From positions 1 to 41,148 of the forward strand of contig JAPLKN010000062.1 of NCBI GenBank assembly GCA_026388075.1: a stretch of DNA of 41,148 bases. Direction: 5' to 3'. Under the pieces are notes generated by a model. The model was not told the origin of the DNA, made no database searches, and saw nothing but the letters and a program-made list of their open reading frames with translations. The DNA is from Elusimicrobiota bacterium (GTDB lineage Bacteria > Elusimicrobiota > Endomicrobiia > Endomicrobiales > JAPLKN01). Below, one piece after another: positions 1 through 41,148 of this stretch. Numbering within the stretch: the stretch's first letter is position 1; every line of letters starts with the position of its first letter. The translations under genes were made by a program, and so were the position numbers.

Positions 1-765
1 GCAGCAATATTTGCATATATATCAGTTGCGATTTCCGGCAAACCGCCGGACCAAGGACATCCTTACGGGCATGAAAAAGCGGAAAATGTATCCGGCGTTG
101 TTGAAGCATTGCTTATTTTTATTGCTTCGCTACTTATTATTATTGAATCCGTTAGAAAGATTATTAAACATGAAGAAATTGAATCGATTGGAATAGGTTT
201 TGTCGTAATGCTGGTTTCGGCTATTGTTAATTTCTTTGTTTCAACAAGGCTTTACAAAGTTGCGCGCGAAGAACATTCTATTGCGCTTGAAGCGGACGCA
301 TTACATCTAAAAGTTGATATGTATACTTCCATTGGAGTTGCGGCAGGATTATTTGTTATTTGGCTGACAAAGCTTAATTTTCTGGATCCGATTCTGGCTA
401 TTTGTATAGCTTTATTTATTTTATATGAGGCAACCGAAATGCTTATCCGCGCGTTTCAACCCCTTATGGACGCAAAATTATCAGATACAGAAATAGAGGC
501 AATCAAACAAGTTATGACCGACCATCAAAATATATTTGTTGATTATCATGAGCTCAGGACACGGCGTGCAGGAAATATCAAGCACATCGACCTGCACTTA
601 ACCATACCTCAAAGAATGACTATAAAAGAATTTCACGATATCAGCGAGCATCTAGAATCTGACATACAAAATACTCTTGAATATACAAGAGTCCTAATCC
701 ATGCTGAACCCTGCGATAATTTATGCAATACCTGCAATTTCAATATTAACTGCAAATACCGATAG
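1..765 (+). CDS. Cation diffusion facilitator (CDF) transporter, 5' end outside window
   Basis: The reading frame is open from base 1, so the N-terminus lies outside the window; 254 residues remain. The first codons read PPDQGHPYGHEKAE, the usual CDF loop between helices 2 and 3. About 80 residues on, ADALHLKVD carries the His-x3-Asp zinc/iron site of helix 5. Hydrophobic helices follow at roughly residues 36-50, 65-80, 108-122 and 128-142, then the ferredoxin-like cytoplasmic domain (ELRTRRAG, HIDLHLTIP). The family exports Zn2+, Fe2+, Mn2+ or Co2+ from the cytoplasm in exchange for protons. The C-terminal tail holds four clustered cysteines (C-x3-C-x2-C-x6-C), uncommon for the family and possibly an extra metal site. 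It is the only plus-strand gene and converges with the cupin gene. Metal specificity cannot be read from the sequence. Confidence 0.9.
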   Translation, partial: AAIFAYISVAISGKPPDQGHPYGHEKAENVSGVVEALLIFIASLLIIIESVRKIIKHEEIESIGIGFVVMLVSAIVNFFVSTRLYKVAREEHSIALEADALHLKVDMYTSIGVAAGLFVIWLTKLNFLDPILAICIALFILYEATEMLIRAFQPLMDAKLSDTEIEAIKQVMTDHQNIFVDYHELRTRRAGNIKHIDLHLTIPQRMTIKEFHDISEHLESDIQNTLEYTRVLIHAEPCDNLCNTCNFNINCKYR

Positions 766-802
766 AATATTTTTCTTTAATATTCGATTTTTCCCAATTG
801 AA

Positions 803-1072
803 CTAACAGAAATGATAAAACTGCTTAATAGGTTTCGTTATGTGCCACTTGCACTTAATTCCGCAGGGGAAATGGACAAAATCGCCTTTTCCTATTCTAA
901 CCTTTTCACCTTCGGAAGTTTCAACCTCTACTTCCCCTTCAAGTAAATAGCAGTCTTCATTGTCACCGTAGTACCAATCAAAACTGCTTTCTCCCTGCTC
1001 CCATTTAGGCCAAGAAGTGATGCCAAGCGCTTTAGCTTCTTCTTCCGACAACTTCTTGATGGTGATACCCAT
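803..1072 (-). CDS. Small single-domain cupin (DUF861/Cupin_3 type)
   Basis: This 89-residue protein is a minimal cupin. The first strand region reads CYLLEGEVEVETSEG; the second motif is IGKGDFVHFPCGIKCKWHI. Such DUF861-type proteins resemble the cupin of EutQ and often bind a metal or a small ligand, but the canonical first-motif histidines are not obvious here, so catalysis is uncertain. The start is well supported: GGGAGG lies 8 bases before the ATG. It is monocistronic or last in its run, converging with the CDF gene and about 75 bases after the first pcm-like gene. A GCTCAC-N13-GTGAGC inverted repeat directly precedes the Shine-Dalgarno sequence. The substrate is unknown. Confidence 0.8.
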   Translation of the reverse strand: MGITIKKLSEEEAKALGITSWPKWEQGESSFDWYYGDNEDCYLLEGEVEVETSEGEKVRIGKGDFVHFPCGIKCKWHITKPIKQFYHFC

Positions 1073-1083
1073 AAAACCTCCCG

Positions 1084-1108
1084 GCTCACCCGTTATGGTA
1101 AAGTGAGC
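1084..1108 (-). promoter_or_regulatory. Inverted repeat just upstream of the cupin ribosome-binding site
   Basis: Six-base arms GCTCAC and GTGAGC are separated by 13 bases, and the repeat ends a few bases before the GGGAGG of the cupin gene. It could be an operator or a leader hairpin that affects translation. On the plus strand it is followed by CTCTTTT, so a weak plus-strand terminator is an alternative. The arms are short and chance is not excluded. Confidence 0.25.
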
Positions 1109-1147
1109 TCTTTTAAAATGTTTTAATTCATTTCCCTACTTTAAAAA

Positions 1148-1618
1148 TTATTTTTTATTTCTTTCCATCGGAACAAATGCAACTGGCAAAATTTCTGCAT
1201 TCATCCCGAGATTGGGAATCACTTCAATAGTATACACTTCTTTGCAAAGTTCGGCAAGCACTGCTGCCTGGTAGCCCGAACCGGTGCCTATTTCAAGAAC
1301 TCTCTCATTCCCGTTAAGTCCCAGTTGTTCGCTCATAAAAGCTACAATGTAGGGTTGAGATATAGTTTGCCCATCACCGATCGGCAAAGGATGGTCTTCA
1401 TAAGCAAATGGTATTTCATTTTCAGGAACAAATTTATGACGCTCAACTTTTCGCATCGCATCAAGAACGCGTTTATCATTGACTCCCCGCGACTCAATTT
1501 GATTTTCAACCATCTCCTTCCTCTTAAACTCAAAAGTTTCCGGCATTTCTTTTGCCTGAAACTGACAGGAAGGAGTAGATATTGCAATGCTTAAAATTAT
1601 TAATCTTAGAATTTTCAT
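1148..1618 (-). CDS. pcm: Exported protein-L-isoaspartate O-methyltransferase-like protein with internal deletion
   Basis: From the ATG at 1618 this gives 156 residues. A hydrophobic signal segment (about residues 1-19, ending TPSCQ, a poor lipobox) is followed by the N-terminal half of the PCMT family: [29 protein letters not shown] (active-site region) and [18 protein letters not shown] (SAM motif I). After [11 protein letters not shown] the protein jumps to ILPVAFVPM, which matches the family's extreme C-terminus (P-V-x-F-V-P-M/L). About 95 residues carrying the rest of the SAM fold are missing in frame, as alignment with the intact paralogue at 15.2-15.9 kb shows. The longer possible start at 1765 adds Arg-rich sequence encoded by a GC-rich repeat and is rejected. 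Intact relatives repair isoaspartyl residues; this copy is probably inactive. Confidence 0.7.
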
Positions 1619-1630
1619 AATGAAGCTCAA

Positions 1631-1745
1631 TGGTCTTACGACCATAGTGTCTGTGGTTTCTTCGGCTCGCCTCGCTGCCAGCCTAGATGCTAGGCGGGAT
1701 AGTTTTCCCTGCCTCCGCCATTGGCGGACGGTGCGAAGGCGGATA
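1631..1745. repeat. GC-rich palindromic repeat block
   Basis: Three small palindromes are packed together: TGGTC-TTAC-GACCA (1631-1644), GCCTA-GATGC-TAGGC (1681-1695) and TCCGCCA-T-TGGCGGA (1714-1728). The block is far richer in GC than its surroundings. Related CCGCC/GGCGG palindromes occur at 17.61 kb and 31.99-32.03 kb, so this is a dispersed intergenic element rather than coding sequence. It sits directly upstream of the truncated pcm-like gene. Confidence 0.55.
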
Positions 1746-1797
1746 AAAAAGGCCAGAGTATGCAATTTAAGGCTTAATTAATAGCCCTGTTAAATAG

Positions 1798-1814
1798 CTG
1801 CAAATTCTGACCCC
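1798..1814 (-). repeat. Possible solo REP end related to the RAYT termini
   Basis: On the minus strand the sequence is GGGGTCAGAATTTGCAG. The transposase element at 26.5-27.4 kb has the end GGGGTCAGGTCTTGCAAT; the two share GGGGTCAG and TTGCA at nearly the same spacing. It may be a diverged solo copy of the same or a sister REP family. The match is short. Confidence 0.3.
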
Positions 1815-1861
1815 GAACATTTATAATACCCCCTTCTTTAGCTAGTTCTTAGAATGAGGTT

Positions 1862-2740
1862 TTATTTCTTTTCTACTTTGTCACTTTTTTGAATACCGGT
1901 TCCGGAAACTGCTTTTGCTTTGGAATATTTAGGTTTAACTTCTACAATTTTTATTTCACCTATTGTTTTATCTTCGCTGCCAAGAGATTCTCCGGTTTCA
2001 GGATCGGTTATTTCCTCGCCCTTTCTTACTACTTTGAAAATGTCGCCGGCTGCAATTCCAACATTTTCGCCGCCATTTATAGTTATCGTGCCGTCTTCTG
2101 CTATGGCTGCAACCGCTCCTTGCCAGCTTCCGCCGATTTTATCTATCACTTTTGAAACCGCATCCTGTACGGCCTCTCTTGTAGCTTTTCCGACTAAAGA
2201 CGAGCTAAATTCCGGACTGCCCATACTTACATTTGTGGGGAGAATATCGGCATTGCTAATATCTACCGCCTTCGTGCTTTTTTTACCCTGACCGGTTGCG
2301 GCGGCAATAACTTCTGCATTAGTGGTATCAATAATGCGTATATCAAGCCCAACATTTGCAGAATGACTTTTAACTCCCACACCGAAAGCTCCCAGATTAC
2401 TGGATTTTGTGCCAAATTCATTAACACTTCCTATCACCATATATTGAACTCCGAGTATTTTTCCTAACTGCGCTGCGGTCTGAGCATTAACTGCGCCGCT
2501 TAACCCGATATTCTGCTCTTTCATAACGGTTTCAAGCTCGGCTCGTTCCACTACCCTTACTTTCTTGGTATTTGTAAATTCTGTCACCATCATATCGGCA
2601 ACACCTTCGCCGATGTCATAACCGTATTCATGATGGCCTGTCTTGTCTTCAAGCTTCATAACAGCTATTCTGGACTGTGCGGCAACCGCATAGCTAATAA
2701 ATACTAACATCATTGAAAGAGCAAATAAAACTTTTTTCAT
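1862..2740 (-). CDS. CsgG-family secreted/outer-membrane protein
   Basis: The 292-residue protein starts with a Sec signal peptide (about residues 1-21, cleavage near YAVAAQS). RIAVMKLEDKTG, VADMMVTEF, VRVVERAELETVMKEQ and AAQLGKILGVQYMVIGSVNEF are the conserved CsgG core, including the arginine/glutamate stretch typical of the family. Residues about 205-275 look like the C-terminal FlgT/CsgG-associated beta domain (INGGENVGIAAGDIFKVVRKG). CsgG forms the curli secretion pore in Enterobacteria; many phyla carry homologues of unknown cargo. No lipobox cysteine is present, unlike true CsgG lipoproteins. AAAGGAGAGG precedes the ATG, and a good sigma-70 promoter lies about 100 bases upstream, so it is probably transcribed alone. 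No curlin or CsgE/F partner is visible nearby. Confidence 0.85.
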   Translation of the reverse strand: MKKVLFALSMMLVFISYAVAAQSRIAVMKLEDKTGHHEYGYDIGEGVADMMVTEFTNTKKVRVVERAELETVMKEQNIGLSGAVNAQTAAQLGKILGVQYMVIGSVNEFGTKSSNLGAFGVGVKSHSANVGLDIRIIDTTNAEVIAAATGQGKKSTKAVDISNADILPTNVSMGSPEFSSSLVGKATREAVQDAVSKVIDKIGGSWQGAVAAIAEDGTITINGGENVGIAAGDIFKVVRKGEEITDPETGESLGSEDKTIGEIKIVEVKPKYSKAKAVSGTGIQKSDKVEKK

Positions 2741-2842
2741 TTTTCCTCTCCTTTTAAAGATATTTCATTTCAAGGACTAAGTAAATCAAAAAATCTTTAT
2801 TCTTAAGCTTAATCCTTATAGCTTATTGCTTATCAGATTAAA

Positions 2843-2871
2843 AATATATCAAAATTTTCTTATATTGGCAA
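2843..2871 (-). promoter_or_regulatory. Sigma-70-type promoter for the CsgG-family gene
   Basis: On the minus strand, TTGCCA (-35) and TATATT (-10) are separated by exactly 17 bases. Transcription would start near 2836, giving a leader of about 95 bases before the CsgG-family ATG. The site lies in the gap after the MATE gene stop codon. Confidence 0.5.
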
Positions 2872-2895
2872 CATAATATTTGCTTATCGCAAAAT

Positions 2896-4344
2896 TTAAT
2901 ATTCAACCGAGGGCACTTCAGGAAATTTTATTGGGACTCCGGGTTTATGGCATTCAATAACTCTCATTGACTTCCACTTTCCGCTTAAAAAACGGAACAA
3001 AAATACGAATCCCAAAAGAGCTATATAGACCGATACAATTGTCCATCCCATATATATGCCGCCATGAAATAATTTTATCGCAGCATAGCTGGGCAAAACC
3101 AGCACAAATAAAGAAACTAAAGTTATAACTTTAAACACATAGTGCGTATCTCCCGCTCCCTTAATAGCAGATTCAAAAACAATATTCATTGTATCAAACA
3201 ACGAATAAGCTGCAACGAAACGAAGCAAAATTATCACCAGATTTTGAATAACAGCAAATTCTGCCTGATTATTTTTTGTGGCGAAAGGTAAAATAAAAAT
3301 GCTGGGAAGAATTACATAAAGCAATGATATGGAAGCCATATATCCAAAAGTTATATGAAAAGCGGAATATACGCTTTTTTCGGCAATATCCGGACGGTTT
3401 TTCCCAAGATATTGGCCGACTAATACAGAGATAGCAATTCCTCCGCCAATCATAGGCATAAAGGCTATTGTATTGATATTAAAAGCTATATTGGTTGCGG
3501 CAAGGACAGTAGTTCCTAAAGAGCCGAGTATTAAAATAAATAAAGTAAAACCGGCTATATCAATAAAAAACTGCAGTCCGCTGGGAAATCCAAACCATAC
3601 GATTCTTTTTAATAATCTCCAATTAAACTTCCATCCTTTTAAGGTGTTATATAATTTGTTATTTTCACTTTTTGCAAGTATTACAAAATACATTAAAAAT
3701 GTGGAAACACCTGAAAGAACCGTAGCAATTGCCGCTCCTTTCATTCCCCATTCCGGAAAACCTCCGTAACCGAATATCATCAAATAATCAAGAATTATAT
3801 TGACAAGTGTTCCTATTATATTTACCCACATTACAGTCCATGTTTTTCCCAGCCCAGAAAAAAATCCGGACATTGCGCCGGAAGCAAGCTCCGGAAAAGC
3901 TCCCAGACAAAGAATTTGGAAATAGATTATTTCATTTTTTCTTACGGGAAGATCGTGGCCAATAATATTAAAAATATTCCCGGATTGAAAAGCTAGAACC
4001 AGCAAAATCAAAGAACCTAAAACTGAAATATAAATACCCTGCCAAACCGCAGGCCCTATTATTTCATTTTTTTTCGCTCCGTAATACTGGGCAACAAATG
4101 TTCCGACATAGCTTGCCGTACCCATAAAAATGCTCATCAGAGTAAAATTCAGCATCCCCGACGGCATAGACGCAGCAATAGCTGAAGGAGAATACCATGT
4201 CAAAAACATTCTGTCTATAAAATGCTGGATTGACCATGAACTTGTGCTTAAGATCAACGGGAAAGCAAGAGTTATGAATTCTTTATAACCGCCTTCAGTT
4301 TTCCAGCGGTTAGAAATTGAAAATAATAAATTTTTGATTTTCAC
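2896..4344 (-). CDS. MATE-family multidrug/cation exporter
   Basis: This 482-residue integral membrane protein has about twelve hydrophobic segments arranged as two MatE repeats (near residues 20-180 and 245-410). Family features include LAFPLILSTSSWSIQHFIDRMFL in the first helix, YYGAKKNEI in loop 2-3, GMKGAAIATVLSG in the first repeat and LVGQYLGKNRPDIAEKS in the second. MATE proteins export drugs, metabolites or lipid-linked compounds using Na+ or H+. The start codon is GTG with only a weak upstream AAAGGG. It follows the 32-residue peptide gene by about 50 bases and could be cotranscribed with it. The substrate cannot be inferred. Confidence 0.9.
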   Translation of the reverse strand: MKIKNLLFSISNRWKTEGGYKEFITLAFPLILSTSSWSIQHFIDRMFLTWYSPSAIAASMPSGMLNFTLMSIFMGTASYVGTFVAQYYGAKKNEIIGPAVWQGIYISVLGSLILLVLAFQSGNIFNIIGHDLPVRKNEIIYFQILCLGAFPELASGAMSGFFSGLGKTWTVMWVNIIGTLVNIILDYLMIFGYGGFPEWGMKGAAIATVLSGVSTFLMYFVILAKSENNKLYNTLKGWKFNWRLLKRIVWFGFPSGLQFFIDIAGFTLFILILGSLGTTVLAATNIAFNINTIAFMPMIGGGIAISVLVGQYLGKNRPDIAEKSVYSAFHITFGYMASISLLYVILPSIFILPFATKNNQAEFAVIQNLVIILLRFVAAYSLFDTMNIVFESAIKGAGDTHYVFKVITLVSLFVLVLPSYAAIKLFHGGIYMGWTIVSVYIALLGFVFLFRFLSGKWKSMRVIECHKPGVPIKFPEVPSVEY

Positions 4345-4396
4345 AATGGCAGGAATCCCTTTAATAAATTATTGATATAAAATTATAATTTTAGAG

Positions 4397-4495
4397 CTAT
4401 CCGAATTTTATGATATGTCCCAGCCAAAAAACAAAAGCAATCGCTATGATGTGAACTATCCACCAGCCCGGTTTAGGGAACATAAATCTAAACAT
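4397..4495 (-). CDS. 32-residue single-helix membrane peptide
   Basis: A short open frame begins with ATG at 4495 behind an ideal ribosome-binding site (AAGGAG, 5 bases before the start) and ends with TAG at 4397. The product is one membrane helix after a short basic head, with key residues F4, P7, G10-W11-W12, V14-H15, A20, V22 and G26-H27. It aligns without gaps to the C-terminal tail of the membrane protein encoded at 4760-5254: F, P, GWW, VH, A, V and GH are shared, about 11 identities in 27, and most other positions are conservative. The two genes are about 265 bases apart in the same direction, separated by an inverted-repeat block. The strong start signal and this match support a real gene. 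Its function is unknown. Confidence 0.7.
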   Translation of the reverse strand: MFRFMFPKPGWWIVHIIAIAFVFWLGHIIKFG

Positions 4496-4540
4496 AATTT
4501 CTCCTTACGGATATAATATTAATTTCAAATATTAAACATC

Positions 4541-4718
4541 AAATATCAAAAATACATATCAAAATTTATAATTCTTTACTGCCCATTTTTGGGGGGCAAG
4601 TACCAAGGGTCATGGCTTAAGAATTTATACGGGTTTTTTTCCTAATTCTTGCTACTTGCCCCTTGTTCTGTTATTTTTGATTTTTTATTTGTCATTTTGA
4701 ATTTTGATATTTGATATT
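4541..4718. repeat. Nested inverted-repeat element between the 32-aa and 164-aa genes
   Basis: Outer arms contain CAAATATCAAAA near 4539-4551 and its complement near 4701-4714. Inner arms are GGGGCAAGTA (4593-4602) and TACTTGCCCC (4653-4662), with AAGAATT/AATTCTT complementarity further inside. RNA from either strand could fold into a long hairpin. It looks like a non-coding mobile or REP-like element, and may also act as an attenuator or terminator between the two genes. The whole gap between them (4496-4759) holds nothing else recognisable. Confidence 0.45.
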
Positions 4719-4759
4719 TCATTAATAGCTGCCAATCAAGTTTTAACCTAATTTTGACA

Positions 4760-5254
4760 TTATCGCCATAATAAATGGCCGGCAGAGTATACTAGCGCAA
4801 CTAATACAAAATGAACGCCCCACCATCCCATATTAGGATATCTAAAATATTTTCCAGTGTGAGGGGTATCAACCGCAGCCATGCGGTTTAGATCAAATAG
4901 GGCTTTTCCTATGAAAAACTTTGTGAGAAGAATGGCTATATCTGGAAACGTCGTATTCAGAAATAAACCTTCTAAGGAAATCGGGCCCCTCATATTCGCA
5001 TAGGAAAAATGCGCCATGGTAATTATACCGATGATTACAAAAAATCCGTTAACAACATAGGCATATTGAACAAGATTTCTGAAAAGAAACATAAAAGGTA
5101 TTATAACAATACTTATTATTCCCAAAACAAAAGGTAAAATATATGAAATTGCTTCTGCCGGCGGATGGATTCTTAAATGAAGCAGCCAGCCGCCTAGCGA
5201 AATAAAAAAAAGTCCCGTAATCAGCAAGTATCTGATGTTCTGTTTTTGTGTCAT
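4760..5254 (-). CDS. Five-helix membrane protein of unknown function
   Basis: From ATG at 5254 (GGAAG upstream) the product is 164 residues; an earlier TTG at 5284 would add ten residues without a ribosome-binding site. About five membrane helices are seen: residues 10-30, 36-60, 62-86, 98-125 and 140-160. The last helix, FRYPNMGWWGVHFVLVALVY then SAGHLLW, resembles the separately encoded 32-residue peptide downstream. Two histidines, 12 residues apart in that helix, occur in both. I do not recognise a named family. It begins about 100 bases after the Mg2+ P-type ATPase stop, in the same direction, so a shared transcript or role in ion homeostasis is possible but unproven. Confidence 0.7.
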   Translation of the reverse strand: MTQKQNIRYLLITGLFFISLGGWLLHLRIHPPAEAISYILPFVLGIISIVIIPFMFLFRNLVQYAYVVNGFFVIIGIITMAHFSYANMRGPISLEGLFLNTTFPDIAILLTKFFIGKALFDLNRMAAVDTPHTGKYFRYPNMGWWGVHFVLVALVYSAGHLLWR

Positions 5255-5354
5255 TTTACTTCCACATTTATTTAATAAGAACAACCTTTTGTCTTCAATA
5301 CCTTTCCTATGAAATAATGGTATATATTTAGTCTTTTAGTGTCAAACTGCCACT

Positions 5355-7943
5355 CTATTCGTAACCATTTTTTTTAACAAACCACATTTTAACTTTCTGA
5401 ACCAGGAAAAGATAACTTATAACAATCAGAATTAATGCCACAAAATAAGTTGGAGGCGGAATCACAAATCCGAAATGTGGACCAATAGGCGAGAGTGGAA
5501 TCAAAATTCCAAAAAACACAATTAAAATAGAAGTAAACATAAGAAGTTTACTTGGCATACTTTCCAAAAAAGGAATTTTCCCAGTTCTGATAATATAAAT
5601 TGCTAAAGTCTGGGAACAAAGGGATTCAATGAACCAGCCAGTATGGAACAATTCAGCATTTGAATGAAAAATAAAAAGCATAACGCCGAAAGTTAAAAAA
5701 TCAAATATGGAGCTTATTGGACCAATTGTCAGCATAAATTTTTTAATATAATTTACATTCCATGGCCGCGGCCTTTTAAGATAATCTTCATCAACTTCAT
5801 CAGTCGGAATTGCAGTTTGGGATAAATCATAAAAGAAATTATTTAAAAGAATCTGGATTGGCAGCATCGGGATAAATGGAAGAAATAAACTTCCCCCTGT
5901 CATAGAAAACATATTACCGAAGTTTGAACTTGCACCCATTTTAATATATTTAATGATGTTTCCAAATGTTTTTCTTCCTTCTAAAACGCCAACCTCAAGC
6001 ACCATAAGACTTTTCTTAAGCAATATTATATCGGCTGATTCTTTTGCAATATCAACCGCATTGTCAACTGAGATACCTACATCTGAAGCCTTTAAAGCCG
6101 GAGCATCATTTATTCCGTCGCCCAAATAACCCACTATATGCCCGTTCTGATGCAAAGCATGAATTACTCTTTCTTTTTGAAGAGGCGAAAGGCGTGCAAA
6201 AACTGTTGTGGTTTTAACTTTTTCTTGAAGTTCTTTATCTGAAAGTTTTTCTACCAAATCACCGGTAGTAAGATCTTTTACATCAAGGCCCACCTCGGTG
6301 CAAATTTTTTTAGTAACAAGCTCGTTATCGCCAGTAAGAACCTTTAGTTCAATGCCTAACGCTTTCATGGCGATAATGGCTTTTTCGGCTGACGGTTTTG
6401 GAGGGTCAAGAAAAGCGAGATACCCCAGTAAAACGAGGTCCTTTTCATCTTCTTTTGAATATATTTCTTTTTTCTCTTCAATGTTCTTATATGCGATAGC
6501 CAAAACTCTAAAACCATCGGAACTTAAAGTATCGTATTCTTCCTTAAGGTCTGCTAAAAGGACCTCTTCAATATCCAATATTTCGTTATCAAGTTCATAT
6601 TTCTTGCACCTTTTAAAAATTTCTTCAGGAGCACCTTTCGATATCAGTTTGTGTTTTCCTTCATCTTCAATAACAACTGACATTATCTTTCTTGAAAAAT
6701 CAAAGGGCATTTCATCAAATTTTTTATGCTGTTTTACTAGAACCTCCGAGTGTTTAAGTATAGCTTTATCAAGTAGATTTTTGAGCCCGGTTTGATAAAA
6801 ACTATTGATATATGCCCATTTCAATACTTCGTCGCTTTCTTTTCTAACAACATCGCAATGTTTCTCAAGAACTATTTTATCCATCGTAAGAGTCCCTGTT
6901 TTATCAGTGCACAAAACATCCATCGCTCCAAAGTTTTGTATTGAGCTAAGTCTTTTTACTATCACTCTTTTTTTAGACATGTTTATTGCGCCCTTGGAAA
7001 GATTCATCGCGACTATCATCGGCAGCATTTCAGGGGTAATGCCGACGGCTACTCCTAAGGAAAAAAGGAAGGCTTCAACATAATTTTTTCTCAGGATAGA
7101 ATTTATTGCAAAAATCACGACTATCAACACCATCATCGTCCGGATCATCAGCCAAGTAAAAGTATGGATTCCCTTATCAAATCCTGTTTCCACCCTCATT
7201 GTTGCAAGCCTTTTAGAAAGCTCGCCAAACTGGGTAGAAATCCCCGTTTTGATTACCACTCCAAACGCCGTTCCGCTTACAACAGCCGAACCCATGAATG
7301 CTATATTGTTAAAATCAGCAACAGAACTTTTTCCATTTTTTATTGGAAACGGAAATTTTTCGATAGGAAATGCTTCTCCGGTCAGCGATGCCTGGTTAAC
7401 GAAAAGGTCTTTAGCTGAGATAATCCTTAAATCTGCAGGTATCATATCTCCGGCAGATAAATCAATAATATCCCCGGGAACCAGGAATTTTATTTTTATA
7501 TCTTTTGCAACACCTTCCCTTATTACGGTTGAGGTAGTGCGGACCATTTCGCTTAGCTTTTCAGCCTCTTTCCCGGCACGGTATTCCTGAACGAAAGACA
7601 ATAGGACGCTCATAATTGCCATCAAACTTACTAGAAGAGCGCTTATTTGCTGGCCAAAATACATTGAAAAAGCTGCAATTATTAGTAAAACTACAACAAG
7701 AGGATTGGCGAATTTCAATAAAAATTGGATAAAAATAGTTCTTCTTCTTTTCTTCGCTGGTTCGTTAAGGCCGTATTCTTTAAGTCTAGCCTCTGCCTCT
7801 CCCTCATTCAGCCCGGAAACAGCGGTTCCCAAGTTTCTTAAAACATCTTCCGCTTCAGAACTTATATAATCAAAACTCCAGGATTGCGATTTAACTTTAG
7901 AATGGTTTCTATTAATTAAACCTAACAAATTTATTAATTTCAT
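5355..7943 (-). CDS. mgtA: Magnesium-translocating P-type ATPase (MgtA/MgtB type)
   Basis: The 862-residue protein has the full P-type ATPase plan: N-terminal cation domain (residues 25-65), helices 1-2 (70-120), actuator domain with LTGE (187-190), helices 3-4 with TPEMLPM (303-309), the phosphorylated aspartate in DKTGTLT (347-353), nucleotide-binding domain with FDFSRKIMSVV and KGAPEEI, the GDGINDAP hinge near residue 617, and six C-terminal helices. TPEMLPMIVAMNLSKGA and LLNNFFYDLSQTAIPTDEVD point to the type IIIB magnesium importers rather than calcium pumps. These bring Mg2+ into the cell under starvation. Length matches the family. A candidate promoter lies just upstream; the predicted leader is about 34 bases, too short for a Salmonella-like Mg2+ sensor. 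The five-helix membrane protein follows. Confidence 0.92.
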   Translation of the reverse strand: MKLINLLGLINRNHSKVKSQSWSFDYISSEAEDVLRNLGTAVSGLNEGEAEARLKEYGLNEPAKKRRRTIFIQFLLKFANPLVVVLLIIAAFSMYFGQQISALLVSLMAIMSVLLSFVQEYRAGKEAEKLSEMVRTTSTVIREGVAKDIKIKFLVPGDIIDLSAGDMIPADLRIISAKDLFVNQASLTGEAFPIEKFPFPIKNGKSSVADFNNIAFMGSAVVSGTAFGVVIKTGISTQFGELSKRLATMRVETGFDKGIHTFTWLMIRTMMVLIVVIFAINSILRKNYVEAFLFSLGVAVGITPEMLPMIVAMNLSKGAINMSKKRVIVKRLSSIQNFGAMDVLCTDKTGTLTMDKIVLEKHCDVVRKESDEVLKWAYINSFYQTGLKNLLDKAILKHSEVLVKQHKKFDEMPFDFSRKIMSVVIEDEGKHKLISKGAPEEIFKRCKKYELDNEILDIEEVLLADLKEEYDTLSSDGFRVLAIAYKNIEEKKEIYSKEDEKDLVLLGYLAFLDPPKPSAEKAIIAMKALGIELKVLTGDNELVTKKICTEVGLDVKDLTTGDLVEKLSDKELQEKVKTTTVFARLSPLQKERVIHALHQNGHIVGYLGDGINDAPALKASDVGISVDNAVDIAKESADIILLKKSLMVLEVGVLEGRKTFGNIIKYIKMGASSNFGNMFSMTGGSLFLPFIPMLPIQILLNNFFYDLSQTAIPTDEVDEDYLKRPRPWNVNYIKKFMLTIGPISSIFDFLTFGVMLFIFHSNAELFHTGWFIESLCSQTLAIYIIRTGKIPFLESMPSKLLMFTSILIVFFGILIPLSPIGPHFGFVIPPPTYFVALILIVISYLFLVQKVKMWFVKKNGYE

Positions 7944-7983
7944 AATATCAAATTCGCTCCGTCAAAAGATTTTATAACGATAG

Positions 7984-8012
7984 ATTTTACTGATTTATTA
8001 ATAATTTTGCAA
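7984..8012 (-). promoter_or_regulatory. Candidate sigma-70 promoter for the P-type ATPase
   Basis: On the minus strand, TTGCAA (-35) and TAAAAT (-10) stand 17 bases apart, within the 75-base gap between the upstream glycosyltransferase stop and the ATPase start. In AT-rich DNA such matches can arise by chance, so support is moderate. Confidence 0.4.
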
Positions 8013-8018
8013 AAAAAG

Positions 8019-10649
8019 TTATCTATTATATGCAGATTTTGCAGTTCCCTTTCTTTCAAGTTTTCCCCAGCCGATATGTATTCCATGCAGGGCGGTTTTA
8101 AAAGATTTTATAGCCACGGCATACATAATCTGTCTATAAAAAAATCGCTGAAAGAAAAGCCAGAATAATAATTTTTTATTTTCCTTTTCTAAACTAAATG
8201 CAACCAAAGCCCCGGCAAGCTCTATTAAAAAGAAAAACACGTACATAAATGCGATATAAGAAAGATTGCCCAGCGCTATAAAGAATGGCTGCCAGTCAAA
8301 ACGAAGAACTCCCCTTAAAAGCCAATAATGGAATGAGGTTATGACAGTCCAAAAAATAGTAAAATCTATAATCGGCGAAAGAAGCTGAAAAACTATCTGA
8401 AACAGCCATAAAGACGGCATCATTACCCAGCCGAAGCCGCCAAAACGGCCGAGCATATCTCTGTGTTTCCACAGACATTGTAATGTCCCAAATGTCCAGC
8501 GGAATCTTTGTTTAAAAAGTGTTTTTAAGGTATCGGGCGTTTCCGTATATCCGAATGCTTGAGTTTCATTTTCTATTCTCCAGCCATTTTGCCTCAACCG
8601 CCATGTTAGATCCATATCTTCAGCTAAGGTATCGCTTCTAAAATCCCCCGCACCCAGCACGGCCTCCCTTCGCCAAGCTCCGACGGCGCCGGGCACCACG
8701 GTTATCGCATTCATATATGAATACGCCCTGCGGTCAATATTTTGGCTGGTAATATATTCTATTTCTTGCCAATAAGTCAAAATATTTATTCTGTTTCCGA
8801 CTTTTACATTTCCTGCAACTGCCCCGACTTTTTTATCAGCAAAATGCCTTATCAGTTTTGATATAGTATCCCTTTCAAAGATGGTGTCGGCATCAAGACA
8901 AATTATTATTGCTCCCGAAGTTTGTTCAATTCCCTTATTTAAAGCTGCCGCTTTTCCCAGATTCTCTTGCCTAATTATTCTTATCTTGGGATTATTTCCA
9001 AAAAGACTCTGCGCGACATTAAAAGTATTATCTTTTGAACCGTCATCAATCAGAACAATTTCAAGGGGCTCGTATTTATTTTCCAAAACTGCATGAACGG
9101 TTTTTTCTATAACTTTTTCTTCGTTATAACAGGCTATAACTACGCTAACAAAGGGATGGTATTTATCGTTAAAAATATTTTTCTTTTCCCGTTTCCTTGA
9201 AAAAAGTGCCAGAGTTATTATAAAAATAACTTTTAATGTTCCTAGAATAATCGCTATAATAAAAAACAAGTGCAAAAGAACTTCAAATAAATAGGTGATT
9301 TCAAATACAATTCTGTCAACTCCTATCAAGACATTATCCTTAGAGTTGACCCTAGGCATAATCGTGTCCCTTGTCGTATTCATCAATTCAGATACTTTAA
9401 CAAACTTGTATCCCTCTTTAGAAAGAGTTTTTACAATAGGTTCTACAGCTGCCACGGTTTGAGAACGGTCTCCGCCTCCGTCGTGCAAAAGCACAGCATT
9501 ACCGTGCCCTTCATGAATTAATTGAATAACATTATCAGCGATGTCTTTTGAAGTGCGATGTTTTACTTTGCCATTCGGCAAAATCTCTGTAAGATTCCAG
9601 TCCTGCGGGTCAATATATTCCCCAACAGTAATATAACCGAATTTTGAAGCAAACACTATAGGCCAGACTTCTTCTGCGCTTGTTGGCTCTGCATCAGCAT
9701 TAAAGGGAGCTCTGAATAAAATAGTGGACCTCCCCAGAATGCTTTGTAAAATTCTATCAGTGCTATTCAGTTCCATTCTTGCACGTGTTTCTGAAATTTC
9801 CCCCATATTCGGGTGAGTCCATGAATGGTTGCCGATTTCATGTCCTTCTTCCCAAATGCGCTCAGCAACATCAGGATGACGTTCAAGATTTTCTCCTATG
9901 CAGAAAAAAGTGGCATAAATACCTAACTGCTTTAGCTTATCCAATATTTCAGAAGTGTAGGGCTCATAAGGCCCGTCGTCAAAAGTAAGAGCAACCATTT
10001 TGGGCTGAAGGCCGTTTCTTTCAAAAACAAAAGCAGACGGAAATGCTTCATAGGTTTCATCTGTGCACAAGCCGCTCAATTGGTCAATATCAATTGTGCG
10101 CAATCCTTTTTGCGGCATAGATTTAATTCTTAAAATATCACCCTCTCCTATGAAACTTACGTCATAAGGATAACTCATATTGTCCAATTGAGTCATATCC
10201 ATCGGTTTACTTATGCGTTCATGGTCAAAAAAACTCCATATTGACGGATCTTCTGACCCCAGGACCCAAAGTACAGCACCTTGAATATTTTCTTTTTGCG
10301 CTATTTCCCACTGATTGGCTGCTGTTACGGCATCAAGAAACCAAACTTCATGCATATTATTGCCATCATCCCTATAGCTGAAAGTCGGGTTAAGCGCGCT
10401 GGGATCAAAATCAATTATCTCAGCTGGCTTTTCATCCGGACGGTTATCCTTTGCGGTAATTAAAACTTCCTGAAAAGTCAAAGAATCCGCCCTTTTCTTT
10501 CTTTCATTCCAGTCATAAGCATAGTTTCCAAGCCCTACAACAAGTTTTTCTCTCGGAATTCTTTTAAGAGATTTCTTCAGAAGTTCTGTATACCATCCAA
10601 CTGAAAAAATCCGGCATAAGAGCATTTGTTTCATCGTCAAGTTTTTCAA
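8019..10649 (-). CDS. GH18 C-terminal part - NodB polysaccharide deacetylase - family 2 glycosyltransferase polyprotein
   Basis: Residues 17-150 are the C-terminal half of a GH18/PgaB-like barrel (VGWYTELLKK, IPREKLVVGLGNYAYDW). Residues 215-425 form a NodB deacetylase with TFDDGP (222-227), the metal-binding NHSWTHP (274-280), RAPFN (313-317) and LLHDGGGDRS (387-396). Two helices (about 450-485) lead to a GT2 domain with VSVVIACYNEE, LDADT (585-589), AEDMDLTWR and QRFRW, followed by C-terminal membrane helices, as in processive synthases such as PgaC or hyaluronan synthase. One polypeptide would thus polymerise and deacetylate/cleave a beta-linked aminosugar polymer. The TTG start given by the open frame is artificial: the true N-terminus is encoded at 10564-11328 in another frame, and a GH18 segment is missing at the junction near 10595-10612. 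The locus is probably a pseudogene, or the break is a sequence error. Confidence 0.85.
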   Translation of the reverse strand: MKNLTMKQMLLCRIFSVGWYTELLKKSLKRIPREKLVVGLGNYAYDWNERKKRADSLTFQEVLITAKDNRPDEKPAEIIDFDPSALNPTFSYRDDGNNMHEVWFLDAVTAANQWEIAQKENIQGAVLWVLGSEDPSIWSFFDHERISKPMDMTQLDNMSYPYDVSFIGEGDILRIKSMPQKGLRTIDIDQLSGLCTDETYEAFPSAFVFERNGLQPKMVALTFDDGPYEPYTSEILDKLKQLGIYATFFCIGENLERHPDVAERIWEEGHEIGNHSWTHPNMGEISETRARMELNSTDRILQSILGRSTILFRAPFNADAEPTSAEEVWPIVFASKFGYITVGEYIDPQDWNLTEILPNGKVKHRTSKDIADNVIQLIHEGHGNAVLLHDGGGDRSQTVAAVEPIVKTLSKEGYKFVKVSELMNTTRDTIMPRVNSKDNVLIGVDRIVFEITYLFEVLLHLFFIIAIILGTLKVIFIITLALFSRKREKKNIFNDKYHPFVSVVIACYNEEKVIEKTVHAVLENKYEPLEIVLIDDGSKDNTFNVAQSLFGNNPKIRIIRQENLGKAAALNKGIEQTSGAIIICLDADTIFERDTISKLIRHFADKKVGAVAGNVKVGNRINILTYWQEIEYITSQNIDRRAYSYMNAITVVPGAVGAWRREAVLGAGDFRSDTLAEDMDLTWRLRQNGWRIENETQAFGYTETPDTLKTLFKQRFRWTFGTLQCLWKHRDMLGRFGGFGWVMMPSLWLFQIVFQLLSPIIDFTIFWTVITSFHYWLLRGVLRFDWQPFFIALGNLSYIAFMYVFFFLIELAGALVAFSLEKENKKLLFWLFFQRFFYRQIMYAVAIKSFKTALHGIHIGWGKLERKGTAKSAYNR

Positions 10650-11328
10650 AATCGATATTAATTCCCTGAAAATGATTTTCTAAAAGCCAATTTTTTAAAT
10701 TATTTACAAACTTTTTTTGTTTTATCTTATTTGTTAAAAGGAATTTAACTCTTTTAAGGTCAAATTCACTGCCTTGAGCATTATTAATCATAGGCATGAT
10801 TACTAGATTATTTTTTCGAGCAATTTCAACAACTTCCTTGTTATGAAAAAGTATTTTGGGGTTCCAATCATAAAGGTCAAGGTTTTCACCGTCCTTAGAT
10901 AGATGCAGCCACTCCGGAATAAGCTGCGTCAGCTTATCTGCGTGCGCCTTTAGCGAGTGAATACCTGGCTCCTGCCATACTGTGTAGAATGCTGCAACAA
11001 CTTTTTCACCTTTGCTTTTAATATTTTTTGACTTAATATTTTTTTGTTTATCTTCAATCAGTAAAGAATTTACTTCCCGCCGAATCCTGTTCAAAATATA
11101 TTTCTGCATCTGCTTTTTTCTAACAGGAATTTTAGGAATAATTGAACGAAGAGTTCGATGCACTGGAGCAGAAATATTAAGAGCCGGACCTTTTGAAGGA
11201 ATAAATATCAGACTTACCAAAAAAATTGAACCTATTAGACCAAAAATCACACCTAGTATCAATGCAATTCTTTTGATAAATGGCCATCTTTTTTGAGAGT
11301 CATCGTAGAATATATGTCTTTGTTTCAT
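10564..11328 (-). CDS. N-terminal part of the GH18-NodB-GT2 polyprotein (frameshifted)
   Basis: The 254-residue frame starts with a cytoplasmic basic head (KQRHIFYDDSQKRWPFIKR) and one membrane anchor (about residues 21-46). It continues with a GH18-like half-barrel: VVAAFYTVWQEPGIHSLKAH, LTQLIPEWLHL and the catalytic-strand motif FQGINIDFEKLDDE. GH18 normally has D-x-x-D-x-D-x-E here; in this family GINIDFE is the equivalent. Homology stops after ALMPDFF, and the next recognisable GH18 sequence, VGWYTELLKK, is in the neighbouring frame. In comparable fusions about 60-65 residues (containing the MAYD-type strand) lie between these points, so a deletion plus frameshift is inferred. Residues after DFFS are out-of-frame. 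Confidence 0.75.
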   Translation of the reverse strand: MKQRHIFYDDSQKRWPFIKRIALILGVIFGLIGSIFLVSLIFIPSKGPALNISAPVHRTLRSIIPKIPVRKKQMQKYILNRIRREVNSLLIEDKQKNIKSKNIKSKGEKVVAAFYTVWQEPGIHSLKAHADKLTQLIPEWLHLSKDGENLDLYDWNPKILFHNKEVVEIARKNNLVIMPMINNAQGSEFDLKRVKFLLTNKIKQKKFVNNLKNWLLENHFQGINIDFEKLDDETNALMPDFFSWMVYRTSEEIS

Positions 11329-11432
11329 TTTTTTAAGAAAACAGGGACACCGCCTAATTAAATAAACCGAAATGAAAAGTAGGCATTATCCCTTTTTTAA
11401 AATTAATTTTAATATATTTAAAGAATCCTATC

Positions 11433-12281
11433 TTATTTCTTCTTTTCTTTTAATTTAAACGCATCTAAAAATTCATTTATGCTTTCCCAATACAAAGGGC
11501 TATAGCTCATACTGTTATGATCTGCTCCTTTGATTGACACAATTTTATAAGGCCCGCCCCATTTTTTAACAAGGTTTTCGGAAAATTCCGGCTCAACGGT
11601 AGTATCCTGATCAGCAATTAAAACAAGTAGAGGTGCGGTAATGGATGATGAAAATGAAATTGAGTCAAATTTATGCCTCAAAAGCAAACCAATCGGAGCG
11701 TAAGGGAAATCTTTTTTTGCAATACTTATCAAACTATCGTAGGGTGAAACAAGAATTATCCCTTTTGCTGACCTGTTTTTTGCCAAATAAACGGCAACCC
11801 CTGTGCCTATGCTTCTTCCAAAAATAACGATGTTTTTATTATCAATATCATTTCTTTGGGAAAAATAATCGTATATAGCTAAAGCATCGTTATAAAATTC
11901 CTTTTCGCCGGGTTTTCCTTCACTCAATTCATAACCCCTATAGTTTATCAAACCTAGCGACCATTCTTTAAAATATTTTGACTGTTTTATTACGTCTGAA
12001 AGAACGTCCGCATTTCCTCCGAAATATATTATAAGCGGTGTTTTCTTATTAATTGTATTTTTTACAAGCCACCCTCTAATTATCACATTGTCAGAAGTTT
12101 TAATACTGACTTCTTCAGCATTTTTATATTTTGTTTTTATTTCCTTTAAAGTACTAATAGGTGTTGACTGAGGGAAAAAAATGAATTTTTCCTGACTGAA
12201 ATATAATAATGCCATAAAAGCACAATAGGCAATAAAAACACTTACAGCAATTCTTGTAAATGACTGAAATAGCGAACCCAT
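11433..12281 (-). CDS. Membrane-anchored alpha/beta hydrolase (Bem46/YfhR-like)
   Basis: From the ATG at 12281 the protein has 282 residues. A single N-terminal helix (about 7-27) is followed by FIFFPQ, typical of the Bem46-like group. The hydrolase fold shows PLIIYFGGNA (oxyanion region), the nucleophile elbow GRSIGTG, an acid in LIADQDTTVEP and the histidine in KGADHNSMSY: a complete Ser-Asp-His triad. These proteins are esterases or acyl hydrolases facing the cytoplasm or periplasm; the substrate is unknown. The start lies 2 bases after the DUF2207 stop, and the Shine-Dalgarno GGAGG is provided by that gene's terminal glycine codons. A longer frame from 12458 is rejected because its Arg-rich extension is the DUF2207 Gly-tail read in another frame. 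Confidence 0.85.
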   Translation of the reverse strand: MGSLFQSFTRIAVSVFIAYCAFMALLYFSQEKFIFFPQSTPISTLKEIKTKYKNAEEVSIKTSDNVIIRGWLVKNTINKKTPLIIYFGGNADVLSDVIKQSKYFKEWSLGLINYRGYELSEGKPGEKEFYNDALAIYDYFSQRNDIDNKNIVIFGRSIGTGVAVYLAKNRSAKGIILVSPYDSLISIAKKDFPYAPIGLLLRHKFDSISFSSSITAPLLVLIADQDTTVEPEFSENLVKKWGGPYKIVSIKGADHNSMSYSPLYWESINEFLDAFKLKEKKK

Positions 12282-12283
12282 TT

Positions 12284-14212
12284 CTACCAACCTCCTCCAC
12301 CGCCGCCGCCGCCCCCACCGGACCCTCCGCCACCGCCGCCTCCGCTTGAAGATCCCGGAGCCGTAGAAGATGATGATATTGCGCTTGTAAAAGAACTTGC
12401 AAAGGAAGAAGCAAAAATTGGCAAGCCGGATGCAGCCCAGGCAGTTCCGGAATACCAAGCGGGCGAATATTGGTTTCCGCCGACCGTAGCCGTAGAAAAC
12501 ACATCAGCAAAATATTCGGCCCACTTTTGTTCCACTCCTAAAGCTAACGCATACGGAAGATATTTTTCAAATATTTCAGGTTTTTTTTCAGGCTGAATAA
12601 TAAAATTCAGCCTGTCCTTTTCTGCAACGGAAAGATACATTTTAAATCCTTCAATCTTATCCATCAATTTCCGCCCCAAAACCGTTGGAGCTTTCAAAAG
12701 ATAATAGAAAATGATATTAAGTGAAACCATAAGAATCAAAATTAAAAATATCGGAGCGGAGGTGGCATTAATAAATGCAAATGTGCCAAAAACTTCTCCG
12801 GCTATAAAAGGAATGCTAAAAAGTGTCAGAAAAATAGCGGCTCCGCTGGAATATAGCCTGCCTATTCCTGTTCCATACAAAACACCCTTCCATAGGCTTA
12901 CCACTTGCGTTAATAAAGCCGCAACACCGAATGTCCATATTGTAAGCCAGATTGACATAAATATTGCTAACGATGACCTGTCTGCATCGCCTGTAAACAC
13001 GCTTGCTGCAATAAATACAGCCGAAAATATTGCTCCGGGTATAAAAAAATTTACATTAGTAACAAAATGGTGTTTTTCATAATTTGTTTGTAATGATTTT
13101 TTTAATATTTCTATCGAATTACGAATTATTTCGTGATTAGTATTCTTAAGATCTATCTTTCCGGTACCACTCACTAATGAGCCTAAAATATTTTGTTCTG
13201 TTTTATCCAGAAGTTCTTCATTTTTACCCGTTCGAATAATGCTATACGCGCCGTTTTCATTTTCAATTCTAAGAATCCCTTTCACCGCCAAATTTATCAG
13301 CATAGCTGCAAACGCTTTATTATCATAGCCCATTTTCATTACAAAACGCATTGCTTGAGGTGAAATATTATCAGGCGGAGAATAAATGGGAATTATTATT
13401 CCTTTCTCGGGGTCTTTACCTACCTTAGCCCAGGCAACGAAATAATAGAAGAAAATAACGACAAAACCGATAATTCCCAAGAAAAGATTTTTATTATCGC
13501 GCAAAACATATATAATTTTTTCTTTCAATGCCGGCTCTTTCACAAAACCTTTTTGCCATGACAATAGGATTGTAAACCCTTCATAAGATTTAAGCGGCCG
13601 AGTGATAATAAAATTTATTTTCCCGGACGGATCCATATCTTTTGAAAAATACTTATTCCGAGAACCTTGAGGCCCGGTAAAACCATCTATTTCAATAATA
13701 CTTTTTGAGGCGCCTTCGGGAAGCACAACGGTAGCAGAAGCTTCATCTATCGGGAAAAACCACCCGTTTCCCGTTACGTTCCAATAAAGTTCATCCTTAT
13801 CCTTAAAAAAACCCAGCTGGCGGTTTGTATAATATTTTATTTCATATGTATATTCTCCGGGAACAAGTAAAACATCTTTTCTGCCGATATAAATACGTAT
13901 CCCATTGATTTTATTCCCAAAATGGTACGGCTCGCTTATGCCGTTTTTATAGACACCGATTAATTTAAAATCTACCTTGTAGGTGTTTCCATATATATCC
14001 TTGTATTTTGTCGGGAAATCTCTATATATCCCGTGCTTTATTTGACTGCCGACACAAGAAACCTTAATGGTTTCATTTACCAGCATTGAACCGTCTTTTT
14101 GAACAGAAATGTCGCTATGCCAGTTCAGAATTCTTTCCGGCTCTTGCGCCATTAAACAGTTACCGCAAACAGTCAATAAAAATGCCAGAATTAACAATAT
14201 TTTTTTATTCAT
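12284..14212 (-). CDS. DUF2207 membrane protein with poly-glycine tail
   Basis: The 642-residue protein has a signal peptide (about residues 1-22, CGNCLMAQEP). An extracytoplasmic DUF2207 beta domain follows (ILNWHSDISVQKDGSMLVNE, IKHGIYRDFPTKY, YTYEIKYYTNRQLGFFKDKD, ELYWNVTGNGW). Next come a helix near 245-262, a winged-helix-like cytoplasmic segment (about 285-350), paired helices at 390-430 and 455-510, and an ordered region with a PYALALGVEQKWAEYF motif. The tail after residue 620 is almost pure Gly/Ser ending in Trp, a hallmark of the family. It overlaps the LemA gene by 4 bases (ATGA). LemA plus DUF2207 pairs are common across bacteria; the role is unknown but envelope-related. Confidence 0.88.
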   Translation of the reverse strand: MNKKILLILAFLLTVCGNCLMAQEPERILNWHSDISVQKDGSMLVNETIKVSCVGSQIKHGIYRDFPTKYKDIYGNTYKVDFKLIGVYKNGISEPYHFGNKINGIRIYIGRKDVLLVPGEYTYEIKYYTNRQLGFFKDKDELYWNVTGNGWFFPIDEASATVVLPEGASKSIIEIDGFTGPQGSRNKYFSKDMDPSGKINFIITRPLKSYEGFTILLSWQKGFVKEPALKEKIIYVLRDNKNLFLGIIGFVVIFFYYFVAWAKVGKDPEKGIIIPIYSPPDNISPQAMRFVMKMGYDNKAFAAMLINLAVKGILRIENENGAYSIIRTGKNEELLDKTEQNILGSLVSGTGKIDLKNTNHEIIRNSIEILKKSLQTNYEKHHFVTNVNFFIPGAIFSAVFIAASVFTGDADRSSLAIFMSIWLTIWTFGVAALLTQVVSLWKGVLYGTGIGRLYSSGAAIFLTLFSIPFIAGEVFGTFAFINATSAPIFLILILMVSLNIIFYYLLKAPTVLGRKLMDKIEGFKMYLSVAEKDRLNFIIQPEKKPEIFEKYLPYALALGVEQKWAEYFADVFSTATVGGNQYSPAWYSGTAWAASGLPIFASSFASSFTSAISSSSTAPGSSSGGGGGGGSGGGGGGGGGGW

Positions 14213-14757
14213 GCTAGTTTTATCTCGGGAGGCATTTTTTGAGTTGCAAACTCTATCTCAAAAAAATCCTCAGCTTTAAACTTAAATAAATTGGCCACGA
14301 TGTTAGAAGGAAAAGACAATATCAATGTATTATAATCTCTTACGGTACCGTTATAATAGCGCCGCGCATATTGAATCTGTTCTTCCACATTAGATATGTT
14401 TTTTTGCAGGTCAATAAAGCTTTGGTTTGCTTTAAGGTCAGGATACGCCTCAGCTACGGCAAGCAATGTTTTAGCTATTTTTGATACGTCATTTTGTAAC
14501 GAAGCTTTTTCGTTTATTGTTTGAGAAGACTCTATTTTACTTCTCATTTCAGTAATTTTTTCAAACAATCCTCTTTCATAAGTACTATATGATTTAACCG
14601 TATCAGCAAGCATGGGCAAAAGGTCAAACCTCCGTTTCAGTTGAACATCTATGTCGCTCCATGCCGCTTTCACTTTGTATTTCAGGGTTATAAGCCTATT
14701 ATAGAGAATAATAAAAATCAAAATAGCAATTGAAATTAATGTTAATACATAAACCAT
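14209..14757 (-). CDS. lemA: LemA family protein
   Basis: This 182-residue LemA protein has an N-terminal helix (about 2-20, VLTLISIAILIFIILYN), then the four-helix coiled bundle with the family signatures VKAAWSDIDVQLKRRFDLLP, AVAEAYPDLKANQSFIDLQ, EEQIQYARRYYNGTVRDYN and the near-terminal FPSNIVANLFKFK. A GGGAGG sits 6 bases before the ATG. LemA proteins have a short periplasmic head and a helical body; their function is not settled, though neighbours are often DUF2207, TPM or peptidase genes. Here it overlaps the DUF2207 gene and follows a minimal zincin gene by 9 bases, which suggests one transcript. Confidence 0.92.
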   Translation of the reverse strand: MVYVLTLISIAILIFIILYNRLITLKYKVKAAWSDIDVQLKRRFDLLPMLADTVKSYSTYERGLFEKITEMRSKIESSQTINEKASLQNDVSKIAKTLLAVAEAYPDLKANQSFIDLQKNISNVEEQIQYARRYYNGTVRDYNTLILSFPSNIVANLFKFKAEDFFEIEFATQKMPPEIKLA

Positions 14758-14766
14758 AAGACCTCC

Positions 14767-15123
14767 CTAGTATCCTAATTTACGAATTCCTTCTTCAGAA
14801 AAACCGAAATAATGGCCGATTTCATGAATAACCGTTTTAATTATCTGATTTTTCATTTCTTGATGACTTTTAAATACCTGCTCAAAACTGCTTTTATAAA
14901 GTTCAATTCTTGTCGGTTCAGTCTGCATATTAAAAAATCTTCCGTAAGGAACTCCGATAAATATTCCAAATACTATTTTTCCTTTATACCTTTCTAAAAC
15001 GGTTGCCGGAGGGTTTTCGCGCGGAATAAGTTTTATTTGATTCTTTTTTAAAATATCTTTAAATTCTTTTGGCAATCTCGAAACTGCTAAATTGATAATC
15101 TTTTCAAATTCTTTGAGAGTCAT
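14767..15123 (-). CDS. Minimal zincin-like metallopeptidase (PF06262 type)
   Basis: The 118-residue protein carries IHEIGHYFGFSEE near its C-terminus, an HExxHxxG zinc motif with a downstream glutamate, as in the Zincin_1 (PF06262) family. Upstream sequence VFGIFIGVPYGRF and PTRIELYKSSFEQVF also fits this group, whose members are about 110-130 residues long. It is cytoplasmic, with no signal peptide. Peptidase activity is assumed from the motif rather than shown for most members. It lies first in the zincin-lemA-DUF2207-hydrolase run; the Shine-Dalgarno sequence is weak. Confidence 0.82.
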   Translation of the reverse strand: MTLKEFEKIINLAVSRLPKEFKDILKKNQIKLIPRENPPATVLERYKGKIVFGIFIGVPYGRFFNMQTEPTRIELYKSSFEQVFKSHQEMKNQIIKTVIHEIGHYFGFSEEGIRKLGY

Positions 15124-15188
15124 ATTGTTATTGGATTCATTTTATTTTTCTTGGGCTTTCAGTTTTTGTAGCTACCTGTCTACTGTCT

Positions 15189-15234
15189 GCCCTTCGACTT
15201 GGTTCGACTTCGCTCACCACGGGACGCTCAGGGC
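15189..15234. repeat. Dispersed intergenic palindromic repeat
   Basis: The segment starts GCCCTTCGACTT and ends CGCTCAGGGC, giving a stem with short complementary ends and a TTCGACTT direct repeat inside. Its base composition differs from its neighbours. It sits between the intact pcm and zincin genes, like the other small repeat elements in this window. Confidence 0.4.
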
Positions 15235-15245
15235 TATGCTAACCC

Positions 15246-15890
15246 CTACCTACTGTCTTCACCCATTCCATACTTTCCCACAAGAGGAACAAAAGTGCAG
15301 CCATCAAGCTTTTGAATTGTCATTTTCCCATTAATTTTTTCAACTACAGAACAAAGCTGAAAATAACGTTCCCCCAAAGGAACAACCATTTTTCCTTTTT
15401 CGGCCAGTTGTTCAAAAAGTTTCGGCGGAACTTTATCGGCGGCGGCAGTAATTAGAATTCTGTCAAACGGGGATTTTTCGTCCCAGCCAAGAGTTCCGTC
15501 GCCAGTTTTAAAAAATATATTTTTGTAGCCCATTTTATTCAAAATCCTCTGAGCATTACTTGATAAAACCTCTATTGTCTCAACTGTATAAATTTCATCG
15601 GCCAGTTCAGCCAGGACAGCTGTTTGATAACCTGAGCCCGTACCTATTTCTAATACTTTTTCTTTACCCGTTAGCTTAAGCAATTCGCTCATCCATGCAA
15701 CCATATACGGCTGAGAAATTGTCTGCCCTTCTCCAATGGGAAGAGGCCCGTCTTCATAAGAAAATTCCTTTAGTTTTTCAGGAACAAATAAGTGACGCGG
15801 CACTTTTTCCATTGCAGATAAAACCCTTTTATCGGATATCCCTCTCGGTATAAGCTGTTGCTGAACCATTTGCAATGTATTTTTGTCCAT
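15246..15890 (-). CDS. pcm: Protein-L-isoaspartate O-methyltransferase, intact
   Basis: From ATG at 15890 the enzyme has 214 residues, the normal family length. Motifs in order: [39 protein letters not shown] (active-site Ser), [18 protein letters not shown] (SAM motif I), YTVETIEVLSSNAQ, FKTGDGTLGW, FDRILITAAADKVPP (motif III) and MVVPLGERYFQ. It transfers a methyl group from S-adenosylmethionine to L-isoaspartyl residues, starting their repair. No signal peptide is present, so it acts in the cytoplasm, unlike its exported deleted paralogue. The TTG start at 15923 is rejected: it falls inside a perfect 12-bp inverted repeat. Only 250 bases separate the leader from the ahcY terminator, and the SAM by-product it makes is the ahcY substrate. 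Confidence 0.93.
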   Translation of the reverse strand: MDKNTLQMVQQQLIPRGISDKRVLSAMEKVPRHLFVPEKLKEFSYEDGPLPIGEGQTISQPYMVAWMSELLKLTGKEKVLEIGTGSGYQTAVLAELADEIYTVETIEVLSSNAQRILNKMGYKNIFFKTGDGTLGWDEKSPFDRILITAAADKVPPKLFEQLAEKGKMVVPLGERYFQLCSVVEKINGKMTIQKLDGCTFVPLVGKYGMGEDSR

Positions 15891-15901
15891 ATTATTGAAC
15901 C

Positions 15902-15929
15902 CAAATTTTGCAACAGGTTGCAAAATTTG
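15902..15929 (-). promoter_or_regulatory. Perfect 12-bp inverted repeat in the pcm leader
   Basis: The sequence CAAATTTTGCAA, four bases CAGG, then TTGCAAAATTTG forms a perfect dyad centred about 25 bases before the pcm ATG. It could be an operator for a dimeric regulator or an RNA hairpin near the ribosome-binding region. No matching copy was seen elsewhere in the window. Confidence 0.4.
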
Positions 15930-16233
15930 TCCCGAAGGGACAGCCCGTCATCGACAAGCTGGGTTAACCCCGCACCATTTTTAACTTGCACAACTAAATG
16001 TTTGCAGGGTTTCCAGCTGATATTCATTTAAAGTGCTTTAATTTTCAGCATTTTTCAATGGTGCGGCACTACGTGCAGATTTTTCTATTGCAAAATCTGG
16101 GTTGAATTTTCATCTTCTAGAATTAATCTAATTTATAATTTTTTTGTGGAAAAATATGATAAAAATTCCTTTACTTATGTTAAATTTAAGTTTATCAAAA
16201 GAGTAGCAATATTTCAATTGTTTCTAAAAATAA
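15930..16233. other. Gene-free stretch with inverted repeats
   Basis: Between the pcm leader and the ahcY terminator no coding frame is convincing. The stretch contains CCGCACCATT (15970-15979) with its exact complement AATGGTGCGG (16057-16066), and CAGATTTT (16076-16083) with AAAATCTG (16092-16099). The left part (15930-15960, CCCGAAGGGACAG) is richer in GC, like the dispersed repeats. The right part is plain AT-rich DNA that may hold the pcm promoter, though none is clear. Confidence 0.45.
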
Positions 16234-16259
16234 AAAAGCCCAATTAACATTGGGCTTTT
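16234..16259 (-). terminator. Rho-independent terminator of ahcY
   Basis: The minus strand reads AAAAGCCCAAT, loop GTTA, ATTGGGCTTTT, followed by TTATTTTTAG. An 11-bp stem with a U-rich tail begins about 20 bases after the ahcY stop codon. The symmetry means it could also work on the plus strand, but no plus-strand gene is nearby. Confidence 0.8.
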
Positions 16260-16281
16260 CTTTAAGCAAAATGAAATATTT

Positions 16282-17562
<1,281 letters not shown>

Positions 17563-17605
17563 TCAGGACCTATTTCATTGTTCCGGCTCGATAGGTATGG
17601 CTCGA

Positions 17606-17660
17606 CTGGCTTCCGCCGCGGCGGACCGGAACGCTCCCCGAGGGAAACTAAGTTTCCCTT
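17606..17660. repeat. GC-rich palindromes between metK and ahcY
   Basis: TCCGCCGCGGCGGA (17612-17625) is fully self-complementary, and AGGGAAACT-A-AGTTTCCCT (17641-17659) is a perfect 9-bp inverted repeat. They lie in the 253-base gap between metK and ahcY, which also contains a TCC-TTTC-AGGA mini-hairpin near 17558. The gap resembles other dispersed repeat blocks here. I looked for SAM or SAH riboswitch consensus features and did not find them. Confidence 0.5.
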
Positions 17661-17791
17661 CGGCGCTCCCCCTCTGCTCCGCTTTTTGAACCAAAACATC
17701 GGGGATCGCTGAACCCTTCTAAAAGGATTTGCTTCATTGTGATAAGAAATGCTTATTTGTATATATTTTATTACTCGCTATTTACAGTTTT

Positions 17792-18973
17792 TTACATTCC
17801 GGTTGCTTTACGCAGATCATTAACCTTATTTAGTTTTTCCCAAGTAAAGGTTTCGCCGTTTCTTCCAAAATGGCCGTAAGATGCTGTCGCTTTGTATATA
17901 GGCCTTCTGAGTTTGAGATATTCTATCATTCCTCTGGGCGTTAAAGGAAATAATTTTCTGATTATAGGCTCCAACAATTGCCCTGATATTTTTCCTGTAT
18001 GATGAGTGTCTATCATAACTGAAACAGGATCTGCTACACCGATAGCGTAAGCAAGTTGTACCGTACATTTTTCTGCCAAACCCGCCCCCACTATATTTTT
18101 TGCGATATGTCTTGCCATATAGCATGCGCTTCTGTCTACTTTCGTGGGATCTTTTCCGGAAAACGCTCCGCCTCCATGTGCTGCCATTCCGCCGTAAGTA
18201 TCAACAATAATTTTTCTGCCTGTCATTCCGGTATCGCACTGAGGCCCGCCGATAACAAATTTCCCTGTAGGATTAATGAAATATTTTGTTTTCTTATCTA
18301 CCCATTTTCCAACAACAGGCATGATAACTGCGTCAATAATTTCCTTCCTGGATTTTTCGGTTATCTTATGGCCGGTCTTGTCCAAAATCTCTTCTGTATG
18401 CTGGGATGATACGACAACCGTATCTACCCTGTATGGTTTCCAATCCTTATATTCAACTGTAACCTGAGATTTGCCGTCAGGCCCAAGATATTTTAATATG
18501 TTTTTCTTTCTGACCTCCGCCAACCTTAAAGTTAGTTTATGCGCAAGCATTATCGGCAAAGGCATTAATTCCGGAGTTTCTTTGCAGGCATAGCCGATCA
18601 TTAAACCTTGATCACCTGCTCCGCCGGTATTAACCCCCTGAGCAATATCCGGCGATTGAGTATGAATTGCATTTAGTATTGCGCAAGTTTCATGATCAAA
18701 GCCATATTTCGGATGATTGTATCCGATATCTTTCACTATGTCTCTTGTAAGCTTGTGCACATCAAACAAAGCTTTAGTAGTAATTTCACCTCCAACAATA
18801 ACCAAACCCATAGTTATGAATGTTTCACAAGCTACTCTGCCTAACGGGTCCTGCCTTAATACTTCATCCAAAACACCGTCTGAAATTTGATCGCACACCT
18901 TATCCGGATGCCCTTCTGTTACTGATTCTGACGTGAAAACAAAGTCTTTCCCTTGAAACAATGATTTTTTCAC
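17792..18973 (-). CDS. metK: S-adenosylmethionine synthetase
   Basis: The 393-residue protein makes S-adenosylmethionine from methionine and ATP. It carries [20 protein letters not shown] (catalytic His/Asp near residues 14-33), [12 protein letters not shown] (122-133), [19 protein letters not shown], and the phosphate loop [16 protein letters not shown]. The length is normal. The start is GTG with GGAGG seven bases upstream. It is followed by ahcY in the same direction, so the two methyl-cycle steps may share control, though repeats intervene. Upstream, a 111-bp inverted-repeat element separates it from the sugar nucleotidyltransferase gene. Confidence 0.97.
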
Positions 18974-19014
18974 TTTTTAACCTCCCTATTTTTTAATTAT
19001 AATTTCAAAAATCG

Positions 19015-19125
19015 GGAATTAGGGACACTTCCCATATTTTTTACTAAAATATAATAAAAGTCCCATACGTCATATTTAAATGAGTTACATAAAAACTAAA
19101 AAATATGGGAAGTGTCCCTAATTCC
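19015..19125. repeat. REPIN/MITE-like element with perfect 29-bp inverted arms
   Basis: The left arm (19015-19043) begins GGAATTAGGGACACTTCCC and continues CATATTTTTTA; the right arm (19097-19125) is its exact reverse complement. A 53-bp AT-rich centre separates them. Perfect 29-bp arms imply recent origin or active conservation. No transposase lies inside, so it must have moved in trans or arisen as a doublet of REP units. It occupies most of the gap upstream of metK and would fold into a strong hairpin in RNA. Confidence 0.75.
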
Positions 19126-19153
19126 AATCACTTACCGCTTACTACTGATTTTT

Positions 19154-20182
19154 TTAGTCAATATTTAGTACTGTGCCTTCAAAAACTGAAATATCTTCAG
19201 AAACTTCTGCTTTATAACCTATCACACAGTTTTCTAAACGAACATTCTTTGCAACTTTAACATTTTCCCATAAAATAGAATTCTTGATTACTGCTTCTTT
19301 ATCTATTTTTGAAAAATCCCCGACTGTAGTATATCTGTCTATCACCGCGTTTTTGCCGATAAAACAATTACTCCCTATGACGCAAGGAGCATATAATTTT
19401 GCTCCTTTCTCAATTCTCGTCCCTTCACCAATCCACACGCCCGGTTTAATCTGTTTTCCGGGAATGTTAAGCCTTATTTTTCCTTCCAAGGCATCCCGAA
19501 CGCCTCTTCGGTATTCTTTTATATTTCCCACATCAGTCCAATAATCTTCGGTTACATATCCGAATATACGTTTTCCCTTTTTTAAAAGATCGGGCCAAAC
19601 CTGAAAACCAAAATCATAAAGTTTATTTTTAGGTATATATCTAAATATTTCAGGTTCAAAAATATAGATGCCGGTATTCACGGTATTTGCAAAGACATCG
19701 CTCCATTTTGGTTTTTCAATAAACTTCTTTATTTTGCCGGAATTATCAGTAAGAGTTACTCCATATTCAAATTTTGAATCAATTGCTTTAAGCACCATGG
19801 TACCTAACGCTTTTTTCATTCTGTGGAATTTTAAAGCTTTAGAAAGATTTATATCTGTCAGCCCGTCTCCGGACATGACCACAAAAGTAGAATCAAAATA
19901 ATCTTCCATTTTTTTTACGCCGCCCGCAGTGCCCAAAAGTTTTTTTTCAAAAGAATATTTGATATTAATTCCAAGCAAAGAACCGTTTTGAAAATGTTCC
20001 TTTATAGTTCCGGGGCAATAATGGAGATTCAAAATTACTTCATTTATGCCGTGTTTTTTCAGATTTTCTAATACGTGTTCCAAAACAGGCTTATTTACTA
20101 CCGGAACCATCGGTTTCGGAATCTCATATGTTAAAGGCCTTAACCTTGTTCCGGCGCCTGCAGCCATTACAAAAGCTTTCAT
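19154..20182 (-). CDS. Sugar-1-phosphate nucleotidyltransferase with left-handed beta-helix tail
   Basis: The 342-residue enzyme has the NTP-transferase signature GAGTRLRPLTYEIPKPMVPV at residues 9-28, an acidic metal/sugar site MSGDGLTD (98-105) and FIEKPKWSDVFANT (product lysine region). C-terminal hexapeptide turns (about 245-340, CVIGSNCFIGKNAVI and similar) form a left-handed beta helix. It couples a sugar-1-phosphate with an NTP to give an NDP-sugar; mannose-1-phosphate guanylyltransferase or a heptose/glucose variant are the likeliest options. GGAG precedes the ATG. It follows a paralogue by about 100 bases in the same direction, so two different donors are probably produced. Confidence 0.85.
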   Translation of the reverse strand: MKAFVMAAGAGTRLRPLTYEIPKPMVPVVNKPVLEHVLENLKKHGINEVILNLHYCPGTIKEHFQNGSLLGINIKYSFEKKLLGTAGGVKKMEDYFDSTFVVMSGDGLTDINLSKALKFHRMKKALGTMVLKAIDSKFEYGVTLTDNSGKIKKFIEKPKWSDVFANTVNTGIYIFEPEIFRYIPKNKLYDFGFQVWPDLLKKGKRIFGYVTEDYWTDVGNIKEYRRGVRDALEGKIRLNIPGKQIKPGVWIGEGTRIEKGAKLYAPCVIGSNCFIGKNAVIDRYTTVGDFSKIDKEAVIKNSILWENVKVAKNVRLENCVIGYKAEVSEDISVFEGTVLNID

Positions 20183-20281
20183 AATAACTCCAAATACGTT
20201 ATAAGGTTAAAATGTTAGAAGGTTAAAAGTTTAATAATTTATTAAACTTTCTAAACTTTTTAACTTTCAACGCCTTTATGT

Positions 20282-21337
20282 TTACAATTTTGAATACTTC
20301 GTTATAACAGTTTTATCGCCCAAAACAGAGCCTTCATTTATAACGGAGTTAGCTTCTATTAAACAATTTTTACCAATAATTGATTTTTCTATACGGACAC
20401 CTTCTTTAACAATAGTATCATCAAGAATAATTGAATCCGAAATATATACTCCTTTTCCCAAGACAACATTATTACCCAAACAAACATTTCCTTGAATTTG
20501 AGTATATTCTCCAATTCTATTATTATTCCCGCAAACCAAACGCCCTTTTAGCTCCATGTATTTTCCGTACTTCAAATGTTTTTCTGCCCATAAATTATCA
20601 TTGATCATTTTTCCCTTAATCGGAAAATCAACATTGCGCAGCATCAGATCATAATTAGCCTGAAGATATTTTTCAACACTTCCTATATCTAGCCAATAAC
20701 CTTTGAAAATATATCCGAAAAGCGGATATTTCTTAGTCAGCATGTCAGGGAATAAGCCTCTTTCTACGGAAAAATTTAATCCCTTAGGGATAAAATCCAG
20801 AACTTCCGGTTCAAATAAATATACGCCTGAATTTATAGTATTAACGGTAACTTCATCCCAAGAAGGTTTTTCTACAAACTTTTCAATCTTGCCTTTTTTA
20901 TCAGTTTCTACTAAGCCGTAAATAGTCGGATCCTTAACACGGCTAAGGGCTATTGTAACAAGAGATTTATTTTGTTTATGAAAAGTTTTCATTGCAGTTA
21001 AATTAATATCAGTCAGTATATCACCGTTAAAAATTAAAACGGGCTCATTTATTAGGCCCTGAGCATTCTTAATAGCTCCACCGGTACCAAGCGGTTTTTT
21101 TTCATGAACATATTCTATTTTTAGGCCCCATTTTTTGCCGGAACCGAAATAGTCTTCAAAAACATGAGAAAGGTAAGAAACACAAAATATCACTTCTTTT
21201 ATCCCGTGTCTTTTAATCAAGTTAAGCTGGTATTCCAGAAAAGGCCGGTTGGCGATAGGAAGAAGAGGTTTAGGGGTAGTACGGGTTAAAGGCCTCAATC
21301 TTGTTCCCAAACCGCCGATTAAGATAAGTGCTTTCAT
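20282..21337 (-). CDS. Sugar-1-phosphate nucleotidyltransferase, paralogue of the next gene
   Basis: From ATG at 21337 (GGAG then six bases) the product has 351 residues; the four-residue-longer TTG start would overlap its own ribosome-binding site. GGLGTRLRPLTRTTPKPLLP (residues 8-27) binds the NTP, FNGDILTDINL holds the metal aspartate, and VEKPSWDEVTVNT contains the sugar-phosphate lysine. C-terminal hexapeptide repeats from about residue 240 (GRLVCGNNNRIGEYTQI onward) form a beta helix. It is related to, but clearly diverged from, the downstream paralogue. The substrate is unproven: glucose-1-P, mannose-1-P or heptose-1-P are possible. It starts 28 bases after the epimerase gene. Confidence 0.85.
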   Translation of the reverse strand: MKALILIGGLGTRLRPLTRTTPKPLLPIANRPFLEYQLNLIKRHGIKEVIFCVSYLSHVFEDYFGSGKKWGLKIEYVHEKKPLGTGGAIKNAQGLINEPVLIFNGDILTDINLTAMKTFHKQNKSLVTIALSRVKDPTIYGLVETDKKGKIEKFVEKPSWDEVTVNTINSGVYLFEPEVLDFIPKGLNFSVERGLFPDMLTKKYPLFGYIFKGYWLDIGSVEKYLQANYDLMLRNVDFPIKGKMINDNLWAEKHLKYGKYMELKGRLVCGNNNRIGEYTQIQGNVCLGNNVVLGKGVYISDSIILDDTIVKEGVRIEKSIIGKNCLIEANSVINEGSVLGDKTVITKYSKL

Positions 21338-21365
21338 TTTTTTCTCCAAAAAAGATCATTCTGTG

Positions 21366-22286
21366 CTATTTCCAATTCTCAAAATATTTTACAGTTTTTT
21401 CAAGGCCGGATTTCAAAGAAACGCTGGGTTCCCATTTTAGGATTTTCTTGGCCTTTTTTATGTCTAAGACACTTTTATACAACTCACCAGCCCGCGCAGG
21501 TTTATAAACGGGTTTTTTCCTGAAATCCGTTATAAACGCTATTTTTTTGAAAAGTTCATTAACAGAACTGGCTTTGCCGGTTCCGATATTAATTATTTCG
21601 TTATTTCCTTTTTTTAGGGCAAAAATATTGGCTCTGGCCACATCGCCCACATAAACATAATCCCTCATTTGATTCCCATTTCCAAATATAACAGTTTTTT
21701 CATTATTTAACATTCTTCCCGAAAATATGGCAACAACGCCTGCCTCGCCGTGAGGATCCTGTCTTGGCCCGTAAACATTTCCGTATCTTAATATCGTATA
21801 GTTTAAACCATAAGTTTTCAAGAAATACTTCAAATAAAATTCAATGGAATATTTTGCTATCCCGTAGGGTGAAAGAGGGTTTGCATCAGCTTTTTCGTCC
21901 GGGGTTTTCCTTCCGCACTCGCCATAGATAGTGCCCCCGGAAGAAGCAAATATAACTTTCTTCACTTTGCTTTTTCTTGAACTTTCAAAAATATTTAAAG
22001 CGCCGACTATATTAACTTCCGCATCAAACATCGGATCCTGAACAGATTTTCTTACATCAATTTGAGCGGCATGATGATTTACTAAATCAAATTTTTCTTT
22101 AAAAAATATTTTCTCAATTTCCTTGGAATTGATATCCAATTTATAAAATTTTGCTTTTGGATTAATGTTCTCTTTTTTGCCGGAACTAAGATTATCTATA
22201 ACTGCAACTTTATATCCTGCTGCAATATAACCGTCAACAATGTGCGATCCGATGAACCCCGCTCCGCCAGTTACTAAAATCTTCAA
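21366..22286 (-). CDS. NAD-dependent sugar epimerase (GalE-like extended SDR)
   Basis: The 306-residue protein is an extended short-chain dehydrogenase: GGAGFIGSHIVDGY (residues 7-20) binds NAD, NHHAAQIDVRKSVQDP follows, ASSGGTIYG supplies the Ser/Thr, and SPYGIAKYSIEFY has the catalytic Tyr-x3-Lys. RYGNVYGPRQDPHGEAGVV and a C-terminal RAGELYKSVLDIKKAKKIL complete the UDP-glucose 4-epimerase-type pattern. It would interconvert UDP-Glc/UDP-Gal or their N-acetyl forms. The start is TTG, supported by GGAG seven bases upstream. It precedes two nucleotidyltransferases in the same direction, fitting a sugar-nucleotide supply operon. Confidence 0.87.
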   Translation of the reverse strand: MKILVTGGAGFIGSHIVDGYIAAGYKVAVIDNLSSGKKENINPKAKFYKLDINSKEIEKIFFKEKFDLVNHHAAQIDVRKSVQDPMFDAEVNIVGALNIFESSRKSKVKKVIFASSGGTIYGECGRKTPDEKADANPLSPYGIAKYSIEFYLKYFLKTYGLNYTILRYGNVYGPRQDPHGEAGVVAIFSGRMLNNEKTVIFGNGNQMRDYVYVGDVARANIFALKKGNNEIINIGTGKASSVNELFKKIAFITDFRKKPVYKPARAGELYKSVLDIKKAKKILKWEPSVSLKSGLEKTVKYFENWK

Positions 22287-22410
22287 TTTTTAACTCCGTT
22301 AGAAAGTTATAAAGTTAAATGTTAAAAGTTACTTTTTTCTTTGAGTCTCTAAATATTTTATAAAGCTCGCCAATTGCGTAGATATCTCGATAACTTTTTA
22401 TCACTTGTGG

Positions 22411-23790
22411 TTAATACGCGCCCTTTTGGCCAATAATCGCCGGCAATGTTTTAAATAGAATTTTCAAATCAAGTCCCGGTGACCAGTTCTCAATATAGAA
22501 AATATCTAACTCAATCATTTCCTCATAGCTTAGGCTGGCACGCCCTGAAACCTGCCAAAGCCCCGTTATACCCGGTAAAACTCTCAATCGCCTCTTTGCC
22601 CAATCATCATATGCCGCCGCTTCCCATAGCACCTGAGGCCTCGGGCCGACAAGGCTCATATCACCCTTTAATACATTTAAAAGTTGAGGAAGTTCATCAA
22701 TACTGTATCTTCTAATGATTTTTCCGAATCTGGTTATACGCGGATCTTTAGACATTTTAAAAACCGGCCCTTTCCGCTCGCTCTTTCCTTTGAATGACTC
22801 AAGAAGTTTATCAGCATCGCTTACCATAGTCCGGAATTTATAAAAATCAAACTCTCTGCCTCTATACCCCATTCTTTTATGTTTGTAAAGTACCGGGCCC
22901 TTAGAATCAATTTTAATAATAGCAGCAACGGCGATTAATAGCGGGCTTAAAATTATAATTACTGTCGATGAAATAATTATATCCATAACTCTTTTGAAAT
23001 AGAAATTAAATCCGCTGAAGGAAATTGCATTTAAATGAAACATCGGAAGGCCTAAGGAAGAATCAATTTTTAGCTCTCCGCGGCAAAGCTGAACAATAGT
23101 AGGAATAAATTTAAGATCAATTTTAAGATTTTCGCACCAATCATAAAATGACATTAGTGTATATTCTGCCCAATTATAGTGAAGAAGAACTACCTGGCTA
23201 ATATTTTTTTTTGTTATAATATTTTTTATCTTAGAAATATTATTTTCACCTGCTATAGGCGCATAATATACCCTGAAGTTAGGATGCTGTTTAAGAATGG
23301 CTTTAATCATTGCATTATTTTTTCCTACGATAAGAATATTTTCTCTGCCGAAAAAAGAACGAAGAGAAACTACAGCAGCTACTTTAAATATTTCGCGAAC
23401 GATAAAAATTGCCAAAATTAATAAAAACCAAAACAATACAAAAGTAATCCTTGAAAAAGTAAATTCTCTATAAAAAAATGTTGCCAATACCAGAAAAAAT
23501 ATTCCGACAGATACCCCCTTGATTATTCTAACTAATTCATCTAATAAAGACGGAAAGTAAGAACGATAAAAATCATTTTGAAAAAAAATAAAAATAAAAA
23601 GCGGAATAGAGAGATATAGAGTATTTTTGTATATTATCCATTCAGGAAATCCTTTAGTTACAGGAAAATAATCTGTTATGACTGAGAAAAACCTCAGTTT
23701 ATATGCCAAATAAACTGAAATAATAACAGATAAAATATCTATCACTAAAAGAAAAGGGACAATGATAAGCTGCGAACGGGTATATCTCAT
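22411..23790 (-). CDS. Polyprenyl-phosphate sugar-1-phosphate transferase (WbaP/WcaJ type)
   Basis: The 459-residue protein begins with four hydrophobic helices (about 8-130) and a cytoplasmic Rossmann-like CoA_binding_3 region (145-250). A re-entrant helix (267-295) leads into the bacterial sugar-transferase domain: FKRVMDIIISSTVIIILSPL, YKHKRMGYRGREFDFYKFRTM, the catalytic region RRYSIDELPQLLNVLKGDMS, LVGPRP and LPGITGLWQVSGR. It transfers a sugar-1-phosphate, often glucose or galactose, to undecaprenyl phosphate on the inner membrane, the first step of lipid-linked glycan assembly. It is therefore the likely initiating enzyme of this locus. Confidence 0.92.
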   Translation of the reverse strand: MRYTRSQLIIVPFLLVIDILSVIISVYLAYKLRFFSVITDYFPVTKGFPEWIIYKNTLYLSIPLFIFIFFQNDFYRSYFPSLLDELVRIIKGVSVGIFFLVLATFFYREFTFSRITFVLFWFLLILAIFIVREIFKVAAVVSLRSFFGRENILIVGKNNAMIKAILKQHPNFRVYYAPIAGENNISKIKNIITKKNISQVVLLHYNWAEYTLMSFYDWCENLKIDLKFIPTIVQLCRGELKIDSSLGLPMFHLNAISFSGFNFYFKRVMDIIISSTVIIILSPLLIAVAAIIKIDSKGPVLYKHKRMGYRGREFDFYKFRTMVSDADKLLESFKGKSERKGPVFKMSKDPRITRFGKIIRRYSIDELPQLLNVLKGDMSLVGPRPQVLWEAAAYDDWAKRRLRVLPGITGLWQVSGRASLSYEEMIELDIFYIENWSPGLDLKILFKTLPAIIGQKGAY

Positions 23791-23831
23791 AAAGTCTTGT
23801 TTTTTCTATTGATTTTTGGTTTAGTATTTTA

Positions 23832-24971
23832 TCAATTTGGTATAGAATTGGCAACTTTTTTTGCTTCTTCAAAAACTTCATCTACTGATATGTCCTGCAT
23901 GCATTTATTTGTCTTGCATCCGTATTCAAAACCAAGATAAAGGCAAGGCGAACATTCTGCTTTTGACTTAATTACCCTGCTTTTATTTCCCAAGGGGCCC
24001 CATTTTTTCGGATTAGTAGGTCCGTGCAAGGCTATAACTGGAATATTTAAAGCAGAAGCTAAATGCATAATACCGGTGTTCCCTGAAATAAACATCTTTG
24101 CTTTTGATAGAATTGCTGCGTATTCGCCCAATGAAAGCGAATGCATAAGAAAAGCATTTGGCAAAAGAGCATTAACAATTTTTGAATTCTGCTCTTTTTC
24201 AATTTCAGTTCCTGCAATTAAAATCTTAAACTTATTTAGTTCACTCAGTTTTTTCCCCAATTCAACATATTTTTCCGCAGGCCATTGACGCTGGCCTCCG
24301 TGCAAAGGAGTTTCAGGATGAAAGACTATAAAAGCATCTCCTTGTTTTAGTCCGTTTTCTAATAACAGTTTTTCAGAATGATGTTTAGAAGCGTCATCAA
24401 CCCAGAATTCAAGATTTTTGTTTATGTTTTTTATTTCCAGAACCTTCAAAATATCTGCGAAACAATCCAATTCATGTTTAGTTTGGCTATGTTCCACAAA
24501 ATGAGTATATAAATAATGTCTATACTGATTATTTGTTTTAAATCCGATTCTATATAACGCGCCGCTAAAAAATGCAAGTAACGGCGAGATTCTTGTCCAC
24601 TGGTCAAAATCCAAAGCTAAATCAAATTTTTTGTTTTTGAATAATTTAATAATAGAAAAAGGGTTAAAAACTAAATTTCTGATATTAATTATTAAAACCT
24701 CATTTATGTACGGGCAAACTTTCAGAACATCTAGATTAATTTTTGTGCATATTGCAGTAATTTTTGCTTTAGGATATTTATCTCGCAAAGCCCTTAGTAT
24801 AGGCATTAATAATATTGTGTCTCCCAATGCTGAAAGCTTAATAATCAATATTGAATCAATCTTTTCGGGTAGTTTCTTTGATTTATGGGTAAATAATCCC
24901 AAAAACCAGATCAAAGATATACCTATATAACGGTCAAGTGACTTAAAAAGAAAGTTTCCTCTTAGCCCCAT
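23832..24971 (-). CDS. Glycosyltransferase family 9 (heptosyltransferase-like)
   Basis: This 379-residue GT9 enzyme starts with ATG and GGAAG four bases before it. The N-terminal Rossmann domain contains IIKLSALGDTILLMPILRAL and the ADP-sugar-binding C-terminal domain contains FHPETPLHGGQRQWPAEKY and SGNTGIMHLASALNIPVIALHGPT. A cysteine-rich segment (CSPCLYLGFEYGCKTNKCM) near the end is common in the family and may bind metal. Such enzymes add heptose or a related sugar to lipid A core or a surface glycan on the cytoplasmic face. A hydrophobic start (residues 15-27) may only anchor it peripherally. A GT9 domain is also found fused to GT4 at 32-34 kb. Confidence 0.87.
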   Translation of the reverse strand: MGLRGNFLFKSLDRYIGISLIWFLGLFTHKSKKLPEKIDSILIIKLSALGDTILLMPILRALRDKYPKAKITAICTKINLDVLKVCPYINEVLIINIRNLVFNPFSIIKLFKNKKFDLALDFDQWTRISPLLAFFSGALYRIGFKTNNQYRHYLYTHFVEHSQTKHELDCFADILKVLEIKNINKNLEFWVDDASKHHSEKLLLENGLKQGDAFIVFHPETPLHGGQRQWPAEKYVELGKKLSELNKFKILIAGTEIEKEQNSKIVNALLPNAFLMHSLSLGEYAAILSKAKMFISGNTGIMHLASALNIPVIALHGPTNPKKWGPLGNKSRVIKSKAECSPCLYLGFEYGCKTNKCMQDISVDEVFEEAKKVANSIPN

Positions 24972-25002
24972 TGTTCTTCCTTGTTTATTTTATAATTTAC
25001 AT

Positions 25003-25097
25003 TCTGTCACCCTGAATTTATTTCAGGGTCTGCCATTTTTTTGATACCTAATGAGCTACAACCACTGCGAGACCCCGAATCAAGTTCGGGGTGACAG
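25003..25097. repeat. Compound palindromic repeat (TCTGTCACCC ... GGGTGACAGA)
   Basis: Two small palindromes, CCCTGAAT-TT-ATTTCAGGG near 25010 and CCCCGAAT-CA-AGTTCGGGG near 25073, are flanked by outer complementary ends TCTGTCACCC and GGGTGACAGA. The element occupies the first third of a 302-base gap without genes between GT9 and GT4 (24972-25273). Confidence 0.6.
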
Positions 25098-25120
25098 ATC
25101 GCATGAGACTTAGTTCGGTT

Positions 25121-25208
25121 GTAGCCGCAGGATTTATCCTGCGTTCCGGTACCGTACCCTGAAGGGCGTACCGTTTGTCATTCCCAAATGCCTTTATTGG
25201 GAATCCAG
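25121..25208. repeat. GTAG-headed REP plus TCATTCCC-type repeat
   Basis: From 25121 the head GTAGCCGC is followed by the hairpin AGGATTTATCCT and GCG (REP organisation). A related CCCTGAAGGG hairpin follows, ending CGTACC, like a decayed second head. From 25177, GTCATTCCCAA ... TTGGGAATCCAG is a separate widespread repeat type. The first 24 bases are identical to 40988-41011. Nothing else is visible in the remaining gap up to 25273 apart from a GGACCC...ATGACCC fragment. Confidence 0.65.
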
Positions 25209-25273
25209 TTTTTGATCTCAGTTACATGGGTCCCCGATTAAGACCTTCGGGGATGACCCTACGGGACAGTTCT

Positions 25274-26455
25274 TCAGTTCTGCTTTTTCAATTCTGCCTC
25301 TATTATTTCGCTCATCTGTTCTATTCGTTTTTCCCAAGTATATTGTTTCGCCAATTCAATTCTTTTATTCTTAAGTTCTTCAGAATTTTCTTTAAGCGCT
25401 TTCAAAACATTTTCTTCAAATTCTTCTTTGCCATCTGATAAATAGAATAATTCCTTAAATTCGTTGAGAGAATCCAAGTTAGTTGAGATAATAGGCTTGC
25501 CGCTAGATAAATATTCAAAAAATTTCATCGGAAACATATTTTTAGTATATTGATTTATCTTATTCGGAAGAAGACAAATATCAAAACCTTTTAAGTACAT
25601 CGGAAGTTGATTATATTGCTTGCCGCTCAAAAAATAAATATTCTTATTTTTGATTAATGAACTTAAATCTGCCTTTTTTTCTCCTTCTCCGGTATCTCCT
25701 ATCAAAATGATAGACCATTCAGGATGTTTTTCTGCTAAAAATGCTAATAATTCAAAATCTAGTTTATATTCGCTTATCGCTCCCATAAAACCCAGTCTGG
25801 GAGAAGGGATTTTTTCTAATTCTTCAGCAAGCGGTATATCTTTTGAATCAGCTTTATTAAAATGATCAAAATCTGCCACATTTGGAAGATAATAAGTGTT
25901 TTTGTTAAATTTTATTTTTTGTTCAAAAAGCGGTTTTGAACTCGCAAATACAATATTTACTTTTTTTAAAAGCATTTCCTCCAATTCATGGAAAGCCTCT
26001 TTAGGAACTAGAGGATTTGCAGAAATATCATCTACGCAGTGATAGATACAGAGTTTTTCTTTCCATCTAGCTAAATACTCTACGGCATTTGGGATATAGG
26101 TCCAAATAATGGGATTATTTAATTTCAATTTTGCAATAACTATATCCAGTTGTTTTCCCAAAAACCAGTTATTGAAGTTTCTGATAAATCTGTATCTATG
26201 AAACGGTAAAACAAGTGGCGCGAACACAAATAAATTGGGCTTAGATGTCCTTATCCCTTTAAGCCATTTAATAACTCTTTTAAATATTCTAAAAATATCC
26301 TTTTTCTGAAAAGTCGGCCGTCTCAAGCCCAAAGATTCAATAAAAAGAATCCTATTATTAGCCGATAACCTGCTCATTAAATGATGCTGGTTAGTCTTAT
26401 AAGGATTATCCCATTCGGCAAACCCGAAACAGATAATATTTTCGTTAATAATCAT
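25274..26455 (-). CDS. Glycosyltransferase family 4-type
   Basis: From ATG at 26455 the product has 393 residues. The N-terminal domain shows FAEWDNPYKTNQHHLMSRLS and ILFIESLGLRRP, and the linker has YHCVDDISANPLVP. The C-terminal domain includes PRLGFMGAISEYKLDFELL, WSIILIGDTGEG, the loop LPMYLKGFDICLLPNKI and the nucleotide-sugar-binding FEYLSSGKPIIST with the following Glu-rich loop of GT-B enzymes. No membrane helix is clear. A start at 26509 (TTG) is rejected because it lies inside the inverted repeat of the transposon upstream. The ribosome-binding site is weak, perhaps because the transposon replaced the original leader. The acceptor sugar is unknown. Confidence 0.82.
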   Translation of the reverse strand: MIINENIICFGFAEWDNPYKTNQHHLMSRLSANNRILFIESLGLRRPTFQKKDIFRIFKRVIKWLKGIRTSKPNLFVFAPLVLPFHRYRFIRNFNNWFLGKQLDIVIAKLKLNNPIIWTYIPNAVEYLARWKEKLCIYHCVDDISANPLVPKEAFHELEEMLLKKVNIVFASSKPLFEQKIKFNKNTYYLPNVADFDHFNKADSKDIPLAEELEKIPSPRLGFMGAISEYKLDFELLAFLAEKHPEWSIILIGDTGEGEKKADLSSLIKNKNIYFLSGKQYNQLPMYLKGFDICLLPNKINQYTKNMFPMKFFEYLSSGKPIISTNLDSLNEFKELFYLSDGKEEFEENVLKALKENSEELKNKRIELAKQYTWEKRIEQMSEIIEAELKKQN

Positions 26456-26492
26456 TATTATTTTGTTAAAAGAAAAATAGCTTCTAGCATAG

Positions 26493-27379
26493 GGGGTCAG
26501 GTCTTGCAATCACACATTCGCAGTTCTTGTTTTTTTAGTTTACGACTCACTGTTGCATAATGAACATTAAGCTCTTTTGCTATCTCTTTCAATTTATACC
26601 CATATTCTTTATATGCTTTGACCATACCGTTTTCTTCAACTAATAGCTTTTTTAGTGCCGGCTTCAACGGTTGCAAATGCTCTTTCGGCACTTCCTTTAG
26701 TTCTTCATTTCCGGATTTGATTCTTTCAATAAAACCGTTGCTCCCATAATATATCTGCCCAACCAACCTTTCCCAAGGTTTATCACTATATCCTTCTTTT
26801 ACGAATCCTGTGTAATCCTTTATCGCTGAAGTCCGTTTATTTGAAAACTGGGATAATACCCAATCTACAAACAAAAACGCGGGCGGTTTTTCTATCCCAA
26901 TAAAAGAACGATAACTGCTCCACTCATACTGTTCTGGGCTTTTACACATCTTTGCACGGACAGGATTCAGAACAATATACCGTGAAAGTTCCAACAGATA
27001 ATTCCCCTTTTCAACATGTATTGCCTTAAACCTTCCCTGAAATATATGTCCGCAACTCTTGTGTTTTCTATTGGAAGACTGCGTATATACTCCGTTCAAT
27101 TGCCTCATGCCTATTGAAAGATTACCCGATGGTGTTTCAATTATAAGATGATAATGATTACTCATCAAACAATACCCATGGCACACCCATTTATATCTTT
27201 CTATCACGGATCCAAGTACCCTTAAGAATTCTTGCCGGTCGGTATCACAATGAAATATCTTCATCCGGGCATTGCCTCTGGATGTAATATGATAAACTGC
27301 TCCTTCGTATGTTAATCTTAATGGCCGTACCATAGCTCAATTATACTTAAAGGATTGTCGCATTGCAAGACCTGACCCC
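26493..27379 (-). mobile_element. REP-associated tyrosine transposase element with 18-bp inverted ends
   Basis: GGGGTCAGGTCTTGCAAT at 26493-26510 is the exact reverse complement of ATTGCAAGACCTGACCCC at 27362-27379, bounding an 887-bp unit with a single transposase gene. The right end lies 8 bases after the stop of the upstream GT2/deacetylase gene; the left end sits at the 5' flank of the GT4 gene. The element therefore inserted into the short gap between two cotranscribed polysaccharide genes. No target-site duplication is visible, as expected of Y1 transposases. Confidence 0.85.
26497..27333 (-). CDS. REP-associated tyrosine transposase (RAYT, Y1_Tnp/IS200-like)
   Basis: The 278-residue protein begins MVRPLRLTYEGAVYHITSRG, the usual start for this family. 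The HUH metal motif is NHYHLIIETP, the candidate nucleophile is the tyrosine of GVYTQSSNRKHK, and FQGRFKAIHVEKGNYLLEL plus YIVLNPVRAKMCKSPEQYEWSSYRSF are the conserved C-terminal part of the domain. Residues 225-270 form a helix-turn-helix (YGYKLKEIAKELNVHYATVS). RAYTs nick single-stranded REP DNA and are domesticated IS200/605 relatives. Its TGA stop lies inside the left inverted end of the element. All motifs are intact, so it is probably functional. Confidence 0.93.
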   Translation of the reverse strand: MVRPLRLTYEGAVYHITSRGNARMKIFHCDTDRQEFLRVLGSVIERYKWVCHGYCLMSNHYHLIIETPSGNLSIGMRQLNGVYTQSSNRKHKSCGHIFQGRFKAIHVEKGNYLLELSRYIVLNPVRAKMCKSPEQYEWSSYRSFIGIEKPPAFLFVDWVLSQFSNKRTSAIKDYTGFVKEGYSDKPWERLVGQIYYGSNGFIERIKSGNEELKEVPKEHLQPLKPALKKLLVEENGMVKAYKEYGYKLKEIAKELNVHYATVSRKLKKQELRMCDCKT

Positions 27380-27386
27380 GTAACTG

Positions 27387-29213
27387 TTATTTCACGTAAC
27401 TGGTAAATCTTATTTCATAACTTTTGCTAAACACATAATGCTGTATTTTCTTCAATATCTCAAATAAATTAACTATTGCCAATTTGTCAAAATTGTCACT
27501 CATTCTGAAATTAGGATTAGCTGCATAATCGCCATAGTGCATTTTGATACTGATATTACCACCTGCATCAACGATTGTTTTGATTGTATTTTCAATGTTT
27601 TTATCATTTACACCAATGTTTTGAGGAATGTTAAGAATACCGTTGAACTCCATGGCATATATGTTACTTACTCGTTTAATATACCTGTTTAATCCGTCAT
27701 TAAGAGAAGCAAAAGAGCCGTAATGCAAACCAAGTTCTTTTGAAACTTCAATAAGGCAATTATTTTTACCAAGGCCCCAGCCGGGAGGGCGGATTCCTTT
27801 AACCTCAAATCCAGCTTGCTTAAATATCGCTAGCGCCTTTGACATTTTCTCTCTTGTTAATTCATAGTCAGTATTATCAAACTCTTTCATTTGAGTTTTG
27901 GATTTGGGATTATAATGATCATACCCATGGCAAGCAATTTCAATTTTATCACCGTAACTTTTTATTAGCTTAATCCAATCAGGAAAATCTGTTATAGACC
28001 AGTTTTTGCCTTTATTAAACATTGAAGGGACAGTAAATAAAGTAACTTTCACATCTTTTTCCAGCAATTTAATAAGGTTTTTATTGGCCCACGAACCATC
28101 TGACAGCTTTTCCCACTCTTTTTCATCTCCGCCAAGCAGGGGGCAAAAATCGTCCATACTAATAAGAACAGGAATGTAATTATTCTCCGATTGTTTTTTG
28201 GCAATTTTTTTATAATAGTTTTCATTTAATCCAAAGTATATTGTGCTTTGTTTTGTGCGGATATACTGTTTAACAATTTTTGGAAAGCATTGTATTGTTC
28301 CGATAAAAATCCCATAAGCCGATGAAAACTTGAAGTAGAAATATAGCCAAGGAAAAAGAAGGAGTGATACGAAATTTCTTTTTCTTATCAAATATCCAAT
28401 AGATATTCTGCCTTCCGGAATAAGAAATATCATAGCTGGAGCAGTTAGAATGAGAATGCCGCTGAATGATAATGCCATATAAATGAAAGAAACAATAAAT
28501 GTTTTAAGCAGCTGGCCGTTTTGTTGGAGTAATAGTATCCTTTCTTTTGATCTGCTGAACCTTTTAAACACATTTTTGAATGTTTGCGATTCAACATGCT
28601 CTAGATTAACATTCGGAACCCAAAGGTTACTATAGCCCTCTGCTTTCATCCTATTGACAAGGTCTACATCTTCCCCCTGTCTTATTTCTCTATATCCGCC
28701 GAATTTAATAAAATCCTCTCTTCTAAACGCCCAACCGCCTAATCTTGGCACCTTGTTTTCTTTTAATAATTTCCATCGGGCAATAAAATAGGTATCCCAG
28801 AATCCTTTCCATATATTATCTTTCATCGTCCAACAAATGCGCAGCCCGCCAAAACTAATTGTTTTAGGATGCTTCATAATAGCTTCAATAATTTTCCTGC
28901 AATAATTTCTGCTGTATTTTGCATCCGAATCGGTTTGAATAATGTATTCTCCGGCCGCAGCCCAAGCACCTGCATTTCTCGCACCACCCTCTCCAAGGTT
29001 TTTTGAATTTTTGACAATTACGATCGGGATATTGGATTCTTCTTTAATCTTTTCAACAACTTTAAGAGTATCGTCCTTAGAACAATCATCAACAACTATT
29101 ATCTCTTTAAGCTTAATGTCCTGAGCCAGGAAAGATTCCAGGCACTGGTGAATTGTCTTTTCAGAGTTATAGCAAGGTACAATAACGCTAATTTTATTAT
29201 CTAAATTATTCAT
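27387..29213 (-). CDS. Family 2 glycosyltransferase fused to a polysaccharide-deacetylase-like domain
   Basis: The 608-residue protein starts with a GT2 domain (residues 8-230): ISVIVPCYNSEKTI, IIVVDDCSKDDTL, QTDSDAKYS (DxD-type site) and GGYREIRQGEDVDLV. Helices at about 235-300 follow. Residues 345-600 resemble a NodB/DUF2334-type deacetylase: SMDDFCP supplies the metal aspartate, CHGYDHYNPKSKTQ the two histidines, IRPPGWGLG the substrate loop and IKMHYGDY a C-terminal histidine. The domain order is the reverse of the GH18-NodB-GT2 protein at 8-11 kb. It overlaps the upstream GT39-type gene by 8 bases. It may glycosylate and deacetylate the same glycan; specificity is unknown. Confidence 0.82.
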   Translation of the reverse strand: MNNLDNKISVIVPCYNSEKTIHQCLESFLAQDIKLKEIIVVDDCSKDDTLKVVEKIKEESNIPIVIVKNSKNLGEGGARNAGAWAAAGEYIIQTDSDAKYSRNYCRKIIEAIMKHPKTISFGGLRICWTMKDNIWKGFWDTYFIARWKLLKENKVPRLGGWAFRREDFIKFGGYREIRQGEDVDLVNRMKAEGYSNLWVPNVNLEHVESQTFKNVFKRFSRSKERILLLQQNGQLLKTFIVSFIYMALSFSGILILTAPAMIFLIPEGRISIGYLIRKRNFVSLLLFPWLYFYFKFSSAYGIFIGTIQCFPKIVKQYIRTKQSTIYFGLNENYYKKIAKKQSENNYIPVLISMDDFCPLLGGDEKEWEKLSDGSWANKNLIKLLEKDVKVTLFTVPSMFNKGKNWSITDFPDWIKLIKSYGDKIEIACHGYDHYNPKSKTQMKEFDNTDYELTREKMSKALAIFKQAGFEVKGIRPPGWGLGKNNCLIEVSKELGLHYGSFASLNDGLNRYIKRVSNIYAMEFNGILNIPQNIGVNDKNIENTIKTIVDAGGNISIKMHYGDYAANPNFRMSDNFDKLAIVNLFEILKKIQHYVFSKSYEIRFTSYVK

Positions 29214-30981
29214 GTTTTAATTTATAAATACTGCAATAACCTTCATTTGCTACCAAGTCAAAGTTTTCCGCCAAAAATGTGCCTTCGTTAAATATCCTAT
29301 GCTGTCGTTCAAGGAAATATGGTTCTCTAGAAAAAAGAACATACTTAATGTTATATTTTTCCATGCCTTCAATTATACTTTCCGGTGAATTTCCTCTTGT
29401 TATATCAGTAGTTATATAGCTAAACCCCTGAATAAATTTCTGATCAAAATAATACCCGCGGGATTCGGCCAAGGACCACAAATATTCACCTCTAGGAATA
29501 AGCTTGTTTGCAGGAATTGTTATTGGATAAGAAGTTACATCCCTTTTTAGGAACTCGGTTTTGCTTTCCTTTCCGCTGAAATAAGGAAAATTTTCTTTTC
29601 GTAATATTTCATTTATTATCGCATAAAGACTATAGACAATCATTGCAAAATAAACAGTAAGGATAAAATACCTGATTATTTTATTACCGCCTATTTTCGC
29701 GGAATGAATAACATTTCCAATAACGAAAAAAAACAATATAAAAGCCGGAAAGAAGACCCTGTCCGCATGTAAAAGGAAAAAGTCCCCAATCAGAAAATAA
29801 AGCGCTCCGGAAATTAATGCTAGAACTGCTGCTTTATTTTTTATCAATTTAATAAAGAAAGCAAAGAAGAGTATAGGCATCCCAAGAAGCACATCTTTTG
29901 GATAAGTAAAATACCCTGAACTCGCTTTTTCAAAATATGAACTGATTGAACCGCTCATTTCCGGCAATTGGCTTCTGTCTCCTAATATTTTCGCAAGAAA
30001 AGGAGATAAAGGATTGCCTGTAAAAGCATAATTCATAATTAGCCAAGGTGATAATAGCAATAAATATACCGCTGCAGATAATGGTATAAGCCGTATCAGT
30101 TCTGCGCTTATTTTACCTTCCTTCCAAATTTGAGAAACATAAAATACCGCGGGCAAAATCAAAAGGAAAGCCCCGTTATACTTTACCCCGAAAGACAAAG
30201 CGCAAAAAGCTATGGAAACATAAAACCAAATGCTATTTTTTTCATACTCCCATTTTACGAGAGCATAAAGAATTGCCGCGGTATAGAATGCTATGCCAAT
30301 ATCTATTTTAGCAATAGAAGCCATATCAAAAAATACACTTGATGTTATAATTGTCAAAACGGAAAGAAGGCCTGCGGTTCTATTAACTGTTTTCTTACCA
30401 ACTAAATAAATTAGGCCGCAAGTTAAGAAACCAATTAATAGATGTAAGTGATTTACTGCGATTTCATCTGCCAAGGCCATAACAAATGTATCGAGCATTC
30501 CCAAAAGCTGCGGATAGGTGGAAAAAGGAACTTCTCTTGTAAGGTTGTAAATGGCGTGCTTAAAAATGTAGCTTTTTGGCAAAAGAACCAGATGGCTTAA
30601 AGCATCCAGATTAGTTACCGGCCTGAAAGATAAAACAATATGAGAAATGCCGGACAAAACTATTAAAATTATAACGACCTTTTCTAGTACGGAAAATATT
30701 GGCATTTCAAACTTTTGACTGCGGGCATTGCTAAAAAACAAATATGCCGCAAGAATATTCAAGGCTGCCAATATAACCCAAAAAATGCTCGCATAAATAA
30801 GGCCTGAAATGCCAAGAAAAAATACTATAAATGCCAATATTCCAATACCAATAACAATATTAAAAATGGTTTTTTCAAACCTTGAATATACATTTATTTT
30901 GCTTAGAATAATTGAATTTAAAAAAAAGCCTAGTGAATAGCAAGCCGTAATAGTTAAAACTACTATGAAAATTCCAATCAT
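29206..30981 (-). CDS. GT39/ArnT-type membrane glycosyltransferase
   Basis: The 591-residue protein has about 12-13 membrane helices and a hydrophilic C-terminal part (about 490-591). The first large loop (residues 120-155: RPVTNLDALSHLVLLPKSY) carries the acidic residues expected of PMT_2/ArnT-like GT-C enzymes, which use polyprenyl-phosphate sugars on the outer face of the inner membrane. Other family-like segments are GVKYNGAFLLILPAVFY and SPWLIMNYAFTGNPLSPFLA. A 29-residue serine/proline loop (PEMSGSISSYFEKASSGYF) lies between helices. GGAAA precedes the ATG. It is translationally coupled to the GT2/deacetylase gene by an 8-base overlap. The sugar and acceptor are unknown. Confidence 0.8.
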   Translation of the reverse strand: MIGIFIVVLTITACYSLGFFLNSIILSKINVYSRFEKTIFNIVIGIGILAFIVFFLGISGLIYASIFWVILAALNILAAYLFFSNARSQKFEMPIFSVLEKVVIILIVLSGISHIVLSFRPVTNLDALSHLVLLPKSYIFKHAIYNLTREVPFSTYPQLLGMLDTFVMALADEIAVNHLHLLIGFLTCGLIYLVGKKTVNRTAGLLSVLTIITSSVFFDMASIAKIDIGIAFYTAAILYALVKWEYEKNSIWFYVSIAFCALSFGVKYNGAFLLILPAVFYVSQIWKEGKISAELIRLIPLSAAVYLLLLSPWLIMNYAFTGNPLSPFLAKILGDRSQLPEMSGSISSYFEKASSGYFTYPKDVLLGMPILFFAFFIKLIKNKAAVLALISGALYFLIGDFFLLHADRVFFPAFILFFFVIGNVIHSAKIGGNKIIRYFILTVYFAMIVYSLYAIINEILRKENFPYFSGKESKTEFLKRDVTSYPITIPANKLIPRGEYLWSLAESRGYYFDQKFIQGFSYITTDITRGNSPESIIEGMEKYNIKYVLFSREPYFLERQHRIFNEGTFLAENFDLVANEGYCSIYKLKHE

Positions 30982-31014
30982 TTTGTTTCCATTTGTTATG
31001 TTTTACAATATTTA

Positions 31015-31950
31015 TTAAGCTTTTTTCATTTCTAAATATATACATTCGCCTTTGCCCGGAAGCAGAGTATCCGGAATACGGAGAATTATAGACAAAATCA
31101 GGCGCGGGATTCTTTTATTTAACATAAGCGCTTTGCTTAATAACCGCGCTAGTTTTGCTTTATCATTTTTCTTATATGCATCCAGCGAAGTAAGAAAACG
31201 ATACCCCGGTGTAGCTGTCCTTATTGAAATTATATCAAACTTACAGATATTTGCCAGTTGTTTAATGGAATCTATGGAGAAATAATTGAAATGGAAAGGT
31301 ATGTGCCAGCCCGCCCAGTATTGTTTAAATATCCGAGCAGAATAACTGTTAACATTTGGGCAATTAATAAATACCTTGCCGACGGGTTTTAGAATCCTTC
31401 TGACATCATTTAGGATACTTTCAGGGTTCGGCATATGCTCAATTGTGTGGTTCATAACAATGCAATCAAAAAACTCATCAGGATAATGAGCTTGATAAAT
31501 ATCTCCACAAACAACATTAAGCTTTTTTTTGTTGGCTATTTCCGCCTGGCCGGAATTTATTTCAACACCATATACTTCACAACCTTTAGCCTTTAAATCT
31601 TCCAGCAAAATACCTTGGCCGCAACCGATATCAAGAACTTTTCCCGAAGCCTTTGCTATTATTTCCGCAAGAAATTCGCCGGTTAATTTATGATAAATAC
31701 TGCGCAATAAAAAGTTTCCCCTCATTTTAGAAGCAATACCGGTTTCCGGTTCTTTAGTTGAATAATACTTTTCATACAACAAAGTTACGGTTTTTTTGGT
31801 CGGACGAGGGTTTAGATATATATGCTCACAGTTAGTGCATTTAACAAGATTATAAATACCCGGAACACCGAACAGGTGATCAGGCAAAGTCAAAAACAGT
31901 TTCGCTGTAGAATTGTTACACAGGCAACAATTTGTATTTTCTAGTTCCAT
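31015..31950 (-). CDS. SAM-dependent methyltransferase with N-terminal zinc ribbon
   Basis: Using the ATG at 31950 (GGAA upstream), the product is 311 residues. An N-terminal zinc knuckle has CCLCNN and CTNCEHIYLNPRP. The class I methyltransferase core shows VLDIGCGQGILLEDLKAKG (motif I), YGVEINSGQAE, FDCIVMNHTIEHMPNP (motif post II), RRILKPVGKVFINCPN, and a C-terminal helical tail. Family members methylate sugars or lipids in glycan clusters, using the SAM made by metK nearby; the acceptor is unknown. The longer start at 32001 is rejected because its extra residues come from the GC-rich repeat that follows the GT4 remnant. Confidence 0.87.
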   Translation of the reverse strand: MELENTNCCLCNNSTAKLFLTLPDHLFGVPGIYNLVKCTNCEHIYLNPRPTKKTVTLLYEKYYSTKEPETGIASKMRGNFLLRSIYHKLTGEFLAEIIAKASGKVLDIGCGQGILLEDLKAKGCEVYGVEINSGQAEIANKKKLNVVCGDIYQAHYPDEFFDCIVMNHTIEHMPNPESILNDVRRILKPVGKVFINCPNVNSYSARIFKQYWAGWHIPFHFNYFSIDSIKQLANICKFDIISIRTATPGYRFLTSLDAYKKNDKAKLARLLSKALMLNKRIPRLILSIILRIPDTLLPGKGECIYLEMKKA

Positions 31951-31970
31951 GTCTTTTTCCACAAAACATT

Positions 31971-32156
31971 TCAAGAAAAATAGATTCCTCCGCCCCACCA
32001 CTGGCGGGCAGGCGCGGCGGACGGGAATGACACCCTTTTTTCAGTCCTGAGTCCAACATAGTCATTACCCTTGGCAAAACTCTCTGCCAGCTCAGCTGCA
32101 TAGCCGGAAATACCACCTCTTTTACTATAAGTTCTAACTATTATCGCAATTTTCAT
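31971..32156 (-). pseudogene. N-terminal remnant of a family 4 glycosyltransferase
   Basis: The frame opens MKIAIIVRTYSKRGGISGYA and continues AELAESFAKGND, the typical first strand and glycine loop of group 1 glycosyltransferases. After about 32 residues all homology stops, and the remaining codons run into a GC-rich repeat (TCATTCCCGTCCGCC... at 31983-32035), ending after 61 codons. About 300 residues of an ordinary GT4 enzyme are absent. The start lies 12 bases after the GT9-GT4 fusion stop, so this was once a member of the operon. Confidence 0.65.
31983..32035. repeat. GC-rich TCATTCCC-type repeat interrupting the GT4 remnant
   Basis: The minus strand reads GGGTGTCATTCCCGTCCGCC and continues with CGCC/GGCG palindromes to GGAATC. 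Its head TGTCATTCCC also begins the repeats near 25178 and 37263. It marks exactly where the GT4 homology is lost, so insertion or recombination at such a repeat probably removed the rest of the gene. Confidence 0.55.
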
Positions 32157-32168
32157 GAAAAAACCTGG

Positions 32169-34448
32169 TTAAATATTTTGGCCCTTATTTATAAATTCGG
32201 ATAATTTCCGGCTCATAGCATAATAACTATATTTTTCAATACACTTATTCCTGGCTTTTTTCCCCATGTTGATCGCCATTTCCGGATCGCTGATGACCGT
32301 TTTAATTACGCTGACTAATTCATCAATATTGCCCGCTTCATAAGTCCAGCCGCAGTCTTTAAGTATTTCAGGAATATCATTAATTTTTGAAGCAATAATC
32401 GGTTTTCCCATAGCCATAGCATCAAATAATTTTGCAGGTATCTGTCCTTTGGATGAGTAAGTATCTTTTTGCGGTATAACAACTATATCCGCAATGCTAA
32501 GAAATTCGGGTATTTTGCCAAACGGCTGCTGTTCAAGCAATATACATCTTCCACCAAGGCTCTCTTTAACAAAATCATATAGCTTTTTCTGGCTGTCTTC
32601 AACAAGATTAAACCCTACTAACATCATTAGTGCAGAACTATCATTCATTTTTTTATAAGCGTTAACCAGCTCAAAAATACCTTTATGCTCACGCGGTGTG
32701 CCTAAAAATAATATTACTTTATCTTCCGGTTTAATAGCGTATTTTTCCCTGAGCACTTTTTTTGAATAATTTTCCGGGTTAAAATATTCCGTATCTCGCG
32801 CGTGCGGAATAACTATGCCCCCGTATTTGTTCTGCAAGTAAGTATTTGACACTATTTTATTTTTTATGAACCGCGCTAACAAATCACAAATAACCAATTT
32901 AAAAATCTGAACAGAAGATTTTAAACTGTTTACAAAATTCCCTTGAATAAAGCGGTCCAGTTCAAACCCCATTTCCCAATCGTCAATATCAATAACCATT
33001 GGGACCTTTTTCCTTAAACTAACTATCATCGCAAGAAACATGCTCGGAAGCACCGGCTTGCTTATTATAACCAGGTCGCCGTTAATTATTTTTGACAAAC
33101 TAAATGCGCTTGAAAAAAAATACTGCAGCTTTGAACAGGAAAGAAATGAATATTTTACATCTCTCGGCGGTTTTTCAATCGGGGACCAGACGCTCCCGCT
33201 GAAAGCCGGGCCTACTATTTCAACTTCTGCCTCACTTTTCAAAAGTTCCGCCAACATATAAGCCCGGCCGAAACAGTTATGAGAAAAATCCGGGGTAATC
33301 ACGGTTATTTTCTTGAAAATATTTTCTCTTGTAACAGATGCTGCTTTTTCTTTATCGCTATAGCCATCTAAAACAAATTCTCCATATACTGCCCCGCCTG
33401 ATATTGAAACCGCCTTTTGGTTGATCACATTTAAAAGCTTAACGGCCTGATTATAAACCGCCCGGACCGATATTCCGGCTAGACAACGGGGATCACGGCA
33501 GGAAATACCTGAAAACTTATAGCAGGGAGCACAATCCAGGCCGCTTCGCACAACTATATTAGGCACCTGCCAGGGATAATTCTTCCAGTAAAGCGTCGGC
33601 CCGAATATACCTATTACGGGTATTTGAACAGAAGCGGCTAAATGCATTAAGCCGGAATCATTAGAAATAAAAAGATCGCATTTGTTTATATTGGCTGCCG
33701 TTTGAAGTATTGTTGTGCCGATCGCGATATTTGGAACAACTTTCATTTTTGATGCCATAGTTTTAGCCAATTCCAATTCTTCCGGGCCGCCAAATACATG
33801 AATTTCTGCATTGTATTGTTCAGCCAGTTTATCAGCAAGAAGAGCAAATTTCACAACATCCCATCTTTTAACCGATTCGCCCAAATCGGTTCCCGAACCG
33901 GGATGAAACCCAATTATTGTCCTGCCATAAACTTCTGGGAGAGCCTTATCGGTAATAACATTGCCATTTACTGCCTCCGGTAATGCTATTGAGTTGTCTG
34001 TTCCTTCAATACCGATCGCCCGCAGAAGATCCAGATTGTATTCAACTTCGTGTTTTTTTTCATTAACACGAACAATAAATCCATAAAATATGTTCCACCA
34101 ACCGTTAGCAAAGCCGGCCCTATCTTTTATTCCCGCTAAAAAACCCAGTACAGCTATTTTTAAACTTTTATCTAAAAATGAAGTTACAAACAGTTCATAC
34201 TTTTCCTTTCTAAGCGTCAACAACAGCTTCATGTAAGTAAACGGATACGCTTTGGTTTTTCCAAAGAATATTACTCTGTTAACCAAATCCAAATTCTCTA
34301 ATATTGCCTTTGCCTGCATATTGCTTACAATAACATCAATTTTTGCACCAGGAAATCTTTTTCTAAGTGTCCGCAGAACCGGGATATAAAGAATGGCATT
34401 ACCCATACCCGTAGAAGAAATACATAGTATTTTTTTATATTCTTTCAT
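32169..34448 (-). CDS. Two-domain glycosyltransferase, GT9 fused to GT4
   Basis: The 759-residue protein joins two complete transferases. Residues 1-350 are GT9 (heptosyltransferase-like): ILCISSTGMGNAILYIPVLR, IGFHPGSGTDLGESVKRWD, SNDSGLMHLAASVQIPVIGIFGP and a cysteine-rich CAPCYKF...CRDPRCL stretch. Residues 375-755 are GT4: DFSHNCFGRAYMLAELL, VMVIDIDDWEMG-like linker (VPMVIDIDDWEMGF), VILFLGTPREHKGIFELV, ADIVVIPQKDTYSSKGQIPA, LFDAMAMGKPIIAS and DIPEILKDCGWTYE. It probably adds two successive sugars. It overlaps the ligase fragment upstream by 14 bases, so translation was once coupled. No membrane helix is evident. Confidence 0.87.
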   Translation of the reverse strand: MKEYKKILCISSTGMGNAILYIPVLRTLRKRFPGAKIDVIVSNMQAKAILENLDLVNRVIFFGKTKAYPFTYMKLLLTLRKEKYELFVTSFLDKSLKIAVLGFLAGIKDRAGFANGWWNIFYGFIVRVNEKKHEVEYNLDLLRAIGIEGTDNSIALPEAVNGNVITDKALPEVYGRTIIGFHPGSGTDLGESVKRWDVVKFALLADKLAEQYNAEIHVFGGPEELELAKTMASKMKVVPNIAIGTTILQTAANINKCDLFISNDSGLMHLAASVQIPVIGIFGPTLYWKNYPWQVPNIVVRSGLDCAPCYKFSGISCRDPRCLAGISVRAVYNQAVKLLNVINQKAVSISGGAVYGEFVLDGYSDKEKAASVTRENIFKKITVITPDFSHNCFGRAYMLAELLKSEAEVEIVGPAFSGSVWSPIEKPPRDVKYSFLSCSKLQYFFSSAFSLSKIINGDLVIISKPVLPSMFLAMIVSLRKKVPMVIDIDDWEMGFELDRFIQGNFVNSLKSSVQIFKLVICDLLARFIKNKIVSNTYLQNKYGGIVIPHARDTEYFNPENYSKKVLREKYAIKPEDKVILFLGTPREHKGIFELVNAYKKMNDSSALMMLVGFNLVEDSQKKLYDFVKESLGGRCILLEQQPFGKIPEFLSIADIVVIPQKDTYSSKGQIPAKLFDAMAMGKPIIASKINDIPEILKDCGWTYEAGNIDELVSVIKTVISDPEMAINMGKKARNKCIEKYSYYAMSRKLSEFINKGQNI

Positions 34449-34935
34449 AGTATTTACCTTGATACTTATCAGATTTGTCTTCGGGGTTTAGGCCTAAAAC
34501 CATCCAAATTATTGCCAAAATTCTTATATCCATTAAAAACATATTCTCAACGAAAGCGAAAATTGCCGCAAAAGATAGAAATGCCGTAACCAGCAGAAAA
34601 TAATAATCTCCTGTTTGTATAAACATTTTTGTATTTTTGTATAAACATGAAATTAAGAATAAAACAAAGAATAATACTGCAAATATTCCGCTTTTTCCCC
34701 ATATCTCAAGAAACATGTTGTGCGGGGGCGTATCTTTCCGGGCATTAATGCTTTCGGCGTAAATATTGTATTTTTTTGCCCAAGTTTCTCCATCCAACCC
34801 GACTCCAAGAAGCCAATTGTCTTTTATAACTCCAATGCTTGCTTTCCAAATCTCTGTTCTGCCGTTTATGCTGTTAAGGTTACTACCAAAGTTTTTTGTT
34901 CTAGGATTTACAAACATCATGGTTAACATAAACAA
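34435..34935 (-). CDS. O-antigen ligase/polymerase, C-terminal fragment
   Basis: The fragment holds the large periplasmic loop and last helices of a Wzy/WaaL-family protein: FVNPRTKNFGSNLNSINGRTEIW, IGVIKDNWLLGVGLDGETW, PHNMFLEIWGKSGIFAVLFFVL. The frame stays open upstream to 35058 and there encodes a believable helix (AGIWVYNKYGFKKISRLAVS), so 34935 is not a true start. The first half is encoded at 34988-35536 in another frame. A standard ligase needs two or three more helices between the parts, so deletion with frameshift is suspected. The overlap with the GT9-GT4 gene is 14 bases. Confidence 0.7.
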   Translation of the reverse strand: MFMLTMMFVNPRTKNFGSNLNSINGRTEIWKASIGVIKDNWLLGVGLDGETWAKKYNIYAESINARKDTPPHNMFLEIWGKSGIFAVLFFVLFLISCLYKNTKMFIQTGDYYFLLVTAFLSFAAIFAFVENMFLMDIRILAIIWMVLGLNPEDKSDKYQGKYYERI

Positions 34936-34987
34936 AAATATTACGCTTAAGGAAACTGCCAGTCGCGATATTTTTTTGAAACCATAT

Positions 34988-35536
34988 TTATTGTAAACCC
35001 AAATTCCAGCCGTAAAACAAATAGTTTTCCCATATATTGTAATTTGAAAAGTTACGAGCTAAATCGAGGAGGGTATCCGGCTCAATAAATATTTTCATTA
35101 TTCCTGAGTTCAGAATTGCAAGCTCATATTTCTCAAACAAGAAAAGCAAAAACACGCCCAGTAAATAGGGTAAAGCAGAAAAAACAAATACTTTCAATAC
35201 TTTGATTTTGTCAGCGGAGAAAATCTTAAAATAATAATAAATCGGCAAGGGCAGAGAAAGATAAATTAAATGCTTTAGCGCGTCTATTTTGTCGGTAGAA
35301 TACAAGAATGAAATATAGATAAAAACTAGAAAAATACAATAATAATATATTTGGTATGCCCTTATTTCAAGATATTCATTTTTAAACGACAAAAGCCCCA
35401 AGACAACAGCCAGCACAATAAAAACTGTAAGATTTTTATTCCCTATAACGGGGAAATAGAATTGGTATGTAATTAGCACCGAAAGAATATATGCAAATAA
35501 TATATTGCTTCCGATAAACTCACGGATTCTCGTCAT
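34988..35536 (-). CDS. O-antigen ligase/polymerase, N-terminal fragment
   Basis: The 182-residue product has five hydrophobic helices (about 12-28, 33-50, 60-78, 88-106, 112-134) without any soluble domain, matching the start of a Wzy/WaaL-family protein. Its last residues after SNYNIWENYLF no longer look like the family, and the rest of the protein continues in the frame at 34435-35058. The ATG overlaps the MurJ-family stop codon by 4 bases (ATGA), typical of coupled genes. The ligase would have joined or polymerised the lipid-linked glycan outside the inner membrane. Confidence 0.65.
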   Translation of the reverse strand: MTRIREFIGSNILFAYILSVLITYQFYFPVIGNKNLTVFIVLAVVLGLLSFKNEYLEIRAYQIYYYCIFLVFIYISFLYSTDKIDALKHLIYLSLPLPIYYYFKIFSADKIKVLKVFVFSALPYLLGVFLLFLFEKYELAILNSGIMKIFIEPDTLLDLARNFSNYNIWENYLFYGWNLGLQ

Positions 35537-37095
35537 TGCGGTAAAACTCCTGCAGGGAATATTTTTCTTTTTAATAAATTATAAATTGAATCTAATTCCT
35601 TTACTTTGAATAATTTGCACAACAACAAATAAATAAAAACCGAAAAGAATACTGCAACGGAAAGAAAAACCAGTTTCTCAAATAAGCCTGCCGGCAGATG
35701 AATACTGATATAAACCAAATATAAAGGCAATAAAGAAATAATTGAAATTAGAAGTATCTGTAAAATATTCTTTATAACTCCCCAAACCTTAAATTCTGCC
35801 AAAATCGGCTTTAGCATTATAATCATAGCAATAAAACAAAAAGCATCCGTTAAAGACCTCGCAAGGGCCACCCCCCCAACAAGCATATACTTCCTTAGCA
35901 TAAAACCCGCAACAAGGTTTAATACAAACCCTATAGAAAATATTTTTAAAGGCGTAATGACATCCTGCCGGCTGTAATATATCCTTATGACTACAAAATT
36001 CAGAGCATAAAATAGCGCCCCGATTGAGTAAAAAGCTAAAGCTGATGATGTTATCTCTGTTGAGAAACTGCTAAAAGCCCCCCTCTCAAACAAAATACTT
36101 ATGATCGGCTTGCTATATATTACCGTAAAAAGCGAAAACGGTAAAGCAAATAAAACTGTTATCCTGATCGCAAAATCAACGATTTTTTTAAATTCCTGAG
36201 AATTATTACCTGCGTGGACACTGCTAAGAAAAGGAAAAACCGCCGTCCCGAGCGGAACCCCGCAAAAAAGCCATACGGTTTCTCTTATTCTGCCTGCAAA
36301 GATTAGCGCAGCAATATTACCGGAATCAAGCCCTGATGCAAGTGCGCGTGATACCAGGTCTATTCCCACGCCTGCAACTGAAGCAAACAAGAGCGGCCCC
36401 CATAAATAAAACATGGGTTTGAACTCGGAGAACCATTGCAAGGTGAATTTAAAACTGAGCTCCCTAAGCCTTAGTGAAGGGAATAATACCAACAACTGCA
36501 TTACCGCGCCGGCAACAAAACCAACCGCCAAACTATATACTCCTAATTTCTTACTTAAAAATATCACGCCTGCTATAACACCTAAATTCAGCATCAGCTG
36601 TGTTAAAGCGGGAGCAACAAAATGTTTATGGACATTAAGAAGACTTCCGTAAAAGCTGGCAATTCCCATAAATATTGTCGCGGGAAATATTATTTTCGCT
36701 ATGGTTACTGCGGTAGAAAAAGCTGGTTCGGTTAGATCGGGAGCAAATACCTTTACCAAGTAACCGGATAGAGGCATAAAGACAATTACAGAAAGTACCA
36801 TTATTAGAGCCAGTGCTGTTGAAATGGTATTTATGAACTTTAAAGAGCGCTCGCTTTCATTTTTTTGGATAAAGGATGCGTAAACCGGGATGAATACTGC
36901 AGTCAATATTCCGCCGGAAATAATTTCTCGAAAAAAATCCGGTACTGACAATCCGACAAAATATGCATCCGTCAGCGAAGTTGTTCCAAATATGGCGGCT
37001 ATTATTATTTCTCTGGCAAAACCAAACAGCTTCCCTAAGACAGAGAACAATAAAATTACAATGGTTGCTTTTACAATATGTTTTTTTATGGACAT
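35533..37095 (-). CDS. murJ: MurJ/MviN-family lipid flippase
   Basis: The 520-residue protein has about 14 helices and the MviN/MurJ pattern: VLGKLFGFAREIIIAAIFGTTSLTDAYFVGLSVPDFFREIISGG, IAKIIFPATIFMGIASFYGSLLN, VHKHFVAPALTQLMLNLGVI, SRALASGLDSGNIAALIFAGRI and ILFERGAFSSFSTEITSSALAFY. MurJ flips lipid II for peptidoglycan. Here it sits at the head of a polysaccharide run, coupled to the ligase gene by a 4-base overlap, so it may instead serve as the Wzx-like flippase of this glycan. Which of the two is the true substrate cannot be decided from the sequence. Confidence 0.88.
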   Translation of the reverse strand: MSIKKHIVKATIVILLFSVLGKLFGFAREIIIAAIFGTTSLTDAYFVGLSVPDFFREIISGGILTAVFIPVYASFIQKNESERSLKFINTISTALALIMVLSVIVFMPLSGYLVKVFAPDLTEPAFSTAVTIAKIIFPATIFMGIASFYGSLLNVHKHFVAPALTQLMLNLGVIAGVIFLSKKLGVYSLAVGFVAGAVMQLLVLFPSLRLRELSFKFTLQWFSEFKPMFYLWGPLLFASVAGVGIDLVSRALASGLDSGNIAALIFAGRIRETVWLFCGVPLGTAVFPFLSSVHAGNNSQEFKKIVDFAIRITVLFALPFSLFTVIYSKPIISILFERGAFSSFSTEITSSALAFYSIGALFYALNFVVIRIYYSRQDVITPLKIFSIGFVLNLVAGFMLRKYMLVGGVALARSLTDAFCFIAMIIMLKPILAEFKVWGVIKNILQILLISIISLLPLYLVYISIHLPAGLFEKLVFLSVAVFFSVFIYLLLCKLFKVKELDSIYNLLKRKIFPAGVLPQ

Positions 37096-37144
37096 AAAAG
37101 TCAGATAATTTCCTTACTTTCGCAGAGCTCCATTCTTTGTCGTT

Positions 37145-37221
37145 GTAGCCGCCCCGCTTGCGGGGCGCTTAACAAAACAATATCATCTTTTCCTTTCTCG
37201 CAGGCTAAAGCCTGCGGCTAC
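37145..37221. repeat. REPIN: two GTAG-headed REP units, heads outward
   Basis: Plus strand at 37145: GTAGCCGCCCCGCTTGCGGG, head GTAG plus a CGCCCCGC/GGGGCG hairpin. Minus strand ending at 37221: GTAGCCGCAGGCTTTAGCCT followed by GCG. The two units face inward with heads at the outer edges, the REPIN arrangement. The second unit differs from the copies at 25121 and 40988 by a paired A-T to C-G change in its stem, which keeps the hairpin. Confidence 0.65.
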
Positions 37222-37363
37222 ATTTACCTGCCGACAAGATTATCAGGAATTTAAACACCTTGTCATTCCCAAGTGTATCTATCCCGCCTTGCGGGACTTC
37301 ATCAAAAAATACAAGTAAGTCGTCGGGGATGATATACAAAAGTTACAACTATTAAAACCAAAC
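37222..37363. other. Rest of the gene-free gap upstream of murJ
   Basis: Between the REPIN and the recA terminator there is no credible gene. From about 37260 the sequence TTGTCATTCCCAAGTG begins a repeat of the TCATTCCC type, with a CCCGCC...GGGAC stem near 37281-37297 and GTCGGGGATGAT near 37321. A promoter for murJ must lie in this 333-base gap or in the REPIN; none is clear. Confidence 0.35.
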
Positions 37364-37408
37364 CACCCCAGAGGAGAGCTTTACAATGCTAAGCGCGCCT
37401 CGGGGGTG
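37364..37408 (-). terminator. Likely terminator of recA
   Basis: CACCCC (37364-37369) pairs with GGGGTG (37403-37408), GAGG (37371-37374) with CCTC (37398-37401), and GCTT with AAGC further in. On the minus strand the stem is followed by GTTTGGTTTTAAT, a partly U-rich tail. It starts about 20 bases after the recA stop. The tail is weaker than that of the ahcY terminator. Confidence 0.6.
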
Positions 37409-37428
37409 TATTATTTAAATTCACGGCT

Positions 37429-38502
37429 TTATTGCTTTTTTGAAGATTTAACCGGTTTTTCTTTTTCTTCTTCCGGTTCTTTATCCTCAACTTCGGCTTG
37501 CGTTACTGCCGAAAAAATGTATTTCTGCCTTATCATTGTTTCTATTTCATCAGCAGTTTTGGGATTATCCGCAAGATATTGTTTCGCGCTGTCCCTCCCT
37601 TGACCGATTTTTTCATTTTTATAGGAATAAAAAGAACCTGACTTTTCAACAAAGTTATCAGCCACTCCCATATCTATAAGGTAACCGGTTCGGTCTATCC
37701 CCTGCCCGAAAAGAATATCAAATTCTGCCTGTTTAAACGGCGGCGCAATCTTATTTTTAACAACTTTAACCCGGACTTTATTGCCGATAATTTCATCGCC
37801 CTTTTTTACAGATTCTACTCTCCTGATATCAAGACGGACGGATGCATAGAATTTAAGAGCAAGTCCGCCGGTAGTCGTTTCAGGATTTCCCCACATCACA
37901 CCGATTTTATGCCTTATTTGGTTTATAAAAACAATTGAGGTTTTAGATTTGGAAATGCTTGAAGTAAGTTTTCTCAATGCCTGGCTCATTAGGCGGGCCT
38001 GCATACCCATCACCGAGTCGCCCATCTCGCCTTCGATTTCAGCCCGCGGAACAAGGGCCGCAACAGAATCCACCACTATTACATCAACAGCTCCGGAACG
38101 AACAAGTTTATCAACAATTTCAAGAGCCTGCTCGCCTGAATCCGGCTGGGAAATATAAAGATCATCAATGTTAACACCCAATTTTTTTGCGTATTCCGGA
38201 TCCATAGCGTGTTCAGCATCAATAAATGCGGCTATTCCGCCTTGTTTCTGGCTCTGGGCAACAATGCACAGCGCCAAAGTTGTTTTACCGGAAGATTCCG
38301 GGCCGTAAATCTCAACCACTCTTCCGCGGGGAATACCGCCTATGCCAATCGCTATATCTAAAGGCAATGCGCCGGTAGGAATAATTTCAACCGTTGTTTT
38401 TGCGTGCTTTTCACCCAGACGCATGATAGCTTCTTTGCCAAAATCTTTTTCAATTTGTGTTAACGCTAATCCTAACGCTTTAAGCTTTTCATCCTTTGCC
38501 AT
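37429..38502 (-). CDS. recA: Recombinase A
   Basis: The 357-residue protein is an ordinary RecA. It has the Walker A loop GPESSGKTT (67-75), [18 protein letters not shown], Walker [23 protein letters not shown], loop 1 [21 protein letters not shown] (L2 region) and a Lys/Glu-rich acidic/basic C-terminal tail ([16 protein letters not shown]). It binds single-stranded DNA with ATP, performs homologous strand exchange and promotes LexA self-cleavage. GGGAGG precedes the ATG. It stands alone between the MurJ-family gene and the capG-like gene. No clear LexA box was found in the 150 bases upstream. recA is a useful phylogenetic marker for this contig. Confidence 0.98.
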
Positions 38503-38652
38503 AAAACCTCCCTTTGCCTCAATTTCCTGCTTTACAAATAATAATTCTTATCTAATCCCTTCCTTCTAGCATCCATTTCCATACAGGCACAATGGATATC
38601 TCTACTTTCCCCTGTCTGATACTCGTTCCCGAAATAGTGAACCTAAACAAGT

Positions 38653-39789
38653 TTATGTTTTCTCTATCCCTTCCCATTTATGCGCCAATTTTGCTGTACC
38701 AATTATTATTTTTATCACCCTTTGAGAAGTATTAGATATTTTATAGTCCGCCGGAATAGAATTTTCCGATAAAGATTTTCTTTCACTTACTGCAACGCGA
38801 ACCGATTCAGTAATGGTATCAGGATCAAGTCCCGTAAGCGCTATAGTACCGGAATCCATTCCTTCCGGTCTTTCCATTGCGTTTCTTATGGTAATTGCCG
38901 GAAAGGAAAGTATAGCTGACTCTTCGGAAATAGTCCCGCTGTCCGATATAACACAAAACGAATTCATTTGAAGATTTACATAGTCAAAAAAACCAAATGG
39001 TTTTGAAAATAGTATTTTGCCGTTCAATTTTATGTTTTTTTGCTCATCTAATCTTTTCTTAGTTCTTGGATGAGTTGAAACTATTATGGGAAAATCATAT
39101 TTTCTTGAAAGCAAATTTAAAGACTCCAAAATCTTTCTTAAATTATTCGGATTATCAACATTTTCTTCCCGATGAACACTTGCCACAAAATATTTTTCTC
39201 TTGTCAGTCCTAACTTTTTTAAAATATCAGTTTTTTTTATTTTTTCTGAGAAATGAGTTAAAACTTCTTTCATCGGAGAACCTGTTAGATATATCTTCCT
39301 TGGATGAATCCCTTCTCTCAAAAGGTTTCTGCGGGCATGTTCTGTATAAACAAGGTTAAAATCGCTTATATGATCAATTATTCTTCGGTTTATCTCTTCC
39401 GGCACATTAAAATCGAAACAGCGGTTTCCCGCTTCCATATGATAAACAGGAATTTTCAGGCGTTTAGCAATAATACCCGCCATTGAGCTGTTTGTATCTC
39501 CCAGTATTAATACTGCGTCCGGTTTTTCTTTCAGTAAAACACTTTCTGATTTTTCTATTATTTTACCTATCATTTTACCGAGTGAACCACTCTTAACTCC
39601 GAGAAAATAATCCGGTTTTCTTATTTCCAAATCCTTGTAAAATATTTCGTTCAGCTCATAATCATAATTTTGTCCAGTATGAACAGTAATGTGATTAGTA
39701 AATTGGTCTAACTTTGCCATAACCCTTGATAATCTTATAATTTCAGGCCGTGTTCCAAGTATTGTCATTACTTTAATTTTATTTTGCAT
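38653..39789 (-). CDS. capG: UDP-N-acetylglucosamine 2-epimerase family, CapG/WbjD type
   Basis: The 378-residue enzyme is a non-hydrolysing UDP-sugar 2-epimerase. It shows ILGTRPEIIRLSRVMAKLD, HTGQNYDYELNEIFYKDLEI, LGDTNSSMAG, HMEAGNRCFDFNVPEEINRR (the conserved active-site region) and SDSGTISEESAILSFPAITIR. LSRVMAKLD and NRCFDFNVPEEINRR are closer to WbjD/CapG than to WecB. CapG converts UDP-N-acetyl-L-pneumosamine to UDP-N-acetyl-L-fucosamine, the last step of that pathway. The context agrees: capF is directly upstream (overlap 1 base, TAATG), and GGAGG precedes the start. WecB activity (UDP-ManNAc) remains a less likely alternative. Confidence 0.85.
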   Translation of the reverse strand: MQNKIKVMTILGTRPEIIRLSRVMAKLDQFTNHITVHTGQNYDYELNEIFYKDLEIRKPDYFLGVKSGSLGKMIGKIIEKSESVLLKEKPDAVLILGDTNSSMAGIIAKRLKIPVYHMEAGNRCFDFNVPEEINRRIIDHISDFNLVYTEHARRNLLREGIHPRKIYLTGSPMKEVLTHFSEKIKKTDILKKLGLTREKYFVASVHREENVDNPNNLRKILESLNLLSRKYDFPIIVSTHPRTKKRLDEQKNIKLNGKILFSKPFGFFDYVNLQMNSFCVISDSGTISEESAILSFPAITIRNAMERPEGMDSGTIALTGLDPDTITESVRVAVSERKSLSENSIPADYKISNTSQRVIKIIIGTAKLAHKWEGIEKT

Positions 39790-40904
39790 TATAAGACCTC
39801 CAAAGCATAAGTATCAGGGTTTTCAGAATTAAATATTGAACTAGCCCAAAATACTACTATTAGTTCATCTTCACCTTTATTTTCAATTGAATGAATATAC
39901 CCGGGCGGTATGTCTACAACTTTAATATCTTCTCCTGAAACCAGGTATGAAAGAATTTCGTTATTTAAGATATGCCTGAATTTAATTTCAGCCTTTCCTT
40001 CTATTACCCAAAATTTTTCAATTTTGGTATTGTGGTAATGGTTGCCGCGAATAACTCCCCTTTTGGACTTTGAAACAAATATCTGGCCAGATTGATGAGA
40101 TTTCAATATTTCCACCAAACTTCCTCTTCTATCTGCTTTTTGATCCAATTTATAAGAAAAATCATTTTTATCAAGATATGAAAGATATGTCTCATAGAGA
40201 TCTCTAGTTAAATCATAGGAAAGGTTAGGCATAATCAATGTTTTAAGAATATCATTCAGCTGATATATTTTTTTTGCAAGTTCGCCAAGGCTTATTTTAA
40301 AAGTTTTTTTGATGAAGTAATATTTTTTCTGATATTTTTCTTTTTTATTAAGTAATTTGATGAATTCACTTACTACGTCATCAATATAAACTAATTCAAT
40401 TTCTTTTTTTTCGTCAGTAATATTAATATCAATATTACGAGCTATATTATGGCAAAAAGTAGCAACGGCTGAATTGTAATTCGGTTTGCACCATTTTCCA
40501 AAAACATTAGGCAAGCGATAAACAAACACTTTTGCCTTAGTCTTTTTTGCATAATTAAATAAAACATTTTCTGCGTTTTTCTTGCTTATTCCGTACGGAT
40601 TTTTTAATTTTGCCTGTATTGAGGAAGTAAAAACCATAGGAGTACGCTTTTTATTCTTTCCAAGGATATTTACTATGGTTTGAGTTAAATCCTCGTTCCC
40701 TTTTTTAAATTCGTTTTCACTTTTTGGCCTGTTGACTCCAGCCAAATGAAAAATAATTTCAGCCTGTTTCAAATAGTTTTCAAGATTACCTTCGTTATTG
40801 TCTATATCGTATTTCAAAATATCATGATATCCTGATTGTTCTAAAGCTACAATCAGGTTTTTGCCTATGAAACCTTCCGAACCGGTAACTAATATTGTAC
40901 TCAT
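39789..40904 (-). CDS. capF: CapF-like bifunctional sugar-nucleotide enzyme (SDR plus cupin)
   Basis: The 371-residue protein matches Staphylococcus aureus CapF in length and plan. The N-terminal SDR domain shows TGSEGFIGKNL (NADPH loop), IIFHLAGVNRPKSENEFKKGN, and the NPYGISKKNAENVLF Tyr-x3-Lys. Residues about 250-371 are a cupin: RRGSLVEILKSHQSGQIFVS, GVIRGNHYHNTKIEKFWVI with two metal histidines, and VVDIPPGYIHSIENKG. CapF epimerises at C3 (cupin) and reduces C4 (SDR) of the UDP-sugar made by CapE. It is followed directly by capG and preceded by capE, which completes the UDP-L-FucNAc cassette. The gap to capE is expanded by REP elements. Confidence 0.92.
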   Translation of the reverse strand: MSTILVTGSEGFIGKNLIVALEQSGYHDILKYDIDNNEGNLENYLKQAEIIFHLAGVNRPKSENEFKKGNEDLTQTIVNILGKNKKRTPMVFTSSIQAKLKNPYGISKKNAENVLFNYAKKTKAKVFVYRLPNVFGKWCKPNYNSAVATFCHNIARNIDINITDEKKEIELVYIDDVVSEFIKLLNKKEKYQKKYYFIKKTFKISLGELAKKIYQLNDILKTLIMPNLSYDLTRDLYETYLSYLDKNDFSYKLDQKADRRGSLVEILKSHQSGQIFVSKSKRGVIRGNHYHNTKIEKFWVIEGKAEIKFRHILNNEILSYLVSGEDIKVVDIPPGYIHSIENKGEDELIVVFWASSIFNSENPDTYALEVL

Positions 40905-40940
40905 TATTTATTCTCTCTCACTTTCCTAATTTCTTCTACC

Positions 40941-41011
40941 GCACCCTGAAGGGTGCGTCTACCGAAAGCACCAAAAGTGCCGTTATTGTAGCCGCAGGAT
41001 TTATCCTGCGT
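40941..41011. repeat. Inverted pair of GTAG-headed REP units inside the cap cassette
   Basis: Minus strand from 40962: GTAGACGCACCCTTCAGGGT then GC, head plus GCACCC-TTCA-GGGTGC hairpin. Plus strand from 40988: GTAGCCGCAGGATTTATCCT then GCGT. The two heads face each other across 25 bases. The right unit is identical over 24 bases to 25121-25144. The pair lies between capE and capF, genes that would otherwise be adjacent. Confidence 0.65.
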
Positions 41012-41047
41012 CCCGCTCTGTAATTCCGATTGGGACTTAATATCTTT

Positions 41048-41148
41048 TCAGTTATTACCCTTAAGCGCTTCTTTCACATAATCTATAGTTAGAAGCAGTT
41101 CTTTAACTTCTTTAATATTCAGCCTTTTTGTATTACTGGAATTATAGT
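41048..41148 (-). CDS. capE: CapE-like UDP-GlcNAc 4,6-dehydratase/5-epimerase, C-terminal end only
   Basis: Only the last 32 codons are in the window. The ending, YNSSNTKRLNIKEVKELLLT then IDYVKEALKGNN and stop, matches the CapE/WbjB/FlaA1 C-terminal pattern Y-N-S-x-N-T-x-R-L followed by a short amphipathic helix. CapE makes UDP-2-acetamido-2,6-dideoxy-beta-L-arabino-hexos-4-ulose from UDP-GlcNAc, the substrate of CapF. It is in the same direction as capF and capG, 143 bases upstream of capF. The assignment rests on this short tail and the context. Confidence 0.72.
   Translation of the reverse strand, partial: YNSSNTKRLNIKEVKELLLTIDYVKEALKGNN

Follow-up and report, generated by a model that had tools for sequence, protein, structure and literature searches.

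Cytochrome b559 of photosystem II is unusual in that two polypeptides share one haem, each subunit supplying one histidine near the cytoplasmic side of the membrane, and its function is still unclear (PMC9214863). The cytochrome is present in all oxygenic phototrophs and missing from anoxygenic type II reaction centres, and in one thermophilic cyanobacterium the b559 of photosystem II was assembled haem-free (PMC9214863). A literature search over open-licence papers returned no titles or abstracts on b559-like pairs outside photosystem II. Among other small membrane proteins, KdpF, CydX, CcoQ and AcrZ are one-helix accessory subunits of transporters and oxidases, and cytochrome b561 and the superoxide oxidase CybB are four-helix b-type cytochromes. 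Here we describe what appears to be a new three-part membrane complex, whose subunits A and B resemble the haem-holding pair of b559, a pair hitherto described, in the papers found, only from oxygen-producing photosynthesis.

The window, by which we mean the whole 41,148-nucleotide stretch of DNA that was analysed, carries the locus on its minus strand. Its features are as follows.

4397 to 4495, minus strand: predicted subunit B, a 32-aa single-helix protein, kept beside C in 34 loci, with pN/pS far below 1 in relatives and W, H and G in 31/31 sequences
4501 to 4506, minus strand: ribosome-binding site of B, AAGGAG, just 5' of the ATG, read from the sequence
4515 to 4722, no strand assigned: AT-rich inverted repeat with an inner GC hairpin, which separates C-A from B and has partial copies elsewhere in the genome
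4760 to 5254, minus strand: predicted fused C-A protein, 164 aa, four-helix core C plus helix 5 (A), with homologues in at least four bacterial groups and an AF2 model
4763 to 4855, minus strand: helix A, residues 134-164 of the fused protein, RYPNMGWWGVH...VY..GH, a free gene of 34-45 aa in split loci
5165 to 5179, minus strand: H26-L-R-I-H30, at the predicted outer end of core helix 1, both His in 28/28
5355 to 7943, minus strand: MgtA-type Mg2+ P-type ATPase (TIGR01524, 1044.9 bits), probably outside the module

The short frame encodes MFRFMFPKPGWWIVHIIAIAFVFWLGHIIKFG, and the AAGGAG that the preliminary description had named as its start signal is present. The likeness to the terminal helix of the 164-aa protein that had also been claimed was borne out: an ungapped alignment of B with helix 5 gave 11 identities in 31 positions, and the best 26-mer scored 79 with BLOSUM62, against a mean of 16.1 (sd 6.0, maximum 52, z = 10.4) in 5000 composition shuffles. 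When the 2.1 Mb genome was searched with peptide B, only two matches were obtained, B itself and helix 5 (E = 1.6e-4). Both B and the 164-aa protein fell below the Pfam and NCBIfam cut-offs. The gap between C-A and B is 264 nt in the window, widened by the inverted repeat, and 0-20 nt in most relatives. The inner hairpin of the repeat is GGGGCAAGTACCAAG...CTTGCTACTTGCCCC, and about 10 other places in the genome carry partial copies of the repeat. A gene at 26497-27333 (minus strand) was read as a REP-associated (Y1/TnpA-like) transposase, a possible mover of the dispersed palindromes.

Related genomes keep both the short frame and its start site beside the partner gene. A B gene of 28-37 aa adjoins the partner in 33 further loci, from the window's own phylum, Desulfobacterota, Chitinivibrionales and Kiritimatiellae (at least four groups). 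Homologues of the 164-aa protein were found on Chitinivibrionales, Syntrophobacteraceae, Desulfarculales and Kiritimatiellae contigs, and in each of these cases a B-type frame of 30-36 aa starts right after the stop of the partner. B lies next to C or C-A in 34 of the 35 loci that have a C gene, a count that includes one locus (L075) where the partner could be read in frame over its second half only; a weak match (L115) was left out of the locus set. The exception (L045), on a 3.7 kb contig, carries C but neither A nor B. Of the 30 loci checked, 29 have an SD-like site ahead of B, and B is under purifying selection, with pN of 0.02-0.12 against pS of 0.33-0.67 among six members from one order. 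Across the 295 genomes of the window's phylum, the B profile found the same five genomes as the C-A profile, together with one decayed module. These results indicate that the 32-residue frame is a real, conserved and previously unannotated gene. A spurious ORF was ruled out by its conservation, linkage, start sites and pN/pS.

The module is sporadic, occurring in about 2% of the sampled genomes in the window's phylum and 5% in Desulfobacterota, and plasmids searched by tblastn with C-A gave no match. Two decayed modules were seen: in L114, at about 6770-6850, a lone B-like helix lies behind a C-A remnant, and in L116, at about 4007-4330, an A gene is followed by relics of C.

Subunit A is not always part of a larger protein. 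In split loci (L044, L046-L052, L077, L078 and L117-L119) it is a gene of its own, encoding 34-45 aa, and the partner C has four helices only (about 130-150 aa). Several Desulfobacterota have the split gene order A-B-C, with gaps mostly of a few to about 20 nt; the fused loci, the window among them, have C-A followed by B. Because helix 5 stands as a separate gene in Desulfobacterota, we read the 164-aa protein as a four-helix core C fused to A. The fusion and fission of A and C across loci argues strongly that the three subunits work together. By their sequences, A and B appear to be paralogous, separately conserved one-helix subunits, found together in 34 of the 35 loci with a C gene. By this comparison B is a further subunit in its own right and no stray duplicate of helix 5.

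It is very improbable that B is a free-standing helix 5 copy that acts as a regulator or competitor of the larger protein or of MgtA, in the manner of other one-helix regulators. B truly resembles helix 5 and is of one-helix size, but it is nearly as obligatory as C, A and B differ in sequence yet co-occur, A is itself a free subunit in split loci, and MgtA is mostly missing from the locus. The preliminary description had suggested that such a free helix copy could regulate, compete with or complete the larger protein. The last of these was nearly right, in that the helix 5 unit is a stand-alone subunit elsewhere, whereas regulation and competition do not suit two distinct, separately conserved and co-occurring subunits.

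The residues conserved in the two small subunits follow a common pattern. In B, W (-4), H (0) and G (+11) were found in 31/31 sequences, corresponding to W11, H15 and G26 of the window's protein (W-x3-H-x10-G), and in A both W and H are invariant. Position +12 of B is H in 19/31 and Y in 8/31. A conserved pair of histidines 12 residues apart, as previously claimed, thus failed at its second member, the first being invariant. A site made of paired histidines within one helix was rejected on the variability of +12. In core C, H26, H30, N69 and G76 are present in 28/28 sequences, M80 and G116 in 29/29, D105 in 27/29 and H82 in 23/29 (Asp in 4).

Positive-inside charge counts predict that the N-termini of C-A and B and loop 2 of C-A lie inside. 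Since the charges put the N-terminus and loop 2 inside, the A and B histidines would lie near the cytoplasmic face and H26, H30, H82 and D105 at the outer face. That A and B run parallel, with N-terminus and histidine cytoplasmic, is a prediction from these charge counts only. AF2 modelled C-A as five long helices (pLDDT 90.6, pTM 0.84). B was modelled at low confidence (pLDDT about 56-66) in a C-A/B pseudo-fusion, made from the window's DNA by translating stops as Gly, in which part of the linker came out helical. Fold searches with the five-helix C-A model and with the fused C-A/B model found no PDB match at E<1, so core C gives no functional clue.

All PDB chain sequences were searched with profiles of B, A and A+B, hits being taken at E<=10. 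The B profile gave 28 of 30 matches to b559 beta (best E 0.032), and the A profile gave 26 of 27 to b559 alpha or beta (best E 0.13). With A+B, 29 of 30 matches were cytochrome b559 (best E 0.0039), the next non-b559 match standing at E 0.91. The B consensus fkPgWWiLHivAialmfwLGhl aligned with PsbF. As a control, the reversed B profile gave no b559, with other proteins at E>=0.16, and profiles of helix 1 and helix 3 of the C-A family, equal in depth and length, gave no PDB match at E<=10. An E of about 0.03 alone could be chance, because the reversed control reached E = 0.16. In the reciprocal direction, an HMM built from six PsbF helices and one PsbE helix placed A and B helices of the module at ranks 1-8 among 9,324 six-frame ORFs, with a best E of 0.0049. 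For some members the top-scoring families, though with weak scores, were PF00283 (best E 0.014) and TIGR01333 (best E 0.019); no single A or B sequence reached the curated b559 cut-off of either, and a PF00283 search of the window's own genome missed both A and B.

The PDB search, the reciprocal ranks and the controls thus point to PsbE/PsbF over other proteins, and the likeness is specific and reciprocal, if statistically modest. Modest statistics are expected because only 22 residues align, and 22 residues do not separate homology from convergence. The gene arrangement agrees with the likeness: A and B are paralogous, lie next to each other and have a single helix apiece, with one invariant His and Gly at +11 in each; in fused loci A forms the final helix of C-A. 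It is possible, though we hold it doubtful, that A and B are true homologues of PsbE and PsbF, that is, a haem-bridged two-helix cytochrome outside oxygenic photosynthesis, in other bacterial phyla and within a different complex.

An unlikely explanation is that A and B are structural or assembly helices only, whose W/H/G face packs without a cofactor, the b559 likeness being a convergent helix-packing motif. The b559 scores under curated cut-offs and the little information held by 30-residue helices are consistent with this, as is the assembly of b559 without haem in photosystem II of one thermophilic cyanobacterium (PMC9214863). However, packing alone seldom preserves a His without exception in two paralogous helices, and the matched control helices gave no such matches.

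The genes around the module were compared across loci. In the window the MgtA gene lies upstream of C-A on the same strand, as the preliminary description had noted; the pairing it drew from this is weak, since MgtA adjoins the module in only 2/34 loci, the window and L070, from unrelated phyla. The regular linkage expected of a small MgtA-associated regulator was not found, and MgtA as an obligate partner was ruled out on the same count. In L070 the second MgtA-type ATPase (3316-5838, minus strand; TIGR01524, 794 bits) is encoded on the strand of B and some 205 nt downstream of it, and the cases are too few for a link. No gene neighbour of the module was conserved across the loci read. Redox neighbours occur without being conserved. 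In L050 a c-type cytochrome gene lies about 15 nt in front of A; the others are a redoxin (L052), ferritin (L041 and L074) and a flavodiiron protein (L041).

These neighbours bear on a further explanation, which we rate as rather improbable, that A-B-C is a haem-free metal-handling membrane complex in which the A and B histidines and H26/H30/H82/D105 bind Zn, Cu, Fe or Mg, possibly partnering MgtA-type Mg2+ ATPases. Invariant His and Asp at both membrane faces would suit such a role, ferritin neighbours are present in two loci, and random gene order would rarely place MgtA beside the module in two unrelated phyla. Against this, 32 of 34 loci are without an adjacent MgtA, one invariant His per helix with Trp at -4 and Gly at +11 is more in keeping with a b559 haem helix than with a generic metal site, and the A+B profile search points only to b559.

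We return to a haem-binding complex, for which subunit number, His position, the flanking W and G, and predicted orientation all match b559; because of these matches, a haem shared by A and B is the best explanation available. We judge it somewhat more probable than the contrary that C, A and B form a previously undescribed membrane complex in which A and B each give one His to a shared haem b. B would be a subunit of an integral-membrane complex made of the four-helix core C and the paralogous one-helix A and B. A and B would most probably pair side by side with predicted cytoplasmic N-termini and, in the manner of PsbE/PsbF, hold one haem b close to the cytoplasmic face between two histidines, H148 of C-A and H15 of B. 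The conserved polar cluster at the predicted outer face of the core (H26, R28, H30, H82 or Asp, D105) is a candidate second metal or haem site. Such a complex could move electrons within the membrane or from one side of it to the other, perhaps linking a periplasmic donor with the quinone pool, both donor and acceptor being conjectural. The speculative metal or haem site of the preliminary description gains support as far as haem is concerned, although the site would draw a single invariant His from each of helices A and B instead of a pair within one helix.

Compared with b559, A and B are likewise paralogous one-helix subunits encoded side by side and attached to a larger membrane protein. 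In each, a His is preceded by an aromatic W/Y at -4 and followed by Gly at +11, the N-terminal side is basic, and the His lies near the cytoplasmic face (predicted for A and B). In contrast, the Pro at +5 after the His of PsbE/PsbF is missing in A and B, their scores lie below curated cut-offs, and their partner is a four-helix protein of no known family, not D2, to which A can be fused. The putative haem-binding module also differs in belonging to genomes of non-cyanobacterial groups. To our knowledge, none of the named host groups are oxygenic phototrophs.

Like KdpF, CydX, CcoQ and AcrZ, B is a small single-helix protein encoded beside a larger membrane protein. We know of none of these four that is paralogous to a partner-fused helix or has an invariant W-x3-H-x10-G, and profile searches of A and B gave no match to them. 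Core C resembles b561 and CybB in being small and four-helix with conserved His, and electron transfer to quinone is plausible for it; no sequence match to either was found in Pfam, NCBIfam or PDB, and no fold match.

If A and B were true homologues of PsbE and PsbF, the module could be the source of the b559 of photosystem II, or a place to which b559 was exported, and it would offer a simple light-free system for the unsettled function of b559. A b559-like pair with a four-helix partner in other phyla would make the ancestry and basic chemistry of b559 testable without photosystem II. The locus also suggests that genes of about 30 codons, encoding a single helix, can specify conserved parts of membrane complexes yet remain unannotated.

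Two minor observations concern other genes. Around the Kiritimatiellae module in L006 (3000-10300), the genes were read as oxidative-stress and iron functions: desulfoferrodoxin-like, superoxide dismutase, rubrerythrin-like, thiol peroxidase and hemerythrin. Within the window, two genes were read as protein-isoaspartate-methyltransferase-like (1148-1765 and 15246-15923, both minus strand), of which the copy at 1148-1765 seems shortened.
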